A stretch of 64,000 bases of DNA from Roseinatronobacter sp. S2 (lineage in GTDB: Bacteria; Pseudomonadota; Alphaproteobacteria; Rhodobacterales; Rhodobacteraceae), in the NCBI RefSeq assembly GCF_029581395.1, contig NZ_CP121113.1, positions 2,786,001-2,850,000 of the forward strand. The letters are read 5' to 3'. Numbering within the stretch: position 1 is the first letter of the stretch; each line of letters opens with the position of its first letter. The notes below the pieces were generated by a model. That model had not been told where the DNA came from and ran no database searches. It was given only the letters and a program-made list of their open reading frames with translations. Position numbers and translations under genes: made by a program. Shown one piece after another: positions 1 to 64,000 of the stretch.

Positions 1-783
1 AAAGCCTATAAGCTGGAAGATGTCGCCACCCGCAAGGCCGCGCGCCCGCGCGCGCAGGTTGAAGATGCCGCGCGCAACGCCAGCCCGCCGCGCGGTTTTG
101 CCAAGGCGCTGGCCACGGCACAACAGGGCGGCTACGGGCTGATCGCCGAGATCAAGAAGGCCAGCCCGTCCAAGGGCCTGATCCGCGCGGATTTCAACCC
201 GCCCGAACTGGCGCGCGCCTATGCCGATGGCGGGGCCACCTGTTTAAGCGTGCTGACCGACACCCCCAGCTTTCAGGGTGCCGACGACTTTCTGGTCGCC
301 GCGCGCAGCGCTGTCGGCCTGCCCGCGCTGCGCAAGGATTTCCTGTATGACACATGGCAGGTCGCGGAATCGCGCGCACTGAACGCCGATTGTATCCTGA
401 TCATCATGGCATCGGTCAGTGATACGCAGGCGCAGGAATTGGAAGATGCGGCATTCGGCTGGGGCATGGATGTTCTGGTCGAAACCCATGACGAGGCTGA
501 GCTGGAGCGCGCGCTGGCGCTGAAATCGCCCCTGCTGGGCATCAACAACCGCAACCTCAATACATTCGAGGTGACACTGGACACCACGCGCCGCCTGTCA
601 AAACTGGTGCCGGAAGGCAAGTTGCTGGTGGCCGAAAGCGGCATTTATACCCCCGCAGATCTGGCCGATCTGGCCACGCATGGCGCGCGCAGCTTCCTGA
701 TTGGCGAAAGCCTGATGCGGCAGCCCGATGTCGCAGCCGCCACCCGCGCGCTTCTGACACCGCCCCTGTCCGAAAAGGTGTAA
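1..783 (+). CDS. trpC: Indole-3-glycerol phosphate synthase, 5' end outside the window
   Basis: TrpC closes the indole ring in tryptophan synthesis, converting carboxyphenylamino-deoxyribulose phosphate to indole-3-glycerol phosphate. The reading frame is open from base 1, so the start codon lies to the left. The family signature [12 protein letters not shown] appears about 50 codons in, followed by the (beta/alpha)8 barrel motifs LRKDF, GINNRNL and ESGI. The stop is one base before the moaC start, so the genes are probably cotranscribed. trpA lies 46 kb away, and no trpB, trpD or trpF is seen here. The family assignment is firm; only the first few residues are missing. Confidence 0.96.
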
Positions 784-784
784 T

Positions 785-1264
785 GTGGAAAAACTGACAC
801 ATTTTGACGCTGATGGTCACGCACACATGGTCGATGTGTCGCAAAAGTCCCACACCGCGCGGGTGGCCGTTGCCGAAAGTGCAGTGCAGATGCTGCCTGA
901 AACACTGGCGCTGATCACCGAAGGCCGCGCCAAGAAGGGCGATGTGCTGGGCGTTGCGCGGCTGGCGGGCATTATGGGGGCCAAACGCTGCGCAGATCTG
1001 ATCCCGCTATGTCATCCGCTGCCGATTACCAAGGTCAGTGTGGACCTGACCCCGGATGACAGCCTGCCCGGTGTGCGCATCCGCGCCGAAGTGCGCACCA
1101 CAGGCCAGACCGGCGTTGAAATGGAAGCCCTGACCGCAGCATCTGTCGCGGCGCTGACAGTCTATGACATGCTCAAGGCCGCCGAAAAATCCATGACCAT
1201 CACCGCCACGCGCGTCGTGCTGAAAGATGGCGGAAAATCCGGCCGGTATGAGGCCGGTTCATGA
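785..1264 (+). CDS. moaC: Cyclic pyranopterin monophosphate synthase MoaC
   Basis: MoaC makes cyclic pyranopterin monophosphate from the MoaA product in molybdenum cofactor synthesis. The 159-residue protein has the usual family length. K51, H77 (in LCHP), D128 and K131 sit at the numbering of the active-site residues of the Escherichia coli enzyme. The start is a GTG one base after the trpC stop; an ATG at 783 is in another frame. The stop overlaps the moeA start in an ATGA, which supports translational coupling within a trpC-moaC-moeA transcript. No moaA or moaD is seen nearby. Confidence 0.95.
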
Positions 1265-2433
1265 TCACACCGGAAGATGCGCTTGCCCGTGTATTCGCCC
1301 TGATCCGGCCACTTGAGTCCGAACAGGTGCCGCTGGAAGATGCCGCCGGTCGGGTGCTGCGCGAAGCGGTCTGCGCGCAACGCGACCAGCCGCCCTTCGC
1401 GGCCTCGGCAATGGATGGCTACGGCGTGGGCGCTGACGCAACCGCGGGCGCAAACTTGCGCCTTATAGGCGAAGCCGCCGCCGGACATGCGTTCAACGGC
1501 ACGGTAGGCCTTGGCGACGCAGTGCGCATTTTCACCGGCGCGCCCGTGCCCGCAGGTGTGGGGCGCGTGGTCCTGCAAGAAGACACCACCTGCCATGATG
1601 GCCGGATCACCCTGCCGGACACGCTGGACCGCTCCACCCATATCCGGCCCCGCGCCGCCGATTTCACGGCAGGCGACACCATCAGCGCACCGCGCAGGCT
1701 GGCCCCTGTGGCGCTGGCGCTTCTGGCGTCGATGAACTGCCCGAATGTGACGGTCAGCCGCCGCCCCGATGTGGCCATCATTGCCACCGGCGATGAACTT
1801 GTCATGCCGGGGGCCACGCCCGCCGCCGACCAGATCATTGCGTCCAACGCATTCGCAATCAAGGCACTGGCCGAAGCCGAAGGGGCGCGCGCCCGCATTC
1901 TGCCCATCGCATCCGATACCGAACGCTCCTTGCGGGCGGTGTTTGAACTGGCATCGGGCGCGGATATGATTGTCACCATCGGCGGCGCGTCCGTGGGCGA
2001 TCATGATCTGGTTGGCCCTGTGGCAGATATGCTGGGTGCCAAGCGCAGTTTCTACAAAATCGCCCTGCGCCCCGGAAAACCCCTGATGGCCGGAACGCTG
2101 CAAGGCGCGCTGCTGCTGGGTTTACCCGGAAACCCCGTGTCATCAATCGTTTGCGCCCATTTGTTCATGCGCCCTGCGCTGCGCGCCATGCAGGGGCTTG
2201 GGCAATGGCCTATGCCCACCGCAACCGCCGCCCTTGGCGCTGATCTGCCCGCGAACGGGCCGCGCACACATTACATGCGCGCCACACTGGGGCCAGGGCC
2301 GACGATTACCCCTGTGGGCAATCAGGACAGTTCCCTGCTGTCGGTGCTGGCGGGCGCCGATGCGCTGCTGGTGCATCCCGCGGGCGACGGGCCACGCCAG
2401 GCGGGCGAACAAATGCGGTATATCGCGCTGTAA
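1261..2433 (+). CDS. moeA: Molybdopterin molybdotransferase MoeA
   Basis: MoeA inserts molybdate into adenylylated molybdopterin, the last step of the basic molybdenum cofactor. The 390-residue protein has the N-terminal MoeA signature ([11 protein letters not shown], about residues 44-54). It also has the central MoCF-binding domain with [13 protein letters not shown] and GLPGNPVSS, and a C-terminal beta domain. It starts within the moaC stop (ATGA). A gap of about 80 bases containing an SOS box separates it from lexA, so lexA has its own promoter even if some transcript reads through. Confidence 0.95.
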
Positions 2434-2453
2434 GGCGGCTTGACACAATCTGT

Positions 2454-2468
2454 GAACGCGCATAGAAC
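2454..2468 (+). promoter_or_regulatory. SOS box (LexA operator) before lexA
   Basis: The sequence gaacgcgcatagaac is a perfect GAAC-N7-GAAC direct repeat, the complement of the alphaproteobacterial LexA site GTTC-N7-GTTC. It lies 44 bases before the lexA start codon, as expected for autorepression. The motif and position are seen; binding is inferred. Confidence 0.85.
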
Positions 2469-2511
2469 ATAAGGTGAATATTTGTAATCCATGACCTGTC
2501 GGGGGGACAAA

Positions 2512-3204
2512 ATGCTGACGCGAAAACAGATTGACCTATTGAAACTGATCCATACGCGCATGGAAAAGGACGGGGTCGCGCCATCCTTTGACGAAATGAA
2601 GGACGCGCTGGACCTGCGGTCCAAATCTGGCATCCACAGGTTGATTACAGCATTGGAAGAACGCGGTTTCATTCGCCGCCTGCCCCACCGCGCCCGCGCA
2701 ATCGAAGTGTTGAAACTGCCCGACGCCTTGTCGCGCGAAGGGTTCGTGCCGCAGGTTCTTGACGGGGGCGTGACGGACAAACCCGCCCCGCCCGCCAGAT
2801 CCATGGCTGTGGAAGCAAGTGCAATGACCCTGCCCATCATGGGCAAGATCGCCGCAGGCACCCCCATTGAAGCGATCAGCGAAGTGGTGCGCAATGTGGC
2901 CGTGCCGGGGTCCATGCTGGACACGCGCAAACAGCATTACGCGCTTGAAGTGCAGGGCGATTCAATGATCGATCTGGGCATCAATGACGGGGATATCGTT
3001 GTCATCCGCGAACAGGACACAGCAAATAACGGCGATATTGTCGTGGCCCTTGTCGAAGGTCATGAAGCGACGCTGAAACGCTTTCGCCGCCATAATGGCA
3101 TGATCGCACTGGAAGCGGCCAATCCGGCCTATGAAACCCGCCTGTTGCGCGATGATCAGGTTCAGGTTCAGGGCAGGCTGGTCGGGCTGATCCGCAGCTA
3201 CTGA
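2512..3204 (+). CDS. lexA: SOS repressor LexA
   Basis: LexA represses DNA-damage genes and cleaves itself when RecA is activated. The start at 2512 (MLTRKQ) is chosen over an in-frame ATG at 2491 because LexA proteins begin this way and a GGGGGG run lies just before it. Of 230 residues, 1-65 form the winged helix DNA-binding domain. The cleavage bond is A115-G116 and the catalytic pair is S151 (GDSM) and K189. The operator at 2454-2468 indicates autoregulation. It is convergent with prfC. Confidence 0.96.
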
Positions 3205-3260
3205 CCGGCACCCGCACCGCAAGCCGGTTTAACGCATACCTGCCCAAATAAGGGGCGGAT

Positions 3261-4868
3261 TTACACCATCATGTCCTTGGTCGCCGTCAGGCGAATATCG
3301 GGGTAATCGCGCCCAACGCGGTCAATATCCCATTGCAGGCGGGTCATAAAGACCGGATCGCCGTCACTGTCTGTCGCCATATGCTGTTTGTTGGCAGCGG
3401 CAAAATCCTCGACCGCTTGCTTTTCGCCCGCCACCCAACGCGCCGATGTGAACTGCGTGGGTTCAAACCGGACGGGCAGCCCGTATTCCAGTTCAATCCG
3501 GCTGGCCAGCACTTCAAACTGCAACTGGCCGACCACCCCGACAATGAAACCCGACCCGAAGACCGGCTTGAACACCTTTGCCGCGCCTTCTTCGGCAAAT
3601 TGCATCAGCGCCTTGTCCAGATGTTTGGCCTTCATCGGATCACCTGCGCGGCACGCTTGCAGCAGTTCCGGCGCAAAGGACGGGATACCGCTGAAGCGCA
3701 GCGCCTCGCCCTCGGTCAGGGCGTCCCCGATGCGCAACTGCCCGTGATTGGGAATGCCGATAATGTCGCCCGCCCACGCCTCTTCCGCCAGTTCACGGTC
3801 GGCGGCCAGAAACAACACAGGGCTTGCAACTGTCATCTGTTTTTTGGACCGCACATGCAGCAGCTTCATACCCCGTTCAAAATGCCCTGACGCCAGCCGG
3901 ACAAAGGCCACACGGTCGCGGTGCTTGGGGTCCATATTCGCCTGCACCTTGAACACGAACCCCGTGACCTTGCCTTCTTCCGGCGCGATCTGGCGCGATT
4001 GCGCGGTCTGGGGCTGGGGTTCAGGCGCATAATCGGCAATGCCGCGCATCAGTTCCTTCACCCCGAAGGAATTGATCGCAGACCCGAACCAGATCGGGGA
4101 CAAATGCCCCTCCATCACGGATTTGGCGTCAAGGGGCGGCAGCAATTCGCGTGCCATTTCCACTTCTTCGCGCAACTGCGCCAGCAATCCGGCCGGCACA
4201 TGATCGGCCATTCGGGGATCATTCAACCCTTCAAGAACAATGCTTTCGGCGACCTTGTTGCGGTCGGCGCGGTCCATCAGTTCCAGCCGGTTGCGCAGCA
4301 AATCATAGCAGCCCAGAAAATCCGCGCCCTGCCCTATGGGCCAGCTGGCGGGGGTCACATCAATCGCAAGGTTTTGTTGAATTTCGTCAATAATATCGAA
4401 AGTATCGCGGCTTTCACGGTCCATTTTGTTGCAAAATGTCAAGATTGGCAGGTCGCGCAGGCGGCATACCTCGAACAGTTTGCGGGTCTGGGACTCGACC
4501 CCTTTGGCCCCGTCAATCACCATGACCGCCGCATCCACAGCCGTCAGGGTGCGATACGTATCTTCCGAGAAGTCAGAGTGACCGGGCGTGTCCACCAGGT
4601 TGAAGCGGTAGGTGTCATAGTCAAATGACATGGCCGACGCAGAGACCGAAATGCCGCGATCTTTTTCCATCTGCATGAAATCCGACCGCGTGCGCCGCGC
4701 CTCGCCCTTGGCGCGCACCTGCCCCGCCATCTGGATCGCGCCGCCGAATAGCAGGAATTTTTCGGTCAGCGTTGTCTTGCCCGCATCTGGATGCGAGATG
4801 ATGGCAAATGTTCTGCGCCGCGCAATTTCGGGCGGCAATGCGGGGCGGTTCGGGGCATGATCCAACAT
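3261..4868 (-). CDS. prfC: Peptide chain release factor 3 (GTPase)
   Basis: RF3 is a translational GTPase that recycles RF1 and RF2 from the ribosome. At 535 residues it has family length. The G1 motif SHPDAGKTTLT is at residues 25-35, followed by the G3 motif DTPGHSDFSEDT and the G4 motif NKMDR. EF-Tu-like domain 2 and the RF3 C-terminal domain follow. It lies 42 bases downstream of a DksA-like gene on the same strand, so the two may be cotranscribed. It is convergent with lexA, and the 56-base gap contains an ACCGGC/GCCGGT inverted repeat without a clear T run. Confidence 0.96.
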   Translation of the reverse strand: MLDHAPNRPALPPEIARRRTFAIISHPDAGKTTLTEKFLLFGGAIQMAGQVRAKGEARRTRSDFMQMEKDRGISVSASAMSFDYDTYRFNLVDTPGHSDFSEDTYRTLTAVDAAVMVIDGAKGVESQTRKLFEVCRLRDLPILTFCNKMDRESRDTFDIIDEIQQNLAIDVTPASWPIGQGADFLGCYDLLRNRLELMDRADRNKVAESIVLEGLNDPRMADHVPAGLLAQLREEVEMARELLPPLDAKSVMEGHLSPIWFGSAINSFGVKELMRGIADYAPEPQPQTAQSRQIAPEEGKVTGFVFKVQANMDPKHRDRVAFVRLASGHFERGMKLLHVRSKKQMTVASPVLFLAADRELAEEAWAGDIIGIPNHGQLRIGDALTEGEALRFSGIPSFAPELLQACRAGDPMKAKHLDKALMQFAEEGAAKVFKPVFGSGFIVGVVGQLQFEVLASRIELEYGLPVRFEPTQFTSARWVAGEKQAVEDFAAANKQHMATDSDGDPVFMTRLQWDIDRVGRDYPDIRLTATKDMMV

Positions 4869-4910
4869 GGCGCGCGTATATGCGCTGGCGCGCGCCCATG
4901 CAAGGTGCTG

Positions 4911-5237
4911 TTACTGCGCACAGCGCTTGCAAAACGGCGTTGCAGGCAGCAGATCCAGCCGCACGGCACTTATCGCTGTGCCACATGTCGTGCAAAACCC
5001 GTATTCCCCCAGTTCCAGCCGCGTGAATGCCGCATCAATCATGCGCAATTCGGCCTGTGCGGACTGGCCCAGCGCGCTCAGGGTTTCGTCTTCTTCATGC
5101 TCTGTGGCGTTTTCTTCCCAGTCGGGGCTGCCGGGGTTGGACAATTCCTGATCGACAAAATTCATGCGCGCCAGCAGTTCAAGCCGCCGTTCCGTCAGTT
5201 GCGCGTTGCGGTCTTCAAGCGAATTTGTGTCGGTCAT
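4911..5237 (-). CDS. TraR/DksA-type zinc finger regulator
   Basis: This 108-residue protein belongs to the TraR/DksA family, whose members bind the secondary channel of RNA polymerase. An N-terminal acidic coiled coil (about residues 8-75) precedes a four-cysteine zinc finger, C82/C85 and C103/C106. An ATG ten codons upstream is possible, but the start at 5237 has AAGGAACG before it and was preferred. The protein is shorter than full DksA (about 150 residues), so it may be a short paralogue rather than the main DksA. It is divergent from hisF and followed by prfC. Confidence 0.85.
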   Translation of the reverse strand: MTDTNSLEDRNAQLTERRLELLARMNFVDQELSNPGSPDWEENATEHEEDETLSALGQSAQAELRMIDAAFTRLELGEYGFCTTCGTAISAVRLDLLPATPFCKRCAQ

Positions 5238-5349
5238 GGGGTGTCGTTCCTTCTGGTTACGCCCCATGATGATGGAAATGACAGCCCGCGTCCTTGATCC
5301 TTGTCAAATGCCCCTTTTCGCGGCGCGCGCAGGGCGTTAGAAGGGCGGC

Positions 5350-6111
5350 ATGTTGAAAACACGCATCATACCCTGCCTTGATGTCGCTGATGGCCGCGTG
5401 GTCAAAGGCGTCAATTTCGTGGATCTTGTCGATGCCGGTGATCCGGTCGAAGCCGCACGCGCCTATGATGCGGCGGGTGCGGATGAATTGTGCTTTCTGG
5501 ACATTCACGCAACCCATGAAAACCGCGGCACCATGTTCGATCTGGTCACCCGCACCGCCGAGCAGTGTTTTATGCCGCTGACCGTGGGCGGCGGGGTGCG
5601 CAGTGTTGATGACGTGCGCGCGCTGTTGCTGGCGGGTGCCGACAAGGTCAGTTTCAATTCCGCCGCCGTCGCCGACCCTGATGTGGTGGCACGCGCTGCG
5701 GACCGTTTCGGCAGCCAGTGCATCGTTGTGGCCATCGATGCCAAGACCGTCGCCCCCGGCGAATGGCAAATATTCACCCATGGCGGGCGCAAACCCACAG
5801 GGATTGATGCGGTGGAATTTGCCCGCACTATGGCAGCAAAAGGCGCGGGCGAAATCCTGTTGACCAGCATGGACCGTGACGGCACGCGCGCGGGGTTTAA
5901 CCTGCCCCTGACGCGCGCCATTGTAGATGCGGTGCCTGTGCCTGTCATCGCATCGGGCGGGGTTGGCACGCTGGACCATCTGGTCGAAGGGGTGACGCAG
6001 GGCGGCGCCTCGGCGGTGCTGGCGGCATCCATTTTCCACTTTGGCGAATACACGATTGGGCAGGCAAAGGCGCATATGGCCGCAGCGGGCCTGCCAGTGA
6101 GGCTGGCATGA
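5350..6111 (+). CDS. hisF: Imidazole glycerol phosphate synthase subunit HisF
   Basis: HisF is the cyclase subunit that, with HisH, makes imidazole glycerol phosphate and AICAR in histidine synthesis. The 253-residue (beta/alpha)8 barrel has D11 ([14 protein letters not shown]) and the second catalytic aspartate in VVAIDAKT. The phosphate-binding motifs TVGGGVR and IASGGVG are also present. The start follows GAAGGGCGGC. Its stop overlaps hisE by four bases. The rest of the his operon would lie elsewhere, since the upstream gene is divergent. Confidence 0.96.
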
Positions 6112-6437
6112 GCGAGATTGGCATGAGCGCGCTGGAACGGCTGGCCGCCACAATCGCAGACCGCGCGGGCGCAGACCCCGACAGCAGCTGGACGGCCAAG
6201 CTGTTGGCCAAAGGCCCCGAAAAATGCGCCGAAAAATTCGGCGAGGAAGCGATCGAGGCCGTGATCGAAGCGGTCAAGGGGGATGCGGACCGCCTGACAT
6301 CGGAAGCGGCGGATGTGCTGTATCACCTGCTGGTCATGTGTGCCGCGCGCGGGGTAACCCTTGCGCAGATCAACGCAGAACTGACGCGCCGCGAAGGCAC
6401 CTCCGGTCTGGCCGAGAAAGCCGCGCGCGATGTCTGA
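6108..6437 (+). CDS. hisE: Phosphoribosyl-ATP pyrophosphatase
   Basis: HisE hydrolyses phosphoribosyl-ATP to phosphoribosyl-AMP, the second step of histidine synthesis. The 109-residue all-helical MazG-like fold carries the metal-binding motif [14 protein letters not shown] and the later EAADVLYHL. It is a stand-alone HisE rather than a HisI-HisE fusion, as is common in alphaproteobacteria. The ATG overlaps the hisF stop. A second ATG at 6123 would give a protein five residues shorter. Confidence 0.94.
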
Positions 6438-6513
6438 CCCCTGCGGTGTGGCCTCTTGTCGGGGCACAGGCAACAGTATATCCTGAACAGGTTAACATTT
6501 TAGGCAGACTCAG

Positions 6514-7416
6514 ATGGGTGACTGGCTTCTTTCGCTTGTTGGCACGCCGGAAGGCGCGCGGCTGGCCACGATCCTTGCGCTGACATCCGCACTTGCGCAT
6601 GCCATTTTCGGCGCATTGCAAAAAGGCGCGCATGACCCGTGGATGACACGCGGGTCCATCGATCTGTGGCTGGCAGTGCTGTCGGCCCCTGTGGCACTGT
6701 TTTTCGTCAACTGGCCCAGTGCGGCCATGTGGCCGGTGTTGCTGGGCGTTATTGTCATTCATTTCATCTATAAGCTGGCCATGGCGCTGGCCTATGAAAA
6801 GGCCGCCTATACGGTGGTTTATCCGGTTGTTCGGGGCACCGGTCCGGTCATTACCGTCATTGCGGCCATGGCGATCTTCGGCGAAAGCTACACACTTATG
6901 CAATGGCTGGGTGTGGCCTGCCTGTCGGGGGGCATTCTGCTTTTGGCGCTGCGCAACCTGTCCGAAGAACAGATTGACATGCGCGCGCTGAAAATCGGGC
7001 TGGGCTGGGCGCTGGCGGGCGGCGTGATGGTGGCGGTCTATACCACCTATGATGCATGGGCCATCCGGTTGTCGGGCGATCCGTTCAGCTTTCTGGCGTG
7101 GTTTTTCTTTCTGACAGCGCTGGATTTTCCGTTTCTTGCATGGGCGCGATACCGGCGCATGACACACCCGCCGCGCCCTGCGCCTTTGTTGTTGCGCGGG
7201 CTGGCGGGCGCATTGATTGCCTATATCAGCTTCGGCGGCGTGATGATTGCGACGTTGGTGGGCAAGGTGGGCGAAGCGGCAATTCTGCGCGAAACCTCGA
7301 CCGTGTTTGCAGCGCTGATCGGCTGGTTCATCCTGCGCGAACGGGTCGGGCCGCGCAAACTGGCGCTGATGGTGATGATTGCGATTGGCGCGGTGATCGT
7401 GGAATTCGGGCGCTGA
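6514..7416 (+). CDS. EamA/DMT-family inner membrane transporter
   Basis: The 300-residue hydrophobic protein has about ten predicted membrane segments arranged as two EamA repeats (roughly residues 10-145 and 160-298), the drug/metabolite transporter fold. PVVRGTGPVITVIAAM and the second-repeat equivalent ETSTVFAALIGWFILRE are typical. The substrate cannot be told from sequence. It follows hisE by 76 bases. The ATG at 6514 was kept because the protein begins directly with the conserved N-terminal part. A dispersed repeat starts 20 bases after its stop. Confidence 0.85.
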   Translation: MGDWLLSLVGTPEGARLATILALTSALAHAIFGALQKGAHDPWMTRGSIDLWLAVLSAPVALFFVNWPSAAMWPVLLGVIVIHFIYKLAMALAYEKAAYTVVYPVVRGTGPVITVIAAMAIFGESYTLMQWLGVACLSGGILLLALRNLSEEQIDMRALKIGLGWALAGGVMVAVYTTYDAWAIRLSGDPFSFLAWFFFLTALDFPFLAWARYRRMTHPPRPAPLLLRGLAGALIAYISFGGVMIATLVGKVGEAAILRETSTVFAALIGWFILRERVGPRKLALMVMIAIGAVIVEFGR

Positions 7417-7436
7417 AGTGTTCCTGTTTGGGGGGA

Positions 7437-7668
7437 CTGGCCTGAAGGGGACGTTCGTGCCTGGACAAAGCCCGCACCATCGGTGGGCCGGGGGCTGCCG
7501 ATCCGGCGTTGGTGAAGTTCACTTTATGCGGGCTGCATACTCCTGCGTTCAAAGGCTTGGCATGACATCAACCAAATCGGCAGGCCGCGGGACGGCCCAC
7601 CGATGGCGTGGGCCACCTGCGGCCTTGGTTCTGCGCCTTAGGAAATTCCAACGTCCCCTTCATGCCAG
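7437..7668 (+). repeat. Dispersed repeat, copy A, flanked by 19-bp inverted ends
   Basis: Bases 7452-7641 match the reverse complement of 47257-47448 over about 190 bp at roughly 75-80% by eye. The best stretch contains two palindromes, gtgaagttcac and a tatgc...gcata hairpin, followed by ctgcgttcaaaggcttggc. In this copy the repeat is bracketed by imperfect inverted ends, ctggcctgaaggggacgtt at 7437-7455 and its complement (one mismatch) at 7650-7668. A further inverted pair catcggtgggcc/ggcccaccgatg lies inside. No direct target duplication is visible. It fills most of the gap 7417-7709, where no gene is supported. Confidence 0.75.
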
Positions 7669-7709
7669 AATCAACCGCCCCTGCCTGCCGGTCTGACACG
7701 CCCGCAAGC

Positions 7710-8183
7710 CTAATCCAGCCGCGATGAAATCACGCCTGTATTGATCCCGCCCATGCGCAATTCGCCAAACAGGCGCTGGTATTCCATTTTCGGGCACAGG
7801 TTTTCCACGACATCAACGCCGCGCGCGCGGGCCGTCTCGGCGGCTTGCGCATTTTGCACACCGATCTGCATCCAGACCGTGCGCAGTTGTGGCAAACTCG
7901 CCAGCGCCTCATTCACAAGCGGGGGCACATGTTCGGACCTGCGGAAAATATCCACCATATCCACCTGCGGCGGGCACTCCGCAAGACTGCCACGAACGGT
8001 TTCGCCAAACAGCGACTGGCCCGCCAGTCCGGGATTGACCGGAATGATGCGATAGCCCTTCAGCTTCAGATAGCGCGCAACGAAATAGCTGGGCCGCACC
8101 GGATTGGCCGACACGCCCACCACGGCAATAACCCGCGCGCGTTGCAAAATGCGTTTCAACTGGGCATGATCTGGCGGTGTCAT
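7710..8183 (-). CDS. CoA-binding domain protein (YccU-like)
   Basis: The 157-residue protein is a single CoA-binding Rossmann domain. VIAVVGVSANPVRPS at about residues 18-32 forms the nucleotide-binding loop, and the rest follows the succinyl-CoA synthetase alpha N-domain pattern (RIIPVNPG, WMQIGVQN, ENLCPKMEY). Proteins of this type are widespread, and their exact role is not established. It is transcribed from a short gap after the MFS gene, with a strong terminator between them, so it likely has its own promoter. Confidence 0.85.
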   Translation of the reverse strand: MTPPDHAQLKRILQRARVIAVVGVSANPVRPSYFVARYLKLKGYRIIPVNPGLAGQSLFGETVRGSLAECPPQVDMVDIFRRSEHVPPLVNEALASLPQLRTVWMQIGVQNAQAAETARARGVDVVENLCPKMEYQRLFGELRMGGINTGVISSRLD

Positions 8184-8221
8184 GGTGCAAGATTGTGCTG
8201 CATACCGCCCATATGCAAGCA

Positions 8222-8249
8222 GAAAAAGGCCCGACCAGCAGGCCGGGCC
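8222..8249 (-). terminator. Rho-independent terminator between the MFS and CoA-binding genes
   Basis: On the minus strand the stem GGCCCG...CGGGCC (8228-8233 with 8244-8249) is followed by five T residues. It lies 137 bases beyond the MFS stop. That is a long tail, so the hairpin could instead end a small RNA encoded in 8250-8385. Confidence 0.7.
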
Positions 8250-8385
8250 AAGTGCGGAACGAGGGACAGTAACAGATATACAGACGCGGAGTTCCGGTCC
8301 AACGTCATATGATATAAATATGGGGCCGTCGCGGAATTTCCAGTGCCGATCTCAAACTTGTGACGCGGCCTTGACCGCGCCCGGC

Positions 8386-9615
8386 CTAAACCGCGTGCCA
8401 GCGCCCCTGCACCCGCAGATTGGCGCGCAACGCCACCAGCGCGCCCAGCCCAACAACGCCCAACAGAATGCAGACCCACAGCGTGATCTGTGGCCCCAGA
8501 TGCGCCAGCGATACGGCAAACAGGAACGGGGCCGCCGCCGACATAACGCTGCGCAACCCCGCCAGCCGCCCCAGCCTTGCCCCGATTCCCGCAGGCCCGA
8601 ACAGCACCAGCGGCACCGATCCGCGCACAATGCTGGTCAGCCCCTGCCCCGCCCCGAACAGCAGCGCAAACACAATCGCCAGCCCCACACCCTGCCCCTG
8701 CCCCGCCAGCAACAACGCGCAAAATGACAGCGGCACGGCAGCGCCGGAAATGATCGCAACACTTAGCGGGTGGAAATTGCGCCAGAAACCGGCCTCGACC
8801 AGCCGGATCATCACCTGTGCAGGCCCCATCAGCATAGCCACCAGAAACGCCGTCTGCCCCAGCCCCCGTTCCAGCAACACCGGCACCATATGCACGCCGA
8901 TGGCCGCAATCACCATGCCCGTGACCGCAAACCCCAGCGCCAGCAGCACAAAGGCGGCGCGCAGGTGATCAGGCGCAATCGTGGGAAATTCAGGGCGCGG
9001 GGCACGCACGGGCGTATCCTGCCCCGCGCGCGGCACCGGCACCTTGCGCGCAATCCACAGATGCAACGGCAGCGCAATCCCCAGATGTAGCATTGCAAAC
9101 GCCATATATGTGCCGCGCCAGCCAAAGGTTTCCACCGCAAACCCGGTCAGCGGCCAGAACACAGTCGATGCAAATCCCCCGATCAGGGTCAGCCGAGTGA
9201 TGGCGCTGCGGGTGTCATCGGGCTCCTTCAGCGCCAATGTCACAAAAGCCGCATCATAAAGGACGGTAAAACTGATTGACTGCAACAAGATGACCAGCAC
9301 CGCGAAACTGGCGAAATTCGGCGCAAATGCCATTGATGCTGTCAGGATCGCGGCCAGAAAACTGCCAATCGCCATGACCTGCGGCGCGCCGATCTGGTCC
9401 AGCAACCGCCCCAATCGCGGTGAGGCCAGCCCGCCCACCAGCAACCCCACAGAAAACACCCCGAACAGCATAGGCCCCGACACGCCGAATTCCGCCGCAA
9501 TGGCAGGCACAAGGATAGGATAGGCATAAAATACCGCCCCGTAGCCGATGGTCTGCGTGCCACCCAATGCCAGCACAAACGGCCCCCAACCGGCCATCGG
9601 GTTCTGTATCGCCAT
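8386..9615 (-). CDS. MFS transporter
   Basis: The 409-residue protein has about twelve membrane segments and belongs to the major facilitator superfamily. SPRLGRLLDQIGAPQVM between segments 2 and 3 is the MFS loop motif. The start at 9615 (MAIQNPMAG) has AAAGGCGG ten bases upstream; an ATG seven codons earlier is less likely. The substrate is unknown, and the overall type resembles monocarboxylate/oxalate-like or YbfB-type MFS carriers. It is divergent from nrdJ. Confidence 0.85.
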   Translation of the reverse strand: MAIQNPMAGWGPFVLALGGTQTIGYGAVFYAYPILVPAIAAEFGVSGPMLFGVFSVGLLVGGLASPRLGRLLDQIGAPQVMAIGSFLAAILTASMAFAPNFASFAVLVILLQSISFTVLYDAAFVTLALKEPDDTRSAITRLTLIGGFASTVFWPLTGFAVETFGWRGTYMAFAMLHLGIALPLHLWIARKVPVPRAGQDTPVRAPRPEFPTIAPDHLRAAFVLLALGFAVTGMVIAAIGVHMVPVLLERGLGQTAFLVAMLMGPAQVMIRLVEAGFWRNFHPLSVAIISGAAVPLSFCALLLAGQGQGVGLAIVFALLFGAGQGLTSIVRGSVPLVLFGPAGIGARLGRLAGLRSVMSAAAPFLFAVSLAHLGPQITLWVCILLGVVGLGALVALRANLRVQGRWHAV

Positions 9616-9866
9616 GTTGAAAAAACCGCCTTTCATGCAGCGCCTATGCGCCACGATGCCAATCTGCTGCGGCATGTGCAACTGCACATCACAGCCCACC
9701 TGCGTGATACACCGGAATTCTTGCAGGTTTCATGACAGGCCGAACAGACGACAGCCCCGTTACCGCGAAATCAATTGGCCAATTTGCGGCGTTCTGCGTT
9801 GACCGGCACCAGTGCTGCGCCTATCTTGTCCCCTCCCCGCTGCACATCATCAAAGGATGCCCCGCC

Positions 9867-12131
9867 ATGAGCCGCTTTGCCGCCCCGATTGCCGAACAGA
9901 TCTGGGACATGAAATACCGGCTGAAACAGGCAGATGGCACCCCCATTGACCAAAGCGCGGAAGATACATGGCGCCGCATTGCCCGCGCACTGGCCGCTGT
10001 GGAGCACGACCCCGCGCTATGGGAAGAGCGGTTTTTCAGCGCGCTGGAAGATTTCAAATTCCTGCCCGCCGGGCGCATCACCGCAGGGGCAGGCACCGCG
10101 CGCAGTGTCACGCTGTTCAACTGCTTTGTGATGGGCACCATCCCCGACAGTATGGGCGGCATATTCGACATGCTGCGCGAAGCGGCACTGACCATGCAGC
10201 AAGGTGGCGGGATCGGCTATGATTTCAGCACCATCCGCCCCAAGGGCGCGCCGGTCACAGGCGTGGCCGCCGATGCGTCCGGCCCGCTGTCCTTCATGGA
10301 TGTGTGGGACGCGATGTGCCGCACCATCATGTCGGCGGGATCACGCCGCGGCGCGATGATGGCGACCATGCGCTGCGATCACCCTGATATCGAGGATTTC
10401 ATCACCGCCAAGCAAGATTCCGCACGGTTGCGCATGTTCAACCTGTCGGTTCTGGTGACCGATGCGTTCATGGATGCCGTCAAGGCCGATGCGGCATGGG
10501 ATTTGCAGTTTGACGGGCGCATTTATCACACTGTGCAGGCGCGCGATCTGTGGAACCGGATCATGCACGCGACCTATGACTATGCCGAACCCGGTGTCAT
10601 CTTCATCGACCGCATCAACGCGGCCAACAACCTGTCCTATTGCGAAACCATTGCGGCCACCAACCCTTGTGGCGAACAACCCCTGCCGCCCTATGGCGCC
10701 TGTCTGCTGGGGTCGGTCAATCTGGCGCGGCTGGTCGTGGACCCGTTCACCCCGCAGGCCCGTCTGGATGACGCGCAACTTGATGATCTGGTGCGTATGG
10801 CCGTGCGGATGATGGATAATGTCGTCGATGCCAGCCGCTTTCCGCTGGAGGCGCAGGCGCAGGAAGCACGCGCCAAGCGCCGCATCGGACTGGGTGTCAC
10901 AGGGCTAGCAGATGCGCTGATCCTGACGGGGTTGCGCTACGGGTCCGATGCTGCGGTGGCGCAAACTGATGCATGGATGCACGCCATCGCGCGGGCGGCC
11001 TATCTGGCCAGTGTCGATCTGGCGGCTGAAAAGGGGGCATTCCCGCTGTTTGATGCAGATGCCTATCTGGCGTCCGGCAATATGCAGATGATGGATGATG
11101 ATGTGCGCGACGCGGTGCGCACCCATGGCATTCGCAATGCGCTGCTGACGTCCATTGCACCCACAGGGACAATCAGCCTTTATGCCGGCAATGTCAGTTC
11201 GGGGATAGAACCTGTGTTTTCGCGCAGCTATACCCGCAAGGTGCTGCAAAAGGACGGGTCCAAAACCGATGAAAAGGTCGAAGATTACGCCGTGCAGATG
11301 TGGCGACAGATGCATGGCGACGCGCCGCTGCCAGACTATTTTGTCGATGCACAGGTGCTGGCCCCCATGGACCATGTGCGCATGCAGGCGGCGGCACAGA
11401 AATGGGTGGACAGTTCGATTTCAAAAACCATCAACTGCCCCAAAGACATCAGCTTTGACGCGTTCAAGGATGTCTATATGGCCGCGTGGGATATGGGCTG
11501 CAAGGGCTGCACAACCTACCGCCCCAATGACGTGACAGGCTCTGTGCTGTCGGTCGCCGAAGACACCGACACCACACCAGAGGTTGATCAGGGCGCCGAT
11601 GTTGTCTATCTGTCCGCGCCCTTCGACCGCCCCGACGCCTTGGAAGGGCACACCTACAAGCTGAAATGGCCCGGCTCGGAACATGCCATCTATGTCACCA
11701 TCAATGACACTGTGATCAATGGCCACCGCCGACCGTTTGAAATTTTCATCAATTCCAAGAACATGGAACATTTTGCATGGACCGTGGCACTGACGCGAAT
11801 GATTTCGGCGGTGTTCCGGCGCGGCGGCGATGTGTCTTTCGTGGTCGAGGAGTTGAAAGCCGTGTTCGACCCGCGCGGCGGCGCATGGGTGCAGGGCAAA
11901 TATATCCCGTCGATTCTGGCCGCCATCGGCGGGGTTATCGAACAACATCTGATCAGGATCGGGTTTATCGCGGGCGAAGGCCTTGGCCTGAAATACGATC
12001 CCGAAATGGCAGCCCATTCCGCAGGGGCACCACCATCAAGCCGCGTGTGCCCGTCTTGTGGCTCGTTCGAGATGATCATGATCGAAGGCTGCATGACATG
12101 CCGCGCCTGCGGGCACAGCAAATGCGGCTAA
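9867..12131 (+). CDS. nrdJ: Adenosylcobalamin-dependent (class II) ribonucleotide reductase
   Basis: NrdJ reduces ribonucleotides to deoxyribonucleotides with a radical generated from coenzyme B12, so it needs neither oxygen nor a separate radical subunit. The start at 9867 (MSRFAAPIAEQIW) follows AAAGGA, and the 754 residues fit the family. C86 lies in the first catalytic-cysteine segment. N266-P-C268-G-E270 is the active-site NxCxE motif. IAPTGTISLYAGN is the phosphate-binding loop. The last 28 residues carry CxxC pairs likely used for re-reduction or zinc binding. No cobalamin riboswitch was recognised in the 250 bases upstream. No nrdAB is present in the window. Confidence 0.95.
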   Translation: MSRFAAPIAEQIWDMKYRLKQADGTPIDQSAEDTWRRIARALAAVEHDPALWEERFFSALEDFKFLPAGRITAGAGTARSVTLFNCFVMGTIPDSMGGIFDMLREAALTMQQGGGIGYDFSTIRPKGAPVTGVAADASGPLSFMDVWDAMCRTIMSAGSRRGAMMATMRCDHPDIEDFITAKQDSARLRMFNLSVLVTDAFMDAVKADAAWDLQFDGRIYHTVQARDLWNRIMHATYDYAEPGVIFIDRINAANNLSYCETIAATNPCGEQPLPPYGACLLGSVNLARLVVDPFTPQARLDDAQLDDLVRMAVRMMDNVVDASRFPLEAQAQEARAKRRIGLGVTGLADALILTGLRYGSDAAVAQTDAWMHAIARAAYLASVDLAAEKGAFPLFDADAYLASGNMQMMDDDVRDAVRTHGIRNALLTSIAPTGTISLYAGNVSSGIEPVFSRSYTRKVLQKDGSKTDEKVEDYAVQMWRQMHGDAPLPDYFVDAQVLAPMDHVRMQAAAQKWVDSSISKTINCPKDISFDAFKDVYMAAWDMGCKGCTTYRPNDVTGSVLSVAEDTDTTPEVDQGADVVYLSAPFDRPDALEGHTYKLKWPGSEHAIYVTINDTVINGHRRPFEIFINSKNMEHFAWTVALTRMISAVFRRGGDVSFVVEELKAVFDPRGGAWVQGKYIPSILAAIGGVIEQHLIRIGFIAGEGLGLKYDPEMAAHSAGAPPSSRVCPSCGSFEMIMIEGCMTCRACGHSKCG

Positions 12132-12197
12132 CACCCTTTGTGGTTGCCGTTTTGTGATTTAATGACAGGTAAGCCTTTGAAACCAAAGAAAATGCAG

Positions 12198-12221
12198 AAC
12201 GCCGCCTCGAAGGGCGGCGTT
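12198..12221 (+). terminator. Hairpin after nrdJ, probable terminator
   Basis: A 9-bp stem AACGCCGCC/GGCGGCGTT with a six-base loop lies 67 bases after the nrdJ stop. The T run that follows is only three bases, so it is a weak intrinsic terminator by sequence. Confidence 0.5.
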
Positions 12222-12391
12222 TGGTGTTCTGATGGCGATGTATCGGGGTTCCGGCGGATCAATGACCGCTGCAATGCCAGTGATCAGACATCGTTGGTCC
12301 CGAAGAACTTATCCCCTTCACCAACCCCGAAACTCTTCAGGGCTGCGAAACCCGGCTCCGCATCGCTAGGGCGCGGGAGAATATTCGGGCT

Positions 12392-12558
12392 TCTGACCCA
12401 GACGCGCAAGCTGTCTGGAGGGGGCGCAGCCAGGCTTCGGCGCGATCGCCTTGTAGGCTGCCGTGTCGCTGGCGTCGTCGGCGCGGTTCTCTCAAAACAG
12501 CCGAACACCAAGTTCACGCAGTTCGACGGGATAGGCGGGCGGAGCGATTCCTTGTCAT
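12392..12558 (-). pseudogene. Degenerate IS3-family transposase OrfA fragment
   Basis: Reading the minus strand from an ATG at 12558 and allowing two frame changes gives YPVELRELGVRLF, an in-frame TGA, then ENRADDASDTAAYKAIAPK, and finally PDSLRVWVR. These pieces follow the order of the N-terminal helix-turn-helix of IS3-group OrfA proteins. The stop and the frameshifts show it is dead, and no OrfB or terminal repeat is visible. It is the only insertion-sequence trace on the left side of the glycan island. The rest of 12222-12391 holds nothing recognised. Confidence 0.65.
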
Positions 12559-12579
12559 AGGGCTCATGCGATGCGTATT

Positions 12580-13083
12580 TTACTCTCCGGTAAACCCGGG
12601 GCGATTCATGTTCTGAGGGCGTCGATCAAGAAGTATCACGCGACCAATGCCCCACGCGAAAACCGCAAACACAAACAGACCCAACCCAAGAAAAACTGAC
12701 CACATCCCGTACTGCATCCAGAACCCGTGCGGGCGCACCTGATCAGGACGATCCGGGTTGAAAAGCACTGTCACAGTGGAATGCAGAGTGAACCCGTAGT
12801 CTGACGCTGCGGCATGCGCAGGCACCTCATGTATTTCCCCCTGCGCAGTCTCAAAACGGAACAAGGGACGATACAAATCACCATCGTCACGCGCGATCCG
12901 GCCGGAATCGATGACTGTCGCCTCTACCTTTTCCGCCGATGCCGAGAACCGCATCTCATCCAGAACAAACCATCCCCCCAAACCAGCGAACCCAAGCGGT
13001 ATCAGAAGTACGACGGCAAGCATGATCACGTTGCCAGCCCCTCTGACATCAAGTGTGGTTGTATCTCTATTTCGTATTTTCAT
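12580..13083 (-). CDS. DUF3592 membrane protein
   Basis: The 167-residue protein has a membrane segment near residues 18-40, an extramembrane beta-rich domain (about 45-120) and a second membrane segment near 127-150. This is the layout of DUF3592 proteins; the domain contains the family pattern V.A.V...G......Y.P.F.F......G and LFNPDRPDQVRP. Function is unknown. An in-frame start 27 codons earlier exists, but the ATG at 13083 has a better upstream region and puts the first membrane segment at the expected place. It sits between an IS remnant and the pse operon. Confidence 0.7.
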   Translation of the reverse strand: MKIRNRDTTTLDVRGAGNVIMLAVVLLIPLGFAGLGGWFVLDEMRFSASAEKVEATVIDSGRIARDDGDLYRPLFRFETAQGEIHEVPAHAAASDYGFTLHSTVTVLFNPDRPDQVRPHGFWMQYGMWSVFLGLGLFVFAVFAWGIGRVILLDRRPQNMNRPGFTGE

Positions 13084-13412
13084 TTCATCACTTCGAATTT
13101 GCGGTGTCCGGCAGCGCAGGTTTACAGCGAAACTGCCCATGACACTGTTTGCCACCAAATCCATGACGGCTCTTGTTCGTTTTTGTCTAGAGCCAGGCGC
13201 TAAGATAGGACACGCGCAGGTGCAAAAGCAAGCTGGGACGCGATGAACACGAGTAACGCATTCCCGTAAGCTTTCTGCAATTGCCGGAACTTAACGCAGA
13301 ACGCGCGCAGTTCCTTGTTGAACCAAAATCACGAAATGCAGCATTCCCGTGCTTAGCGTAAACATTATAGAGCGCTTGATCTTCGGCAACTTCCTTGCGA
13401 GAAGAAATGAAA
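13084..13412. other. Intergenic region upstream of the pse operon
   Basis: This gap of about 330 bases separates the divergent DUF3592 and pseB genes and should carry both promoters. It is A+T-richer than the core genes. I see no convincing -35/-10 pair, repeat or RNA gene. Confidence 0.5.
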
Positions 13413-14426
13413 ATGAACGGATTCCAGATGCTTTCCAACTCAACGATCCTGATCACCGGCGGTACCGGGTCATTCGGGCATACCTTCGTGCCCCTGACAC
13501 TCAAGCAGTACAATCCCAAGAAATTGATCATCTTTTCGCGTGATGAAATGAAGCAATGGGAAATGGCGAAGCTCTATGGCGATGACCCGCGCGTGCGCTT
13601 CTTCATCGGCGATGTGCGTGACCGTGACCGGCTTTATCGTGCCTTTGATGGTGTGGACTATGTCGTTCATGCCGCGGCAACCAAAATCGTCCCGACAGCT
13701 GAATACAACCCATTTGAGTGCATCAAAACCAACGTAAATGGGGCGATGAACGTCATTGATGCGGCCATCGACAAAGGGGTGAAGGGCGTCGTCGCGCTCT
13801 CAACCGATAAGGCGTCATCGCCAATTAACCTCTATGGTGCGTCGAAACTTGCATCGGACAAGCTGTTTGTCGCTGGGAACGCATACGCAGGCGAGCATGG
13901 CACGCGATTTTCGGTGGTGCGCTATGGCAATGTGATGGGATCCCGCGGCTCCGTGATTCCATTCTTCATGTCGATCGCGGATCAGGGCGAGTTGCCAATC
14001 ACGGATGCACGCATGACGCGCTTCATGATCAGCCTGGAGCAGGGCGTCGAACTGGTCTGGCACGCGTTTGGAGACATGATCGGCGGCGAAATCTATGTGA
14101 AGAAAATTCCTTCGATGAAAGTAACCGACATTGCACGCGTTGTCGCCCCCGAGGCCAGCCACAAGTTTGTCGGGATACGTCCGGGCGAGAAACTGCATGA
14201 GCAGATGATCGGCACCGAGGATGCACCATACACCTATGAATACGACGCACATTTCAAGATCCTGCCCGCGATCAACAAATGGGCCGACGATCCGGCACGC
14301 ATCAAGGACGGCTGCAAGGTTGAGGAGGGTTTCAGTTATACAAGTGCAAATAACTCTGATTGGATGGACGAGCATGCATTGATACAGTGGATATCAAACA
14401 ATAACAAAAAAATCGGAATCTTCTGA
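13413..14426 (+). CDS. pseB: UDP-N-acetylglucosamine 4,6-dehydratase (inverting) PseB
   Basis: PseB begins pseudaminic acid synthesis by converting UDP-GlcNAc to the 4-keto-6-deoxy-L-arabino sugar. With the start at 13413 (AGAAG spaced eight bases upstream; 13407 is also possible) it has 337 residues. The NAD(P)-binding loop GGTGSFG is at 16-22, and T131-D132-K133 and Y141-xxx-K145 form the short-chain dehydrogenase active site. The motifs SRDEMKQWEM and GIRPGEKLHE are typical of the PseB/FlaA1 group. It is the first gene of the glycan island and 64 bases before the sulfotransferase. Confidence 0.93.
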   Translation: MNGFQMLSNSTILITGGTGSFGHTFVPLTLKQYNPKKLIIFSRDEMKQWEMAKLYGDDPRVRFFIGDVRDRDRLYRAFDGVDYVVHAAATKIVPTAEYNPFECIKTNVNGAMNVIDAAIDKGVKGVVALSTDKASSPINLYGASKLASDKLFVAGNAYAGEHGTRFSVVRYGNVMGSRGSVIPFFMSIADQGELPITDARMTRFMISLEQGVELVWHAFGDMIGGEIYVKKIPSMKVTDIARVVAPEASHKFVGIRPGEKLHEQMIGTEDAPYTYEYDAHFKILPAINKWADDPARIKDGCKVEEGFSYTSANNSDWMDEHALIQWISNNNKKIGIF

Positions 14427-14490
14427 TGGGGTGCCTTAAAAGACATGAGTACACTCCAAAAAAATCAGAATCTCTTCTGGAGGTTTGAAA

Positions 14491-15474
14491 ATGAATTTCA
14501 TCTTTATCACGGGGCATCGAAAATCGGGAACTACTTTACTTCATAAGCTGTTCGATGGCCATCCTTCACTCAATGTCTACCCTACTGATATAAGCCTCTT
14601 GTACGCCTACTTTCCCTGCTTTGTTCCGTCTATTGACAATACCGAATCTCTAGATCGCATTAGGCTAGTATTAGGTAAAAGCTTATCCAAAATAGATGGA
14701 AATGTTGTTCCAGGAGCGAACAACGTTTTCAAATTAGACTCTTTTTTGAATTTTGTGATTAACCGCATGACGCCTGGCGCACTGACTTCGCGTTCTGAAT
14801 TGCTATCAGTAATTGCTAGCGCATGGTGTGAATTCAATGATCTCGACACCTCTCTGCCATTTCTTTTAAAGGAGACCACCCAATCGATACATTGGCATGA
14901 TATCAAGAGAGCTGATGAGAAAATGAAGATGATTCAAATCATCCGAGATCCTCGCGACAATTTTGCAGCAATCGCCGCAGGCGTGAAAGGTTATTATTCC
15001 AAAATGGGGGAAGGTCCCAAGGAAACCCTTGCTAGCTTTATAAACCGAGCACGGCTAGATCTTTTGACCGCAAGTCAGCTATCGCATGTAAATCCAGATG
15101 AATTTCGTGCAGTAAAATTTGAAGACCTCGCATTGGAACTTGAAAAACAAATGCGAGATTTGGTCGCATTCCTAGGAATAGATTGGTGCGCAAGCCTTCT
15201 GTCACCCACGTTTCTTGGCGAGGAGTTTTTGGGGAATAGCCACGAAGACAAGAAGATGGATGGAGTGTATTCTGGAAATGTTGGCCGATGGCGCGAGCGC
15301 ATTGCAGACGAAGACGCAAAAGTAATTGAATTTTGGATGCGCGATGCTATGCACGAATGGGGTTATCGACTTGAATTTAACGAACAAGAAAAGCTGAATG
15401 CATATTCTAGATTTTACGATTGGTACAACTGCAAGTATTTTTATCATGACAGCTTTCAAGCTAATGTTAACTAA
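14491..15474 (+). CDS. Sulfotransferase family protein
   Basis: The 327-residue protein carries the 5' PAPS-binding loop GHRKSGTTLLHKLF near its N-terminus (residues 8-21) and the 3'-phosphate loop IQIIRDPRDNFAA near residue 150. These are the two hallmarks of PAPS-dependent sulfotransferases. The acceptor is unknown; within a pse operon a sugar or glycoprotein is a reasonable inference. TGGAGG lies seven bases before the ATG. The gene is much A+T-richer than pseB or the core genes, suggesting separate acquisition. Its TAA is followed directly by the ATG of the next gene. Confidence 0.8.
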   Translation: MNFIFITGHRKSGTTLLHKLFDGHPSLNVYPTDISLLYAYFPCFVPSIDNTESLDRIRLVLGKSLSKIDGNVVPGANNVFKLDSFLNFVINRMTPGALTSRSELLSVIASAWCEFNDLDTSLPFLLKETTQSIHWHDIKRADEKMKMIQIIRDPRDNFAAIAAGVKGYYSKMGEGPKETLASFINRARLDLLTASQLSHVNPDEFRAVKFEDLALELEKQMRDLVAFLGIDWCASLLSPTFLGEEFLGNSHEDKKMDGVYSGNVGRWRERIADEDAKVIEFWMRDAMHEWGYRLEFNEQEKLNAYSRFYDWYNCKYFYHDSFQANVN

Positions 15475-16830
15475 ATGGAACAAGGCTCTCCAATAACTAT
15501 TAGCAGTTCCAAGCTAGAAAAAGAAACACTGGATGTTGGGGCGTATTGCTTCGAGCTAGCAAAGGAACTTTGGCCTATCACCCGCTCTCTGACTGGGCCC
15601 GGGGTCCGAGAGACGCTGAAAATTCTAGAGCGTGAATTGCCCAACTTGCAAACACATTCAGCAGAATCCGGAGATAAGGCTTTCGACTGGACCGTCCCGG
15701 ATGAATGGGTATTCCGACACGCCTACATTGAGGCAGAAAATGGTGATCGGATAATCGATTCAGCACACAATAACCTCCATGTAGTAGGCTACTCAGAGCC
15801 GGTCGATACTCGGCTGCCTCTTGAAGAGTTATTGGAGCATATCTACACTCAAAATAATCAGCCAGATTCTATCCCCTACGTGACATCCTATTATAAACGC
15901 CGTTGGGGATTTTGTATGTCGGAAATACAGAAAAGTCAGCTTTCTTCCGGCTTGTATCGGGCTGTAATTGATGCGGATCTGGAACCAGGACAAATGAACT
16001 ACGGCGAATTACTCGTTCAAGGAAAATCATCCAAAGAAATTTTCCTGTCCACATACATTTGCCACCCCTCTATGGCCAATAATGAGTTGTCAGGACCGGT
16101 CGTGACAACAGCGTTGGCGAATTGGATCATGGGTCTTGAGAACCGTCGCTACAGCTACAGGATCGTGTTTGTACCCGAAACAATTGGTTCAATCCTCTAT
16201 CTAAGCAGGAATCTGGAACAAATGAAGCAGGCCATCGTGGCCGGTTTCAATGTTTCGTGTATCGGGGATGACCGTAGCTATTCGTTTCTTCCTTCCCGCA
16301 ATGGCGATACTATCGCAGATAGGGTGGCACGCCATGTGTTGCGTGGCATCGACCCCCATTACAAGTCTTATACTTGGCTAGATCGCGGGAGCGACGAACG
16401 TCAATATTGCTCTCCTGGGGCCGATCTACCTGTGGCAAGCATCATGCGGACGAAGTACGGAATGTATCCAGAATATCATACCTCACTCGATACACTAGGC
16501 GGCGTCGTGACCGCATCGGGTTTGGCGGGTGGATTCGCAGCGCTTCAGCAGGCCATCACTATCCTTGAACAAGATTTCGTGCCTTTGAGTACAACGGTAG
16601 GAGAGCCGCAACTTGGGAAGCGTGGACTTTATCCCGATATATCACAAAAGGGTTCTACGAGCAGAGTGAAAGATATGATGGACATGATTTCTTTCTGCGA
16701 CGGAACCCGCAGCCTGTTCGAGATTGCCGAGTTACTTTCAGTTCCATTTGCTAGGCTACACGAGTTGGCACAGCCGCTCCTTGCGCAACAACTATTATGC
16801 GACGTCTCGGGACAGGCTGGCGAAAATTAG
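15475..16830 (+). CDS. DUF4910 / M28-like aminopeptidase-domain protein
   Basis: The 451-residue protein matches the DUF4910 family, whose fold resembles zinc aminopeptidases of clan MH and which often sits in surface-polysaccharide clusters. ICHPSMANNELSGP (residues 195-208, with H197) and the later PEYHTSLDTLGG supply likely metal ligands. FVPETIGS provides a conserved glutamate. A C-terminal part (about 395-445) looks like a winged helix with FCDGTRSLFEIAELL. There is no signal peptide, so it is probably cytoplasmic. It starts at the base after the sulfotransferase stop, implying coupling. Its substrate is unknown; an amide on a sugar precursor is one possibility. Confidence 0.75.
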   Translation: MEQGSPITISSSKLEKETLDVGAYCFELAKELWPITRSLTGPGVRETLKILERELPNLQTHSAESGDKAFDWTVPDEWVFRHAYIEAENGDRIIDSAHNNLHVVGYSEPVDTRLPLEELLEHIYTQNNQPDSIPYVTSYYKRRWGFCMSEIQKSQLSSGLYRAVIDADLEPGQMNYGELLVQGKSSKEIFLSTYICHPSMANNELSGPVVTTALANWIMGLENRRYSYRIVFVPETIGSILYLSRNLEQMKQAIVAGFNVSCIGDDRSYSFLPSRNGDTIADRVARHVLRGIDPHYKSYTWLDRGSDERQYCSPGADLPVASIMRTKYGMYPEYHTSLDTLGGVVTASGLAGGFAALQQAITILEQDFVPLSTTVGEPQLGKRGLYPDISQKGSTSRVKDMMDMISFCDGTRSLFEIAELLSVPFARLHELAQPLLAQQLLCDVSGQAGEN

Positions 16831-17087
16831 ACAATAGGTGTAGCTACTCCGCTACGGTCGCCAGACCAACAGCGAGTCCAACATTCGTGCTGGTGAAGGC
16901 GTGCTGGGTTTAGATCATCTGAACTAAGATCGGGCAGTTTGAGCTACTGTCGTTATAGCCAACAAAGGAATATTGCCACCGCTGCTAAGTTCATTCATAA
17001 ACCTCACATGCGACTGTAGGCGCCGACGTCCTTCTCGATCGAGTGCTTCGTGTAGGGTACTCGCCTTTTGAGGAAGACAGTAAAACG

Positions 17088-17888
17088 ATGCCAGCCCATC
17101 GCGAAATTGCAAAGTTCTTTTCATTCAGCCGAAGGCGAATTCACAAGCTCCGTGCTTTTCGGCGTGATCTGGCCAACACTCTGCAATACGGACCTGCCGC
17201 GCCCAGATATGCAGAGCAACTATGGATAAAACCAGAACAATGCTCAAGCTTCATTCCGTCAAGTGTTCTTCTGAGTGTCGGCCTGTTAAAATGTAGTGAA
17301 AACCCTCGCGGGAACACCGGTTGCGTATCCTCCGAGCCTTGGCCTGTATCGCATGCAATTCCCATCCATACTGCTCTGTCAGAAAAATTTACCGTTACTG
17401 ATTATCCAGCTGATCTATCTGCAGGCTATATTTCAATGCTTAAATTCAGGGCATGCCACGACCATTGGGTTAAGGGCATGTCATGGCAGGACACTGGCAT
17501 TTATGACTTCCTTCTCTATCTCATTTCTTATCGGGGAAAGCCAGTCGACGGTGGATGCCAAACCAAAGCAGACCTCATTGCACGGTATGATAAGCTAGAC
17601 GCCGTCTTTGAAACGATCCAGCGCGACGGCAGGTTCAAAACAAAACAGGAGCTTGGTGAGAATGCTTTTCGCGGGAGGGGGTGCATATATGTGCACATCG
17701 GTCCGCAGGGAGAAGTGTTCTGGGGGCAAGGCGCACAGCATCGTTTTTCTATCGCCCATATTCTGAATTTACCCTTCCCTGCCATGCTCGGCATGACACA
17801 TATCACGGGCATACCTGCACTGAAAATGCTACGACGAGAAGCGCAACTTCTTCGAGGTGTTGAAGAAATACCAGTAGAGAATAGATAG
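17088..17888 (+). CDS. Unknown protein with a ParB-like C-terminal motif (relative of the gene at 22921)
   Basis: I do not recognise a named family. With the start at 17088 (GAGGAAG upstream) the protein has 266 residues and a basic N-terminus (RRRIHKLRAFRRD) that may bind membrane or nucleic acid. Residues 204-230 contain IGPQGEVF, GAQHRF, then hydrophobic LNLPFP. The same order of residues occurs at 151-179 of the protein at 22921. The 'G..HRF.IA..L' pattern resembles ParB/sulfiredoxin-type folds, but this is inference. It lies between the DUF4910 gene (after a 257-base gap with nothing recognised) and pseC, whose probable start is 80 bases on. Confidence 0.6.
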   Translation: MPAHREIAKFFSFSRRRIHKLRAFRRDLANTLQYGPAAPRYAEQLWIKPEQCSSFIPSSVLLSVGLLKCSENPRGNTGCVSSEPWPVSHAIPIHTALSEKFTVTDYPADLSAGYISMLKFRACHDHWVKGMSWQDTGIYDFLLYLISYRGKPVDGGCQTKADLIARYDKLDAVFETIQRDGRFKTKQELGENAFRGRGCIYVHIGPQGEVFWGQGAQHRFSIAHILNLPFPAMLGMTHITGIPALKMLRREAQLLRGVEEIPVENR

Positions 17889-17967
17889 AACGATGCCACT
17901 TCGATTGCATTGCAAATGCTAAATGCCTGTTGTGTATCGCGTGAAAAAGATAGGGCTGGAGCGCAGA

Positions 17968-19119
17968 ATGATTCCGTACGGACGACAAATCATCAGTGAC
18001 GAGGACATTCGCGCAGTGGAGGCTGTGCTTCGATCAGACTATCTGACCCAAGGTCCAGCAGTGCCCGCCTTTGAAAAAGCGGTTGCCAGCCGCGTGGATG
18101 CTGCTCATGCAATTGCCGTCAATTCCGCCACCTCGGCCCTCCACATCGCCTGCCTCGCTCTTGATCTCGGACCTGGCGATCTGCTCTGGACTTCGCCCAT
18201 TACTTTTGTCGCATCCGCCAATTGCGGTCGCTATTGTGGCGCAGATGTAGACTTCGTCGATATTAATCCCGATACGTTCAACATCTGCCCTGATGCACTG
18301 GAGGCGAAGCTGGACGAAGCCGCCCGCACTGGCAAACTGCCCAAGGTCATTGTCGCGGTGCATATGTGCGGGCAGTCCCCCGATATGGTGAAAATTTCCG
18401 AACTCGCCCGCGCCCACAGCATACGGATTATCGAGGACGCCAGCCATGCCATTGGCGCCGAATATATGGGGGCACCTGTCGGCAATTGCGCGCATTCGGA
18501 CATCACGGTGTTCAGCTTCCACCCGGTCAAGATCATCACCACGGCCGAGGGCGGCATGGCGCTGACAAATGATGCAGGGCTGGCCGCGCGCATGGACCGG
18601 CTGCGCAGCCACGGTATCACCCGCGACCCGGCGCTGATGACACATGCTCCAGATGGGCCATGGTATTACCAGCAGCTGGAATTAGGCTGGAATTATCGTA
18701 TGACGGAAATGCAGGCGGCGCTGGGGCTTAGCCAGATGGACCAGCTGGACACATTCATCGCCCGCCGCCGGAGCCTTGCTGACGCTTACGATACAGCACT
18801 GGAGGGGTTGCCTCTGTTTCGACCGGAGCGACAGGCAGGGGCCGCATCATCCTGGCATCTCTACATCATACGCCTACACGATTTTGTCCGCCACCGGTCG
18901 ACCTTTGAAGCCCTGCGTGCTGACGGGATCGGCGTGAACCTGCATTACATCCCTGTGCATTTGCAGCCCTATTACAGGGATCAAGGGTTCACACTTGGCG
19001 ATTTCCCAACGTCGGAGGAGTATTACTCCCGCGCTATCTCAATACCCTTGCATGCTGGATTGACAGATCAGGAACAGGCGCAAGTTGTTGCTGCATTGAA
19101 GAAGGCATTAGTCGGATGA
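17968..19119 (+). CDS. pseC: UDP-4-amino-4,6-dideoxy-N-acetyl-beta-L-altrosamine transaminase PseC
   Basis: PseC transfers an amino group to C4 of the PseB product, using PLP. With the start at 17968 (MIPYGRQ) it has 383 residues. D157 (IIEDASHA) and K188 (SFHPVK) are the PLP-binding residues of the DegT/DnrJ/EryC1 fold, and the N-terminal pattern SDYLTQGP is typical of PseC. A start 15 codons earlier is possible but lacks support. The stop overlaps pseF by four bases. PseC and its downstream partners are G+C-richer than the sulfotransferase and the two unknown genes. Confidence 0.92.
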   Translation: MIPYGRQIISDEDIRAVEAVLRSDYLTQGPAVPAFEKAVASRVDAAHAIAVNSATSALHIACLALDLGPGDLLWTSPITFVASANCGRYCGADVDFVDINPDTFNICPDALEAKLDEAARTGKLPKVIVAVHMCGQSPDMVKISELARAHSIRIIEDASHAIGAEYMGAPVGNCAHSDITVFSFHPVKIITTAEGGMALTNDAGLAARMDRLRSHGITRDPALMTHAPDGPWYYQQLELGWNYRMTEMQAALGLSQMDQLDTFIARRRSLADAYDTALEGLPLFRPERQAGAASSWHLYIIRLHDFVRHRSTFEALRADGIGVNLHYIPVHLQPYYRDQGFTLGDFPTSEEYYSRAISIPLHAGLTDQEQAQVVAALKKALVG

Positions 19120-19808
19120 GGGTTTGCATCATTCCCGCAAGGGGTGGCTCAAAGCGAATCCCGCGCAAGAATATCCGGAATTTCTGCGGCAAACCGATGA
19201 TCGCATGGTCCATTCAGGCCGCGCAGGATAGCGGGTGCTTTGACCAAATTATTGTATCAACCGATGATGATGACATTGCTCAGGTGGCGGAAGATCATGG
19301 CGCTCAAGCCCCTTTCCGTCGCACCTCTGAACTGGCCGACGACCATACACCGACAATTCCTGTAATTGCAGACGCTATTCGCCAACTGAAACTGGATGCG
19401 CAAACATCCGTGTGTTGTCTATATGCGACCTCTCCTTTCGTGCTGCCGGAATATCTTAGCGACGGGTGCAGACTTCTTGAGGAAACGCAGGCACGTTTTG
19501 TGATGAGCGTGACCACTTTTGCGTTCCCAATCCAGCGCGCATTACGGCGCAAGGAGTCTGGTGTCGTCGAGATGTTCCATCCTGAAAACATGAACGTGCG
19601 CTCGCAAGACCTGGAAGAAGCGTGGCATGATGCGGGACAATTCTACTGGGCGACTGCCGCAACATGGAAGGGCAACAAGGGCATATTCGAATGCGGCGCA
19701 TATGGTCTGAAACTGCCGCGCCATCGTGTTCAAGATATTGACACCAACGAAGACTGGGTCCACGCAGAATGGATGATGCGGGCACTAAAGTCAGAAACTC
19801 CAGAATGA
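19116..19808 (+). CDS. pseF: Pseudaminic acid cytidylyltransferase PseF
   Basis: PseF activates pseudaminic acid with CTP to CMP-pseudaminic acid, the donor for glycosyltransfer. The 230-residue protein has the cytidylyltransferase signature ARGGSKRIPRKN (residues 8-19) and later the metal and sugar motifs VSTDDD and DIDTNEDW. It overlaps pseC upstream and pseG downstream by ATGA junctions, a strong sign of one transcript. Confidence 0.93.
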   Translation: MRVCIIPARGGSKRIPRKNIRNFCGKPMIAWSIQAAQDSGCFDQIIVSTDDDDIAQVAEDHGAQAPFRRTSELADDHTPTIPVIADAIRQLKLDAQTSVCCLYATSPFVLPEYLSDGCRLLEETQARFVMSVTTFAFPIQRALRRKESGVVEMFHPENMNVRSQDLEEAWHDAGQFYWATAATWKGNKGIFECGAYGLKLPRHRVQDIDTNEDWVHAEWMMRALKSETPE

Positions 19809-20905
19809 AGATCACCTTCCGCACTGACGCCTCACTCCAGATTGGCACCGGCCACGTCATGCGCTGTCTGACCTTGGCGCGTGCCCTGCGCGAGGCTGGA
19901 GCAGTCTGCCGATTCATTACACGGGCGCATCCCGGAAATATGGCCGACCGGATCAAGGCTGACGGATTTGAGGTGTCGTTACTTCCTGCGCCCGAAGGTC
20001 CGTTGCCGCCGGGGCCGCCAGTGCATGCTTACTGGGCAGGCGTAGACTGGAAACAGGACGCCGCAGAGATGCGTGCCGTCCTTGGTGACGCGCCGGACTG
20101 GCTTGTCATGGACCATTATGCGTTTGATGCGCGCTGGCAACGGGCCGTATTACCAGAAGGCACGCGCCTTATGGTAATTGATGATCTGGCCGATCGCCCT
20201 CATGCCTGCGATCTGATGCTGGATCAGAACCTGGGGCGAAACGTAGCTGCCTATGATGGATTGGTGCCAGATCACTGCATGCGTCTGATTGGCCCTCAAT
20301 ATGCGCTGCTGCGCCCCGAATTTGCAGCGATGCGCTTGCGGTCTACTGCCGAGCGGGCGGGACGCGGGCTGTGTCATATTCTCATTACAATGGGCGGCGT
20401 CGATGCACAGGATGCAACCTCGCAGATCCTTGATGCGATTGCCGGCGCTGACCTTCCAGATGATTTGCGCATATGCGTCATAATGGGCGCGCAGGCCCCG
20501 GCACTTGAGAAGGTGCGCGGAAAAGCGCAGGAATTGCCTTGGCCAACTGAAGTACTGGTCGATGTGTCCGATATGGCGTCGCGTATGGCTAACGCTGATC
20601 TGGCCATTGGTGCTGGCGGGGCGACGACTTGGGAGCGCTGCTGCCTCGGTCTGCCCTCGATCATCGTGCAGATAGCTGACAATCAGGCAGGGATCGCGCA
20701 ATCAATCGCGGCGGTTGGTGCTGGGGTCGATCTAGGGCCAGTGAAGAATTCAAATTTCGAGCGCAACATGCATGCGGCTCTTGTCCAAGCCTGCAACCCC
20801 GCGATCCTCTCCATGCTGTCGGAGAACGCCGCCGCAACCTGCGATGGTATAGGCACGGAGCGGGTGCTTGCCCAAATAGGCGTTGGAGTGACCCATGAAA
20901 ATTGA
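19805..20905 (+). CDS. pseG: UDP-2,4-diacetamido-2,4,6-trideoxy-beta-L-altropyranose hydrolase PseG
   Basis: PseG removes UDP from the 2,4-diamino-sugar nucleotide to give the free hexose used by PseI. The start at 19805 overlaps the pseF stop, giving 366 residues. H17 in IGTGHVMRC sits at the position of the catalytic histidine of Campylobacter PseG, and the C-terminal GT-B-like half has GAGGATTWERCCLGLPS for UDP binding. No GNAT (PseH) domain is fused at its C-terminus, although PseG-PseH fusions occur elsewhere. It overlaps the following formyltransferase-like gene by 11 bases. Confidence 0.92.
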   Translation: MKITFRTDASLQIGTGHVMRCLTLARALREAGAVCRFITRAHPGNMADRIKADGFEVSLLPAPEGPLPPGPPVHAYWAGVDWKQDAAEMRAVLGDAPDWLVMDHYAFDARWQRAVLPEGTRLMVIDDLADRPHACDLMLDQNLGRNVAAYDGLVPDHCMRLIGPQYALLRPEFAAMRLRSTAERAGRGLCHILITMGGVDAQDATSQILDAIAGADLPDDLRICVIMGAQAPALEKVRGKAQELPWPTEVLVDVSDMASRMANADLAIGAGGATTWERCCLGLPSIIVQIADNQAGIAQSIAAVGAGVDLGPVKNSNFERNMHAALVQACNPAILSMLSENAAATCDGIGTERVLAQIGVGVTHEN

Positions 20906-21545
20906 CATAATCTGTTCATCGGAAGATCACCCAGTAAACACTTGGTTAATGGCGTGGGCCCGCGAGCGAGAAAGCGAACATGAGTTGACGCTTCTGCGTA
21001 GGAAAGATCAACTGACATCTGGCGATATACTCTTCATGGTGTCCTGTACTGAGATAATTCCTAAAGATGCGCGAGATCTATATGGGCAATGTGTTGTGCT
21101 TCACGCAAGTGACTTGCCAAGAGGCCGCGGCTGGAGCCCTCACATCTGGTCGATAGTAGAAGGTGCGACTACAATAACGGTCTCAGCAATCAATGCTGAG
21201 GATCAAATCGATAGTGGCGCTGTGTGGAAAAAAAAGAATTTTGAAGTCGCCCGGCATGAACTTTACGATGAAATAAACATATCTCTTTTCAAAACCGAAA
21301 TATCACTTTTGGACCATGTTATAGACATGGTAGAGCGCGGGGAATCTCCTCAACCTCAGTCTAGTGAAGAGGTAAGCTATTATCCACGCAGAACACCTGC
21401 AGACAGCGAACTCGATCCAAACGTTTCTATTGCCGAGCAGTTTGATAAAATCAGGGTTTGTGATCCAGACCGATACCCTGCGTATTTTCGTATTCAGGGA
21501 CACGTCTATACTGTCCACTTGAAAAAGGTACAAAGTGATGAGTAG
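20895..21545 (+). CDS. Formyltransferase-like protein in the pse operon
   Basis: The 216-residue protein resembles the catalytic domain of 10-formyl-THF-dependent formyltransferases. LHASDLPRGRGWSPHIW matches the Fmt loop around the catalytic histidine (here H70), and EDQIDSG supplies D106, exactly 36 residues later, as in E. coli Fmt (H108, D144). The asparagine that lies two residues before the histidine in Fmt is V68 here. It sits where the acetyltransferase PseH would be expected, between pseG and pseI and overlapping both. I infer it acts on the 4-amino group of the PseC product, which becomes N-7 of the final sugar. The N-to-V change leaves activity uncertain. Confidence 0.7.
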   Translation: MKIDIICSSEDHPVNTWLMAWARERESEHELTLLRRKDQLTSGDILFMVSCTEIIPKDARDLYGQCVVLHASDLPRGRGWSPHIWSIVEGATTITVSAINAEDQIDSGAVWKKKNFEVARHELYDEINISLFKTEISLLDHVIDMVERGESPQPQSSEEVSYYPRRTPADSELDPNVSIAEQFDKIRVCDPDRYPAYFRIQGHVYTVHLKKVQSDE

Positions 21546-22584
21546 TGTGAAAATAGAAGGTCGGCAGATCGGCCGGGGACATCCACCTTACATCATTGCC
21601 GAACTATCAGCCAATCATAACGGAAACCTTGATCAGGCACTCAGGATCATCGATGCGGCACAAAAGGCGGGCGCGGATGCCGTCAAGATACAGACATACC
21701 GCCCAGACACAATAACGTTGAACACTCATACCCCAGACTTTCAAATCACGGATGGACTCTGGGCTGGACGGACGCTTTACGAGCTTTACGAATGGGCGCA
21801 TACGCCATGGGAATGGCATGAAGCCCTGTTCGCTCACGCGAAGGCGCGCGGCATCACGATGTTCTCGTCGCCCTTCGATCCCACCGCAGTCGACCTTCTA
21901 GTAGAGCTTGGCGCTCCGGCATACAAAATTGCATCCTTTGAGGCAGTGGATATTCCGTTGATCCGGTATGTGGCCTCGAAGGGCAAGCCGATGATCATCT
22001 CGACCGGAATGGCCGATCTCGAAGAAATAACCGAGGCCGTTGACGCCGCACGCGCGGGGGGCTGCGCGGAACTGGCCCTGCTGCACTGTGTTTCTGGCTA
22101 TCCTGCACCCGCATCCGATTACAACCTCGCCACGCTGTCTGATATGGCTGCGCGTTTCGACGTGCCCGTGGGCCTTTCAGACCATACGATCGACAATACC
22201 ACTGCCATCGCGAGCGTGGCGCTCGGCGCGACGATCATTGAGAAGCATATGACGCTCGACCGGGCAGGCGGTGGACCGGATGACAGTTTTTCGCTGGAGC
22301 CAGATGAATTTGCAGCGCTGTGCAAAGGCGCGCGCACAGCTTGGGAAGCGATGGGTACAGTCGATTACGGACGCAAATCCAGCGAAGTGGCCAATGTGAA
22401 ATTTCGGCGGTCTCTGTACTTTGTCAAGGACATGAAGGCAGGTGACGTCATTACGGCAGATTGCGTGCGAAGCGTGCGGCCAGGGTATGGGTTGGCCCCG
22501 AAATTTCTGGATGAGATTTTGGGGAAGCCTGTGAAGCATGACATAGGCTGCAATTCTCCGGTTCGGCTATCAGATGTCGGGTAA
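21538..22584 (+). CDS. pseI: Pseudaminic acid synthase PseI
   Basis: PseI condenses the PseG product with phosphoenolpyruvate to form pseudaminic acid. The 348-residue protein is a NeuB-type TIM barrel (AELSANHNG at 21-29, VKIQTYRPDT, SSPFDPTAVD, IIEKHMTLDR). A C-terminal SAF/antifreeze-like domain begins near FRRSLYFVKDMKAGDV. A GTG one codon earlier is possible, but the ATG at 21538 was chosen. It overlaps the formyltransferase gene by eight bases and is the last clear gene of the pse operon. Confidence 0.93.
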   Translation: MSSVKIEGRQIGRGHPPYIIAELSANHNGNLDQALRIIDAAQKAGADAVKIQTYRPDTITLNTHTPDFQITDGLWAGRTLYELYEWAHTPWEWHEALFAHAKARGITMFSSPFDPTAVDLLVELGAPAYKIASFEAVDIPLIRYVASKGKPMIISTGMADLEEITEAVDAARAGGCAELALLHCVSGYPAPASDYNLATLSDMAARFDVPVGLSDHTIDNTTAIASVALGATIIEKHMTLDRAGGGPDDSFSLEPDEFAALCKGARTAWEAMGTVDYGRKSSEVANVKFRRSLYFVKDMKAGDVITADCVRSVRPGYGLAPKFLDEILGKPVKHDIGCNSPVRLSDVG

Positions 22585-22920
22585 GTCGCGCTCGGCCCCT
22601 CGCTTCCGGCAGCAAAGTGAACCCGCATTCCTCAAGTGAACTCGTGATCTTGTTGACGCGACTCAGCTCAGGAAACGGCCTCTTGGTGTTGCGCGAATTG
22701 GATGAAGCGCTTGGCAGTCAGAGCTTGTTAGAGCTTCGCGACTTGATCTGCCCGACTCCGGGCGTTCTCGCAACCGCGGATGCTGCCCAAGGCGACAATC
22801 ACTTGAATTATGCGCAGTTTCAGGCGAACCTGCGCTCAAGCGACAGTCCACTCTGGGAATGTCGGATTATTCGAGTACTTTGGCCTCTACAGCCAGACAA
22901 ACTCCCGGAGAAAGGTTGAA
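22585..22920. other. Intergenic region after pseI
   Basis: These 336 bases separate pseI from the next gene. An open frame of about 100 codons (22617-22919) crosses it, but it resembles no family I know and has no good ribosome site, so it is not called. It may be a remnant. No terminator is visible. Confidence 0.4.
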
Positions 22921-23553
22921 ATGCGATATTTGGCTACAAAAAAACTAATAGAAGCATCGATGGAACTCAAAATCAGGGTCAATCCACAGAATATTATATA
23001 CTTCGTGCCTACGCATGAATTAGCAGCGCGACAGATAGAAAAGAAAATCAAGAGGGCTGGAGCCGCCGCTCGATTCAACAAGATTTCACGGAAGATCATT
23101 AGCTTAGGTAAGAGCTATTCGAACGGATACATTGATTTTGAAAACCTCCCCAAGACTAAAGTTTCTGATTACCCTCGATATATAAAAACTCAAGAAATTG
23201 TTTCAAGATTTTCTTCTGGAGATGCTTTGGCAGACTGCAAAGGTGGAGGTTTAAAAACACCAGAGCTAATCGCGTCAATTAAGAAAAATGGCGTATTACC
23301 CGCAAATGAAATGCCCGGATATAGTTACAAGACACATAGGTTTGGATTTGGTGAGCATTCGCTTTTCGGTATAGGGCCACAAAAAGAGATTTTTAAAGTA
23401 GATAAAGGTGAGACACGATTTTATGTGGCAAGAGCTCTACAACTGGAAAGCTTTCCGGTTGTCTTCTGCTATATAGACAAGTCACACCATGATGAGGTGG
23501 CGTCGGTTGGACTTAATAAGTTCATAGAATCGCTTGATGACCTAACAAGATAA
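22921..23553 (+). CDS. Unknown protein with a ParB-like C-terminal motif (relative of the gene at 17088)
   Basis: I do not recognise a named family. The ATG at 22921 follows AAAGG; the 210-residue product has a basic N-terminal half. Residues 151-186 contain IGPQKEIF, then GETRF, an alanine-leucine helix and LESFPVVFCYID. This aligns motif by motif with the C-terminus of the protein at 17088, and the preceding stretch (ELIASIKKNGVLP) also aligns with its DAVFETIQRDGRF. The gene is strongly A+T-rich. It follows the pse operon and is convergent with the next gene. Confidence 0.6.
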   Translation: MRYLATKKLIEASMELKIRVNPQNIIYFVPTHELAARQIEKKIKRAGAAARFNKISRKIISLGKSYSNGYIDFENLPKTKVSDYPRYIKTQEIVSRFSSGDALADCKGGGLKTPELIASIKKNGVLPANEMPGYSYKTHRFGFGEHSLFGIGPQKEIFKVDKGETRFYVARALQLESFPVVFCYIDKSHHDEVASVGLNKFIESLDDLTR

Positions 23554-23622
23554 CTTCAAACAGGCATTGTGAAGAGCTTTATAATGCATTCGGAGATACA
23601 GGATATGGACATACAAACGATA

Positions 23623-24552
23623 TCAAAACAGAATACTTAACTTCCGCTCTCGATCAGCTGCACTAAGAATTACTGAATGGCGAAGACATGAAAGCAGAAG
23701 CTCAAGGCGAAATACTTGCATATCCTCCCCATCAACATCAGATTCAATCTTGGATGCAAGATAGTATATCCGCGTCGATTTAACAAAACTTGAACAGGAG
23801 GCATGATCCTTTATTTCAAGATCCATTAAGTTCTTTGAAAGTTCCTCACTTGAATCAAGCATCAAAAGTCCGGCCTTGAAATCATTCAGTATGGCCTTGC
23901 AAACTATGCTTGGATCTAACTTTAATGATACTGACGCCAAATAACACAATCCAAGAAGTTGTGCGAAATTCTCACAGCTATTAAAAAAACCTGACCTCAA
24001 ATATTTGACATCTAAATTCTCGAATTCTTCGAAAGAGCAAGATAAAGTAGCGTGAAAATTCTTTCGATCTTCGAGAAAGAAATTCAAACTTGCCTCAACT
24101 AATAACATAGATGAGGTCGCGTGAATGCGATCATCTCGAATGCTATCTGAAAATGCCATATTCGATATGCTATCTTTCAAATCTTTAAGTTCATCCCTTG
24201 CTTTAAGCATTAGCTCGACACTCTGCGCTTCAATCGCTTTGTGAGCAGATGCTATTATGGAGAATATCTTTTTGTTATCTGAAACTTTCGGATGCTGAGA
24301 TATTTTTTTAAGTATTTTGTGCTGGATTTTGGGATCGACTGGGCGTCGGCCTCTGGAGTAAAGGAAACTACTTGCAAATTCGTTTACTAACATGCTGTCA
24401 GTTGACGAAAGGATTTCCATTGCATCGTCTAAGGAGTACTTTTTACCCCGCATCGCCATCGATGGGTGAAGCGAATTTCTCCTAAAAATAAGACGCTGCC
24501 AGTTCAAATTCACGAATATATCACTTACGGTATGTACTGTCTTTCTCAACAT
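23623..24552 (-). CDS. Hypothetical A+T-rich helical protein
   Basis: No family is recognised. The probable start at 24552 has GAGAAGGG before it and gives 309 residues, mostly helical in composition, with no membrane segment or signal peptide. Several leucine-rich stretches (SMLLVEASLNFFLEDRKNF, LLGLCYLASVSLKLD) suggest an alpha-solenoid, as in TPR-like proteins; this is inference. Base and codon use are far more A+T-rich than in the core genes, consistent with transfer. It is convergent with the gene at 22921 and lies downstream of the glycosyltransferase at 24706. Confidence 0.65.
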   Translation of the reverse strand: MLRKTVHTVSDIFVNLNWQRLIFRRNSLHPSMAMRGKKYSLDDAMEILSSTDSMLVNEFASSFLYSRGRRPVDPKIQHKILKKISQHPKVSDNKKIFSIIASAHKAIEAQSVELMLKARDELKDLKDSISNMAFSDSIRDDRIHATSSMLLVEASLNFFLEDRKNFHATLSCSFEEFENLDVKYLRSGFFNSCENFAQLLGLCYLASVSLKLDPSIVCKAILNDFKAGLLMLDSSEELSKNLMDLEIKDHASCSSFVKSTRIYYLASKIESDVDGEDMQVFRLELLLSCLRHSVILSAADRERKLSILF

Positions 24553-24705
24553 TCCACCCTTCTCCACCCACCGCCAAAGCCAAATTGTCAACTAATTGTC
24601 ATTTTTTTTCAAGTTCTTTTGCCCAACAACGCGACAAGTCCTTTGCCTGCGAAGGCAGTCGTAATTCGGAACCTGAGGCAGATCTCGTAAAGGTCACCTC
24701 ACAGG

Positions 24706-25824
24706 TTATTGCCACAAGGCATTGATCACCCCCTTCAGCCGACGGGCGCGGGCCTCCCACGAGTAATGATCTGCGAAAAGCTGACCTCCCTTTTGGCCCA
24801 GCCTTTCACGAAGGTCACGATCATCCCGCAAGCGCATCAAAGCCTTGCACCAGCCATCTATATCGTCCGGCTTGCACAGAAGCGCGTTCACGTCGTGATG
24901 CAGAACCTCTCTCAGGTTTGGCTGATCAGAGGCAACGATCGGCAAGCCCGCGGCCATGTATTCAAAGGCTTTGAGCGGTGATGTCCACTGGCTGATATTG
25001 TGGGTTTTGCTCTCAGCCGTGCCTACGAAATCCTGATTTGGGAGTAGCGCAACATCAAAGCTTTTCAAATAAGCCGCGGTCTGTGAATGCGGAACGTGCC
25101 CCCGAAAGCGAAGATTCGGAAGGTTACCAATCTGCGCTGTCCAGTAGGCGATGTCAGCTTCGGTGCCACCAACGATTTCAAAATCCGCCCAAGGGCAAAG
25201 GGGCGCGATGGCAGAGATCACTTCCATCCCTTTGCCCTGATATAAATGCCCCAGAAAGCCTGCGCGAATACGACCCGCTGCAACGGGCGGCAAAGCCGGT
25301 AGAGTGTTGTTCGGGATAGGATCGGCACCATCCGGCGCCACAATCACGGAATTCGGATCGCAGTCCAGATCAGCGATGACCTGCTGGCGCAAGGCTTCGG
25401 TGATAACGACAATCAGGGGGCGGCGCGCGATCCGCAAATAGGCACGCATGGTACGCAGCGATTCGGGCTGGTGCAGTTCGACCACCGTGCGGAAGCCAAA
25501 AAATTCCGCAAAATTGGCAGCCCTTGGAAGGCGCGTGTATATCACATCAGCGCCCTTTCGGCGCGCATTCCAAAGCGCTGACAGGATGTAGCGTATCATC
25601 CTTGCACGTCCTGTGGGCCATTTGATCAATCGCAGATCAAAGACTGGCGAAACTGCGTAATGCGCATAGATCGAATCCTGATCCAAAGGTGGATCAGCTG
25701 GCATAGCCATGAGAGTCACGTCCATACCTGTCCGCGCGAAAGCCTGCGCCATTTTCATCACATGCACAGAATTCGCGGTCACAGATGGCAGCTGCGAATG
25801 CGAAATGTAAAACAGGTTATTCAT
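24706..25824 (-). CDS. GT4-family glycosyltransferase
   Basis: The 372-residue protein is a GT-B glycosyltransferase. The N-terminal half starts with FYISHSQLPSVTANSVHVMKM. The C-terminal half has GFLGHLYQGKGME and then SPLKAFEYMAAGLPIVASD, the E-x7-E-type nucleotide-sugar site of GT4 enzymes. The start at 25824 overlaps the end of the kinase-like gene by eight bases, which indicates coupling. The sugar and acceptor are not predictable. It is probably cytoplasmic or membrane-peripheral and acts on a lipid-linked or surface glycan. Confidence 0.85.
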   Translation of the reverse strand: MNNLFYISHSQLPSVTANSVHVMKMAQAFARTGMDVTLMAMPADPPLDQDSIYAHYAVSPVFDLRLIKWPTGRARMIRYILSALWNARRKGADVIYTRLPRAANFAEFFGFRTVVELHQPESLRTMRAYLRIARRPLIVVITEALRQQVIADLDCDPNSVIVAPDGADPIPNNTLPALPPVAAGRIRAGFLGHLYQGKGMEVISAIAPLCPWADFEIVGGTEADIAYWTAQIGNLPNLRFRGHVPHSQTAAYLKSFDVALLPNQDFVGTAESKTHNISQWTSPLKAFEYMAAGLPIVASDQPNLREVLHHDVNALLCKPDDIDGWCKALMRLRDDRDLRERLGQKGGQLFADHYSWEARARRLKGVINALWQ

Positions 25825-26695
25825 GTGACCGGCAACTTCCTGAATACTCAAAAGGGAGATGCTGCGCGGCACCGGATGCCCTGGACGCCAGTAGTGACTG
25901 GCAGCGCTGCATGTCGCCACCAATGAACGCGGCCCCTGCCTCGCGCATCATCCATGCCTGGGCGAGATGCTCTACAGCTTGTGGTGTTGGCGACGTGCCG
26001 TCAAACCAGACCCGCGCGAGTGTGTTGCGTCCGTCAGCGGCGTGGGGTCGCAGCGCGTTGCAAAGGTCAAGCAATGGCATCCGACCCATGCAAAGCAGTT
26101 CATTGTCAATGCACATCACCTTCCCATCAGGCGTGTGCAGAAGGTTATCTGGTGATACATCCGGGTGCATGACAACCTGCGCGCCTGTCGCGCTTTCCGC
26201 AGCGGCAAGACAATCATCAAGGCTGCACTGCTCGCCCGCAAGCGCCGCGGCACGCAAATGGCGCGGCACAATGAAGTCACGCAGATAGCAAAACCCCGCT
26301 GGTGGCAGATCGTCCAATTTCAGCGCGTGAATGCGCCTTAATGTCTGCGCCTGCTGCGCTTCAATATCGCGTGTCAGGGGCGAACCTTCGACCCATTCCG
26401 CCATCACCCAGGCGCCGCGCAGTTCCAAAACTGGCGGAAACATATCCGGCAAGGCTGAACTGACAGCTGCAATGAACCGCGCATGATCCGCCGAATAGGC
26501 CTCATATAGCTTTACATCCTGCCCCTGATAGCGCGCGCGCAACACGGCACGCCCAGCCTTGTTGGTAATCAAACTGCCACGCATATTCCCGATCGGCCGA
26601 ATGTCCTGAAGCCCGGCAAAATCGACGCTTTGTTGCACATCAGAACGGCTGCGCAGCTTGCGCGCGGTGCGTGAAAGGAACCGTCCGAGGGGCAT
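25817..26695 (-). CDS. Aminoglycoside-phosphotransferase-fold kinase-like protein
   Basis: The 292-residue protein has the APH/choline-kinase fold. The catalytic loop HPDVSPDN is at 177-184 (D179 base, N184 metal), followed by CIDNELL with D197 as the second metal ligand, and an upstream hinge AEWVEGSP. The start at 26695 is preferred because CGGAG precedes it; a TTG nine codons earlier is less likely. Its place in a glycosyltransferase operon suggests phosphorylation of a sugar or lipid-sugar rather than an antibiotic, but this is inference. Confidence 0.75.
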   Translation of the reverse strand: MPLGRFLSRTARKLRSRSDVQQSVDFAGLQDIRPIGNMRGSLITNKAGRAVLRARYQGQDVKLYEAYSADHARFIAAVSSALPDMFPPVLELRGAWVMAEWVEGSPLTRDIEAQQAQTLRRIHALKLDDLPPAGFCYLRDFIVPRHLRAAALAGEQCSLDDCLAAAESATGAQVVMHPDVSPDNLLHTPDGKVMCIDNELLCMGRMPLLDLCNALRPHAADGRNTLARVWFDGTSPTPQAVEHLAQAWMMREAGAAFIGGDMQRCQSLLASRASGAAQHLPFEYSGSCRSHE

Positions 26696-26779
26696 GCGTA
26701 AAAACTCCGTTAGTGGACGCAACAGGCAAATCTTATCTTGAAGCTAACCTAGAATAAGCAATCCATAGGCGCAGTTTCT

Positions 26780-27631
26780 TCATTTGGGCTGTTTCACCAT
26801 ACGAGCAGCAAGCCGTCGCCAAAACCCGTGGCCAGAAAGTGACTTGCCGCGCGCGAGCCGGCCCGCGATCCGATTCTGAAAAAAACTACGCGACGTGTCA
26901 TCGACGGACCAGCCGTTCATAGATGCGAGGCTGTTCATCTCTGCCTCTAAGGCTTTGCAAAGGTCAGCATCAATATTCGATGTGTAATGATGCACATAGC
27001 AGGATTCACGAACGTCGCGGAGCTTCAGATCGCCGGTAAATGCATTTGCAACCCGGGGCAAAGGACCGACTCGCGCCGCGCTCTTGGCAACGGCTCCGGC
27101 TAGGGATGGCTGGTCCAGCCCCAAGCCTAGCGCATCAAAATACTCCCCCCACAGCTTGAACAGCTCAGCAGAGGCTTCGGATTTTCGAAAGAAGATCACG
27201 CCGGAGTTCCAATGTGGTAATTCACCTACTTTGTACGAAGTGCCAGTCGGTGCAGTCGCATTCGAACGCAATTCAGGATCTATATGCGGTCGCAGCAATA
27301 CGTCGAAATGATCGAGTTGCCGCAAAAATGGCGCAAGTGGGCGATGCACCAATGTGTCGCAATCCAAAAAGAAACTGCGTTCTGACAAAGTCAGGTCGGG
27401 CAGATCCATTTTCATGCGTTTGGCAATCTGGTGGTCGGGCATGTCATGATCATCTGGAACACATATCCAGCGATCGCGCGGCCCCCATATATGGTCAGGC
27501 AAAACTGGCTTTGGGATACGGGCAGCTACGACCACGTCAATATCGGGATTGTGTGTGCGCAAGCCCCGCAGAGAACTAAGAAGCATTGCCAAATATGGCA
27601 AGCCATGGGCAATATAAATTGCAGTTGCCAT
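26780..27631 (-). CDS. GT-A fold glycosyltransferase
   Basis: The 283-residue protein has the nucleotide-diphospho-sugar transferase pattern. The metal-binding DCD (D90-C91-D92 in SFFLDCDT) follows a lysine-rich stretch, and WNSGVIFFRKS and DQPSLAGAV complete the GT8-like or capsular transferase core. AAGGGG precedes the ATG at 27631. It is in the minus-strand glycan gene group. The acceptor is unknown. Confidence 0.75.
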   Translation of the reverse strand: MATAIYIAHGLPYLAMLLSSLRGLRTHNPDIDVVVAARIPKPVLPDHIWGPRDRWICVPDDHDMPDHQIAKRMKMDLPDLTLSERSFFLDCDTLVHRPLAPFLRQLDHFDVLLRPHIDPELRSNATAPTGTSYKVGELPHWNSGVIFFRKSEASAELFKLWGEYFDALGLGLDQPSLAGAVAKSAARVGPLPRVANAFTGDLKLRDVRESCYVHHYTSNIDADLCKALEAEMNSLASMNGWSVDDTSRSFFQNRIAGRLARGKSLSGHGFWRRLAARMVKQPK

Positions 27632-27813
27632 TTCAATGCCCCTTCGCGAATGCAGCAAATACATGTGAACGTGTCAGTAACCCACCCTGTACAGCTTATC
27701 AACTTATAGGCTTCACATCTTAGGAGCCTTGCCGCTATGGGCACCCCTTCCGTCAACAAGGCCGAAAGAAATATAGACGAGCTTCTGGTTTCTTCTCTAT
27801 GCGAGCAAACTCC

Positions 27814-29154
27814 TCATGAGCTTCCTCCCTCTAGCAATATCAAGTCAGGTGCCAATTGGGTGACCTTGTAAGACCCCATTGGAAATGCATCCACCAAATA
27901 GGATTCCAATTCGGCGGCATGGAAACCATCCTGCAATTTACGCGCGCGCAGGGGATCAACAACCTGACGCGTCCGAAAGGTATTCGAGTTAATAATCCGT
28001 CGCCTAATGGCTTTCAGTTTAGCAGAAAACCTTTTCCTCAAACGAATTTGAACCGGCAGCGTTGGAACTATTCCCAGTGAATCGACTTCGTCAAATATTC
28101 GCTCAGACGACAACTTTTCACCCATTTCGAGTTTATAGGCCGGGATTGCGATGTCACGCATTGACGCAGATGGGTCTGCCCAATGTGTCAAAATTTCTGA
28201 CAAAGCACCCAACTTAGCAGAAACCTCATAGGGCAGAATACCAGTCTCCGGTGATGTATTCTCTGGTGCCCAGAAAAAAGCAGGTTTTCCACCAACGCGC
28301 GCCTGAACGGCCGTAGTGCACCCACGATGCACAAGCATACGACAGGCCTGTAACCAGCCAGATACTTCATTTTCGTAAACAACTGATACCCGCCGCATAC
28401 CGTTCAAGCGCTGATCCCAAACTTCTCTGTCCTCAGCGGGGTGGGGCCTTACAATCAACGGAGGCGCATCGGGCAAAGCATCATAGCTGCGCAGCTCGTC
28501 ACAAAACCGATCGAAATCAGCCAATGTGCTGTCTACGCCGGAAATATAAGAGGATACATACGCGTCGGGAAACCCAATCTTTTTGATGTGGGCGATCTCA
28601 TGATTTGCGCGAGCTCTAGATAATACCCCAAAATCTGATGTGAAGAGCACAAATTCTCCAAACCTTTGATTGTAGCTCTCTGCCTGACGACGAAACATGT
28701 GCCTCATCTCGGGCCGCCACGTATCGACTTTGGGCCACCCGGTCACACTGACCTTAGATGCAGCTTCCGGACATGCCCGGACGACGGCATCGGCCACATA
28801 GCGCGAAATCGTGAAGAACTTGTCCACCCGATCCATGCCTTTGACGCGCTGCTCAAGACGCTCGTTGAGGTACCTTGCAGCCACCCCTATTTCCTCATCT
28901 AGTACGCAAAAGGTATCAACCTTCTCCAACAAACTAGGTGTATCGGCCTTCTGGCGTATTCCCTTGTAAAAGTAGACTCCCCCCCTTTCCGGCTTGGACA
29001 AGACAGCTTTATTCACCGGGCCTTTGGCACCCAAGTAGACACGGTATCCTTTGTCCGCGAAGAACGCCCCCAGAAGGGCGCGCGACACGAATTCCCGCGG
29101 CTTTATTTCAATCGGGAAGAAAATCTCTTTTTTCCGGTCCGGGTGACGACGCAT
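27814..29154 (-). CDS. Surface carbohydrate biosynthesis protein
   Basis: The 446-residue protein begins with FFPIEIKPREFVSRALLGAFFADKGY, written here in two parts: FFPIEIKPREFVSRALL and then GAFFADKGYRVYLG. This N-terminal pattern is shared by 'surface carbohydrate biosynthesis' proteins in polysaccharide clusters. The middle region (PPLIVRPHPAED, RGCTTAVQARVGGKPAFFW) resembles the CDP-glycerol/capsule transferase GT-B fold. The start at 29154 follows AGGAG. Its biochemical role is not established. It heads the minus-strand group and is divergent from the gene at 29359. Confidence 0.7.
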   Translation of the reverse strand: MRRHPDRKKEIFFPIEIKPREFVSRALLGAFFADKGYRVYLGAKGPVNKAVLSKPERGGVYFYKGIRQKADTPSLLEKVDTFCVLDEEIGVAARYLNERLEQRVKGMDRVDKFFTISRYVADAVVRACPEAASKVSVTGWPKVDTWRPEMRHMFRRQAESYNQRFGEFVLFTSDFGVLSRARANHEIAHIKKIGFPDAYVSSYISGVDSTLADFDRFCDELRSYDALPDAPPLIVRPHPAEDREVWDQRLNGMRRVSVVYENEVSGWLQACRMLVHRGCTTAVQARVGGKPAFFWAPENTSPETGILPYEVSAKLGALSEILTHWADPSASMRDIAIPAYKLEMGEKLSSERIFDEVDSLGIVPTLPVQIRLRKRFSAKLKAIRRRIINSNTFRTRQVVDPLRARKLQDGFHAAELESYLVDAFPMGSYKVTQLAPDLILLEGGSS

Positions 29155-29358
29155 GTGAGGAGCACTCCTGAGTACGACATTACCCGAGCGGTATGCCAAC
29201 CGCCGTCAAAATCACCTGATTTAATGGTAGGGTCAAGCACGGCGGGCACACTTGCCGCGAAGTTCATAGACTGTGCGACGATTCTGCAAGGGATAGCGTG
29301 ACGGCGCTGTCTTGGCGCGATAATACACGCAAAGAGCGTGGCAGGAATTGGTAGTCAG

Positions 29359-30462
29359 ATGATACCGAAGTGGAAGATCATACGCGAAGCACAGCGCGTT
29401 CGGGAGCAGTTCAAAGCATTCCTGATGAAGCCGATCTACTGGCAGCAGCAGCGCAGTTTTGACCGGCAGCGGCACGCGCGCATTGCGGTGCAGAACGGCG
29501 AGCTTCCACTGGGTAACAACGTCGTCGTGTTGCTCGTCTACCAACCCAAGGGGCTTTCGGCTTCCACCTTTCATACGCTGATGCACCTTAAATCCGAGGG
29601 GTTCTCGGCCTTTGTGGTGCTGAACTCTCCCGTCAGCGATGCTGATTATGAGCGGCTGAAGGCGAATAGCGCCCTGATCATGAAGCGACCGAACTTCGGG
29701 TATGATTTTGGGGGCTATCGGGATGCGATCCAGCACCTGACGGCGCAGCCCTATGCACTGAACAGCATCACCTGCATCAATGACAGCATCTGGTTTCCGG
29801 TGTTTCCGGAGTGTGACCACCTCCCCCGAATGCTGAACATTAAGGGCGAGTTGGTGGGATATTCCTTCGCGAAGTCCCACCCCAAGCGCCAGAATGCGCA
29901 TGTGCAAAGCTACTTCTTCATGTTCAAGGGCGGCGACTTCCTGAAATCCGCTGAATTTCAATGCTACTGGTCCAATATGAAAGTGTCGAACAGCCGCTAC
30001 ATGACCATCCGCAGCAGCGAAATGAAGATGACCCGTTATTTTGAAAGCAGGAATTTCACGATTGGCTGGCTCTTCTCGGCCGATGATATGAAGGCATATT
30101 ATCAAAGCTGCGCGGATCAGGATGTTGTCGCAGCGGTAACCTACCTTAATGCCATCGGGCACCACAGTGCGGCGCTGTTCAAGGATATGCCTGCTGAGGA
30201 CGTCGCCACACTCAGGAAGACACTGATCGCAGGGTTGGACTCCGGCAAGCTAAGCCGGAACGTGATTGGCAGTGAACCCGGCATGCTGTTTCGCGGCATC
30301 CAGTTCGCCGCCATGAAAAAGAGCAAGAGTTACAATTATCAGATGCAGCGCAAGATTTCTGCAGATGACGGCCTCTGCGACCGTTTTGAGCCATCCGTTG
30401 CGAGTGAAGTTAAGGCTATGGCCGACGATTTCTCACCTGATGTGAAAGTCACGGGCAACTGA
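29359..30462 (+). CDS. Rhamnan-synthesis protein F (RgpF) family protein
   Basis: The 367-residue protein has the motifs of the RgpF family: NFGYDFGGYRDAI (near residue 115) and CINDSIWFPVFP. RgpF proteins take part in rhamnose-containing polysaccharide assembly and look like glycosyltransferases. It is shorter than multi-domain relatives and consists of this domain alone. The ATG at 29359 was chosen; an upstream GTG at 29338 is possible. It is the only plus-strand gene in this part of the island, transcribed away from the surface-carbohydrate gene. Confidence 0.8.
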   Translation: MIPKWKIIREAQRVREQFKAFLMKPIYWQQQRSFDRQRHARIAVQNGELPLGNNVVVLLVYQPKGLSASTFHTLMHLKSEGFSAFVVLNSPVSDADYERLKANSALIMKRPNFGYDFGGYRDAIQHLTAQPYALNSITCINDSIWFPVFPECDHLPRMLNIKGELVGYSFAKSHPKRQNAHVQSYFFMFKGGDFLKSAEFQCYWSNMKVSNSRYMTIRSSEMKMTRYFESRNFTIGWLFSADDMKAYYQSCADQDVVAAVTYLNAIGHHSAALFKDMPAEDVATLRKTLIAGLDSGKLSRNVIGSEPGMLFRGIQFAAMKKSKSYNYQMQRKISADDGLCDRFEPSVASEVKAMADDFSPDVKVTGN

Positions 30463-30486
30463 GGCAACCCACCAAAGCCACCCGCA

Positions 30487-31284
30487 TCATTTGCCGGTCT
30501 TGGACCTGCCGCCTTTCAGCATCGGTCGGACGTATCGTTTCTCAACACTCTTAAGCGCGTGCTTGAGCTTCTGCCCTATGCTGGCTGACGATCCGTATTC
30601 AAAATACCGCTCCGGCTTCTGGGTGCTTGTTGGCCAGTAGAAATGATCCCCCTTATGGTTGTCACCAGTCAGGATGTTCAGATTCTCACGCGGCATGGAC
30701 GCAAGCGCCAGAACCAATGACAGCTGGTCGCGTCTGGAATACCGCAGGACATGCGCGAACCATATTTCCATCGCGTCAATACACTCGACCGCATTGTGCC
30801 GACGCGCCAGTATCCCGCCCCAGACAGGTCGCTGTTGCAGGACATTCGGGAAATGGGATTCATACATTTTCTGCAGTTCTTTCACGCGCCCCGGATCATC
30901 CAGATTGAGATCAAGGACAGATCGGAACTCCGCGGCAACACTGTCGCGAAATGAATGATGAAATCCGCCGAATACCACCCTCTCATCGCGCATCAACTGG
31001 TCCCAAATCAGATTCGGGTCATCAGTCAACTGCACTCTCGTGTCGATATACAGCGACCGGTCATAATCTCGCAGGTAGCGGTGCGGCCGGATCTTGTGCT
31101 CTCGGGAACTTCGAATAAGGTCTGAGGGGAACAGCGGTGATATCGCCTTCAATGTCCAGCCATTGCTTTCCAGATTCGGATTGTCAGTGAAGCAGATGTA
31201 ATCGACGCCAGCGGCTGGAACTGTATCAGGCAGCGCGAAGCCGTCACCAACAAGGACAGTATACACAACTAGCTTGTCGTTCAT
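30487..31284 (-). CDS. DUF616-type glycosyltransferase domain protein
   Basis: The 265-residue protein starts MNDKLVVYTVLVGDGFALP and continues with DYICFTDNPNLESNGWTL and RPHRYLRDYDRSLYIDTRVQL. This is the pattern of DUF616 proteins, now considered glycosyltransferases; the YIDTRVQL segment stands where the DxD motif lies. The start at 31284 follows AGGATG with an eight-base spacer; a longer frame extends 70 codons upstream but lacks homology-like features. It is convergent with the RgpF-like gene. Confidence 0.7.
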   Translation of the reverse strand: MNDKLVVYTVLVGDGFALPDTVPAAGVDYICFTDNPNLESNGWTLKAISPLFPSDLIRSSREHKIRPHRYLRDYDRSLYIDTRVQLTDDPNLIWDQLMRDERVVFGGFHHSFRDSVAAEFRSVLDLNLDDPGRVKELQKMYESHFPNVLQQRPVWGGILARRHNAVECIDAMEIWFAHVLRYSRRDQLSLVLALASMPRENLNILTGDNHKGDHFYWPTSTQKPERYFEYGSSASIGQKLKHALKSVEKRYVRPMLKGGRSKTGK

Positions 31285-31742
31285 CGGATACATCCTGTTG
31301 CGCCACATCACGGTCGGACCAACACCCGAGCCTATTCCAAAACATTGCTTACAGACGTTTCCCTCAAATTGCACGCCCTCACGGTTCTCAAGGTCCGTTC
31401 TGCAATGACGCTTTGCTTTCAGAAAGGGGAAGCAAACTCGAAGCGTGCAGATCACCACAGATACGATACGCTCCACTCTCGGGCGCTGCCCCACGCGCAG
31501 GCGCCAGCCAGATCGAAAAAACCTTGATCTGTGTGTCTAGTCAGGCGAACGTAAAAACTAGGTCCACGCCACTTACGATATGTCGGTTGAGCTCGGCACA
31601 CGCAGGAAGTTCCAAACAGCAGGTGGCGACGGACAGTTTCGGCAGATCGCTTGATCTGATGGAAAATCCAGACGACTCAGCCAACCGGTTCGATCTCTAG
31701 GGGTAGTGCCGACCAAGTCCGCTAGTATATGGAGAAAATCAC
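31285..31742. other. Gap between the DUF616 gene and the metallopeptidase gene
   Basis: These 458 bases hold no convincing gene. Short open frames on both strands lack ribosome sites and family features. The region should carry the divergent promoters, but I cannot place them. It marks the right end of the glycan island. Confidence 0.4.
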
Positions 31743-32540
31743 ATGCGATTGTTTCTTTTTGCTCTATTCTCGCTATTGTTGACCGCACCAATTTCTGCCC
31801 AGAATATTAGGATCACGCTTGATCCGGAACTGCCTGCTGAAATCCAGCAGACAATGCAAGAACTTAGCGAACGCGCAATTACACAGTATCAGCGAACGTT
31901 CGGGTTTGATTTCCCACATGGGCTTGAAATCGTGGTGTCAGCGAGCGCCGACTTTCTTGCACGCGATTACACACAACACCTGGGAGGAAGTCTGGCAAGC
32001 AAAAGGCGCGCATTCCAGGAATGGATCTATGCTGAAGCGACATTCAGCAGAGTATATGTCAACACATCGCATCAGGCGTTTCACACCCCCAGCAGCCCGG
32101 GGGTGAATTTCCACCGCGAAGCAATGCTGTTGCATGAACTGTTCCACGTCCTTCAGTATCAGCTTTCAGGCAGTGTTGGTCGGAATTGCTGCCCAGAAAG
32201 CGCCACGCCGCGCGTCGGACCTGTGTGGATGCTTGAAGGCGGCGCAAATTACGCGCAACAGCATATTTCAGGCCAATTGAGCGGATACCTGTCGTGGGCG
32301 CGCCAGAATGCAGCAGCGCCCAGCAGTCAACTGTTGCGCAGTATAGAAGGACGCCGTGGCATAAATCAGGCCCGTATGGGATATGACAGTGGCGCAATCG
32401 CAATCGACCTGCTGGTCGGACGGGCGGGCGTTGAACGCCTCGTCGCATTCTATTCGGCCATCGGTGCGACACAGGACTGGCGCGCGGCGTTCAGCGAAAC
32501 TTTCGGAATGACCATCGATCAGTTCTACGAAAGTCTCTGA
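31743..32540 (+). CDS. Secreted HExxH zinc metallopeptidase-like protein
   Basis: The 265-residue protein has a signal peptide (residues 1-19, cut after PISA). The gluzincin motif HELFH is at 131-135, with a third ligand candidate E165 in WMLEGGANY, the layout of peptidase MA-type enzymes. The fold is supported, but the substrate is unknown. A cysteine pair (NCCPES, about 148-153) may form a disulfide, in keeping with export. GGAG lies ten bases before the ATG. Confidence 0.75.
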   Translation: MRLFLFALFSLLLTAPISAQNIRITLDPELPAEIQQTMQELSERAITQYQRTFGFDFPHGLEIVVSASADFLARDYTQHLGGSLASKRRAFQEWIYAEATFSRVYVNTSHQAFHTPSSPGVNFHREAMLLHELFHVLQYQLSGSVGRNCCPESATPRVGPVWMLEGGANYAQQHISGQLSGYLSWARQNAAAPSSQLLRSIEGRRGINQARMGYDSGAIAIDLLVGRAGVERLVAFYSAIGATQDWRAAFSETFGMTIDQFYESL

Positions 32541-32931
32541 ATGCAGGCTTAAGGCTCGGATCGGCGGAGGCGCAGAGGGACATTTTTCGCCCTAAGGGAC
32601 GTCCCTAAGTGCCCCCGCTTGCCAACCTGAACCAACGGTTGTCATCGCACAAATCGTTGGTGAAATTCAGGGCCAAAACGGCTTGCAAAACCCCTGCAAC
32701 CCCTTGATTTCTTTAGCGCGCATTCAAGGCCAGTTTGCGAATTAAATTTGGCGTTTCAAAGTCGTCTAGGGAAATCATAATCCGCAAACCGGGTGGGGCA
32801 CAGCTCGGGTGACGTGGCGGTTCGAAATGTGCGGCATACACGACCCGCGCCTATGGCGTGCTCAAACACGGCGCGCGGTCACTGCCGACAGTATCTCTTT
32901 ACTGTCGGCAGAAATGGGTGAACTACCCTTG
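32541..32931. other. Gap with a 12-bp hairpin downstream of tctC
   Basis: This gap of about 390 bases lies between two convergent genes. A perfect 12-bp stem, CTGCCGACAGTA (32882-32893) with TACTGTCGGCAG (32900-32911), stands 20 bases beyond the tctC stop and probably ends that operon on the minus strand, although no T run follows. A 12-bp palindrome agggacgtccct lies near 32600. Nothing else is recognised. Confidence 0.5.
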
Positions 32932-33858
32932 TCAGTCAGCCATCACTTCTTCTGTTGCTGCACGAATGCGGCGGACATTGGCTTCCATTTCCTCTTGTCC
33001 GATGAACACAACCGGAAAGAAGGTGTTGCCTTCGGTGATATCCTTGAAAGACTGGCTTTCGCTGGCATACTCTGCGGCTTCCAACAGGCGCGCCTTCACA
33101 TTTTCCGGAACACCCTGAGGCACGATGATGGTGCGGTAATCCTCGATCGAGTAATCATAGCCCAGTTCCATCAGCGTTGGCGTGTCGGGGTAGAACGGGC
33201 TGCGCTCGGCCGACATGAAGGCCGCCACAACCATTTCACCGGTGGGGGTATATTGCGCATGCGTGCCGCCTGAATAGGCGAAATCAACCTCACGGCCCAG
33301 CACCAGCGGGGCCATGCCGCCACCGCCGCCTGTGGGCACGATGGCCAGATCAAGCCCTTCTTCTTCGGCAATCGCGCGAATGATGGCCTCGTCCAGCGGC
33401 GTTTGCTGGGCATAGGTCATCTGGTTTTCCTTGCCATGGGCAATAATCTCGTCAAACGTGCTGAACGGTTGTTCAGCCGACGTCACAATGGCATTTTGGC
33501 CAAGTGCCACAGCGGCCAGATACTCGAAATCGTCAATCTCGTACTCCACCGGCGTGATGATCGGGGTGAAGGTCAGCGCAGTGGTGCCGCCAAACAGGAA
33601 GGTATTGCCATCGGCCTCGGTGTTTTTCAGGCGGGTAAAGGCCACGGCGGAACCGCCACCGGGCTGGTTGACCACATTGACAGGCTGGCCAAGGTATTCT
33701 TCCATGACGTTCGCCAGAACACGGCCCTGAATGTCGGTCGAGCCACCGGGCGCGAAGCCGATCACCATGGTCAGCGGGCGGGTCGGCCAGTCATCGGCCA
33801 TTGCCATCGGCGCGGTCATCATGGTTGCGCCCAGAATGGCTGCAAATGTCTTTTTCAT
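32932..33858 (-). CDS. tctC: Tripartite tricarboxylate transporter substrate-binding protein (TctC family)
   Basis: The 308-residue periplasmic protein has a signal peptide (residues 1-21, before DDWPTRP). TctC-family motifs follow: MVIGFAPGGSTDIQGRVLA, VNVVNQPGGGSAVA and FAYSGGTHAQYTP. TctC proteins bind carboxylates and deliver them to TctAB. The ligand is not predictable from sequence. It is last in the operon tctB-tctA-tctC, after a 138-base gap that may hold an internal processing site or a second promoter, as binding proteins are usually made in excess. Confidence 0.92.
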   Translation of the reverse strand: MKKTFAAILGATMMTAPMAMADDWPTRPLTMVIGFAPGGSTDIQGRVLANVMEEYLGQPVNVVNQPGGGSAVAFTRLKNTEADGNTFLFGGTTALTFTPIITPVEYEIDDFEYLAAVALGQNAIVTSAEQPFSTFDEIIAHGKENQMTYAQQTPLDEAIIRAIAEEEGLDLAIVPTGGGGGMAPLVLGREVDFAYSGGTHAQYTPTGEMVVAAFMSAERSPFYPDTPTLMELGYDYSIEDYRTIIVPQGVPENVKARLLEAAEYASESQSFKDITEGNTFFPVVFIGQEEMEANVRRIRAATEEVMAD

Positions 33859-33996
33859 CTTGGTCTACTCCTGTTGGTCATGCGTCTTCTGGGTGCCGGC
33901 CCTATTGAATTCAGAACTCGGCGATTGATTTGTTGCGATCACGAAGACAGGTTTGTGCAACAAATTTCGGGAACCATTCGCATCTTGTGCGCCCTG

Positions 33997-35514
33997 TTAT
34001 TCAGAGGTCGGGGCGCCGGCTGCGGCCTTGTCTGTGCGAAAGGTGCGGATGATCAGCGTGACAAGGGCCAGCACCGTGCAGGCGATAAAGAACATCGCAA
34101 TCGGGCGGCCCAGCAGGATTTCCCAGTTTCCGCGCGACAGAATGATGCTTTGGCGCAGGTTCAGCTCCAGCATGGGCGTGATGATAAAGGCCACAAGGAA
34201 AGTCACGAAACTGTAGTCATATTTCTTCATCAGATACCCCAGAAGCGCAAACCCCATCAGGATGATCAACCCGAATGTGCCATAGCCTTGCAACATCATA
34301 CCGGCCAGACAGAAGAAGATGACGACCGGAATAACAACATGCGGGGGCACGCGGGTTATCTGCGCAAAGAACATCAACCCGAACCAGCCCAGTGCCAGCA
34401 TAATGACCGATGCAAGGATCATGCCTGCAAAAATGGAATACAGCAGTTCAGGGTTATCGCGCAGCAGCAGCGGACCGACGGTGATGCCATGTATCGCGAA
34501 TGCCCCGATCAGCAGCGCCGCAGAAACATTGCCGGGAATACCCAAACCAAATAGCGGGATCAGCGCGGCGGGAATAACGGCATTATCTGCCGATTCCGCA
34601 GCGGCAATGCCCTTGGGTTCACCCTTGCCAAACCGCTCGGGTTCTTTTGCGGCTTTTTGCGCCATCCCGTAGGACATGAATGACCCCACCGATGGCCCCA
34701 AACCCGGCAGGGCACCGACAAAGGTGCCCACGCCCGTCCCGCGCAGGATGGTTGGCAGAATGCGCCGGAATATCGGCCATGTCATACGGTCGCTGTCATC
34801 CTTTTTCAGCGCGACCGACATTGTGCCCCGCTCATAGCGCAGCTTTTCGGATTGCACGAACATTTCCGACAAGGCCAGCGTGCCAATGGCCACGGCAATC
34901 AACGGCATGCCATCCATCAGTTCTGTGTAGCCAAAGGTCAGGCGCGGCAGGCCGGTCTGGTTATCCAGCCCGACAGTGCCAAGCAAAATACCCAAGCCCC
35001 CCGCGGCAAGCCCCTTGAAAATATTGCCCCCCGACAGCCCCGCGATAAAGACCAGCGCGAAGGCCAGAATTGCAGCCATTTCATAGGGGCCGAACATAAG
35101 GGCCACGCGCGCGAAGGGAATTGCCACAAAGATCAGGATAATTGTGGCCAGAATATCGCCCATGACCGACGCAATCAGACCAATTTGCAGCGCCGTTTTG
35201 GGCTTGCCTTGTTTCGCCATCGGGTAGCCGTCCAGCGCAGTGGCGGCAGAAGATGCCTCGCCCGGGGCGTTCAGCAAGATGGCCGAAACCGCGCTGCCCG
35301 CAGCCGTGCCCTTGGACAGCCCGATCAGAAAGGAAATCGCGATATAGGGCGACATGTAGAATGTCATGGGAATGGCGATGGATATTGCCACAGACCGCGA
35401 CAGGCCGGGAATCACACCCACCACATAGCCCAGAAGCACACCGCCCCCGATGCCGATGAAGGATGCAAGCGTTAACGCTTCGGCGGCGGCGGCACCTACT
35501 GCTGAAAAATCCAT
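33997..35514 (-). CDS. tctA: Tripartite tricarboxylate transporter large permease (TctA family)
   Basis: The 505-residue protein is the main permease of the transporter, with about 11-12 membrane segments. The TctA signatures VIPGLSRSVAISIAIPMTF and GLGPSVGSFMSYG are both present. The first TctA motif normally reads GxxPGLG and here reads IPGLS. It starts three bases after the tctB stop, so the two membrane subunits are made together. Confidence 0.93.
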   Translation of the reverse strand: MDFSAVGAAAAEALTLASFIGIGGGVLLGYVVGVIPGLSRSVAISIAIPMTFYMSPYIAISFLIGLSKGTAAGSAVSAILLNAPGEASSAATALDGYPMAKQGKPKTALQIGLIASVMGDILATIILIFVAIPFARVALMFGPYEMAAILAFALVFIAGLSGGNIFKGLAAGGLGILLGTVGLDNQTGLPRLTFGYTELMDGMPLIAVAIGTLALSEMFVQSEKLRYERGTMSVALKKDDSDRMTWPIFRRILPTILRGTGVGTFVGALPGLGPSVGSFMSYGMAQKAAKEPERFGKGEPKGIAAAESADNAVIPAALIPLFGLGIPGNVSAALLIGAFAIHGITVGPLLLRDNPELLYSIFAGMILASVIMLALGWFGLMFFAQITRVPPHVVIPVVIFFCLAGMMLQGYGTFGLIILMGFALLGYLMKKYDYSFVTFLVAFIITPMLELNLRQSIILSRGNWEILLGRPIAMFFIACTVLALVTLIIRTFRTDKAAAGAPTSE

Positions 35515-35517
35515 GTG

Positions 35518-35970
35518 CTATACCACCCCGACACGCATCATATACACCGACAGAACATACAGCAGCGCGACAGGAACCACAGAACAGCCAAGGATCATGT
35601 ACCAGCGCCGCTCGCCCAGCAATATAAGCATGCCCGCAATCAGGAACGCGCCAAACCATGTGATCTTGATGAAAGACATGAACCAGATGGCAACCGCGAC
35701 ATATGCAAACGGCCATGCAGCCCATCCCACGGCCGCCCAGTTGAATTCCGTTGTGACGAATGTGATGCGCTCGCGCAGTATCTGAACCAGCCCCTTGACG
35801 GCAACGATGCCGCCACAAACCAGCATCAGCCACGCCCCGATGCCCGGCACAAGTTCGGGCGGCATTTGCGCGAAAGGGTTAGACCCGGCGTAATTAGGTA
35901 TCATCCAAAGCAAAGCCAGCAGCCCGAACCCGGCCACGGCGAGCCCGGACCAGAAATCTGATCTCGGCAT
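35518..35970 (-). CDS. tctB: Tripartite tricarboxylate transporter small permease (TctB family)
   Basis: The 150-residue protein has four predicted membrane segments and the typical TctB start, SDFWSGLAVAGFGLLAL. The start at 35970 follows AGGGAAG; a GTG six codons earlier is less likely. It is the first gene of the operon. No sensor-kinase pair (TctDE) lies nearby; the upstream 214 bases before mrp hold nothing recognised. Confidence 0.85.
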   Translation of the reverse strand: MPRSDFWSGLAVAGFGLLALLWMIPNYAGSNPFAQMPPELVPGIGAWLMLVCGGIVAVKGLVQILRERITFVTTEFNWAAVGWAAWPFAYVAVAIWFMSFIKITWFGAFLIAGMLILLGERRWYMILGCSVVPVALLYVLSVYMMRVGVV

Positions 35971-36184
35971 ATAATTCTTCCCTGTCACTTACGACTATAT
36001 TTGTCGCTTATAGACAAACTGTTGCACAGGAATCGTCGGGCTGGCAACCCACATGCCGGAAAAAACACGCGCAGCATGCCCGCGCCAGTATCGAACGGCA
36101 GGGCCAGAAGGATGCAATATACAGGTTTTGAACAGCGTTTCCAGCCGGATGCGCAGCACGCACGCGCCTTATGCCCCCAAGCGG

Positions 36185-37255
36185 CTAGATCACCTCGATC
36201 AGGCGCTTGGCCATGCGTTCATAGGCGCGCGCAACGGGACTGTCGGTTGCGGCAACCGGAATTCCGCCGTCGCCCGCCAAGCGCACCTCGACACTCAGCG
36301 GCAATTCCCCAAGGAACGCCAGACCCTGCTTCTCGGCCTCGACACGGACACCGCCTTCGCCAAAAATATGGTCTTCATGACCACAATTCGGGCAGATATA
36401 GGTCGACATGTTCTCAACCAGACCCAGAATAGGGGTCTTGAGGGTCTGGAAAGCGCGCAGCGCCTTGCGCGCGTCCAGCAGTGCCACATCTTGCGGCGTC
36501 GATACGACGATTGCGCCACGCACATCGAATTTCTGGCATAGTGTCAAATGAATGTCGCCTGTGCCCGGCGGCATGTCGACGATCAGCACATCCAGCTCGC
36601 CCCATTCCACCTGCGTCAGAAGTTGCTGCAACGCGCCCATCAGCATCGGGCCGCGCCAGATCACGGCATCATCGGCCTTCAGCATCAGCCCGATAGAAAT
36701 CATCGTAACACCATGCGCCTGAAGCGGGATGATCTTCTTGCCATCGGGCGATGCGGGCCTGCGGTCCACGCCCATCATCTTGGGTTGGCTGGGCCCATAT
36801 ATATCGGCGTCCAGCAGGCCGACACGCAGCCCCTGCCGCGCCAGCGCCACGGCCAGATTAGACGCCACTGTGGATTTGCCGACGCCGCCCTTGCCGGACC
36901 CAACAGCCACAATATGGCGCACACCCGGCACGCTTTGTTTGTCCCCCTGGGGACGCGCGTGCCCGCCGATCTTCAATGAAGGTGCATCCCCTTTCGGTTT
37001 GGGCGCAGGGCCATGCGCGGTCAGCGCCGCTGAAACCCGTGTTACCCCGTCCAGTGCCTTGATGGCAGCTTCGGCGGCCTGCCGGACAGGGGCAAGGCGT
37101 TGGGCAACATCTGCGCTTTCGGCTTCCAATACGAAACGGACTGCCCCCCCCTCGACCACCAGGGCGCGCACCAGATCGCGCGACACCAGATCGCCACCTT
37201 CCGGCAGGGTAATCTGTTTCAGGGCCTCAAGGACCGTTTCGCGCGTCACACTCAT
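36185..37255 (-). CDS. Mrp/ApbC-type iron-sulfur cluster carrier ATPase
   Basis: The 356-residue protein has an N-terminal MIP18/DUF59 domain (about residues 1-80) and a P-loop ATPase domain starting at GSGKGGVGKST (about 118-128). The C-terminal CPNCG binds the Fe-S cluster between two subunits. Proteins of this group carry Fe-S clusters to apo-targets. The middle linker (GPAPKPKGDAP) is rich in proline. It is divergent from the HIT gene. Confidence 0.92.
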   Translation of the reverse strand: MSVTRETVLEALKQITLPEGGDLVSRDLVRALVVEGGAVRFVLEAESADVAQRLAPVRQAAEAAIKALDGVTRVSAALTAHGPAPKPKGDAPSLKIGGHARPQGDKQSVPGVRHIVAVGSGKGGVGKSTVASNLAVALARQGLRVGLLDADIYGPSQPKMMGVDRRPASPDGKKIIPLQAHGVTMISIGLMLKADDAVIWRGPMLMGALQQLLTQVEWGELDVLIVDMPPGTGDIHLTLCQKFDVRGAIVVSTPQDVALLDARKALRAFQTLKTPILGLVENMSTYICPNCGHEDHIFGEGGVRVEAEKQGLAFLGELPLSVEVRLAGDGGIPVAATDSPVARAYERMAKRLIEVI

Positions 37256-37391
37256 GATAAATTCCCTCCGGTTTCATGCGGACAGATGGGCTTTTCAACT
37301 GGCATCGGCAAGGCCCACGGGTCGGCTAACAAATTGTCTTGCGCCTTGTTCCATGCAAAAATGCCATATTCAACAACCCGGGAGGGGCCAG

Positions 37392-37826
37392 ATGCAACAT
37401 GACTGCCTGTTTTGCAAAATCGCATCCGGTGCCCTGCCCGCGCATAAAATATATGAAGATGACCATATCCTTGCGTTTCTGGATCTGCATCCCATCCGTG
37501 CGGGCCACAGTCTGGTGATTCCCAAAGCGCACTATGTCTGGTTCGAAGATTTGCCCGAAAAACTGGCAACACGCATCACGACCTGCGCCCAGAAAATCGC
37601 GCGCGCCCAAAAAATAATCTATCAGGTCCCGCGGGTTTCAATGTTTTTTACAGGAATTCACGTTCCACATGCGCATGCGCATGTCGTTCCCATGCATCAT
37701 GTGCACGACGTGACATCTGCGGCCTACTTGCATGACGGCATAGAAGCGTTCAGCACGCCCCCACAAGCAGACGCGCAGGAACTTTCTGATATCGCTACCA
37801 TTTTTTCCAATCACATGATCGATTAA
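37392..37826 (+). CDS. HIT-family nucleotide-binding protein
   Basis: The 144-residue protein has the histidine triad HAHAHVV at residues 93-99 and the N-terminal CLFCKIASG with CxxC. HIT proteins hydrolyse nucleoside monophosphate derivatives such as AMP-lysine. GGAGG lies seven bases before the ATG at 37392. It is followed by the stress-type ccaF1 locus, with no evidence of a shared transcript. Confidence 0.88.
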   Translation: MQHDCLFCKIASGALPAHKIYEDDHILAFLDLHPIRAGHSLVIPKAHYVWFEDLPEKLATRITTCAQKIARAQKIIYQVPRVSMFFTGIHVPHAHAHVVPMHHVHDVTSAAYLHDGIEAFSTPPQADAQELSDIATIFSNHMID

Positions 37827-37960
37827 TCTGAATTTCAGATACTGGTTAAGCCGTCATATCCAGAGATTTTCTGGACCGGATGGTTTGTTTTTCGGGCAGT
37901 TTTGAAATTTACCTAGCGTAAACATGACGCTATTGCATAGCCGCATTGCAGCATCGTGTG

Positions 37961-37987
37961 TTGTGCAGACGCAGCAAATTGCTATCT
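37961..37987 (+). promoter_or_regulatory. Possible promoter of the ccaF1-CcsR locus
   Basis: TTGTGC (37961-37966) and CTATCT (37982-37987) are spaced 15 bases apart, 55 bases before the ccaF1 start. In Rhodobacter sphaeroides this locus is driven by the heat-shock sigma factors RpoHI and RpoHII. The boxes here are only a candidate by eye. Confidence 0.3.
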
Positions 37988-38041
37988 TGGGTTCAAGAAG
38001 ACGCGGCACTGAACGCCGCACAACTGAACGGAAGGTGCAAC

Positions 38042-38254
38042 ATGGCACATATCACAGCAAATGTCAGCTCCGTACGGCCTGTAGCCTACCTGATGGGCTG
38101 GGTTGAAAGCGTAGCCGACACGTTCGCACGCTACCGGGTCTACAAACGGACCCATGACGAACTTAGCCGGCTCAGCAGCCGTGAACTGGATGATCTTGGC
38201 ATCAGCCGCTCCATGATCACGCGTCTGGCATACGAGGCCGCATACGAGAATTAA
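38042..38254 (+). CDS. ccaF1: DUF1127 small basic protein, CcaF1-like
   Basis: The 70-residue protein ends with the DUF1127 pattern ELSRLSSRELDDLGISRSMI, preceded by a helical arginine-rich stretch (ARYRVYKRTHDE). In Rhodobacter sphaeroides the DUF1127 protein CcaF1 is encoded directly before the CcsR small RNAs, binds RNA and affects sRNA maturation and RNA turnover. Here too the gene is followed at once by an array of hairpins with CCTCCTCCC loops, so orthology is inferred from both domain and context. AAGG lies seven bases before the ATG. Confidence 0.9.
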   Translation: MAHITANVSSVRPVAYLMGWVESVADTFARYRVYKRTHDELSRLSSRELDDLGISRSMITRLAYEAAYEN

Positions 38255-38261
38255 TGGTTTT

Positions 38262-38287
38262 GGGTCCCCTCCTCCTCCCTGGGACCC
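38262..38287 (+). ncRNA. CcsR-type hairpin RNA 1
   Basis: The stem GGGTCCC/GGGACCC encloses a loop containing CCTCCTCCC, which is complementary to Shine-Dalgarno sequences. It lies eight bases after the ccaF1 stop. It is the first of six such units. Confidence 0.88.
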
Positions 38288-38293
38288 GAGAGC

Positions 38294-38326
38294 GACGGTG
38301 ATTGATCCTCCTCCCCAATCACCGTC
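38294..38326 (+). ncRNA. CcsR-type hairpin RNA 2
   Basis: A perfect 11-bp stem GACGGTGATTG/CAATCACCGTC encloses the loop ATCCTCCTCCC. The stem sequence differs fully from the other units while the loop is conserved. Confidence 0.88.
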
Positions 38327-38370
38327 ACCCTATTCCGGCCATGGCAGAAAGCCAGAAACCGGTACGCAAA

Positions 38371-38403
38371 CGACCGCCCCGTCCTCCTCCCTAGGGGTGA
38401 TCG
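38371..38403 (+). ncRNA. CcsR-type hairpin RNA 3
   Basis: The CCCC/GGGG stem next to the CCTCCTCCC loop is extended by CGA/TCG at the base with internal mismatches. It is the weakest stem of the array. About 44 bases without the motif separate it from unit 2. Confidence 0.75.
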
Positions 38404-38405
38404 TT

Positions 38406-38445
38406 GGGATAAAGTGGCCCTCCTCCTCCCTGGCCGCTCTATCCC
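38406..38445 (+). ncRNA. CcsR-type hairpin RNA 4
   Basis: The stem AGTGGCC/GGCCGCT (one G-T pair) around CTCCTCCTCCCT is extended outward by GGGAT/ATCCC. A loop-motif-free hairpin (CGGGTC/GACCCG, 38454-38469) follows before unit 5. Confidence 0.85.
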
Positions 38446-38480
38446 TCGAATATCGGGTCTCTTGACCCGGACATTGCAAC

Positions 38481-38504
38481 GGCCCCCTCCTCCTCCCTGG
38501 GGTC
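38481..38504 (+). ncRNA. CcsR-type hairpin RNA 5
   Basis: The stem GGCCCC/GGGGTC (one G-T pair) encloses a CTCCTCCTCCCT-type loop. Confidence 0.85.
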
Positions 38505-38514
38505 ATGGCAAATT

Positions 38515-38562
38515 GGCGGCAGTCCCCCTCCTCCTCCTTGGGACTGCCGCCTTTTTATTTTT
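38515..38562 (+). ncRNA. CcsR-type hairpin RNA 6, doubling as terminator
   Basis: A perfect 12-bp stem GGCGGCAGTCCC/GGGACTGCCGCC has a loop with CCTCCTCCT, the last base of the motif changed. It is followed by TTTTTATTTTT, so it ends the whole ccaF1 transcript while presenting the anti-Shine-Dalgarno loop. Confidence 0.9.
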
Positions 38563-38595
38563 CAGATCAGAAATTACCTGTCAGCTTCCGTTCAC

Positions 38596-40992
38596 TCAGA
38601 ACGGAAGGTCATCTGCCTGTTCTGCGGGCACGACAAACCTTGCCACTATATGGCGTGCGCCGGACTTTTCGAATTCGACAAACAGCTTGTCCCCGTCCAC
38701 GGATGCTACGCGCCCATAGCCAAATTTGGTATGGAAAACGCGGTCGCCTTCTTCAAAGACCGGCAAGGCAGCCGCATCTATGATCACGCCCGAAGCCTGA
38801 CGTGGCTGCGCGGCGGGGCGCGATTGCGCGGCCTGAAACCGCCGCCAACCGGGCGAATTGTAGACATCGGCGCGCATGGCGCGATCTTCAACATTGCTTG
38901 GCGCGACACCAGCGGCCATGCCAGCACCGCCATACAGGCCCGGCGGCGTCAGAACATCCACATGGTCTGCGGGCAATTCATCTACAAAGCGCGATGGCAT
39001 CTGCGCCTGCCATTGTCCGTAGACCCTGCGATTCGCGGCAAAACTGATGGTGCAAAGCTGCTCGGCGCGGGTGATGCCGACATAAGCAAGGCGGCGTTCT
39101 TCCTCCAGCCCCTTCAGTCCAGTTTCATCCATGGACCGTTGCGATGGAAACAACCCGTCTTCCCAGCCCGGCAGAAACACCACCGGAAATTCCAACCCTT
39201 TGGAGCCATGCAGCGTCATGATGCTGACCTTGTCATCGGCACCATCGGTGTCATTGTCCATCACCAGCGCGATATGTTCCAAAAACCCTTGCAGATTTTC
39301 AAATGATTCCAGCGCTTTGACCAGTTCCTTCAGGTTGTCCAGCCGCCCCGGTGCTTCGGGGGTTTTGTCGTTCAGCCACATTTCCGTGTAGCCGGAGTCT
39401 TCCAGTATCTGTTCGGCCAGTTCGATATGACTGACCTGCGTTTGTGGGGGTGCAGTATCCAGCGTGTCAATCAGGTCATCATCCGCCGCACCCGTAACTG
39501 TGCCGCCAACCGCCGCATGCCAACGCGCGATTCCATCCAGCAGGGCACCCAAGGCCTTGGCCCCGCGCCCGCCCAGCGCGCCCTGATCCAGCGCCATCGC
39601 AGCCCCTTGCACCAAGGGCACACCTGCATCGCGCGCAATCCGCTGAATGGTCTGTTGCGCCTTGTCGCCAAGCCCGCGTTTGGGGGTATTGACCACGCGT
39701 TCAAAGGCCAGATCATCCCCCGGACTGACCGCCAGCCGGAAATAGGCCATCGCATCGCGGATTTCCATACGCTCGTAAAATCGCGGGCCACCGATCACGC
39801 GATACGGCAGGCCAATGGTCAGAAACCGGTCTTCAAACGCGCGCATCTGATGGCTTGCACGCACCAGAATCGCCATCTGGTTCAGCGCAAACGGGTCCAG
39901 CCCACGGGTGCCACGTTGCAAATCCTCTACTTGCTCGCCGATCCAGCGTGCCTCTTCCTCCCCATCCCAATGCCCGATCAGCCGGACCTTTTCGCCTGAT
40001 TGCGCTTCGGTCCACAGGGTTTTGCCAAGGCGGTCTTCATTGCCCGCGATCACCTTGCCGGCGGCGGCCAGAATATGCGGGGTCGACCGGTAATTCTGTT
40101 CCAGCCGCACCACTGTTGCGCCCGGAAAATCCCGTTCAAACCGCAAGATATTGCCCACTTCGGCCCCGCGCCAGCCATAGATCGACTGGTCATCATCGCC
40201 CACACAACAGATATTCTTGTGCCCGCCCGCCAACAACCGCAACCACAGGTATTGCGCCACATTGGTGTCTTGGTATTCATCCACCAGAATATAGCGAAAC
40301 CGCGCCTGATAGCCTTGCAACACATCCGGATGGGCCTGAAAAATGCGGATGCAATGCAGCAGCAGATCCCCGAAATCACAGGCGTTCAGGGTTTTCAGCC
40401 GGTCCTGATAGGCCGCGTAAAATTCTGTCCCGCGATGGTCAAAGGCATTGGCTTCGCTGGCGGGCACCTGTTCGGGCGTCCACGCGCGGTTCTTCCACTG
40501 GTCGATGATTCCGGCAAGCAGACGCGCAGGCCAGCGCTTTTCGTCAATATTTGCCGCTGCAATAAGCTGTTTCAGCAGGCGCAGCTGGTCGTCGCTGTCC
40601 AGAATCGTGAAACTGGATTTCAGGCCCACAAGTTCGGCATGACGCCGCAGCAGTTTCGCGCTGATGGAATGGAATGTGCCCAGCCATGGCATGCCTTCCA
40701 CCGCTTCGCCCAAGTAACCGCCCACCCGCAGCTTCATTTCACGCGCGGCCTTGTTGGTGAAGGTCACCGCCAGAATTTGCGACGGAAAGGCGCGGCCGGA
40801 ATTTAACAAATGCGCAATGCGCGCCGTCAGCGCCTTGGTTTTGCCAGTGCCAGCGCCAGCCAGCATCAGCACAGGACCGTCCAGCGCCTCTACCGCCTGA
40901 CGTTGGGCGGGGTTCAACCCGTCCAGATAAGGGGCAGGACGCGCAGCCATGGCGCGGGCGGACAGGGGCAGATCGGTGTTGAAATCACTCAT
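38596..40992 (-). CDS. uvrD: ATP-dependent DNA helicase, UvrD/PcrA/Rep family
   Basis: UvrD-type enzymes unwind DNA 3' to 5' in repair. With the start at 40992 the protein has 798 residues. Walker A AGAGTGKT is at 45-52, with the SF1 motifs VDEYQDTN, GDDDQSIYGWRGA, LEQNYRS and VSIMTLHGSKGLEFPVV. A C-terminal tudor-like tail follows (FGYGRVASVDGDKLFVEFE), typical of PcrA/UvrD. A longer frame begins 23 codons upstream but without similarity. No SOS box was seen before it. It is convergent with the CcsR array, whose terminator ends 33 bases from its stop. Confidence 0.93.
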   Translation of the reverse strand: MSDFNTDLPLSARAMAARPAPYLDGLNPAQRQAVEALDGPVLMLAGAGTGKTKALTARIAHLLNSGRAFPSQILAVTFTNKAAREMKLRVGGYLGEAVEGMPWLGTFHSISAKLLRRHAELVGLKSSFTILDSDDQLRLLKQLIAAANIDEKRWPARLLAGIIDQWKNRAWTPEQVPASEANAFDHRGTEFYAAYQDRLKTLNACDFGDLLLHCIRIFQAHPDVLQGYQARFRYILVDEYQDTNVAQYLWLRLLAGGHKNICCVGDDDQSIYGWRGAEVGNILRFERDFPGATVVRLEQNYRSTPHILAAAGKVIAGNEDRLGKTLWTEAQSGEKVRLIGHWDGEEEARWIGEQVEDLQRGTRGLDPFALNQMAILVRASHQMRAFEDRFLTIGLPYRVIGGPRFYERMEIRDAMAYFRLAVSPGDDLAFERVVNTPKRGLGDKAQQTIQRIARDAGVPLVQGAAMALDQGALGGRGAKALGALLDGIARWHAAVGGTVTGAADDDLIDTLDTAPPQTQVSHIELAEQILEDSGYTEMWLNDKTPEAPGRLDNLKELVKALESFENLQGFLEHIALVMDNDTDGADDKVSIMTLHGSKGLEFPVVFLPGWEDGLFPSQRSMDETGLKGLEEERRLAYVGITRAEQLCTISFAANRRVYGQWQAQMPSRFVDELPADHVDVLTPPGLYGGAGMAAGVAPSNVEDRAMRADVYNSPGWRRFQAAQSRPAAQPRQASGVIIDAAALPVFEEGDRVFHTKFGYGRVASVDGDKLFVEFEKSGARHIVARFVVPAEQADDLPF

Positions 40993-41085
40993 ACCGCGAC
41001 AATAACCAAAACTGCCCCGAAGGGAAAGCCGTGTTCGCCCAACGTTCCTGCCATATCGCAAGATCGGGTGCGATGGTCGCCCCTG

Positions 41086-41517
41086 TCAGCTGGCGGTTAA
41101 ATCCCGAAAGCTGCCAAGGAAGCTTTTGAACAATTTGTTCACACGGATGTCACCGCTAAGGCTGCTGGCCAGTGGCGCGATGTCAGTCAATGGAATGGCG
41201 GCCTTGTCCAGAATGCCCGCAAGTTCCGATCTGGGAACAAACGCCATTTGCCAATGCGGAAATGCACGCTGTTCCACATCGGTGTCCGACAAAACCAAAA
41301 GGCCGGAATGCCGTGCATCAACCCGAATGCGCGTCAGCACGCGTTCAACCGCCGCATCCGGTCCTTCGAGAACCTGAAAGAAGCACCTGTCATGATACGC
41401 CAGAAAGCCCGTTATGCCAGATTGTTCGTTGTTTCGCCGGGACACGCGCAAAATGTCTTCAACCTGTTCTTTATCAAGCGCTTTTCTTGACGAGCTGAGA
41501 TATACGATTCTGCGCAT
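41086..41517 (-). CDS. BLUF-domain blue-light sensor protein
   Basis: The 143-residue protein is a single BLUF domain plus a short C-terminal helix region. The flavin-binding residues are in place: Y6, N30 and Q48 (matching AppA Y21, N45 and Q63), with W89 and M91 in FPHWQMAF. BLUF proteins bind FAD and signal blue light, usually through a partner protein. No effector domain is attached, so it must act by interaction. The start at 41517 (MRRIVYLSSS) matches family starts. It lies 93 bases from the uvrD start on the same strand. Confidence 0.92.
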   Translation of the reverse strand: MRRIVYLSSSRKALDKEQVEDILRVSRRNNEQSGITGFLAYHDRCFFQVLEGPDAAVERVLTRIRVDARHSGLLVLSDTDVEQRAFPHWQMAFVPRSELAGILDKAAIPLTDIAPLASSLSGDIRVNKLFKSFLGSFRDLTAS

Positions 41518-41678
41518 TGCACCTGTTCCGTAGCTGACAGGTGCCAAGGTATAACCACATTCTTAAAATCTGGTATATCGGTTGAACGCTTCTGCCCACA
41601 GATGTCAGAATGGCGTGCTTGCCAATCCGTCATGCGCGTGCTCAGCTAGGACTATTCCTGCCTTGGAAGAATGATGTG

Positions 41679-42830
41679 ATGCACCCTGATCAGCGCTATC
41701 CCGCCCTTTCAGACCTGAAATCGGCCTGCCGCAAACGGGTGCCGCATTTCGTGTGGGAATATGTCGACAGCGCAACAGGCACAGAATCAGTCAAGGGGCG
41801 CAACCGCGCCGCGCTGGACCAGATTTTGTTTAACCCCGCAGTCCTGCGTGGCCCTGTCACGCCGGATCTGGGCACCCGATTTCTGGGGCGCGACTATTCC
41901 TGCCCGATCGGCATTGCGCCGGTGGGCATGTCCGGCCTGATCTGGCCGGGGGCAGAGGCGACACTGGCCGCAATGGCACAGGCCAGCCGCATTCCCTACG
42001 CGCTAAGCACAGTGGCCACACGCCTGCCCGAAGAGATCGGGCCGATTGCAGGCGATATGGGGTGGTTCCAGTTATACCCCCCAAAAGACCCCGAAATCCG
42101 CCGCGACCTGCTGGCCCGCGCGCGCAAATCCGGTTTTGAAACACTGGTGCTGACAATTGATGTGCCCGGCCCTTCGCGCCGCGAACGGCAGTTGCGCGCA
42201 CAACTTGCGATCCCGCCAAAAGTGACGCCATCGATACTGGCACAGATTGCGCTGCGACCAACCTGGGCGCTTGGCACGTTGCGGCACGGCACCCCCCGCC
42301 TGCGCCTGATGGAGGAATATCTGAAACTTGACGGTAATGCGCCATCCACGGCCCATGCAGGCTATTTGCTGCGCGCGGCACCTGATTGGGACTATCTGCG
42401 CGCCTTGCGCGACGAATGGGACGGCCCGCTTGTCATCAAGGGGGTGCTGGATGCGGATGATGCAACGCGCCTGCGCGACGAAGGGGTTCAGGCGATCTGG
42501 GTATCCAACCATGCAGGGCGCCAGTTTGACGGGGCACCGGCTGCGATACATTGCCTGCCCGCCATTCGCGCTGCTGTCGGGCCGGAGTTTCCATTGATCT
42601 GCGATTCGGGGCTGGAGTCGGGGCTGGATATCCTGCGCGTGCTGGCCCTTGGGGCTGATTTCGCAATGCTGGGGCGGGGCTGGCATTTCGCTTTGGGGGC
42701 ATTGGGCGCGCGCGGTCCCGCGCATCTGCACCACATTCTGACCCAAGACATGAAAAGCTGTATGGTGCAGATGGGAATAGCCCGCGTGGACGATGCCGCA
42801 ACGCAGCTTGCGGGCGCGCCCGAATCCTAA
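41679..42830 (+). CDS. FMN-dependent alpha-hydroxy acid dehydrogenase (L-lactate dehydrogenase type)
   Basis: The 383-residue protein belongs to the LldD/glycolate oxidase family, which oxidises L-2-hydroxy acids at the inner membrane. FMN-barrel motifs are GIAPVGMSGLIWPGAE, LTIDVPGPSRRERQ and IKGVLDADDA. The catalytic histidine is H278 in SNHAGRQFDG, where most relatives have SNHGGRQ. The start at 41679 follows GGAAGAA. Lactate is the likeliest substrate by overall similarity, but a related hydroxy acid is possible. Pyruvate, its expected product, is the substrate of the next gene. Confidence 0.88.
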   Translation: MHPDQRYPALSDLKSACRKRVPHFVWEYVDSATGTESVKGRNRAALDQILFNPAVLRGPVTPDLGTRFLGRDYSCPIGIAPVGMSGLIWPGAEATLAAMAQASRIPYALSTVATRLPEEIGPIAGDMGWFQLYPPKDPEIRRDLLARARKSGFETLVLTIDVPGPSRRERQLRAQLAIPPKVTPSILAQIALRPTWALGTLRHGTPRLRLMEEYLKLDGNAPSTAHAGYLLRAAPDWDYLRALRDEWDGPLVIKGVLDADDATRLRDEGVQAIWVSNHAGRQFDGAPAAIHCLPAIRAAVGPEFPLICDSGLESGLDILRVLALGADFAMLGRGWHFALGALGARGPAHLHHILTQDMKSCMVQMGIARVDDAATQLAGAPES

Positions 42831-42916
42831 CGAAACCTTACAATCCCTTTACGAAGCTGTAAAAACTGGTCTATCCAGTTGAACAAGACTGGTTTGCACC
42901 CGCAGAAAGGACCGTC

Positions 42917-45900
42917 ATGGCCGAATTTCAGAAGATCCTTATCGCCAACCGTGGTGAAATTGCTATCCGCATCATGCGCGCCGCAAATGAATTGGGCAAA
43001 CGCACCGTCGCGGTTTACGCAGAAGAGGACAAGCTGGGCCTGCACCGGTTCAAGGCAGATGAAGCCTACCGCATTGGCGAAGGGATGGGGCCGGTTGCCG
43101 CCTATCTTTCGATTGACGAGATTATCCGCGTGGCCAAGCAGGCGGGCGCAGATGCCATTCATCCGGGCTATGGCCTGCTGTCGGAAAACCCCGACCTGAT
43201 TGATGCCTGTGTGGAAAACGGCATCACCTTTATCGGCCCCAAGGCAGAAACCATGCGCGCGCTTGGGGACAAGGCCAGCGCGCGGCGCGTGGCCATTGAA
43301 GCAGGCGTGCCGGTCATTCCCGCGACCGAGGTTCTGGACGATGACATGGACAAAATCCGCGCGATGGCGGACGAGGTGGGCTATCCGCTGATGCTCAAGG
43401 CCAGCCATGGCGGTGGCGGGCGCGGCATGCGTGCGGTCAACGGCCCCGAAGAACTGGAAGCCATGGTCCGCGAAGGCAGGCGCGAGGCAGAGGCCGCTTT
43501 TGGCAATGGCGAAGGGTATCTGGAAAAGATGATCCAGCGCGCCCGCCATGTCGAGGTGCAGTTGCTGGGCGACACGCATGGCAACCTGTATCATCTGTAT
43601 GAACGCGATTGCACCGTGCAGCGCCGCAACCAGAAGGTCGTTGAACGCGCCCCCGCCCCCTATCTAAGCGCCGAGCAACGCGCCGAGATTTGCGAGTTGG
43701 GTCTGAAAATCGGGCGCGCAGTAGGCTATCAGAACGCGGGCACTGTCGAATTCCTGATGGATATGGACGAGGGCAAGTTCTACTTCATCGAAGTGAACCC
43801 GCGCGTGCAGGTGGAACATACCGTCACCGAAGAAGTCACCGGCATCGACATTGTCAAAGCGCAAATCCGCGTGGCCGAAGGGGCAACCCTGTCCGAAGCC
43901 ACCGGCACCCCCAGTCAGGGCGATGTCACCTTGTCGGGCCACGCCCTGCAATGCCGCATCACAACCGAAGACCCGCTGAACAATTTCATCCCCGATTACG
44001 GCCGCCTGACCGCCTATCGCAGTGCCACCGGCATGGGCATTCGTCTGGACGGGGGCACCGCCTATGCGGGCGGCGTGATCACGCGCTACTATGATTCACT
44101 TCTGGTCAAGGTAACGGCATGGGCCGCCACGCCCGAAGAATCCATTGCGCGGATGGACCGCGCGCTGCGCGAATTCCGCATTCGCGGTGTCAGCACCAAT
44201 ATTGATTTTGTCATCAACCTGCTGAAACACCCGACCTTTCTGGATTACAGCTACACAACGAAATTCATCGACACGACGGATGCTCTGTTTCATTTCCGCA
44301 AGCGTCGCGACCGCGCCACCAAGATTCTGACCTATATTGCCGACATTACAGTGAACGGGCATCCCGAAACCGCCGGACGGGTGCGCCCGGCAGCAGGGAT
44401 CAAAACCCCCGCGGCCCCCACAGTCACAGGCCAGCCCCCGCGCGGCGCGAAACAAATTCTGGACGAACAGGGACCGCAGGCCGTGGCTGACTGGATGGCC
44501 GCCGAAAAGCGCCTGCTTTTGACCGACACGACCATGCGCGATGCGCACCAGTCCCTTCTGGCCACGCGCATGCGGTCCATCGACATGATCCGCGTGGCCC
44601 CTGCCTATGCGCATATGCTGCCGCAATTGTTCAGCATGGAATGCTGGGGCGGTGCCACGTTCGATGTGGCCTACCGCTTCTTGCAGGAATGCCCGTGGCA
44701 ACGCCTGCGCGATCTGCGCGCGCGCATGCCCAACCTGATGACGCAAATGCTGCTGCGGGCGTCAAACGGGGTGGGGTATACGAATTACCCCGACAATGTG
44801 GTGCAGTTCTTTGTGCGTCAGGCCGCCGAAACGGGTGTGGATGTGTTCCGCGTCTTTGACAGCCTGAACTGGGTTGAAAACATGCGCGTCGCCATGGATG
44901 CCGTGCTGGATGCGAACAAGGTGTGCGAAGGCACGATCTGCTATACCGGCGACATTCTGAACCCTGAGCGCGCGAAATATGACCTGAAATACTATGTCCG
45001 CATGGGCCAGGACCTGAAAGCGGCAGGCGCGCATGTGCTGGGCCTGAAGGATATGGCGGGCTTGCTGAAGCCTGCATCGGCGCGGATGCTGATCAAGGCG
45101 CTGAAGGAAGATGTCGGCCTGCCCATCCATTTCCACACCCATGACACGGGCGGCATAGCGGGCGCCACCATTCTGGCCGCAGCCGAAGCGGGCGTAGATG
45201 CCGCCGACGCCGCGATGGATGCGTTTTCGGGCAATACCAGCCAGCCCACGCTGGGGTCGATTGTGGAAGCGCTGCGCTTCACCGACCGCGACACGGGGCT
45301 GGACATGGGCGCGATTCGCAAGATTTCCGATTACTGGGAAGATGTGCGCGCGCATTATGCCGCGTTCGAATCCGCGCAGCAGGCCCCCAGTTCCGAAGTG
45401 TATCTGCATGAAATGCCCGGCGGACAGTTCACCAACCTGAAAGCGCAGGCACGGTCGATGGGGCTGGAAGACCGCTGGCCGGAAGTTGCGCGCACCTATG
45501 CAGATGTGAACATGATGTTCGGCGACATCGTCAAGGTCACGCCATCGTCCAAGGTGGTGGGCGACATGGCGCTGATGATGGTGTCGCAAGGGCTGACGCG
45601 CGCGGATGTTGAAAACCCCGATCGCGATGTCAGTTTCCCCGATTCGGTGATCGACATGATGCGCGGCAATCTGGGCCAACCCCCGGGCGGCTGGCCGGAC
45701 GGGATTTTGCGCAAGATCCTGAAAGATGAAGCCCCGCTGACCGAACGCCCCGGCGCACGCCTGCCCCCCGTCGATCTGGACGCCACGCGCGCAGAACTCA
45801 GCGCGGAGTTGGAAGGATTCACTGTCGATGATGAGGACCTGAACGGCTATCTGATGTATCCAAAGGTGTTTCTGGATTATATGGGTCGCCACCGCGTTTA

Positions 45901-46360
45901 CGGCCCCGTGCGCGCCCTGCCCACGCAGACCTTCTTTTACGGGATGGAACCGGGCGAGGAAATCTCGGCCGAGATTGCACCGGGCAAAACACTGGAAATC
46001 CGCGTTGTTGCCGTAAGCGAAACCGGCGATGATGGTGATGTGAAGGTATTTTTCGAACTGAACGGCCAGCCGCGCACGATTCGCGTGCCCAACCGCGAAG
46101 TGAAAGCCAAGACCGCGCAACGCGCCAAGGCAGATATAGCCAACCCCGCCCATATCGGCGCACCAATGCCGGGCGCGGTTGCCTCTGTAGCCGTCAGTGC
46201 GGGGCAAAAGGTGAAGGCGGGCGACCTGCTTTTGACGATCGAGGCCATGAAAATGGAAACCGGCCTGCATGCCGACCGCGACGCCGTGGTGAAATCCGTG
46301 CATGTTCAGGCAGGCACCCAGATCGAAGCCAAGGATCTGCTGGTCGAGTTCGAGGACTGA
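42917..46360 (+). CDS. pyc: Pyruvate carboxylase
   Basis: This biotin enzyme makes oxaloacetate from pyruvate and bicarbonate. The 1147-residue chain contains all parts: biotin carboxylase and ATP-grasp ([10 protein letters not shown] at 9-18, [11 protein letters not shown], and [13 protein letters not shown]), a carboxyltransferase barrel (about 540-810, with [17 protein letters not shown]), a linker/allosteric domain, and the C-terminal biotinyl domain with K1112 in EAMKMET. It follows the lactate dehydrogenase by 86 bases on the same strand, so both may be part of lactate use. Confidence 0.97.
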
Positions 46361-46464
46361 CCGACCGCACAGGCGTGGTGCAAAAGGCCATGACCGGCGC
46401 GGGAGCAGTTGATTCCCGCGCCGATTTCCCCCAAACCGTTGCAAAAGCCTCGGGACAGGATCAG

Positions 46465-47256
46465 ATGACCAGAATCGATACAACATTCGCCGCCCTGAAA
46501 TCCGAGCGCCGCAAGGCCTTCGTTGCCTATATCATGGCGGGCGACCCCGACCTTGAAACCTCGCTTGCCATCATGCAGGGACTGCCCGACGCAGGGGTCG
46601 ATGTCATTGAACTGGGTGTGCCTTTCACCGACCCCATGGCGGATGGTCCCACCATCCAGCTTGCCGGTCAGCGCGCCCTTGATGGCGGGCAGACACTGGA
46701 CAAGACGCTGGATATGGTGCGCCGCTTCAGGGCGGATAACGACACCACCCCGATTGTCCTGATGGGCTATTACAACCCGATCTACAGCATGGGCGTTGCG
46801 CGTTTTCTGGACAAGGCGACAGATGCGGGCATTGACGGGTTGATTGTCGTTGACCTGCCCCCCGAAGAAGACAGTGAACTATGCCTGCCCGCACAGGCGG
46901 CAGGGCTGAATTTCATCCGGCTGGCCACGCCCACCACGGATGACAAGCGCCTGCCCAAGGTTTTGCAAAACACATCCGGTTTCGTCTATTATGTGTCCAT
47001 CACCGGAATCACCGGTGCTGCGGCCGCGCAGGCCACACAGGTCGGACCAGAGGTCGCGCGCATCAAGGCACAGACAGACCTGCCCGTGATCGTGGGATTT
47101 GGCATATCAACGCCGCAAACAGCGCAAGATATCGCCAGCGTGGCCGATGGCTGTGTCGTGGGGTCCGCGATCGTCAAGGAGATCGCGTCCGGCAAACCTG
47201 TCGCGGATGTGCTGGATTATGTGCGCGCCCTGGCTGATGGGGCGCATCGCGGATAG
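46465..47256 (+). CDS. trpA: Tryptophan synthase alpha subunit
   Basis: TrpA cleaves indole-3-glycerol phosphate to indole, which passes to TrpB. With the start at 46465 (MTRIDTTF, after GGACAGGA) it has 263 residues, the usual length. The catalytic glutamate lies in [18 protein letters not shown] and the aspartate in [10 protein letters not shown]; the phosphate site is GFGIST. No trpB or trpF is adjacent, and trpC is 46 kb away, so the trp genes are scattered. A dispersed repeat begins at the base after its stop. Confidence 0.95.
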
Positions 47257-47448
47257 GCGGAAGGCGCGGAGCAAAGGCCGCAGGCCGCCGCGCCATAGGT
47301 CTGGCCGTCCCGCGGCCTGCCGATTTGGCCAGTGATACGCCAAGCCTTTGAACGCAGGAATATGCAGCCTGCATAAAGTGAACTTCACTGGCGTCCGACC
47401 GGCAGACCCCGGCCCACCGCTGGCGCGGGCTTTATCCAAGCGCGAATG
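47257..47448 (-). repeat. Dispersed repeat, copy B
   Basis: The reverse complement of this segment matches 7452-7641 over its full length. Shared blocks include aaagcccgc, cggtgggccggg, the palindrome gtgaagttcac, a perfect tatgcaggctgcata hairpin, ctgcgttcaaaggcttggc and ggcaggccgcgggacggcc. The 19-bp inverted ends seen around copy A are absent here. It abuts the trpA stop. The rest of the gap to 47661 holds a terminator and nothing else recognised. Confidence 0.75.
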
Positions 47449-47596
47449 ACCGTAAAAGACCAAAACCTGCTTCGCAGATGATTGCTTCTCGGGGGGGCGG
47501 TATCTTCACAATGGTCCTGCGACCGGCCAAAGCGTATTCATATCCCATAAGAACGGTGCCTGCGTTTGCGCCAAATTCCTAAACGCCCCAACCATA

Positions 47597-47625
47597 GAAA
47601 AAGCCGCGTCCCTTCGGGCGCGGCT
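47597..47625 (-). terminator. Terminator of the CAP-domain gene
   Basis: The stem AAGCCGCG/CGCGGCTT with inner CCC/GGG pairs is followed by five T residues when read on the minus strand. It lies about 37 bases after the CAP gene stop. On the plus strand the T run is poor. Confidence 0.75.
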
Positions 47626-47661
47626 TCGTTTCTGTGGTATCTTGCAGGTGCAACTCAGGTC

Positions 47662-48207
47662 TTAACGCCCGGCCATCTGGAAACCCGCACCGGGTTCACC
47701 CAGCACAACCACCCACCACAGTTTTCCGTTGCCATCCTGATGCCAGCCCACGCCCACATCACGCGCGCTGCTGTCCAGAATGACTGCGCGGGTTTCCGGT
47801 TCCTGCATCCATGCTGTTACAGTTTCAATTTCTGTCTCGAAGGTTTCCGAAACCATCTCGCCCACGAACGTCCCCTGATAGCCCGCACGTTGCGCACGTT
47901 GCATCGGGCTGGACCCGTCCGACCCCCAATGCCACGGGCGGCTTTGGAATGACATGTCCTGCGCGTGCGTTGCCGCAGCGCTGGCCAGTTCGGCATTGCC
48001 CTGAAGTGGCGGCTGACCGTGCTGCGAACGCATCGTGTTCAGGCCGTCCTGCATACGCTGGCGCACGCGCGGCGCATCACTTTGACTGATTCGATATACA
48101 GCCGGAACCGGCTTGCCGTCCGGCCCCATGCGCATGGCAACAGGTGACACATCACATGCAGCCAGAAACAGCGCACCAAGCAAAGATATAACAATAGTCC
48201 GCAACAT
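47662..48207 (-). CDS. CAP-domain (SCP-like) lipoprotein
   Basis: The 181-residue protein has a lipoprotein signal with the lipobox LAAC (C18) and then one CAP domain: MRSQHGQPPLQGNAELASAA, AQDMSF and GWHQDGNGKLWWVVVLG. Bacterial CAP proteins are envelope proteins of unclear role. The start at 48207 is supported by AAGGATG nine bases upstream; a start four codons earlier is possible. Confidence 0.85.
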   Translation of the reverse strand: MLRTIVISLLGALFLAACDVSPVAMRMGPDGKPVPAVYRISQSDAPRVRQRMQDGLNTMRSQHGQPPLQGNAELASAAATHAQDMSFQSRPWHWGSDGSSPMQRAQRAGYQGTFVGEMVSETFETEIETVTAWMQEPETRAVILDSSARDVGVGWHQDGNGKLWWVVVLGEPGAGFQMAGR

Positions 48208-48525
48208 ATCCAGATTCATCCTTTTCGCGACAGGGTGCTGCATAGCCCTTACGCGCGGGGTTTTCAAACACAACTAGCCGTGATCAGCTGTGTTTTGACA
48301 GTTATGCAACTACTGAAGCAGGATGCTTACGCGATGACTCGTCGTCAACAGTTCAAATACGGCGCGAAAGTGTTGCGAATTTGACGATTTCCGCAAAATC
48401 CTGCACAAGGCTTGACAACTGGCCGTTGCGTTTCGCGATCGAAAGTGGTTTTACCGAGATCACGACATTTCGTCTTGGGTGCCTGTGCCCAATGATTGGG
48501 TTGCAGGTAAATACTGGAGGTTACT

Positions 48526-48720
48526 ATGAAAAAGATCGCACTCGCAGCAGCACTGTCCATGGCTGCCACTTCGGCTTTCGCTGGTGGTATGGGTAGCAAG
48601 TATGCAGAACCCGTTGTTGAACCAGCAGTTATCGTTGAAGACACAAGCTCTTCCTCGGCTGGCATCATCGTTCCGCTGATGCTGCTTTTGGTTGTGGCTG
48701 CAGCTGTTGCCGCAAAATAA
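48526..48720 (+). CDS. Small exported protein with C-terminal membrane segment
   Basis: The 64-residue protein has a signal peptide (residues 1-19, ending SAFA), a short acidic linker rich in V, E and S, and a C-terminal hydrophobic segment (IIVPLMLLLVVAAAVAA). CTGGAGG lies eight bases before the ATG. A strong double hairpin follows. The clean ribosome site and terminator suggest high expression as a single-gene unit. Similar tiny proteins are common in this family of bacteria, but I know of no assigned function. The 318-base upstream gap has TTGACA at 48412 but no matching -10 box. Confidence 0.75.
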   Translation: MKKIALAAALSMAATSAFAGGMGSKYAEPVVEPAVIVEDTSSSSAGIIVPLMLLLVVAAAVAAK

Positions 48721-48743
48721 GTTACGAAACCTTGGTTTCGTAG

Positions 48744-48779
48744 AAATGGCGGGCCTTGTGCCCGCCATTTTTCATTTTT
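48744..48779 (+). terminator. Strong terminator after the small exported protein
   Basis: A perfect 11-bp stem AAATGGCGGGC/GCCCGCCATTT is followed by TTCATTTTT. Directly upstream is a second perfect hairpin, TACGAAAC/GTTTCGTA (48723-48742), which starts two bases after the stop codon. Confidence 0.9.
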
Positions 48780-48930
48780 GCAAGAAAATCACTGCCACGC
48801 TATCCGACTTCGGCAAATCGCGGGCGCGATGACCGGACCATTGTAGTATCACGCCCGATCAAGTCGCATCTATCAGCCCGATTTCCCCGAATTTTCTGAA
48901 ATGCGGTCAACCACTGGCACCGCAGAATTG

Positions 48931-50100
48931 TCAGGTCCAGCCCGACAGGTTGGACGCGATCACCTGAACAAGCGCATCCACATGCGCAGGATCATCATTC
49001 AGGCAGGGGATATATGTAAACTGTTCCCCGCCCGCGTGCTCGAAACTTTCGCGGATTTCTTCGTTGATTTCTTCCAGCGTCTCGATGCAATCCGCAGAAA
49101 ATGCCGGTGCCACAATCGCAAGCCGCTTCACGCCCTGCCGCGCCAGATCGGCAACATGTTCCACAGTATAGGGGCGCAACCATTCTTCTGTTCCAAAAAC
49201 CGACTGGAATGTAGTCTGAACCTTGTCCTTTTCCCAGCCCAGTGCCTCGCGTAGCAACCGCGTGGTTTTCTGGCATTGGCAATGATAGGGGTCCCCCTGA
49301 AGCAGATAGCGTTTCGGCATGCCATGGTAGGATGCCACCAGGACCTCTGGTTTCTCGTTCATCTGGTCATAGGTGTCCTGCACCGATTTGGCCAAAGCGG
49401 AAATATAGGCAGGGTGGTCGAAATAGGGTGCGACCGTGCGGGCCGCGGGCTGCCATTTTTGGTCCATCAGGGCGCGAAAGAACTGGTCACAGGCGGTCGC
49501 AGATGTCGCGCCCGCGTAATGCGGATATAGCGGAAAGAACAGAATCTTTTCGCACCCTGCCTTGACCATTTCATCCACCTTGGATTGCGTGGACGGGTTG
49601 CCATAGCGCATGCAGAAATCCACCATGACGTTATCGCCAAACTGCGTGGCAATCGCCTTTGCGATGCTGGCGGTCTGGTCTTTTGTAATGGTCATCAGCG
49701 GGCTTTCGCCCTTGTCATGGTTCCAGATGGATTTGTAATTCGCCCCCGATGTGAAGGGTCGTTTGGTCAGGATGATCAGTTGCAAAAGCGGCTGCCATTT
49801 CCATGCGGGGTAATCTATCACGCGCTTGTCTGACAGAAATTCATTCAGGTAGCGCCGCATGGACCAGTAATCGTAATTATCCGGCGTCCCCAGATTGGCC
49901 AGCAACACCCCGATCTTGGCCTGTGGCACGGGGGGATGATCTGCTCCCGCATGGGCCAGACGCCCCTCTCCCGGATGATCCATATGGGCAGGGCAGCCGT
50001 GCGCCGTAGACTGTAGCTTTGCATCAAGCATGGCAGGGTCTTTCATTCCGGTATGTTCAGATATTTGAAGCTGACATAACTGTTTTTCTTGCGGAATCAA
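48931..50100 (-). CDS. hemH: Ferrochelatase
   Basis: HemH inserts ferrous iron into protoporphyrin IX at the membrane. The core starts at KIGVLLANLGTPDNYDYWSMRRYL and includes the metal-handling motif SYHGMPKRYL and the later PAFSADCIETLEEI, all typical of the family. The start is uncertain: 50100 overlaps the upstream stop in an ATGA and gives 389 residues, while ATGs at 50046, 50031 or 49983 give lengths nearer to relatives. Overlap with the methyltransferase gene suggests one transcript. Confidence 0.92.
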   Translation of the reverse strand: MIPQEKQLCQLQISEHTGMKDPAMLDAKLQSTAHGCPAHMDHPGEGRLAHAGADHPPVPQAKIGVLLANLGTPDNYDYWSMRRYLNEFLSDKRVIDYPAWKWQPLLQLIILTKRPFTSGANYKSIWNHDKGESPLMTITKDQTASIAKAIATQFGDNVMVDFCMRYGNPSTQSKVDEMVKAGCEKILFFPLYPHYAGATSATACDQFFRALMDQKWQPAARTVAPYFDHPAYISALAKSVQDTYDQMNEKPEVLVASYHGMPKRYLLQGDPYHCQCQKTTRLLREALGWEKDKVQTTFQSVFGTEEWLRPYTVEHVADLARQGVKRLAIVAPAFSADCIETLEEINEEIRESFEHAGGEQFTYIPCLNDDPAHVDALVQVIASNLSGWT

Positions 50101-50951
50101 TCATTGCCGGGGATTTTCACCTGATCTGGCAGCGGCGTTTCCACACTTCCCAGTGCATCTGCCAGTGACATTTTGGCAGAACCGGGCCGCAGCGGGCGCG
50201 GCTGGCTGTCGTCTGGCGCCCATCCTATCAGGAAGATAAGCTCATATGTGGCCCGTAGGCGCCCGCTGTCATCGGCGTAATGCGCGGCGTAATTTTGCTC
50301 TGTGCGTCGAAACAGCGCAGGGGGGCTAAGACTGCGACGACGCGCGGCCAATGCGTTGCGTTCGCCCATCTCGCGCAGATCATCGAACAAGCGTTGCAGG
50401 CTGCTATACGCAACCGACTGGGTTAGCGAATCTGCGACCGGCAAGGCCATTCCGGAACGCTGCAACAACGCACCCAGGTCGCGGATTTCGGCCATTGGCA
50501 CCACTCTTGGGGACAATCCGCCCGTCAGGTCCGATTCGGCTTGTGCAAGCGCGCTGCGCAATTCCGACAAGGTCTGGCCGCCAAACATCACCCCAAGGAA
50601 CAGCCCGTCAGGGCGCAGGGCACGCCGCGCCTGCACCAACTGGCCCACAGGGTCCGATGCCCAGTGCAGCGCCATCACATGCAGCACCAGATCATGCGCG
50701 CCCTCTTGCAGATCCAGCACGGGATCATCGGCAACGACGCGCGCATCTGGCAAGAAATCCGCCCAGACCTGCGGCAAACCCGTGATTATGGCGGGCGCAT
50801 TAAACGGTCTGTTAACCATATCCAGACGAAACTGAAGTTCCTCTTGTGCAAGCTGGTGCAGGAAGGGGACTTGGCGCGTCGCGGATGCCCGCGCGCGGTT
50901 GCGCAGCAAGGCGGGCCGGTCTGTCAATTCTGGCGGGGTGGTGCGGGTCAT
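50097..50951 (-). CDS. SAM-dependent methyltransferase-like protein (BioC/NDUFAF5 type)
   Basis: The 284-residue protein resembles methyltransferases of the BioC/NDUFAF5 group: LLRNRARA at the N-terminus, HDLVLHVMALHWASDPVGQLVQ, and RALRPDGLFLGVMFGG. The glycine-rich SAM loop is not obvious, as the usual GxGxG segment reads PFNAPAIITGLP here; enzyme activity is therefore uncertain. The mitochondrial relative NDUFAF5 helps assemble complex I. The gene is divergent from comF, and its stop overlaps hemH. Confidence 0.78.
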   Translation of the reverse strand: MTRTTPPELTDRPALLRNRARASATRQVPFLHQLAQEELQFRLDMVNRPFNAPAIITGLPQVWADFLPDARVVADDPVLDLQEGAHDLVLHVMALHWASDPVGQLVQARRALRPDGLFLGVMFGGQTLSELRSALAQAESDLTGGLSPRVVPMAEIRDLGALLQRSGMALPVADSLTQSVAYSSLQRLFDDLREMGERNALAARRRSLSPPALFRRTEQNYAAHYADDSGRLRATYELIFLIGWAPDDSQPRPLRPGSAKMSLADALGSVETPLPDQVKIPGND

Positions 50952-51017
50952 GAATGGGCCTGTGGTCGTATCAACGACCCTTTATGTAGGAGAGTTCGCT
51001 TGGAAAGGCAAAAGACC

Positions 51018-51770
51018 ATGCAGCGGCTGCACGTCACCGGCAGAACATTTGCCACGCGCCTGCTGCACGCGGTCTATCCGCCGCAATGCATGACCTGCGA
51101 CACGCTGGTCGAAGAACAAGGTGCGCTGTGTCCCGCGTGCTGGCGCGACACCGGCTTTATTTTCGGACAATGCTGCAACCTGTGCGGCACCCCCCTGCCC
51201 GGCGACAGCGCAGCGGACTGGGATGTGATCTGCGATGACTGCCTGACCCTTGCGCGGCCATGGGAACAGGGGCGCGCAGTGATGGTCTATGGCGACAAGG
51301 CGCGCCAGATCCTGCTGGGGCTGAAATATCATGACCGGCTGGACCACGCCCCTGTCGCGGGGAAATGGCTGGCACGGGTTGCGCGACCAATGGTGCAGCC
51401 GGACATGCTGGTTGCACCCGTCCCGCTGCATTGGCTGCGCCTGCTGAAACGACGCTATAATCAGGCGGCGGTTCTGTCCTGCGCATTGGCCCGCAACCTG
51501 CACCTTGCGCATTGTCCTGATTTGCTGATTCGCCACCGCTATACCGGCACACAGGACGGGCGCGGGCGTATGGGCCGGTTTGCAAATGTCGAAGGGGCGT
51601 TCCGCGCGAACCCGCGACAGGCGCATCGCATCACAGGCCGTCACATCCTGCTGGTGGATGATGTCATGACCGCAGGGGCGACATTTGCGGCGGCAAGTGA
51701 TACGCTGCTGGCACGCGGGGCGGCGTCGGTTCGTGTCATCGCACTGGCGCGCGTTGCACATACGCCATGA
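51018..51770 (+). CDS. ComF-family phosphoribosyltransferase-like protein
   Basis: The 250-residue protein has N-terminal zinc-finger cysteines (C24-MT-C27, CPAC, CNLCG) and a C-terminal phosphoribosyltransferase domain with the PRPP loop ILLVDDVMTAGAT. ComF proteins aid DNA uptake in naturally transformable bacteria, but the family is wider than competence. The ATG at 51018 follows AAAGG. It leads a plus-strand group with the glutaredoxin and nitrilase genes. Confidence 0.88.
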   Translation: MQRLHVTGRTFATRLLHAVYPPQCMTCDTLVEEQGALCPACWRDTGFIFGQCCNLCGTPLPGDSAADWDVICDDCLTLARPWEQGRAVMVYGDKARQILLGLKYHDRLDHAPVAGKWLARVARPMVQPDMLVAPVPLHWLRLLKRRYNQAAVLSCALARNLHLAHCPDLLIRHRYTGTQDGRGRMGRFANVEGAFRANPRQAHRITGRHILLVDDVMTAGATFAAASDTLLARGAASVRVIALARVAHTP

Positions 51771-51813
51771 TCGGCTATAGTGCGGCGCAGCCCGAAACGA
51801 CAGGACGCCCGCG

Positions 51814-52071
51814 ATGCAACCGATTGAAATTTATACCTCGCCGCTATGCGGCTTTTGCCATTCAGCGAAACGCCTGCTGACGTCCAAAGGGGCCAGCTTC
51901 ACGGAAATCGACCTAAGCCGCACCCCGGACCGTCGCGCCGAGATGATGAAACGCGCAGCCGGACGGCATACTGTGCCGCAAATCTTCATCGGGCAAACCC
52001 ATGTCGGCGGCTGTGACGAGCTGTATGCGCTGGAACGTGCGGGAAAACTTGATCCCTTGCTGAAGGGATAA
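51814..52071 (+). CDS. grxC: Glutaredoxin 3
   Basis: This small thiol oxidoreductase (85 residues) uses glutathione to reduce disulfides. The active site is C12-G-F-C15 in place of the usual CPYC. The cis-proline stretch TVPQIFIG and the glutathione site GGCDEL are conserved. It lies 43 bases after comF and four bases before the nitrilase gene, so it is probably in one operon with them. Confidence 0.92.
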   Translation: MQPIEIYTSPLCGFCHSAKRLLTSKGASFTEIDLSRTPDRRAEMMKRAAGRHTVPQIFIGQTHVGGCDELYALERAGKLDPLLKG

Positions 52072-52075
52072 TGCG

Positions 52076-52921
52076 ATGGGGTTGCGCGCGGCACTTCTGC
52101 AACTGAATTCCGGCGACGACCCTGCCGCAAACCTGCCGGTCACACTGGATTATCTGCATGAAGCCGCCGCAGGCGGGGCGCATATCGCCCTGACACCGGA
52201 AGTGACCAATTGTGTATCCTCCTCGCGCGCGCATCAAAACAATGTCTTGCAACACGAAGACAGCGACATAACCCTTGCCACACTGCGCGATGCCGCGCGC
52301 GAGTTGCAAATCTGGGTGCTGATCGGATCATTGGCGCTGAAAACACATGATGCGGACGGGCGCTTTGCCAACCGGTCTTTCCTGATCGCCCCGGATGGCA
52401 CAATCGCTGCGCGCTATGACAAGGTTCATATGTTCGACGTGCAGGTGTCAGAGGCCGAATCCTACCGCGAATCGTCCGGCTTCAGGCCGGGCACACACGC
52501 GGTTCTGGCCGATACCGACCTGGCCTGTATTGGACTAAGCGTTTGTTATGACCTGCGCTTTGCCTATCTTTACCGCGCACTTGCGCAGGCGGGTGCAGAA
52601 ATTCTGACCGTGCCCGCCGCATTCAGTCCGGTGACGGGGGCCGCGCATTGGCATGTGTTGCTGCGTGCACGGGCCATTGAAACGGGGTGTTTTGTGCTGG
52701 CGCCTGCGCAAACCGGCCAGCATGCGGCACATGAAGGCAAACCGCGCCAGACCTATGGCCATTCCCTTGCCGTAAGCCCGTGGGGCGAGGTGTTGCTGGA
52801 TATGGGCACGCAACCGGGTGTAGGGTTTGTGACACTCGATCTCGACCAGATTGTGGGCGCGCGCGGACGCATTCCCGCATTGTTCCACGACAGACCCATC
52901 GAAGGACCGGCACACCCATGA
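52076..52921 (+). CDS. Carbon-nitrogen hydrolase, Nit1-like
   Basis: The 281-residue enzyme has the nitrilase-superfamily triad E42 (LTPEVTN), K116 (RYDKVHMFDV) and C157 (GLSVCYDLRF). Overall it resembles the Nit1 branch, which hydrolyses deaminated glutathione; its place after a glutaredoxin gene fits a glutathione-related role. The assignment to Nit1 rather than another amidase is inference. It overlaps the MarR gene by four bases. Confidence 0.88.
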   Translation: MGLRAALLQLNSGDDPAANLPVTLDYLHEAAAGGAHIALTPEVTNCVSSSRAHQNNVLQHEDSDITLATLRDAARELQIWVLIGSLALKTHDADGRFANRSFLIAPDGTIAARYDKVHMFDVQVSEAESYRESSGFRPGTHAVLADTDLACIGLSVCYDLRFAYLYRALAQAGAEILTVPAAFSPVTGAAHWHVLLRARAIETGCFVLAPAQTGQHAAHEGKPRQTYGHSLAVSPWGEVLLDMGTQPGVGFVTLDLDQIVGARGRIPALFHDRPIEGPAHP

Positions 52922-53358
52922 CATCTGCACCGCGTTCAGATCTGGCGAACGCCCTTTTCAGTGAATTGCTGATGGCAGATCAACTGGCCCGCAACCGCCT
53001 GTCCAAAGTGTTGCCAAAGGGGATGGAGCTGTCACATTTCGGTGTGCTGAACCTGCTTGCGCGCCAGCAGGCGGAACGCAGCCCCGCAGAACTGGCGCGC
53101 GCCTTTCATGTGACACGCGGCGCAATGACCAACACATTGAACAAGCTGGAATGGGCAGGTTACGTCCATATCCGCCCCGACTGGGACGATGCGCGGCGTA
53201 AAATGGTCGCCATCAGCCCTGCGGGGCGCGCGGCACGCGATGCCGCCCTTGCCGCGATAAGCCCGCTGATTGATGATATTGCAAAAACGCTGGGCGAAGA
53301 CCGCGTTCGCCAGACGGTTCCAGTGCTGCGCGAATTGCGATTGCGACTTGAATCATGA
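52918..53358 (+). CDS. MarR-family transcriptional regulator
   Basis: The 146-residue protein has the MarR winged helix: RSPAELARAFHVTRGAMTNTLNKLEWAGYV (recognition region about 60-89), written here as the parts RSPAELARAFHV and TRGAMTNTLNKLEWAGYV, and the wing DDARRKMVAIS. Its ATG overlaps the nitrilase stop (ATGA), so it may be made with that operon and regulate it; this is inference. There is no cysteine at the usual redox positions. Confidence 0.88.
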   Translation: MTSAPRSDLANALFSELLMADQLARNRLSKVLPKGMELSHFGVLNLLARQQAERSPAELARAFHVTRGAMTNTLNKLEWAGYVHIRPDWDDARRKMVAISPAGRAARDAALAAISPLIDDIAKTLGEDRVRQTVPVLRELRLRLES

Positions 53359-53362
53359 TCCT

Positions 53363-53388
53363 GGAACGGGCAGCAATACAATATCGTC
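53363..53388 (+). promoter_or_regulatory. ECF-type promoter before the sigma factor gene
   Basis: GGAAC (53363-53367) and CGTC (53385-53388) are separated by 17 bases, the classical pattern of promoters read by ECF sigma factors. It lies 43 bases before the sigma gene start and suggests autoregulation. Confidence 0.6.
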
Positions 53389-53430
53389 GGGCGCAGGCTT
53401 GCGATGATCGGGCAAAAGGGTCTTACTATT

Positions 53431-54003
53431 GTGGCTGACGACATAGCGCATCTGCTGAACCGCATCACGCGGCAGGACAAAAACGCGCTTCGGGCGCTGT
53501 ATAGTCAGGCCGCCCCGAAACTGATGGGCATTCTGATGCGTATGTTGGGTAACAGGCCCGATGCAGAAGATGCATTGCAAGATGTCATGATAAAGATCTG
53601 GAATCGTGCAGCGGCCTTTGACCCCGAAAAAGGGACCGGAATGGGCTGGATCTGCGCTGTAACGCGAAATCATGCACTCGATTGCTTGCGGGCGTCGCGT
53701 CCTGCAAGGCTGCGAACCACCCCCTCGGGCGGGTATTCCGGTGATGACCACGATGACCCGATCGCGCGCCTGCCAGACCCGACCCCCGGCGCCGAAGAAC
53801 AATCGCTTGCGCGCATGGAAATGCTGCGGGTGGTCGCCTGCATCAAGGAGCTGCCGGAAGATCGCGCAACCGCCGTTCAGGGGGCCTATCTGCAAGGGTT
53901 AAGCTATCAGGAACTCGCAAGCCGGTTCGATGTGCCGCTGAATACGATGCGCACCTGGTTGAGACGGGCCTTGATCAGCCTGAAGGAGTGTCTGGAAAAA
54001 TGA
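53431..54003 (+). CDS. ECF RNA polymerase sigma factor
   Basis: The 190-residue protein has sigma region 2 (ALRALYSQAAPKLMG...AEDALQDVMIKIWNR) and region 4 (GLSYQELASRFDVPLNTMRTW). It is an ECF-type factor of the SigK/RpoE-like group. The GTG start at 53431, with AAAAGGG ten bases upstream, was chosen over ATG 53404 because the latter would lie only about ten bases from the expected transcription start. It is coupled by ATGA to its anti-sigma gene. Confidence 0.88.
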   Translation: MADDIAHLLNRITRQDKNALRALYSQAAPKLMGILMRMLGNRPDAEDALQDVMIKIWNRAAAFDPEKGTGMGWICAVTRNHALDCLRASRPARLRTTPSGGYSGDDHDDPIARLPDPTPGAEEQSLARMEMLRVVACIKELPEDRATAVQGAYLQGLSYQELASRFDVPLNTMRTWLRRALISLKECLEK

Positions 54004-54668
54004 GCGAACAGACACCACAAACCCCGATCCCCGATGATGACGTGCTGGCCGCAGAATATGTGCTTGGCCTGCTGGATGGTGACGACTGGCAGGCAGCCAA
54101 GGGCCGCTGCGCGGTTGACGGAAATTTTGCACAGCTTGTGCAGGCATGGGAAGCCCGCCTTGCGCCCCTGAACGAGCTATATGAAAATGCAGACGCCCCC
54201 GACCTGATGCCGCAGATCGAAGCGCAGCTATTCCCCGCCCCGCAACAACGCAGCCGCAAATCATGGTTCTGGGGCTTGCTGTCGGGGACTGCGGTTGCGG
54301 CAGCGATTGGCGTGGCCATTCTGGTATTTGTGCCCGCCGCGCCGCCTACCGGGCCGGTGCTTCAGGCGGAACTGGTCGCCACCGACCGTGAACTGGTGTT
54401 GCAGGCGCGCTTTGATGTCGCGGCCACGGAACTGCGCGTCACCCTGCGCGGGCAGGATGCAGGCGCGGATCTTGACTATGAATTATGGGTGATTGACGAA
54501 ACCGAGGTTCCGCGCTCGCTTGGGGTGGTGCGTGCCGCAGAACTGTCCCTGCCTGCCCAGCTTGCGCAAGGGCAGGTGCTGGCAATCAGTCTGGAACCCG
54601 CAGGCGGGTCACCCACGGGGCTGCCGACCGGTGACGTGCTGGCGGTTGCGGAACTCAGCGAAAGCTGA
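54000..54668 (+). CDS. Anti-sigma factor, RskA/SigK-anti type
   Basis: The 222-residue protein has an N-terminal cytoplasmic part with the short anti-sigma helix motif (AAEYVLGLLDGDDWQAAKGR). One membrane segment lies near 92-113 (SWFWGLLSGTAVAAAIGVAI and following). A periplasmic beta domain of the RskA type ends ...YELWVIDETEVPRSLGVV. It would hold the upstream sigma factor at the membrane until a signal leads to its cleavage. No zinc (ZAS) motif is present. Overlap with the sigma gene fits the usual pair layout. Confidence 0.85.
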   Translation: MSEQTPQTPIPDDDVLAAEYVLGLLDGDDWQAAKGRCAVDGNFAQLVQAWEARLAPLNELYENADAPDLMPQIEAQLFPAPQQRSRKSWFWGLLSGTAVAAAIGVAILVFVPAAPPTGPVLQAELVATDRELVLQARFDVAATELRVTLRGQDAGADLDYELWVIDETEVPRSLGVVRAAELSLPAQLAQGQVLAISLEPAGGSPTGLPTGDVLAVAELSES

Positions 54669-54768
54669 GGGCCGCGCATTTCACGGCATATTTCTGAAAC
54701 TTTCATGTCCGAGCGACCGTTCATCGAACATGGGACACGCAAATATGCAAACGATATCGGGCGCGCCC

Positions 54769-54875
54769 CTAGAGCATGTCACGTTCATTCGCATTCACGA
54801 GACATGCTCTAACTTATTGATTTCGCATGTTCGAGAAGCTCAAAACCGGTTCCCACTTTTGAGCAACATGCTCTA
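54769..54875. repeat. Palindromic repeat unit with AGAGCATGT ends
   Basis: The perfect inverted pair tagagcatgtc (54770-54780) / gacatgctcta (54801-54811) is followed by aaaaccggttcccactttt and a third arm acatgctctag. Such elements, with GGTTCCCACTTTT cores and AGAGCATG ends, are scattered in alphaproteobacterial genomes. It lies in the 390-base gap 54669-55058, in which no gene is supported; a GGAAGGG/CCCTTCC hairpin near 55015-55055 may end the NDUFA9-like gene. Confidence 0.7.
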
Positions 54876-55058
54876 GCGCACAGGTTCGGGGCAGAACCCT
54901 TCGGGTTTATGGCCAGTCCGGGAATGCAGGACGGGTAACCACTTCCAATATGAACCAGTCCAACGGCGTGATTCACGTTGTGGACAAAGTCCTGCTGCCG
55001 CGCTGACCCCGAAGAGGAAGGGTGGCCTGCCTCCATGGGCTGCCCTTCCGCCCTGCTG

Positions 55059-56051
55059 TCAATGCCCGCTATTGCGCAACTGTTCGGCGGATTCATGAAT
55101 GGCCTTGTATTGGCCGCCCTGCCGGTGAATCCACAGATATGATGGCAATACAGCACTCATGGGCGTTGGGACGATGCCCAGATCGGACAACCCAAGCGCA
55201 TCATCACTGACCAGATTGTCGCGCCGCAGGTTGCGAACCTGATCGCGCGTCAGAATCGTGTTCGTAAACAGCCCCAACGACACCATTTGCGCAATATCCA
55301 GCGCGCGCCCCATGATGCCCGCCACGAAAAACGGCACGTTCACGATGATGCGGTTGCGCCGGATTTCCGCCAGCATTGTTTGCATCAGGTCGCGGAATGG
55401 CGCACGGTCCGGCCCGCCCAGTTCATACACACCGGCGGCAATGTCGCGGCTTAGGGCCGCTTCCGCCGCCTTGGCGACATCATCGACATAGACCGGCTGA
55501 AAGCGTGTGTCCGCGCCGACAACAGGCAGGAATGGTGAAAAACGGGTCATCGCGGCAAAGCGGTTGAAAAACTGATCCTCGACCCCGAAAATGATCGACG
55601 GGCGCAGAATCACGGCACCCGGAAAATGCTGGATAACCTGCGCTTCGCCTTCGGCCTTGCTGCGCTGATACAGGCTGTCGGATTGCGCATCAGCCCCGAT
55701 TGCCGACACATGCACCAGCCGTGCGACCTGCAATTGCGCGGCAATGCGCGCAATCCGTCCCGCACCTTCGGCCTGAACCGCATCGAAGCGGTTGCGCCCG
55801 ACTTCGCCCAGAATGCCCACGCAATTCACAACCGCATCCGCACCCTGCATGACGGCCTGAACTGACGCATCATCGCGAATATTGCAAAATACCGGTTCCA
55901 CCTGCCCGACCGCGCCATAAGGTTTGACATGCAGCGCCTGATTGGGCCTGCGCACAGCCACGCGCACACGCCAGCCCGCCTTTGCCATACGCCGCGCAAT
56001 ATATCGGCCGACAAAGCCGGACCCGCCAAAAATGGTAACAAGCTGCGTCAT
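55059..56051 (-). CDS. Complex I NDUFA9-like NAD(P)-binding protein
   Basis: The 330-residue protein is an atypical short-chain dehydrogenase: GGSGFVGR at 9-16 binds the dinucleotide, then VNCVGILGE and VHVSAIGAD follow. It matches the NDUFA9 subunit family found as an accessory complex I protein in alphaproteobacteria and mitochondria. The YxxxK motif appears as YQRSK. Its role in this bacterium is inferred from family. It is divergent from tRNA-Leu. Confidence 0.88.
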   Translation of the reverse strand: MTQLVTIFGGSGFVGRYIARRMAKAGWRVRVAVRRPNQALHVKPYGAVGQVEPVFCNIRDDASVQAVMQGADAVVNCVGILGEVGRNRFDAVQAEGAGRIARIAAQLQVARLVHVSAIGADAQSDSLYQRSKAEGEAQVIQHFPGAVILRPSIIFGVEDQFFNRFAAMTRFSPFLPVVGADTRFQPVYVDDVAKAAEAALSRDIAAGVYELGGPDRAPFRDLMQTMLAEIRRNRIIVNVPFFVAGIMGRALDIAQMVSLGLFTNTILTRDQVRNLRRDNLVSDDALGLSDLGIVPTPMSAVLPSYLWIHRQGGQYKAIHESAEQLRNSGH

Positions 56052-56221
56052 GGTGCGCCCTCCGCCTGAGGTTCAATACCTGTGGATTTCATGCCTGCAT
56101 CAATAGCCCTGCACCGGGCGCACGACAAGCCCGAACGGTTTTTTTCATGCGCGGCATTTTTCCTTCATTTCCCCCGTTGACAGTGCAAGCGCCGCGCCAT
56201 AAACACCTCCTCACGCAACCT

Positions 56222-56308
56222 GCCCAGGTGGCGGAACTGGTAGACGCGCTAGCTTCAGGTGCTAGTGCCCGTAAGGGCGTGGAGGTTCGAGTCCTCTCCT
56301 GGGCACCA
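56222..56308 (+). tRNA. tRNA-Leu (anticodon CAG)
   Basis: The acceptor GCCCAGG pairs with CCTGGGC, with ACCA encoded. The anticodon stem CTAGC/GCTAG holds the loop TTCAGGT, anticodon CAG. A long variable arm (TGCCCGTAAGGGCGT) and T arm GGAGGTTCGAGTCCTCT mark it as a class II leucine tRNA. Length is 87 bases. It lies in its own unit with a terminator just after. Confidence 0.97.
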
Positions 56309-56318
56309 TGCGAAACTT

Positions 56319-56358
56319 AAAAAACCGCTTCAGGCCAACGCCTTGAGCGGTTTTTTTA
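56319..56358 (+). terminator. Terminator of tRNA-Leu
   Basis: AACCGCTT...AGGC pairs with GCCTTGAGCGGTT (two mismatches) and is followed by a run of seven T residues, ten bases after the tRNA. Confidence 0.85.
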
Positions 56359-56517
56359 ATGCTATGCATCAAGTGCCAACCCTACGATAACACTGCATTC
56401 CCACCGCATATGGTGCTGGTAACGCGCCGCAGGGTTCTGAATGCTGGCACGCCCTGCCTATGGTGGTGCCGCACGCCCGCCCGGCCCGCGAAATTTGCCG
56501 CACCCCAAAAATGCATC

Positions 56518-56537
56518 AGACCGCCCGAAGGCGGCCT
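56518..56537 (-). terminator. Hairpin after the MORN gene
   Basis: Read on the minus strand, AGGCCGCC/GGCGGTCT (one mismatch) with a TTCG loop lies 28 bases after the MORN stop and is followed by gatgcattttt. It is a plausible but weak terminator. Confidence 0.5.
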
Positions 56538-56564
56538 GACTTGTCCGGTGTGCGCGCGAACCGA

Positions 56565-57977
56565 TCACTCGCCGTCGCGCACGGTCATACGACCGTCCTC
56601 CCAGTCACCGGACAATATTTCGCCTGTGGCATAGCGCAAGGTTCCCTGACCATGACGCTGGCCATCACGGAACTCTCCCTCGTATATGTCGCCGGTATCA
56701 TAGGTGGCAATACCCTGCCCCTCGATCCGGCCGGCGGACCATTCCCCCTCATAGCTGAAACCGTCTGCCAGTTCAATCCGGCCCTGCCCGTCGCGCGCCC
56801 CTTCGGAAAAACCGCCGACATACACAGACCCGTCAGGATAGCTCATCTCTCCCTGACCGTGCAATTCGCCGCCTGCGAAACTGCCGCGATAAACACGCCC
56901 GTCTGCAAAGGTTATTTCCCCTTCGCCGTCAGACAGCCCCCGCACAAACTGGCCTTCATATTCTGACCCGTCCGCATAAACCGCGCGCCCTTGGCCGTGG
57001 AACTGCCCGTCGGACCATTCGCCCTCATAGCTGGACCCGTCCGCATAGGTGATCTGGCCCTGCCCGTCCGGCAGACCATTTCGGAACTGCCCTTCATAGA
57101 CCGACCCGTCCGGCTGGGTCAGGCGACCAGTCCCTTCAATGCGGCCCGCAATCCATGTGCCTTCATACAGGTAGCCGTCAGGCCCCGTCAGCCGCCCCTC
57201 GCCGTCGCGCTGGTCATTGACGAACTGCCCTTCAAACACCAGCCCGTCGGCCTGCTCAACCCGCGCGGGGCCGTGGCGCTGGCCGTCACGAAATTCGCCG
57301 GTATGCACATCGCCGTTGGGCTGGGTCAGCACACCTTCGCCTGACAACTGCCCGTCGGCCCAGCTTCCGTCATAAACCAATCCGTCAGGGCGCGTCAGTG
57401 TGCCGGTGCCGTGGCGCAAATCCGCCTGCATGCCGCCCTCATACACCGCGCCATCAGGATAGGTGATGCGCCCCTGCCCCTGACGCTGACCGTCTGCCCA
57501 GTCCCCTTCATAGCGGTAGCCATCGGGGCGGTTCAGAACGCCGGTGCCATGCGGCTGGCCCGCAACAAATGTCCCTTCATAGACAGAGGCATTTGCAAAC
57601 ACGCGGCTGCCCTGCCCGTCAATCGCACCATCCAGCCAGTCCCCTTCATAGGTGGACCCGTCCGCGAATGTCATGCGGCCCGTGCCATGCGGGCGGCCTG
57701 CGCTGAATTCCCCGTCATAGACAGCCCCTGACGGGTAGCGCGCGACACCCTGACCGCTGATTTCACCATCAACCCAGTTGCCGCTATATTCAAACCCGTT
57801 GGGCAGCCGGTAAGTGCCTTGCCCATGCTGCAACCCGTCGCGGAATTCGCCTTCATAGATGCCGCCATCTTCATACTGGCGGGTCATGACCCCATCGACC
57901 TGGGCAATGGCGGGAAGTGCAACGGCCAATACACAGGCAACTGCCAAAGCGGGCACAGTGACCATTCTGAAGGCCAT
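56565..57977 (-). CDS. Exported MORN-repeat protein, 19 units
   Basis: The 470-residue protein starts with a signal peptide (residues about 1-25, ending AIAQ). It then consists almost wholly of 18 complete 23-residue MORN units and one partial unit (residues 35-470), each of the form 'YxDGSxYEGxFxxGxxHGxGxxx'. Units ending HGQG and units ending DGQG or EGQG are mixed. MORN repeats form an extended beta sheet and often bind lipids or serve as scaffolds. With an export signal this one would act in the periplasm or outside. GGGAGAA precedes the start. No enzyme domain is attached. Confidence 0.9.
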   Translation of the reverse strand: MAFRMVTVPALAVACVLAVALPAIAQVDGVMTRQYEDGGIYEGEFRDGLQHGQGTYRLPNGFEYSGNWVDGEISGQGVARYPSGAVYDGEFSAGRPHGTGRMTFADGSTYEGDWLDGAIDGQGSRVFANASVYEGTFVAGQPHGTGVLNRPDGYRYEGDWADGQRQGQGRITYPDGAVYEGGMQADLRHGTGTLTRPDGLVYDGSWADGQLSGEGVLTQPNGDVHTGEFRDGQRHGPARVEQADGLVFEGQFVNDQRDGEGRLTGPDGYLYEGTWIAGRIEGTGRLTQPDGSVYEGQFRNGLPDGQGQITYADGSSYEGEWSDGQFHGQGRAVYADGSEYEGQFVRGLSDGEGEITFADGRVYRGSFAGGELHGQGEMSYPDGSVYVGGFSEGARDGQGRIELADGFSYEGEWSAGRIEGQGIATYDTGDIYEGEFRDGQRHGQGTLRYATGEILSGDWEDGRMTVRDGE

Positions 57978-58122
57978 GACGCATTCTCCCTGTCTGTTCA
58001 TTGTGCGCGAGCCTAGTCAGGGGCATTCAGGCTGGCAAGAGCTTTCCTTTATCCTTGCGCCCCTTTCCTTGGGCGAACAACATGATATGTGATGCCAAAA
58101 TATCAGCTGCCGGGACGATTTC

Positions 58123-59781
58123 ATGACAGACCGCTTTCGCCTGACCCTTGGGCAACTGAACCCGGTGCTTGGGGACATAGCCGGAAATGCCGCGCGCGCG
58201 CAGGACGCGTGGGAACAGGCGCGCGATGCGGGTGCCGATATGCTGGCGCTGCCGGAAATGTTCCTGTCGGGCTACCAGACACAGGATCTGGTGTGGCGTC
58301 CGGCCTTTCAGGCCGATCTGCGCGCCGCGCTGGACAAGCTGGCGCAAGATTGCGCTGATGGCCCGCTGCTGGGAATTGGTGTGCCGCTGATGCAGGACGG
58401 GGCACTGCATAACTGCTGGGTCGTGCTTGGCGGGGGTGCAATCCGCGCCACGCTCCGCAAGCATCATTTGCCCAATACCAGCGTATTCGACGAAAAACGC
58501 CTGTTCGCATCAGGCGACATTTCCGGCCCCTATGTCGCGGGTCCGCTGCGCATTGGCACCCCCATTTGCGAAGATGCATGGTTTGATGACGTGGCCGAGG
58601 CATTGGCGGAATCGGGCGCAGAGTTGTTGCTGGTGCCCAACGGGTCGCCCTATGCGCGGGGGCGTTACGACACACGGCTGGCCCATATGGTGGCGCGCGT
58701 CACCGAAACCGGCCTGCCGCTTGTCTATCTGAACCTTGTGGGCGGGCAGGATGATCAGGTTTTTGACGGGGCCAGTTTTGTGCTGAATCCGGGCGGGAAG
58801 CTGGCGCTGCAACTGCCCGCGCATGAAGAAGCCATTGCCACGCTGGACTTCACCCGCACGGCCGACGGGTGGCGCGCAGAGGCTGGCCTGCGGGCGCATT
58901 TGCCCGACACGCTGGAGCAGGATTACCGCGCGATGATGGTGGGGCTGCGTGATTATCTGGGCAAATCGGGCTTCTCCAAGGTGGTGCTGGGCCTGTCGGG
59001 CGGGGTTGATTCGGCGCTTGTGGCCACCATTGCCGCAGATGCGATAGGCGCTGCGAATGTGCATTGCATCATGCTGCCGTCGGAATACACATCCGCGCAT
59101 TCGCTGGAAGATGCGGCTGCATTGGCGCGCAGCCTTGGGGCGCCGCTGGATGAAGTCGGCATAGAAGGGCCACGCGCCGCACTGACGGACGCGCTTGCGC
59201 CGCTGTTTGCGGGCCGCAGCCCTGATGTGACCGAAGAAAACCTGCAATCGCGCTTGCGCGGCACAATTCTGATGGCAGTGTCCAACAAAACCGGCGCGCT
59301 GTTGTTGACCACCGGCAACAAATCCGAACTGGCTGTGGGATATGCCACGATCTATGGCGACATGAATGGCGGCTATAACCCCATCAAGGATATGTATAAA
59401 TCGCGCGTGTTCGAGATATGCCGCTGGCGCAATGCCAATTTCCGTGACTGGATGCAAGGCCCCGAAGGTCAGGCCATCCCGCCGCGCATTATCGACAAAC
59501 CCCCGTCGGCGGAACTGCGCGAGGACCAGCGCGATGACGACAGCCTGCCGCCCTATGACGAACTGGACGCCATTCTGGAAGGGTTGATCGACAATGATCT
59601 GCCCGTGGCCGAACTGGTGGCGCAGGGGTTTGACCGCGACACTGTCAAGCGCGTGGAGCATCTGATCTATATCTCGGAATGGAAACGGTATCAGTCCGCG
59701 CCCGGACCACGGCTCAGCAACCGCGCGTTGTGGCTGGACAGGCGGTATCCGCTGGTCAATCGCTGGCGCGATGACAGCTAG
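58123..59781 (+). CDS. nadE: Glutamine-dependent NAD+ synthase
   Basis: NadE makes NAD+ from deamido-NAD+, ATP and glutamine. The 552-residue chain has an N-terminal nitrilase-type glutaminase domain (LALPEMFLSGY with the catalytic glutamate, TPICEDAWFDD with the cysteine). The C-terminal synthetase has the P-loop SGGVDS at 292-297, followed by TTGNKSELAVGYATIYGDMNGG. The start at 58123 is 145 bases from the divergent MORN gene. Confidence 0.95.
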   Translation: MTDRFRLTLGQLNPVLGDIAGNAARAQDAWEQARDAGADMLALPEMFLSGYQTQDLVWRPAFQADLRAALDKLAQDCADGPLLGIGVPLMQDGALHNCWVVLGGGAIRATLRKHHLPNTSVFDEKRLFASGDISGPYVAGPLRIGTPICEDAWFDDVAEALAESGAELLLVPNGSPYARGRYDTRLAHMVARVTETGLPLVYLNLVGGQDDQVFDGASFVLNPGGKLALQLPAHEEAIATLDFTRTADGWRAEAGLRAHLPDTLEQDYRAMMVGLRDYLGKSGFSKVVLGLSGGVDSALVATIAADAIGAANVHCIMLPSEYTSAHSLEDAAALARSLGAPLDEVGIEGPRAALTDALAPLFAGRSPDVTEENLQSRLRGTILMAVSNKTGALLLTTGNKSELAVGYATIYGDMNGGYNPIKDMYKSRVFEICRWRNANFRDWMQGPEGQAIPPRIIDKPPSAELREDQRDDDSLPPYDELDAILEGLIDNDLPVAELVAQGFDRDTVKRVEHLIYISEWKRYQSAPGPRLSNRALWLDRRYPLVNRWRDDS

Positions 59782-60022
59782 GCACTTGATAACACAAAGC
59801 CTGCCGCCGTCACGGCGCTGGACCTACCCTGTGTCGTTCACGCAACTGTAGCTTTCCCTTCCCGTGGGCAGGCGATAAAACTTGTCGAAATGGCATCAGG
59901 GTGCAGGTTTTAGACTGTGGAAACTACGCGCCATGGTGTATAGACCCAGCCATGCTGTGACGCGCGGCAAATGCGATAACCTGACACAAGATCAGGCCGG
60001 ATCAAAGGCAAAGAGGGCAGGA

Positions 60023-61036
60023 ATGCAAAGCAGTCGTTTATTTCGGTTTGGTGTGGGTCTGGTTCTGACCATAGGTCTTGCGGCCTGCCTGGATGGCACA
60101 AATGGCAGTCAATCAGGCAGCAGCAGCGCGCCACGCGGGACGTCACAAACCGTCGAACGCGATATCGAAGCGCCCAATGTCTTTTCAAAACGCGATGCAG
60201 GTCTGTGGGACGGTCGTCCGTCCCTTGGCGGTGTCTGGGTCGCCCATCCAGATGTGCGCGACCCCGAACGCGTGATCATCCGCAACACGGAAAACGGGCA
60301 GGAAACCATCGGCGCGCTGTTCCGGCGCGAACGCATGAATCCGGGACCGGTGTTTCAGGTATCCGCCGATGCTGCCGCAGCAGTCACCATGCTGGCCGGT
60401 GCGCCCACGCAGATCGAAGTGATCGCGCTGCGCACAGAAGATGTCCGCGTGGGCGCAGACGGCCCCGATGCGCCGCCCCCGCAAGCCGATGACGAACAAA
60501 CGGCCACAGCCGCCACTGCGGCGCCGACACAAGACCCCGCACGCATGGCGGACACAGCAAGTGCAGCACAGCAAAGCGACGACACCCCCATCGCCCTGCC
60601 CGCTGAAGAAGAGTCCGCGCAGCCGCGTCGCGGGCTGTTCTCGCGCATCTTCTCGCGCGACACACAACCGGACACGCCCGCAGGCGGTGTTGAAACCACC
60701 ACGCTGGATGACGGCGCGCAACCGCCCGCCCAAGCCAGTGTTGCCCCGGCTATGACCCGCGATGCGGCCGCACCGCCCCAGCCGGCACCGCCCCCTTCAA
60801 CGCTGGACCGCCCCTTTATCCAGCTTGGCATTTTCAGTGTCGAAGCAAACGCGCGCCGCGCGCAGGAAATGGCCGGCAATGCCGGACTGTCCGCCCGCGT
60901 TCATGCAGGCAGCACGCAAGGCAACGCCTTCTGGCGGGTTACGGCAGGGCCTGCGGCAACATCACAGGAACGCCAACAGCTACTTGAACAAGTCAAGGCC
61001 TTGGGGTTCAATGACGCCTATGCCGTGCGCCGCTGA
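60023..61036 (+). CDS. SPOR-domain lipoprotein
   Basis: The 337-residue protein has a lipoprotein signal with lipobox LAAC (C22), a long low-complexity A/P/Q-rich middle part (about 150-255), and a C-terminal SPOR domain (about 262-337, FIQLGIFSVEANARRAQEM). SPOR domains bind denuded septal peptidoglycan. The protein resembles RlpA-like or septal SPOR lipoproteins, but the RlpA double-psi barrel is not apparent. The start at 60023 is preferred over an earlier in-frame ATG because it gives the lipoprotein signal directly. It is followed 87 bases on by a D-Ala-D-Ala carboxypeptidase gene, so both act on the cell wall. Confidence 0.88.
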   Translation: MQSSRLFRFGVGLVLTIGLAACLDGTNGSQSGSSSAPRGTSQTVERDIEAPNVFSKRDAGLWDGRPSLGGVWVAHPDVRDPERVIIRNTENGQETIGALFRRERMNPGPVFQVSADAAAAVTMLAGAPTQIEVIALRTEDVRVGADGPDAPPPQADDEQTATAATAAPTQDPARMADTASAAQQSDDTPIALPAEEESAQPRRGLFSRIFSRDTQPDTPAGGVETTTLDDGAQPPAQASVAPAMTRDAAAPPQPAPPPSTLDRPFIQLGIFSVEANARRAQEMAGNAGLSARVHAGSTQGNAFWRVTAGPAATSQERQQLLEQVKALGFNDAYAVRR

Positions 61037-61123
61037 CCGGCACGCGGCGACACCACCACAAAGCCTGCCTTGCACCTGTGCAGACATGGACAAGACAGAT
61101 TGACAGCAAGCGGGAACAACCTG

Positions 61124-62314
61124 ATGCGCAACTTACTTCGCACCCATCTTCTTGGCCTTGCCTGCGCGGGGCTGGGCCTGACCGGCACTGGCACCGGCAT
61201 GCAGGCGCTGGCCCAAACTGTGGCGGGGTTCGAAACCAACGCCACATCAGCCTATGTGCGCGACATGACCACGGGAACCGTGTTGCTGGACAAGGCCGCA
61301 GATGTGCCCCTGCCGCCCGCATCCATGTCAAAACTGATGACATTGCTGATGCTGTTCGAAGCACTGGAAGATGAACGCCTGTCGCTGGACACCACGTTTA
61401 CCGTATCGCAACGCGCCTATCAGATGGGCGGGTCGCGTATGTTTCTGGAACCCACCGACCGCCCCACAGCCGAAGATCTGATCCGCGGGATCGCGGTTCT
61501 GTCGGGCAATGATGCAACTGTCGTCGTGGCCGAAGGGCTGGCAGGCACCGAAGATGCCTTTGCGCAAATGGCCACGCGCCGCGCGCGGGAATTGGGCATG
61601 CGCAACACCACCATCGCCAACGCATCGGGCTGGCCAGACCCCAACCACCTGATGTCCAAGCGCGATCTTGGCATTCTGGCCGAACATCTTATCATGACCT
61701 ATCCGCAATATTACCCTTACCTGTCGGAGCGGGAATTCACCTGGAGCGGGATAACCCAACCCAACCGTGTGCCGCTTCTGAATGCGGGGATCGGGCTGGA
61801 CGGGCTTAAGACCGGCTTCACCTCGGCGGCGGGCTATTCGCTGACCGGATCAGTGCAGCAAGGGGATCGTCGCATCATCTTTGCCTTTGGCGGCCTGGAC
61901 AGCGAACGCGCACGCGTGCAGGAAGCCGAAGCGATCATCAACTGGGCCTTTCGCCAGTTCGCACAAGTGACCATCGCACGCGAAAACGAAGTCATGGCAC
62001 AGGCCCCCGTCTGGCTAGGTGCGGAAGCCACCGTTCCGCTTGTCGTCGCCAAGGAAGCGAATATTCTGGTGCCTGCCATCGGCGCGCGTGATCTGGATGC
62101 GCGCGTTGTCTATGACGGGCCGATCCCTGCACCTGTTGTGGCAGGAACGCAGCTTGGCGAGTTGCTTGTAGACATTCCCGACATGGCACAGATGCGTATT
62201 CCGCTGGTCGCAGGCGCAGATGTGGCCGAAGGCGGGTTCACCGTGCGCGCGCAGGCTGCCGCATCACGGCTGTTCACCAAAATTCGCGGCGCCGGACAAG
62301 AGGCCATGAACTAG
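61124..62314 (+). CDS. D-alanyl-D-alanine carboxypeptidase (PBP5/6 family)
   Basis: This serine enzyme trims the terminal D-Ala of peptidoglycan pentapeptides. The 396-residue protein has a signal peptide (about 1-31), SxxK at S67-K70 (PASMSKL), the SGN motif (VLSGNDA), KTG (LKTGFTS) and a C-terminal PBP5 domain II. An amphipathic C-terminal helix (AASRLFTKI) would anchor it to the membrane. The start at 61124 follows GGGAA. tmk begins two bases after its stop. Confidence 0.93.
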   Translation: MRNLLRTHLLGLACAGLGLTGTGTGMQALAQTVAGFETNATSAYVRDMTTGTVLLDKAADVPLPPASMSKLMTLLMLFEALEDERLSLDTTFTVSQRAYQMGGSRMFLEPTDRPTAEDLIRGIAVLSGNDATVVVAEGLAGTEDAFAQMATRRARELGMRNTTIANASGWPDPNHLMSKRDLGILAEHLIMTYPQYYPYLSEREFTWSGITQPNRVPLLNAGIGLDGLKTGFTSAAGYSLTGSVQQGDRRIIFAFGGLDSERARVQEAEAIINWAFRQFAQVTIARENEVMAQAPVWLGAEATVPLVVAKEANILVPAIGARDLDARVVYDGPIPAPVVAGTQLGELLVDIPDMAQMRIPLVAGADVAEGGFTVRAQAAASRLFTKIRGAGQEAMN

Positions 62315-62316
62315 GC

Positions 62317-62961
62317 ATGCTAAAGCGCCCCGATACCGGCATTTTCCTGACCTTCGAAGGTATTGACGGGTCGGGCAAATCCACGCAGGCCCGCGCTTTG
62401 GCTGCGGCCTTGCAGGCGGGCGGGCGCGACACGGTGCTGACCCGCGAACCGGGCGGGTCAACCGGGGCCGAGGCCATCCGCGCCCTGCTGGTCGAAGGGG
62501 CCGCAGACCGCTGGTCGCCCGAAACCGAAATCCTGCTGTTCAATGCCGCGCGCCGCGATCATCTGGAAAAAACCGTTCTGCCTGCACTGGCGCGCGGGGC
62601 CGTTGTCATTTCGGACCGGTTTGCCGATTCAACCCGCGTGTATCAAGGCGCGGCGCGCGCCAGTCTGCGCCCTTTGGTGGACCAGTTGCATGATCTGGTC
62701 ATAGGCATGGAGCCGGACCTGACCTTCGTGATCGACATGGATGCCAAGATCGCATTGTCACGCGGGCTTGCACGCAATTCCGGCGAGGACAGGTTTGAAG
62801 ATATGGGCGCAACATTTCAGCAAACACTGCGCGCAGGTTTTCTGGAACTGGCCCGCATGTCCCCCGAACGTGTGCAGGTGGTTGACGGTGCCCGCGACAT
62901 GGCCGCCATCAGCGCCGATGTGCTGGCCGCCACGCGGGCCTTCATGGACGCGCGCGCATGA
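62317..62961 (+). CDS. tmk: Thymidylate kinase
   Basis: Tmk phosphorylates dTMP to dTDP. The 214-residue protein has the P-loop EGIDGSGKST (14-23), the TREPGG segment and SDRFADSTRVYQG. The placement dac-tmk-holB is common in this group of bacteria, and the stop overlaps holB by four bases. Confidence 0.95.
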   Translation: MLKRPDTGIFLTFEGIDGSGKSTQARALAAALQAGGRDTVLTREPGGSTGAEAIRALLVEGAADRWSPETEILLFNAARRDHLEKTVLPALARGAVVISDRFADSTRVYQGAARASLRPLVDQLHDLVIGMEPDLTFVIDMDAKIALSRGLARNSGEDRFEDMGATFQQTLRAGFLELARMSPERVQVVDGARDMAAISADVLAATRAFMDARA

Positions 62962-64000
62962 GCGATGCCACCGACCTGCCGCTTCCCGACCAGCTGGAAG
63001 GTGCGCCGCACCCGCGCCAGACGCCCGTTCTGTTTGGCCAACAGGGGGCAGAAAGCGCTTTTTTGCAGGCTTGCAATTCCGGCAGGTTGCATCATGGCTG
63101 GCTGATATGTGGCCCGCGCGGGGTGGGCAAGGCGACGCTGGCGTGGAAAATCGCGCGGTTTCTGCTGGCCAGTTCACTGGACGGGGACAGTATGTCTGCC
63201 GCGCACACGCTGGACATGCCCGAAGATCACCCCACCGTCAGGCGGGTGCGCGCGGGCGCGGATGGCGGTCTTCTGGTCATCCGGCGTGGGCGCGATGACA
63301 AGGGCAATCTGCGCCGCGACATTACCGTGGATGTTATGCGCAAACTGCACGGCTTTTTCGGGCTGTCGGCCACCGACGGCGGGCGGCGCGTGGTGATTGT
63401 GGATGCCGCCGACGACATGAACGCCAACGCGGCCAATGCGCTGCTGAAGGCGCTGGAAGAACCGCCCGCGAATGCCACCCTGCTGCTGGTCGCGCATCAA
63501 CCCTCGCGCCTGCTGCCCACGATCCGGTCGCGCTGCCGCGAATTGCGGCTGCACCCGTTGCAGGGGCAGGACTTGCATTCAGCGCTGGAACAAGCTGGCA
63601 TTTCCGACGCGCCCCCCGCGCTTGCGGAACTGTCCGGCGGGTCGGTGGGGGCTGCAATGTCATTGGCGCAGGGCGGTGGTGCGGAGATATATCAACGGCT
63701 GGTCACGCTGTTTGCAGGACTGCCACGGCTGGACCGGCAAGCGGCCATCGCACTGGCCGAAATGACCGCAGGCAAGGGCAATGACGCACGGTTCGATCTG
63801 CTGCTGACCCTCTATGAGTTGTTTCTGACGCGGCTGGCGCGCGCAGGCATTCTGGGACCTGGGCCGGAAGCGGTGCCGGGCGAAGCGGCCCTTCTGGCCC
63901 GCCTCGCCCCCCATGATGGGGCCGCGCGCGCCTATGCCGGTCTGGCCCAGCGGCTGGGGGCGCGCGCACGGCACGGGCGCGCAGTCAACCTTGACCCTGC
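62958..64000 (+). CDS. holB: DNA polymerase III subunit delta', 3' end outside the window
   Basis: The delta' subunit is part of the clamp loader. The frame is open from the ATG at 62958 to the end of the window, giving at least 347 residues. The Walker-A-like segment GPRGVGKAT is at 52-60, followed by VVIVDAADDMNANAANALLKALEEPP and TIRSRCRE (SRC motif). A four-cysteine zinc module, present in E. coli delta', is not seen between them. The stop lies beyond base 64000. Confidence 0.93.
   Translation, partial: MSDATDLPLPDQLEGAPHPRQTPVLFGQQGAESAFLQACNSGRLHHGWLICGPRGVGKATLAWKIARFLLASSLDGDSMSAAHTLDMPEDHPTVRRVRAGADGGLLVIRRGRDDKGNLRRDITVDVMRKLHGFFGLSATDGGRRVVIVDAADDMNANAANALLKALEEPPANATLLLVAHQPSRLLPTIRSRCRELRLHPLQGQDLHSALEQAGISDAPPALAELSGGSVGAAMSLAQGGGAEIYQRLVTLFAGLPRLDRQAAIALAEMTAGKGNDARFDLLLTLYELFLTRLARAGILGPGPEAVPGEAALLARLAPHDGAARAYAGLAQRLGARARHGRAVNLDP

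Follow-up and report, generated by a model that had tools for sequence, protein, structure and literature searches.

A probable ccaF1-CcsR operon with three two-hairpin anti-Shine-Dalgarno modules in a bacterium of the Roseibaca/Natronohydrobacter/Roseinatronobacter group

In the present study, we analyzed a stretch of DNA of 64,000 nucleotides (the window), in which a DUF1127 gene is followed on the same strand by an array of C-rich hairpins and is preceded by a promoter-like block and a divergent mrp gene (Table 1). The DUF1127 stop codon is separated from the first motif by a 14-nt gap region, and the gene directly precedes the RNA array. The motif CCTCCTCC(C/T) occurs six times 3' of the gene and on its strand, at positions 38271, 38307, 38383, 38422, 38489, and 38530, with the first five copies reading CCTCCTCCC and that at 38530, which lies in the last loop, reading CCTCCTCCT. 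Ten matches to CCTCCTCCY were counted in the window, overlaps included, against a mean of 0.55 in shuffled sequences, and at least ten were reached in 0 of 100 shuffles.

Table 1. Features of the locus, in coordinates of the window.
Feature	Positions	Strand	Evidence
mrp (Mrp/NBP35-type P-loop ATPase), divergent, synteny marker	36185..37255	-	PF10609, E 3.7e-98; PF01883
PhaR-like site CCGCATTGCAG, one substitution from CTGCNNNGCAG	37941..37951	+	Sequence
Promoter-like block TTGTGC...CTATCT (TTG-N18-CTATCT), TTGTGCAGACGCAGCAAATTGCTATCT	37961..37987	+	RpoH-type by analogy
DUF1127 gene (ccaF1-like), 70 aa	38042..38254	+	PF06568, E 8.8e-14
CcsR-like module 1 (motif hairpins 38260-38289 and 38294-38326)	38257..38332	+	RF02791, 38.0 bits, E 1.1e-7; covariation helices 1 and 2
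Motif-free spacer hairpin 1	38335..38362	+	z -3.28; covariation helix 3, one both-sides-changed pair
CcsR-like module 2 (motif hairpins 38370-38404 and 38406-38445)	38366..38447	+	RF02791, 18.9 bits, E 0.054; covariation helices 4 and 5
Motif-free spacer hairpin 2	38454..38469	+	z -3.45; covariation helix 6, one both-sides-changed pair
CcsR-like module 3 (motif hairpins 38474-38511, weak alone, and 38515-38551)	38471..38555	+	RF02791, 53.4 bits, E 3.2e-12; covariation helices 7 and 8
Last motif hairpin with T-rich tail, probable intrinsic terminator	38515..38562	+	Stem and tail sequence

When the hairpins were folded singly, every motif fell within the loop of a separate predicted hairpin, with z scores of -2.4, -5.7, -2.4, -5.8, -1.1, and -7.3 for hairpins 1 to 6; the fifth was weak by itself (z = -1.09), 30 of 200 shuffled sequences folding equally well, and the fold of the whole 308-nt array stretch had a z score of -9.5. 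A previous sequence-only reading of this DNA had described, behind a DUF1127 gene, six hairpins that carry the motif in their loops, which the motif counts, folds, and covariation described below confirm, and had noted a single motif-free hairpin among them, whereas two are present, the one in the first long spacer having been overlooked. Its suggestion that the last unit doubles as the terminator is consistent with the sequence of hairpin 6, which combines a 12-bp stem and a 13-nt loop (-26.4 kcal/mol) with the tail TTTTTATTTTT; a T-rich tail also follows the last hairpin in most of the genus rows of our alignment. A terminator scan, limited to loops of 3-8 nt, returned none at the locus because loops longer than 8 nt were not covered, while a promoter scan yielded a single sigma-70-like site, on the opposite strand and at the level expected by chance.

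Regarding the reality of these structures, the window's array was aligned with 28 others of its genus group, giving 29 rows; the source list of 30 comprised distinct arrays with at least five exact motifs, and L035 and L091 were not carried over from it. The RNAalifold consensus contained 55 pairs, 32 of which changed on both sides, and after the two outermost pairs were discarded as spurious, 53 pairs in eight helices remained. Among these, 32 changed on both sides, against a mean of 20.7 in shuffles, an advantage to which the relatedness of the sequences contributes, and against 2 to 11 in slid structures, over which a structure derived from the same alignment is itself advantaged. Across the 53 pairs and 29 arrays, 96.2% of the cells were paired, against 87.0% in shuffles, and 170 cells were changed on both sides, against 52.2; none of the 500 shuffles reached the observed value in any of the three comparisons. 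The pairs changed on both sides numbered 3 to 7 in each motif hairpin and one in each motif-free hairpin, the support for the latter therefore being thinner. Mean identity within the genus was 0.98 in the motif columns and 0.82 in the stem columns, with unit 3 partly misaligned, and together with the paired changes this indicates that the loops are kept while the stems change in a paired manner. Covariation across the 29 arrays thus supports the predicted RNA hairpins. It also bears out the sequence-only reading, in which stems had changed yet remained base-paired around a constant loop, and random change of the loop motif among relatives, which would have spoken against that reading, was not seen.

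A search of the whole window at the curated Rfam thresholds returned a tRNA elsewhere and nothing else. In an E-value search of positions 37900-38620, the CcsR1 model (RF02791; 83 nt, gathering score 65.3 bits) gave the three matches listed in Table 1, all of which were full-length and all of which were below the gathering score; two of the three are strong. The match to module 2 is by itself at chance level, and this module rests on its position and on covariation. The ar14 model (RF02344) gave matches of 48.1 and 43.3 bits, both below its gathering score of 58.8. The printed CcsR1 model consists of two stem-loops with the motif in each, and since it spans two stem-loops, the six hairpins correspond to three CcsR-like units. 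The spacing of the motifs in the window (36/76/39/67/41 nt) follows the same pairing, and among 126 distinct arrays 481 steps were 35-45 nt, 228 were 60-90 nt, 53 were 46-59 nt, and 34 were of other lengths. Of the 226 distinct long spacers, 65% gave a fold with a z score under -1.5 (the mean was -2.0, with 30 shuffles each), so that a motif-free hairpin between modules is common.

A comparison with Rhodobacter (Cereibacter) sphaeroides was made using genome G082, which we take to be this species on the strength of a reaction-centre H protein sequence that matches it at 100% over 260 residues. A 2015 paper reportedly describes each CcsR as two stem-loops, in agreement with the Rfam model. The DUF1127 protein of the R. 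sphaeroides locus (L073) has 71 aa, and its 14 motif hairpins make up seven CcsR1 matches, one of which exceeds the gathering score (106.2 bits); five of the modules are 114-bp repeats that are nearly identical. CcaF1 is likewise described as a protein of 71 aa (PMC10253847), and four CcsRs are named in published accounts (PMC10253847, PMC8307010). These four published units stand beside seven matches in L073, and copy number may differ by assembly or naming. The sequence-only reading had regarded the present locus as enlarged to six units and had proposed a covariance-model comparison of unit numbers between species, which gives three CcsR1 matches here against seven in L073. The enlargement is rejected, as the earlier comparison mixed hairpins with small RNAs: six hairpins are three units, and the locus is smaller than that of R. 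sphaeroides, whether four or seven modules are counted there.

The size of the array was also compared among relatives. In a scan of named genomes, the best 80 DUF1127 loci had the following numbers of exact cores downstream: 0 (one locus, in which an array of five begins before the counting window), 1 (1), 2 (2), 4 (7), 5 (8), 6 (26), 7 (10), 8 (6), 9 (8), 10 (7), and 11, 12, 13, and 14 (one each). For the pooled loci, clusters with at least two exact cores were collected, after which duplicates were discarded together with four arrays close to an edge. Within the window's genus group (n = 30 arrays), 27 had six exact cores and three had five; in the latter (L017, L025, and L038), the alignment shows the sixth unit with a changed base. 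The 94 arrays from elsewhere had a median of 7 cores, a range of 2-26, and more than six in 60%, figures whose upper tail is enriched by 14 regions fetched partly for many hits in the genome and from which loci with fewer than two cores were excluded. The idea that six is something unusual is thus rejected, this being the usual number in the genus and less than the median of the arrays from elsewhere. In the family, 295 of 394 genomes contained one or more close pairs of exact motifs, and with a looser pattern a motif pair was found in 35 of 37 genomes of the genus.

Tandem repeats elsewhere duplicate two-hairpin (114, 113, and 103 bp) or three-hairpin (140 bp) modules, and a tandem repeat search of the window detected none. 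The longest array seen here (L175; G182:C1:333000-336600) follows a DUF1127 gene and has 26 exact cores, most of which belong to a tandem repeat whose 140-bp unit comprises three hairpins. Standalone copies were also encountered: L074 carries a two-hairpin CcsR1-like copy at 1357-1438 (56.9 bits), with similar pairs in L075, L076, and L026. Such copies occur in some members of the genus, and no DUF1127-like frame was found within 250 nt upstream of them. Searching the bacterium's own genome with a two-motif pattern did not reveal such a copy.

Besides the array, the surroundings of the gene are shared among relatives. In 25 of 29 loci of the family, DUF1127 lies immediately 5' of the array; a divergent Mrp gene accompanies 60 of the best 80 named loci, and the retrieved flank included mrp in 19 of 30 loci of the family. 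It is likewise divergent upstream of L073, where its product is 66% identical to that of the window's mrp over 192 aa. Upstream regions were taken from 152 loci, 137 of which had an identified start, giving 119 distinct regions of 220 nt; TTG[TC]GCANNYGCAGC was present in 103 of these, and in 79 of the 103 YYATNT followed 18 or 19 nt after TTG. The exact 16-mer TTGTGCANNYGCAGCA occurs once in the bacterium's own genome. In the sources consulted, an RpoHI/HII promoter is placed at ccaF1-CcsR of R. sphaeroides (PMC3320616, PMC10253847), and for a different DUF1127 gene the RpoHI/HII elements are described as -35 TTG and -12 TAT (PMC10673084); by this analogy, the window's promoter-like block may be of the RpoH type. 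The divergent mrp, upstream in both species, and the conserved TTG-N18/19-YYATNT promoter support orthology of the locus with ccaF1-CcsR. Among the best 80 loci, the nearest named records are from Roseibaca, Natronohydrobacter, and Roseinatronobacter, and the closest of them is L080, a MAG whose protein is 100% identical.

Taken together, DUF1127, the divergent mrp, the promoter block, the loop motif, the covarying stems, and the three full-length, sub-threshold CcsR1 matches uphold the assignment to the CcaF1-CcsR type made in the sequence-only reading, and we consider the locus to be the ccaF1-CcsR operon of a member of the Roseibaca/Natronohydrobacter/Roseinatronobacter group, with three two-hairpin anti-Shine-Dalgarno modules, at a probability of roughly 0.85. 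The chain of hairpins most likely gives rise to three small RNAs able to block the ribosome-binding sites of other messages. Following what is described for R. sphaeroides, namely CcsR function, the RpoHI/HII promoter, and RNase E processing (PMC10253847, PMC8307010, PMC8625941, PMC3320616), a single stress-induced transcript of the DUF1127 gene and the array would be made by RpoH-type polymerase and cleaved by RNase E in the spacers between modules, each two-hairpin module would become one small RNA with the involvement of Hfq and CcaF1, and the DUF1127 protein would bind RNA and tune this maturation. The C-rich CCUCCUCC(C/U) anti-Shine-Dalgarno loops may then base-pair with ribosome-binding sites of the GGAGG type in target mRNAs, in the manner of NfeR1, for which silencing by CCUCCUCCC loops that pair at translation initiation regions is described (PMC10746234). 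A search of the bacterium's own genome for exact 9-nt complements before ATG found two places, neither of which was convincing; judged by eye, one lies inside a long reading frame and the other in a stretch that contains a transposase-like frame, and both were rejected as targets.

The count of six made in the sequence-only reading implies that the single hairpin is the working unit and that six separate RNAs of about 25-40 nt are processed from the array. Each hairpin does fold alone around its own motif, and spacing stays near 40 nt almost throughout in the relatives L176, L179, and L182; nevertheless, short and long spacing alternates in the window and in many relatives, the Rfam model covers two hairpins, and the repeats elsewhere copy whole modules, which makes processing into six RNAs improbable. 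Alternatively, the array may work chiefly in cis, either stabilising the DUF1127 mRNA as its 3' UTR or holding a reserve of the DUF1127 protein or of Hfq; its position directly 3' of the gene would suit such a role, as would the report that CcaF1 of R. sphaeroides binds RNA and affects CcsR maturation (PMC10253847). On the other hand, a loop motif that is nearly invariant while the stems change fits a pairing seed, CcsR1-4 and NfeR1 are described as trans-acting (PMC8307010, PMC10746234), and the two-hairpin copy in L074 stands without DUF1127; we regard a mainly cis-acting array as unlikely.

That the array is a repeat element of DNA without an RNA function seems very remote: tandem modules are near-identical in some relatives, but the paired columns covary, the position behind DUF1127 is fixed, six units are kept across the genus, and the window itself has no detected tandem repeat.

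The upstream regions contain a further element. The sequence CTGCNNNGCAG, given as the PhaR binding sequence of R. sphaeroides (PMC12542648), was present upstream of array-linked DUF1127 genes in 64 of the 119 regions, against 16 of 1911 control windows drawn from these loci and against a mean of 1.0 and a maximum of 3 in shuffles, and a relaxed form was present in 103 of 119 regions against 129 of 1911 control windows; because the regions are related by descent, the enrichment does not represent independent events. Where both elements occurred (60 regions), the distance from the end of CTGCNNNGCAG to TTG[TC]GCA was 17-18 nt (47), 9-10 nt (11), or 2 nt (2). Of 17 examined loci in which no mrp was detected, 12 also have the site, which is therefore not necessarily an element of mrp. 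The looser PhaR motif YGCRNYGCR, found in 42 of 119 regions where shuffles gave 27.2 on average and 35 at most, is hardly informative, and the case for PhaR therefore rests on CTGCNNNGCAG. The bacterium's own genome has a PhaR domain (PF07879), and near this gene (L190) an exact PhaR site lies approximately 100 nt upstream of a gene judged by eye to be phasin-like. In S. meliloti, according to PMC12542648, phaP promoters have two PhaR sites flanking the -35 element and the small RNA MmgR is repressed by PhaR.

Two findings count against PhaR. Exact CTGCNNNGCAG is absent from 55 of the 119 regions, including those of the window's relatives and R. sphaeroides, whose upstream site CCGCATGGCAG is also one substitution from CTGCNNNGCAG; and no phasin gene was seen beside six other exact places of CYGCAWTGCAGCA in the own genome (L168-L173). 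Several of the latter have a gene start within 300 bases, and the genes nearby appeared by eye to encode a nucleotidyltransferase, an AraC-like regulator, a SulP-like transporter, an MFS transporter, a CitE-like lyase, and an ABC binding protein. Among the papers listed by a literature search, PhaR was mentioned together with DUF1127 in PMC9230146 and otherwise only through the homonyms "phar" and "ccsr" in sensor engineering. The upstream enrichment of CTGCNNNGCAG suggests a possible control of the operon by carbon storage. We tentatively propose, at somewhat less than even odds, that PHB-sensing PhaR represses ccaF1-CcsR through CTGCNNNGCAG and possibly through a second site, TGC-N4-GCA, the two flanking the -35 element, that the RNAs are released upon PHB accumulation, and that their dose differs between genera through the amplification of two- or three-hairpin units, from 2 to 26 hairpins. 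If the PhaR-type site is real, stress RNAs would be tied to carbon storage.

These results correct the counting unit for the CcsR-type RNA family: the hairpins come in modules, and species should therefore be compared by modules and not by hairpins. The size of the array, steady within one genus and ranging from 2 to 26 hairpins overall, also offers a natural series for a dose test of redundant anti-Shine-Dalgarno loops.

Among known systems, the closest is the CIN1-type ccaF1-CcsR1-4 operon of R. sphaeroides, which shares with the window a DUF1127 gene in first position, two-hairpin modules with CCUCCUCCC loops, a divergent mrp upstream, and a related promoter block. It differs in having four published or seven matched modules, compared with three in the window, and in its five near-identical repeats, whereas the modules of the window are mutually diverged and score under the Rfam cut-off of CcsR1 (RF02791). 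The ar14/NfeR1 family (RF02344) of Sinorhizobium likewise has variable stems that end in CCUCCUCCC anti-Shine-Dalgarno loops (PMC10746234, PMC3927594); as described there, however, NfeR1 has three hairpins and its own promoter, while the array of the window lies behind a DUF1127 gene. The cuckoo RNAs (Reinkensmeier and Giegerich, 2015) also combine variable stems with a conserved loop motif and are described in PMC4504443 as having 2-4 hairpins; here there are six per array and two per module. Arrays longer than 2-4 hairpins are common among those examined, and the locus belongs to a known kind of system in related bacteria, in which its size is ordinary.
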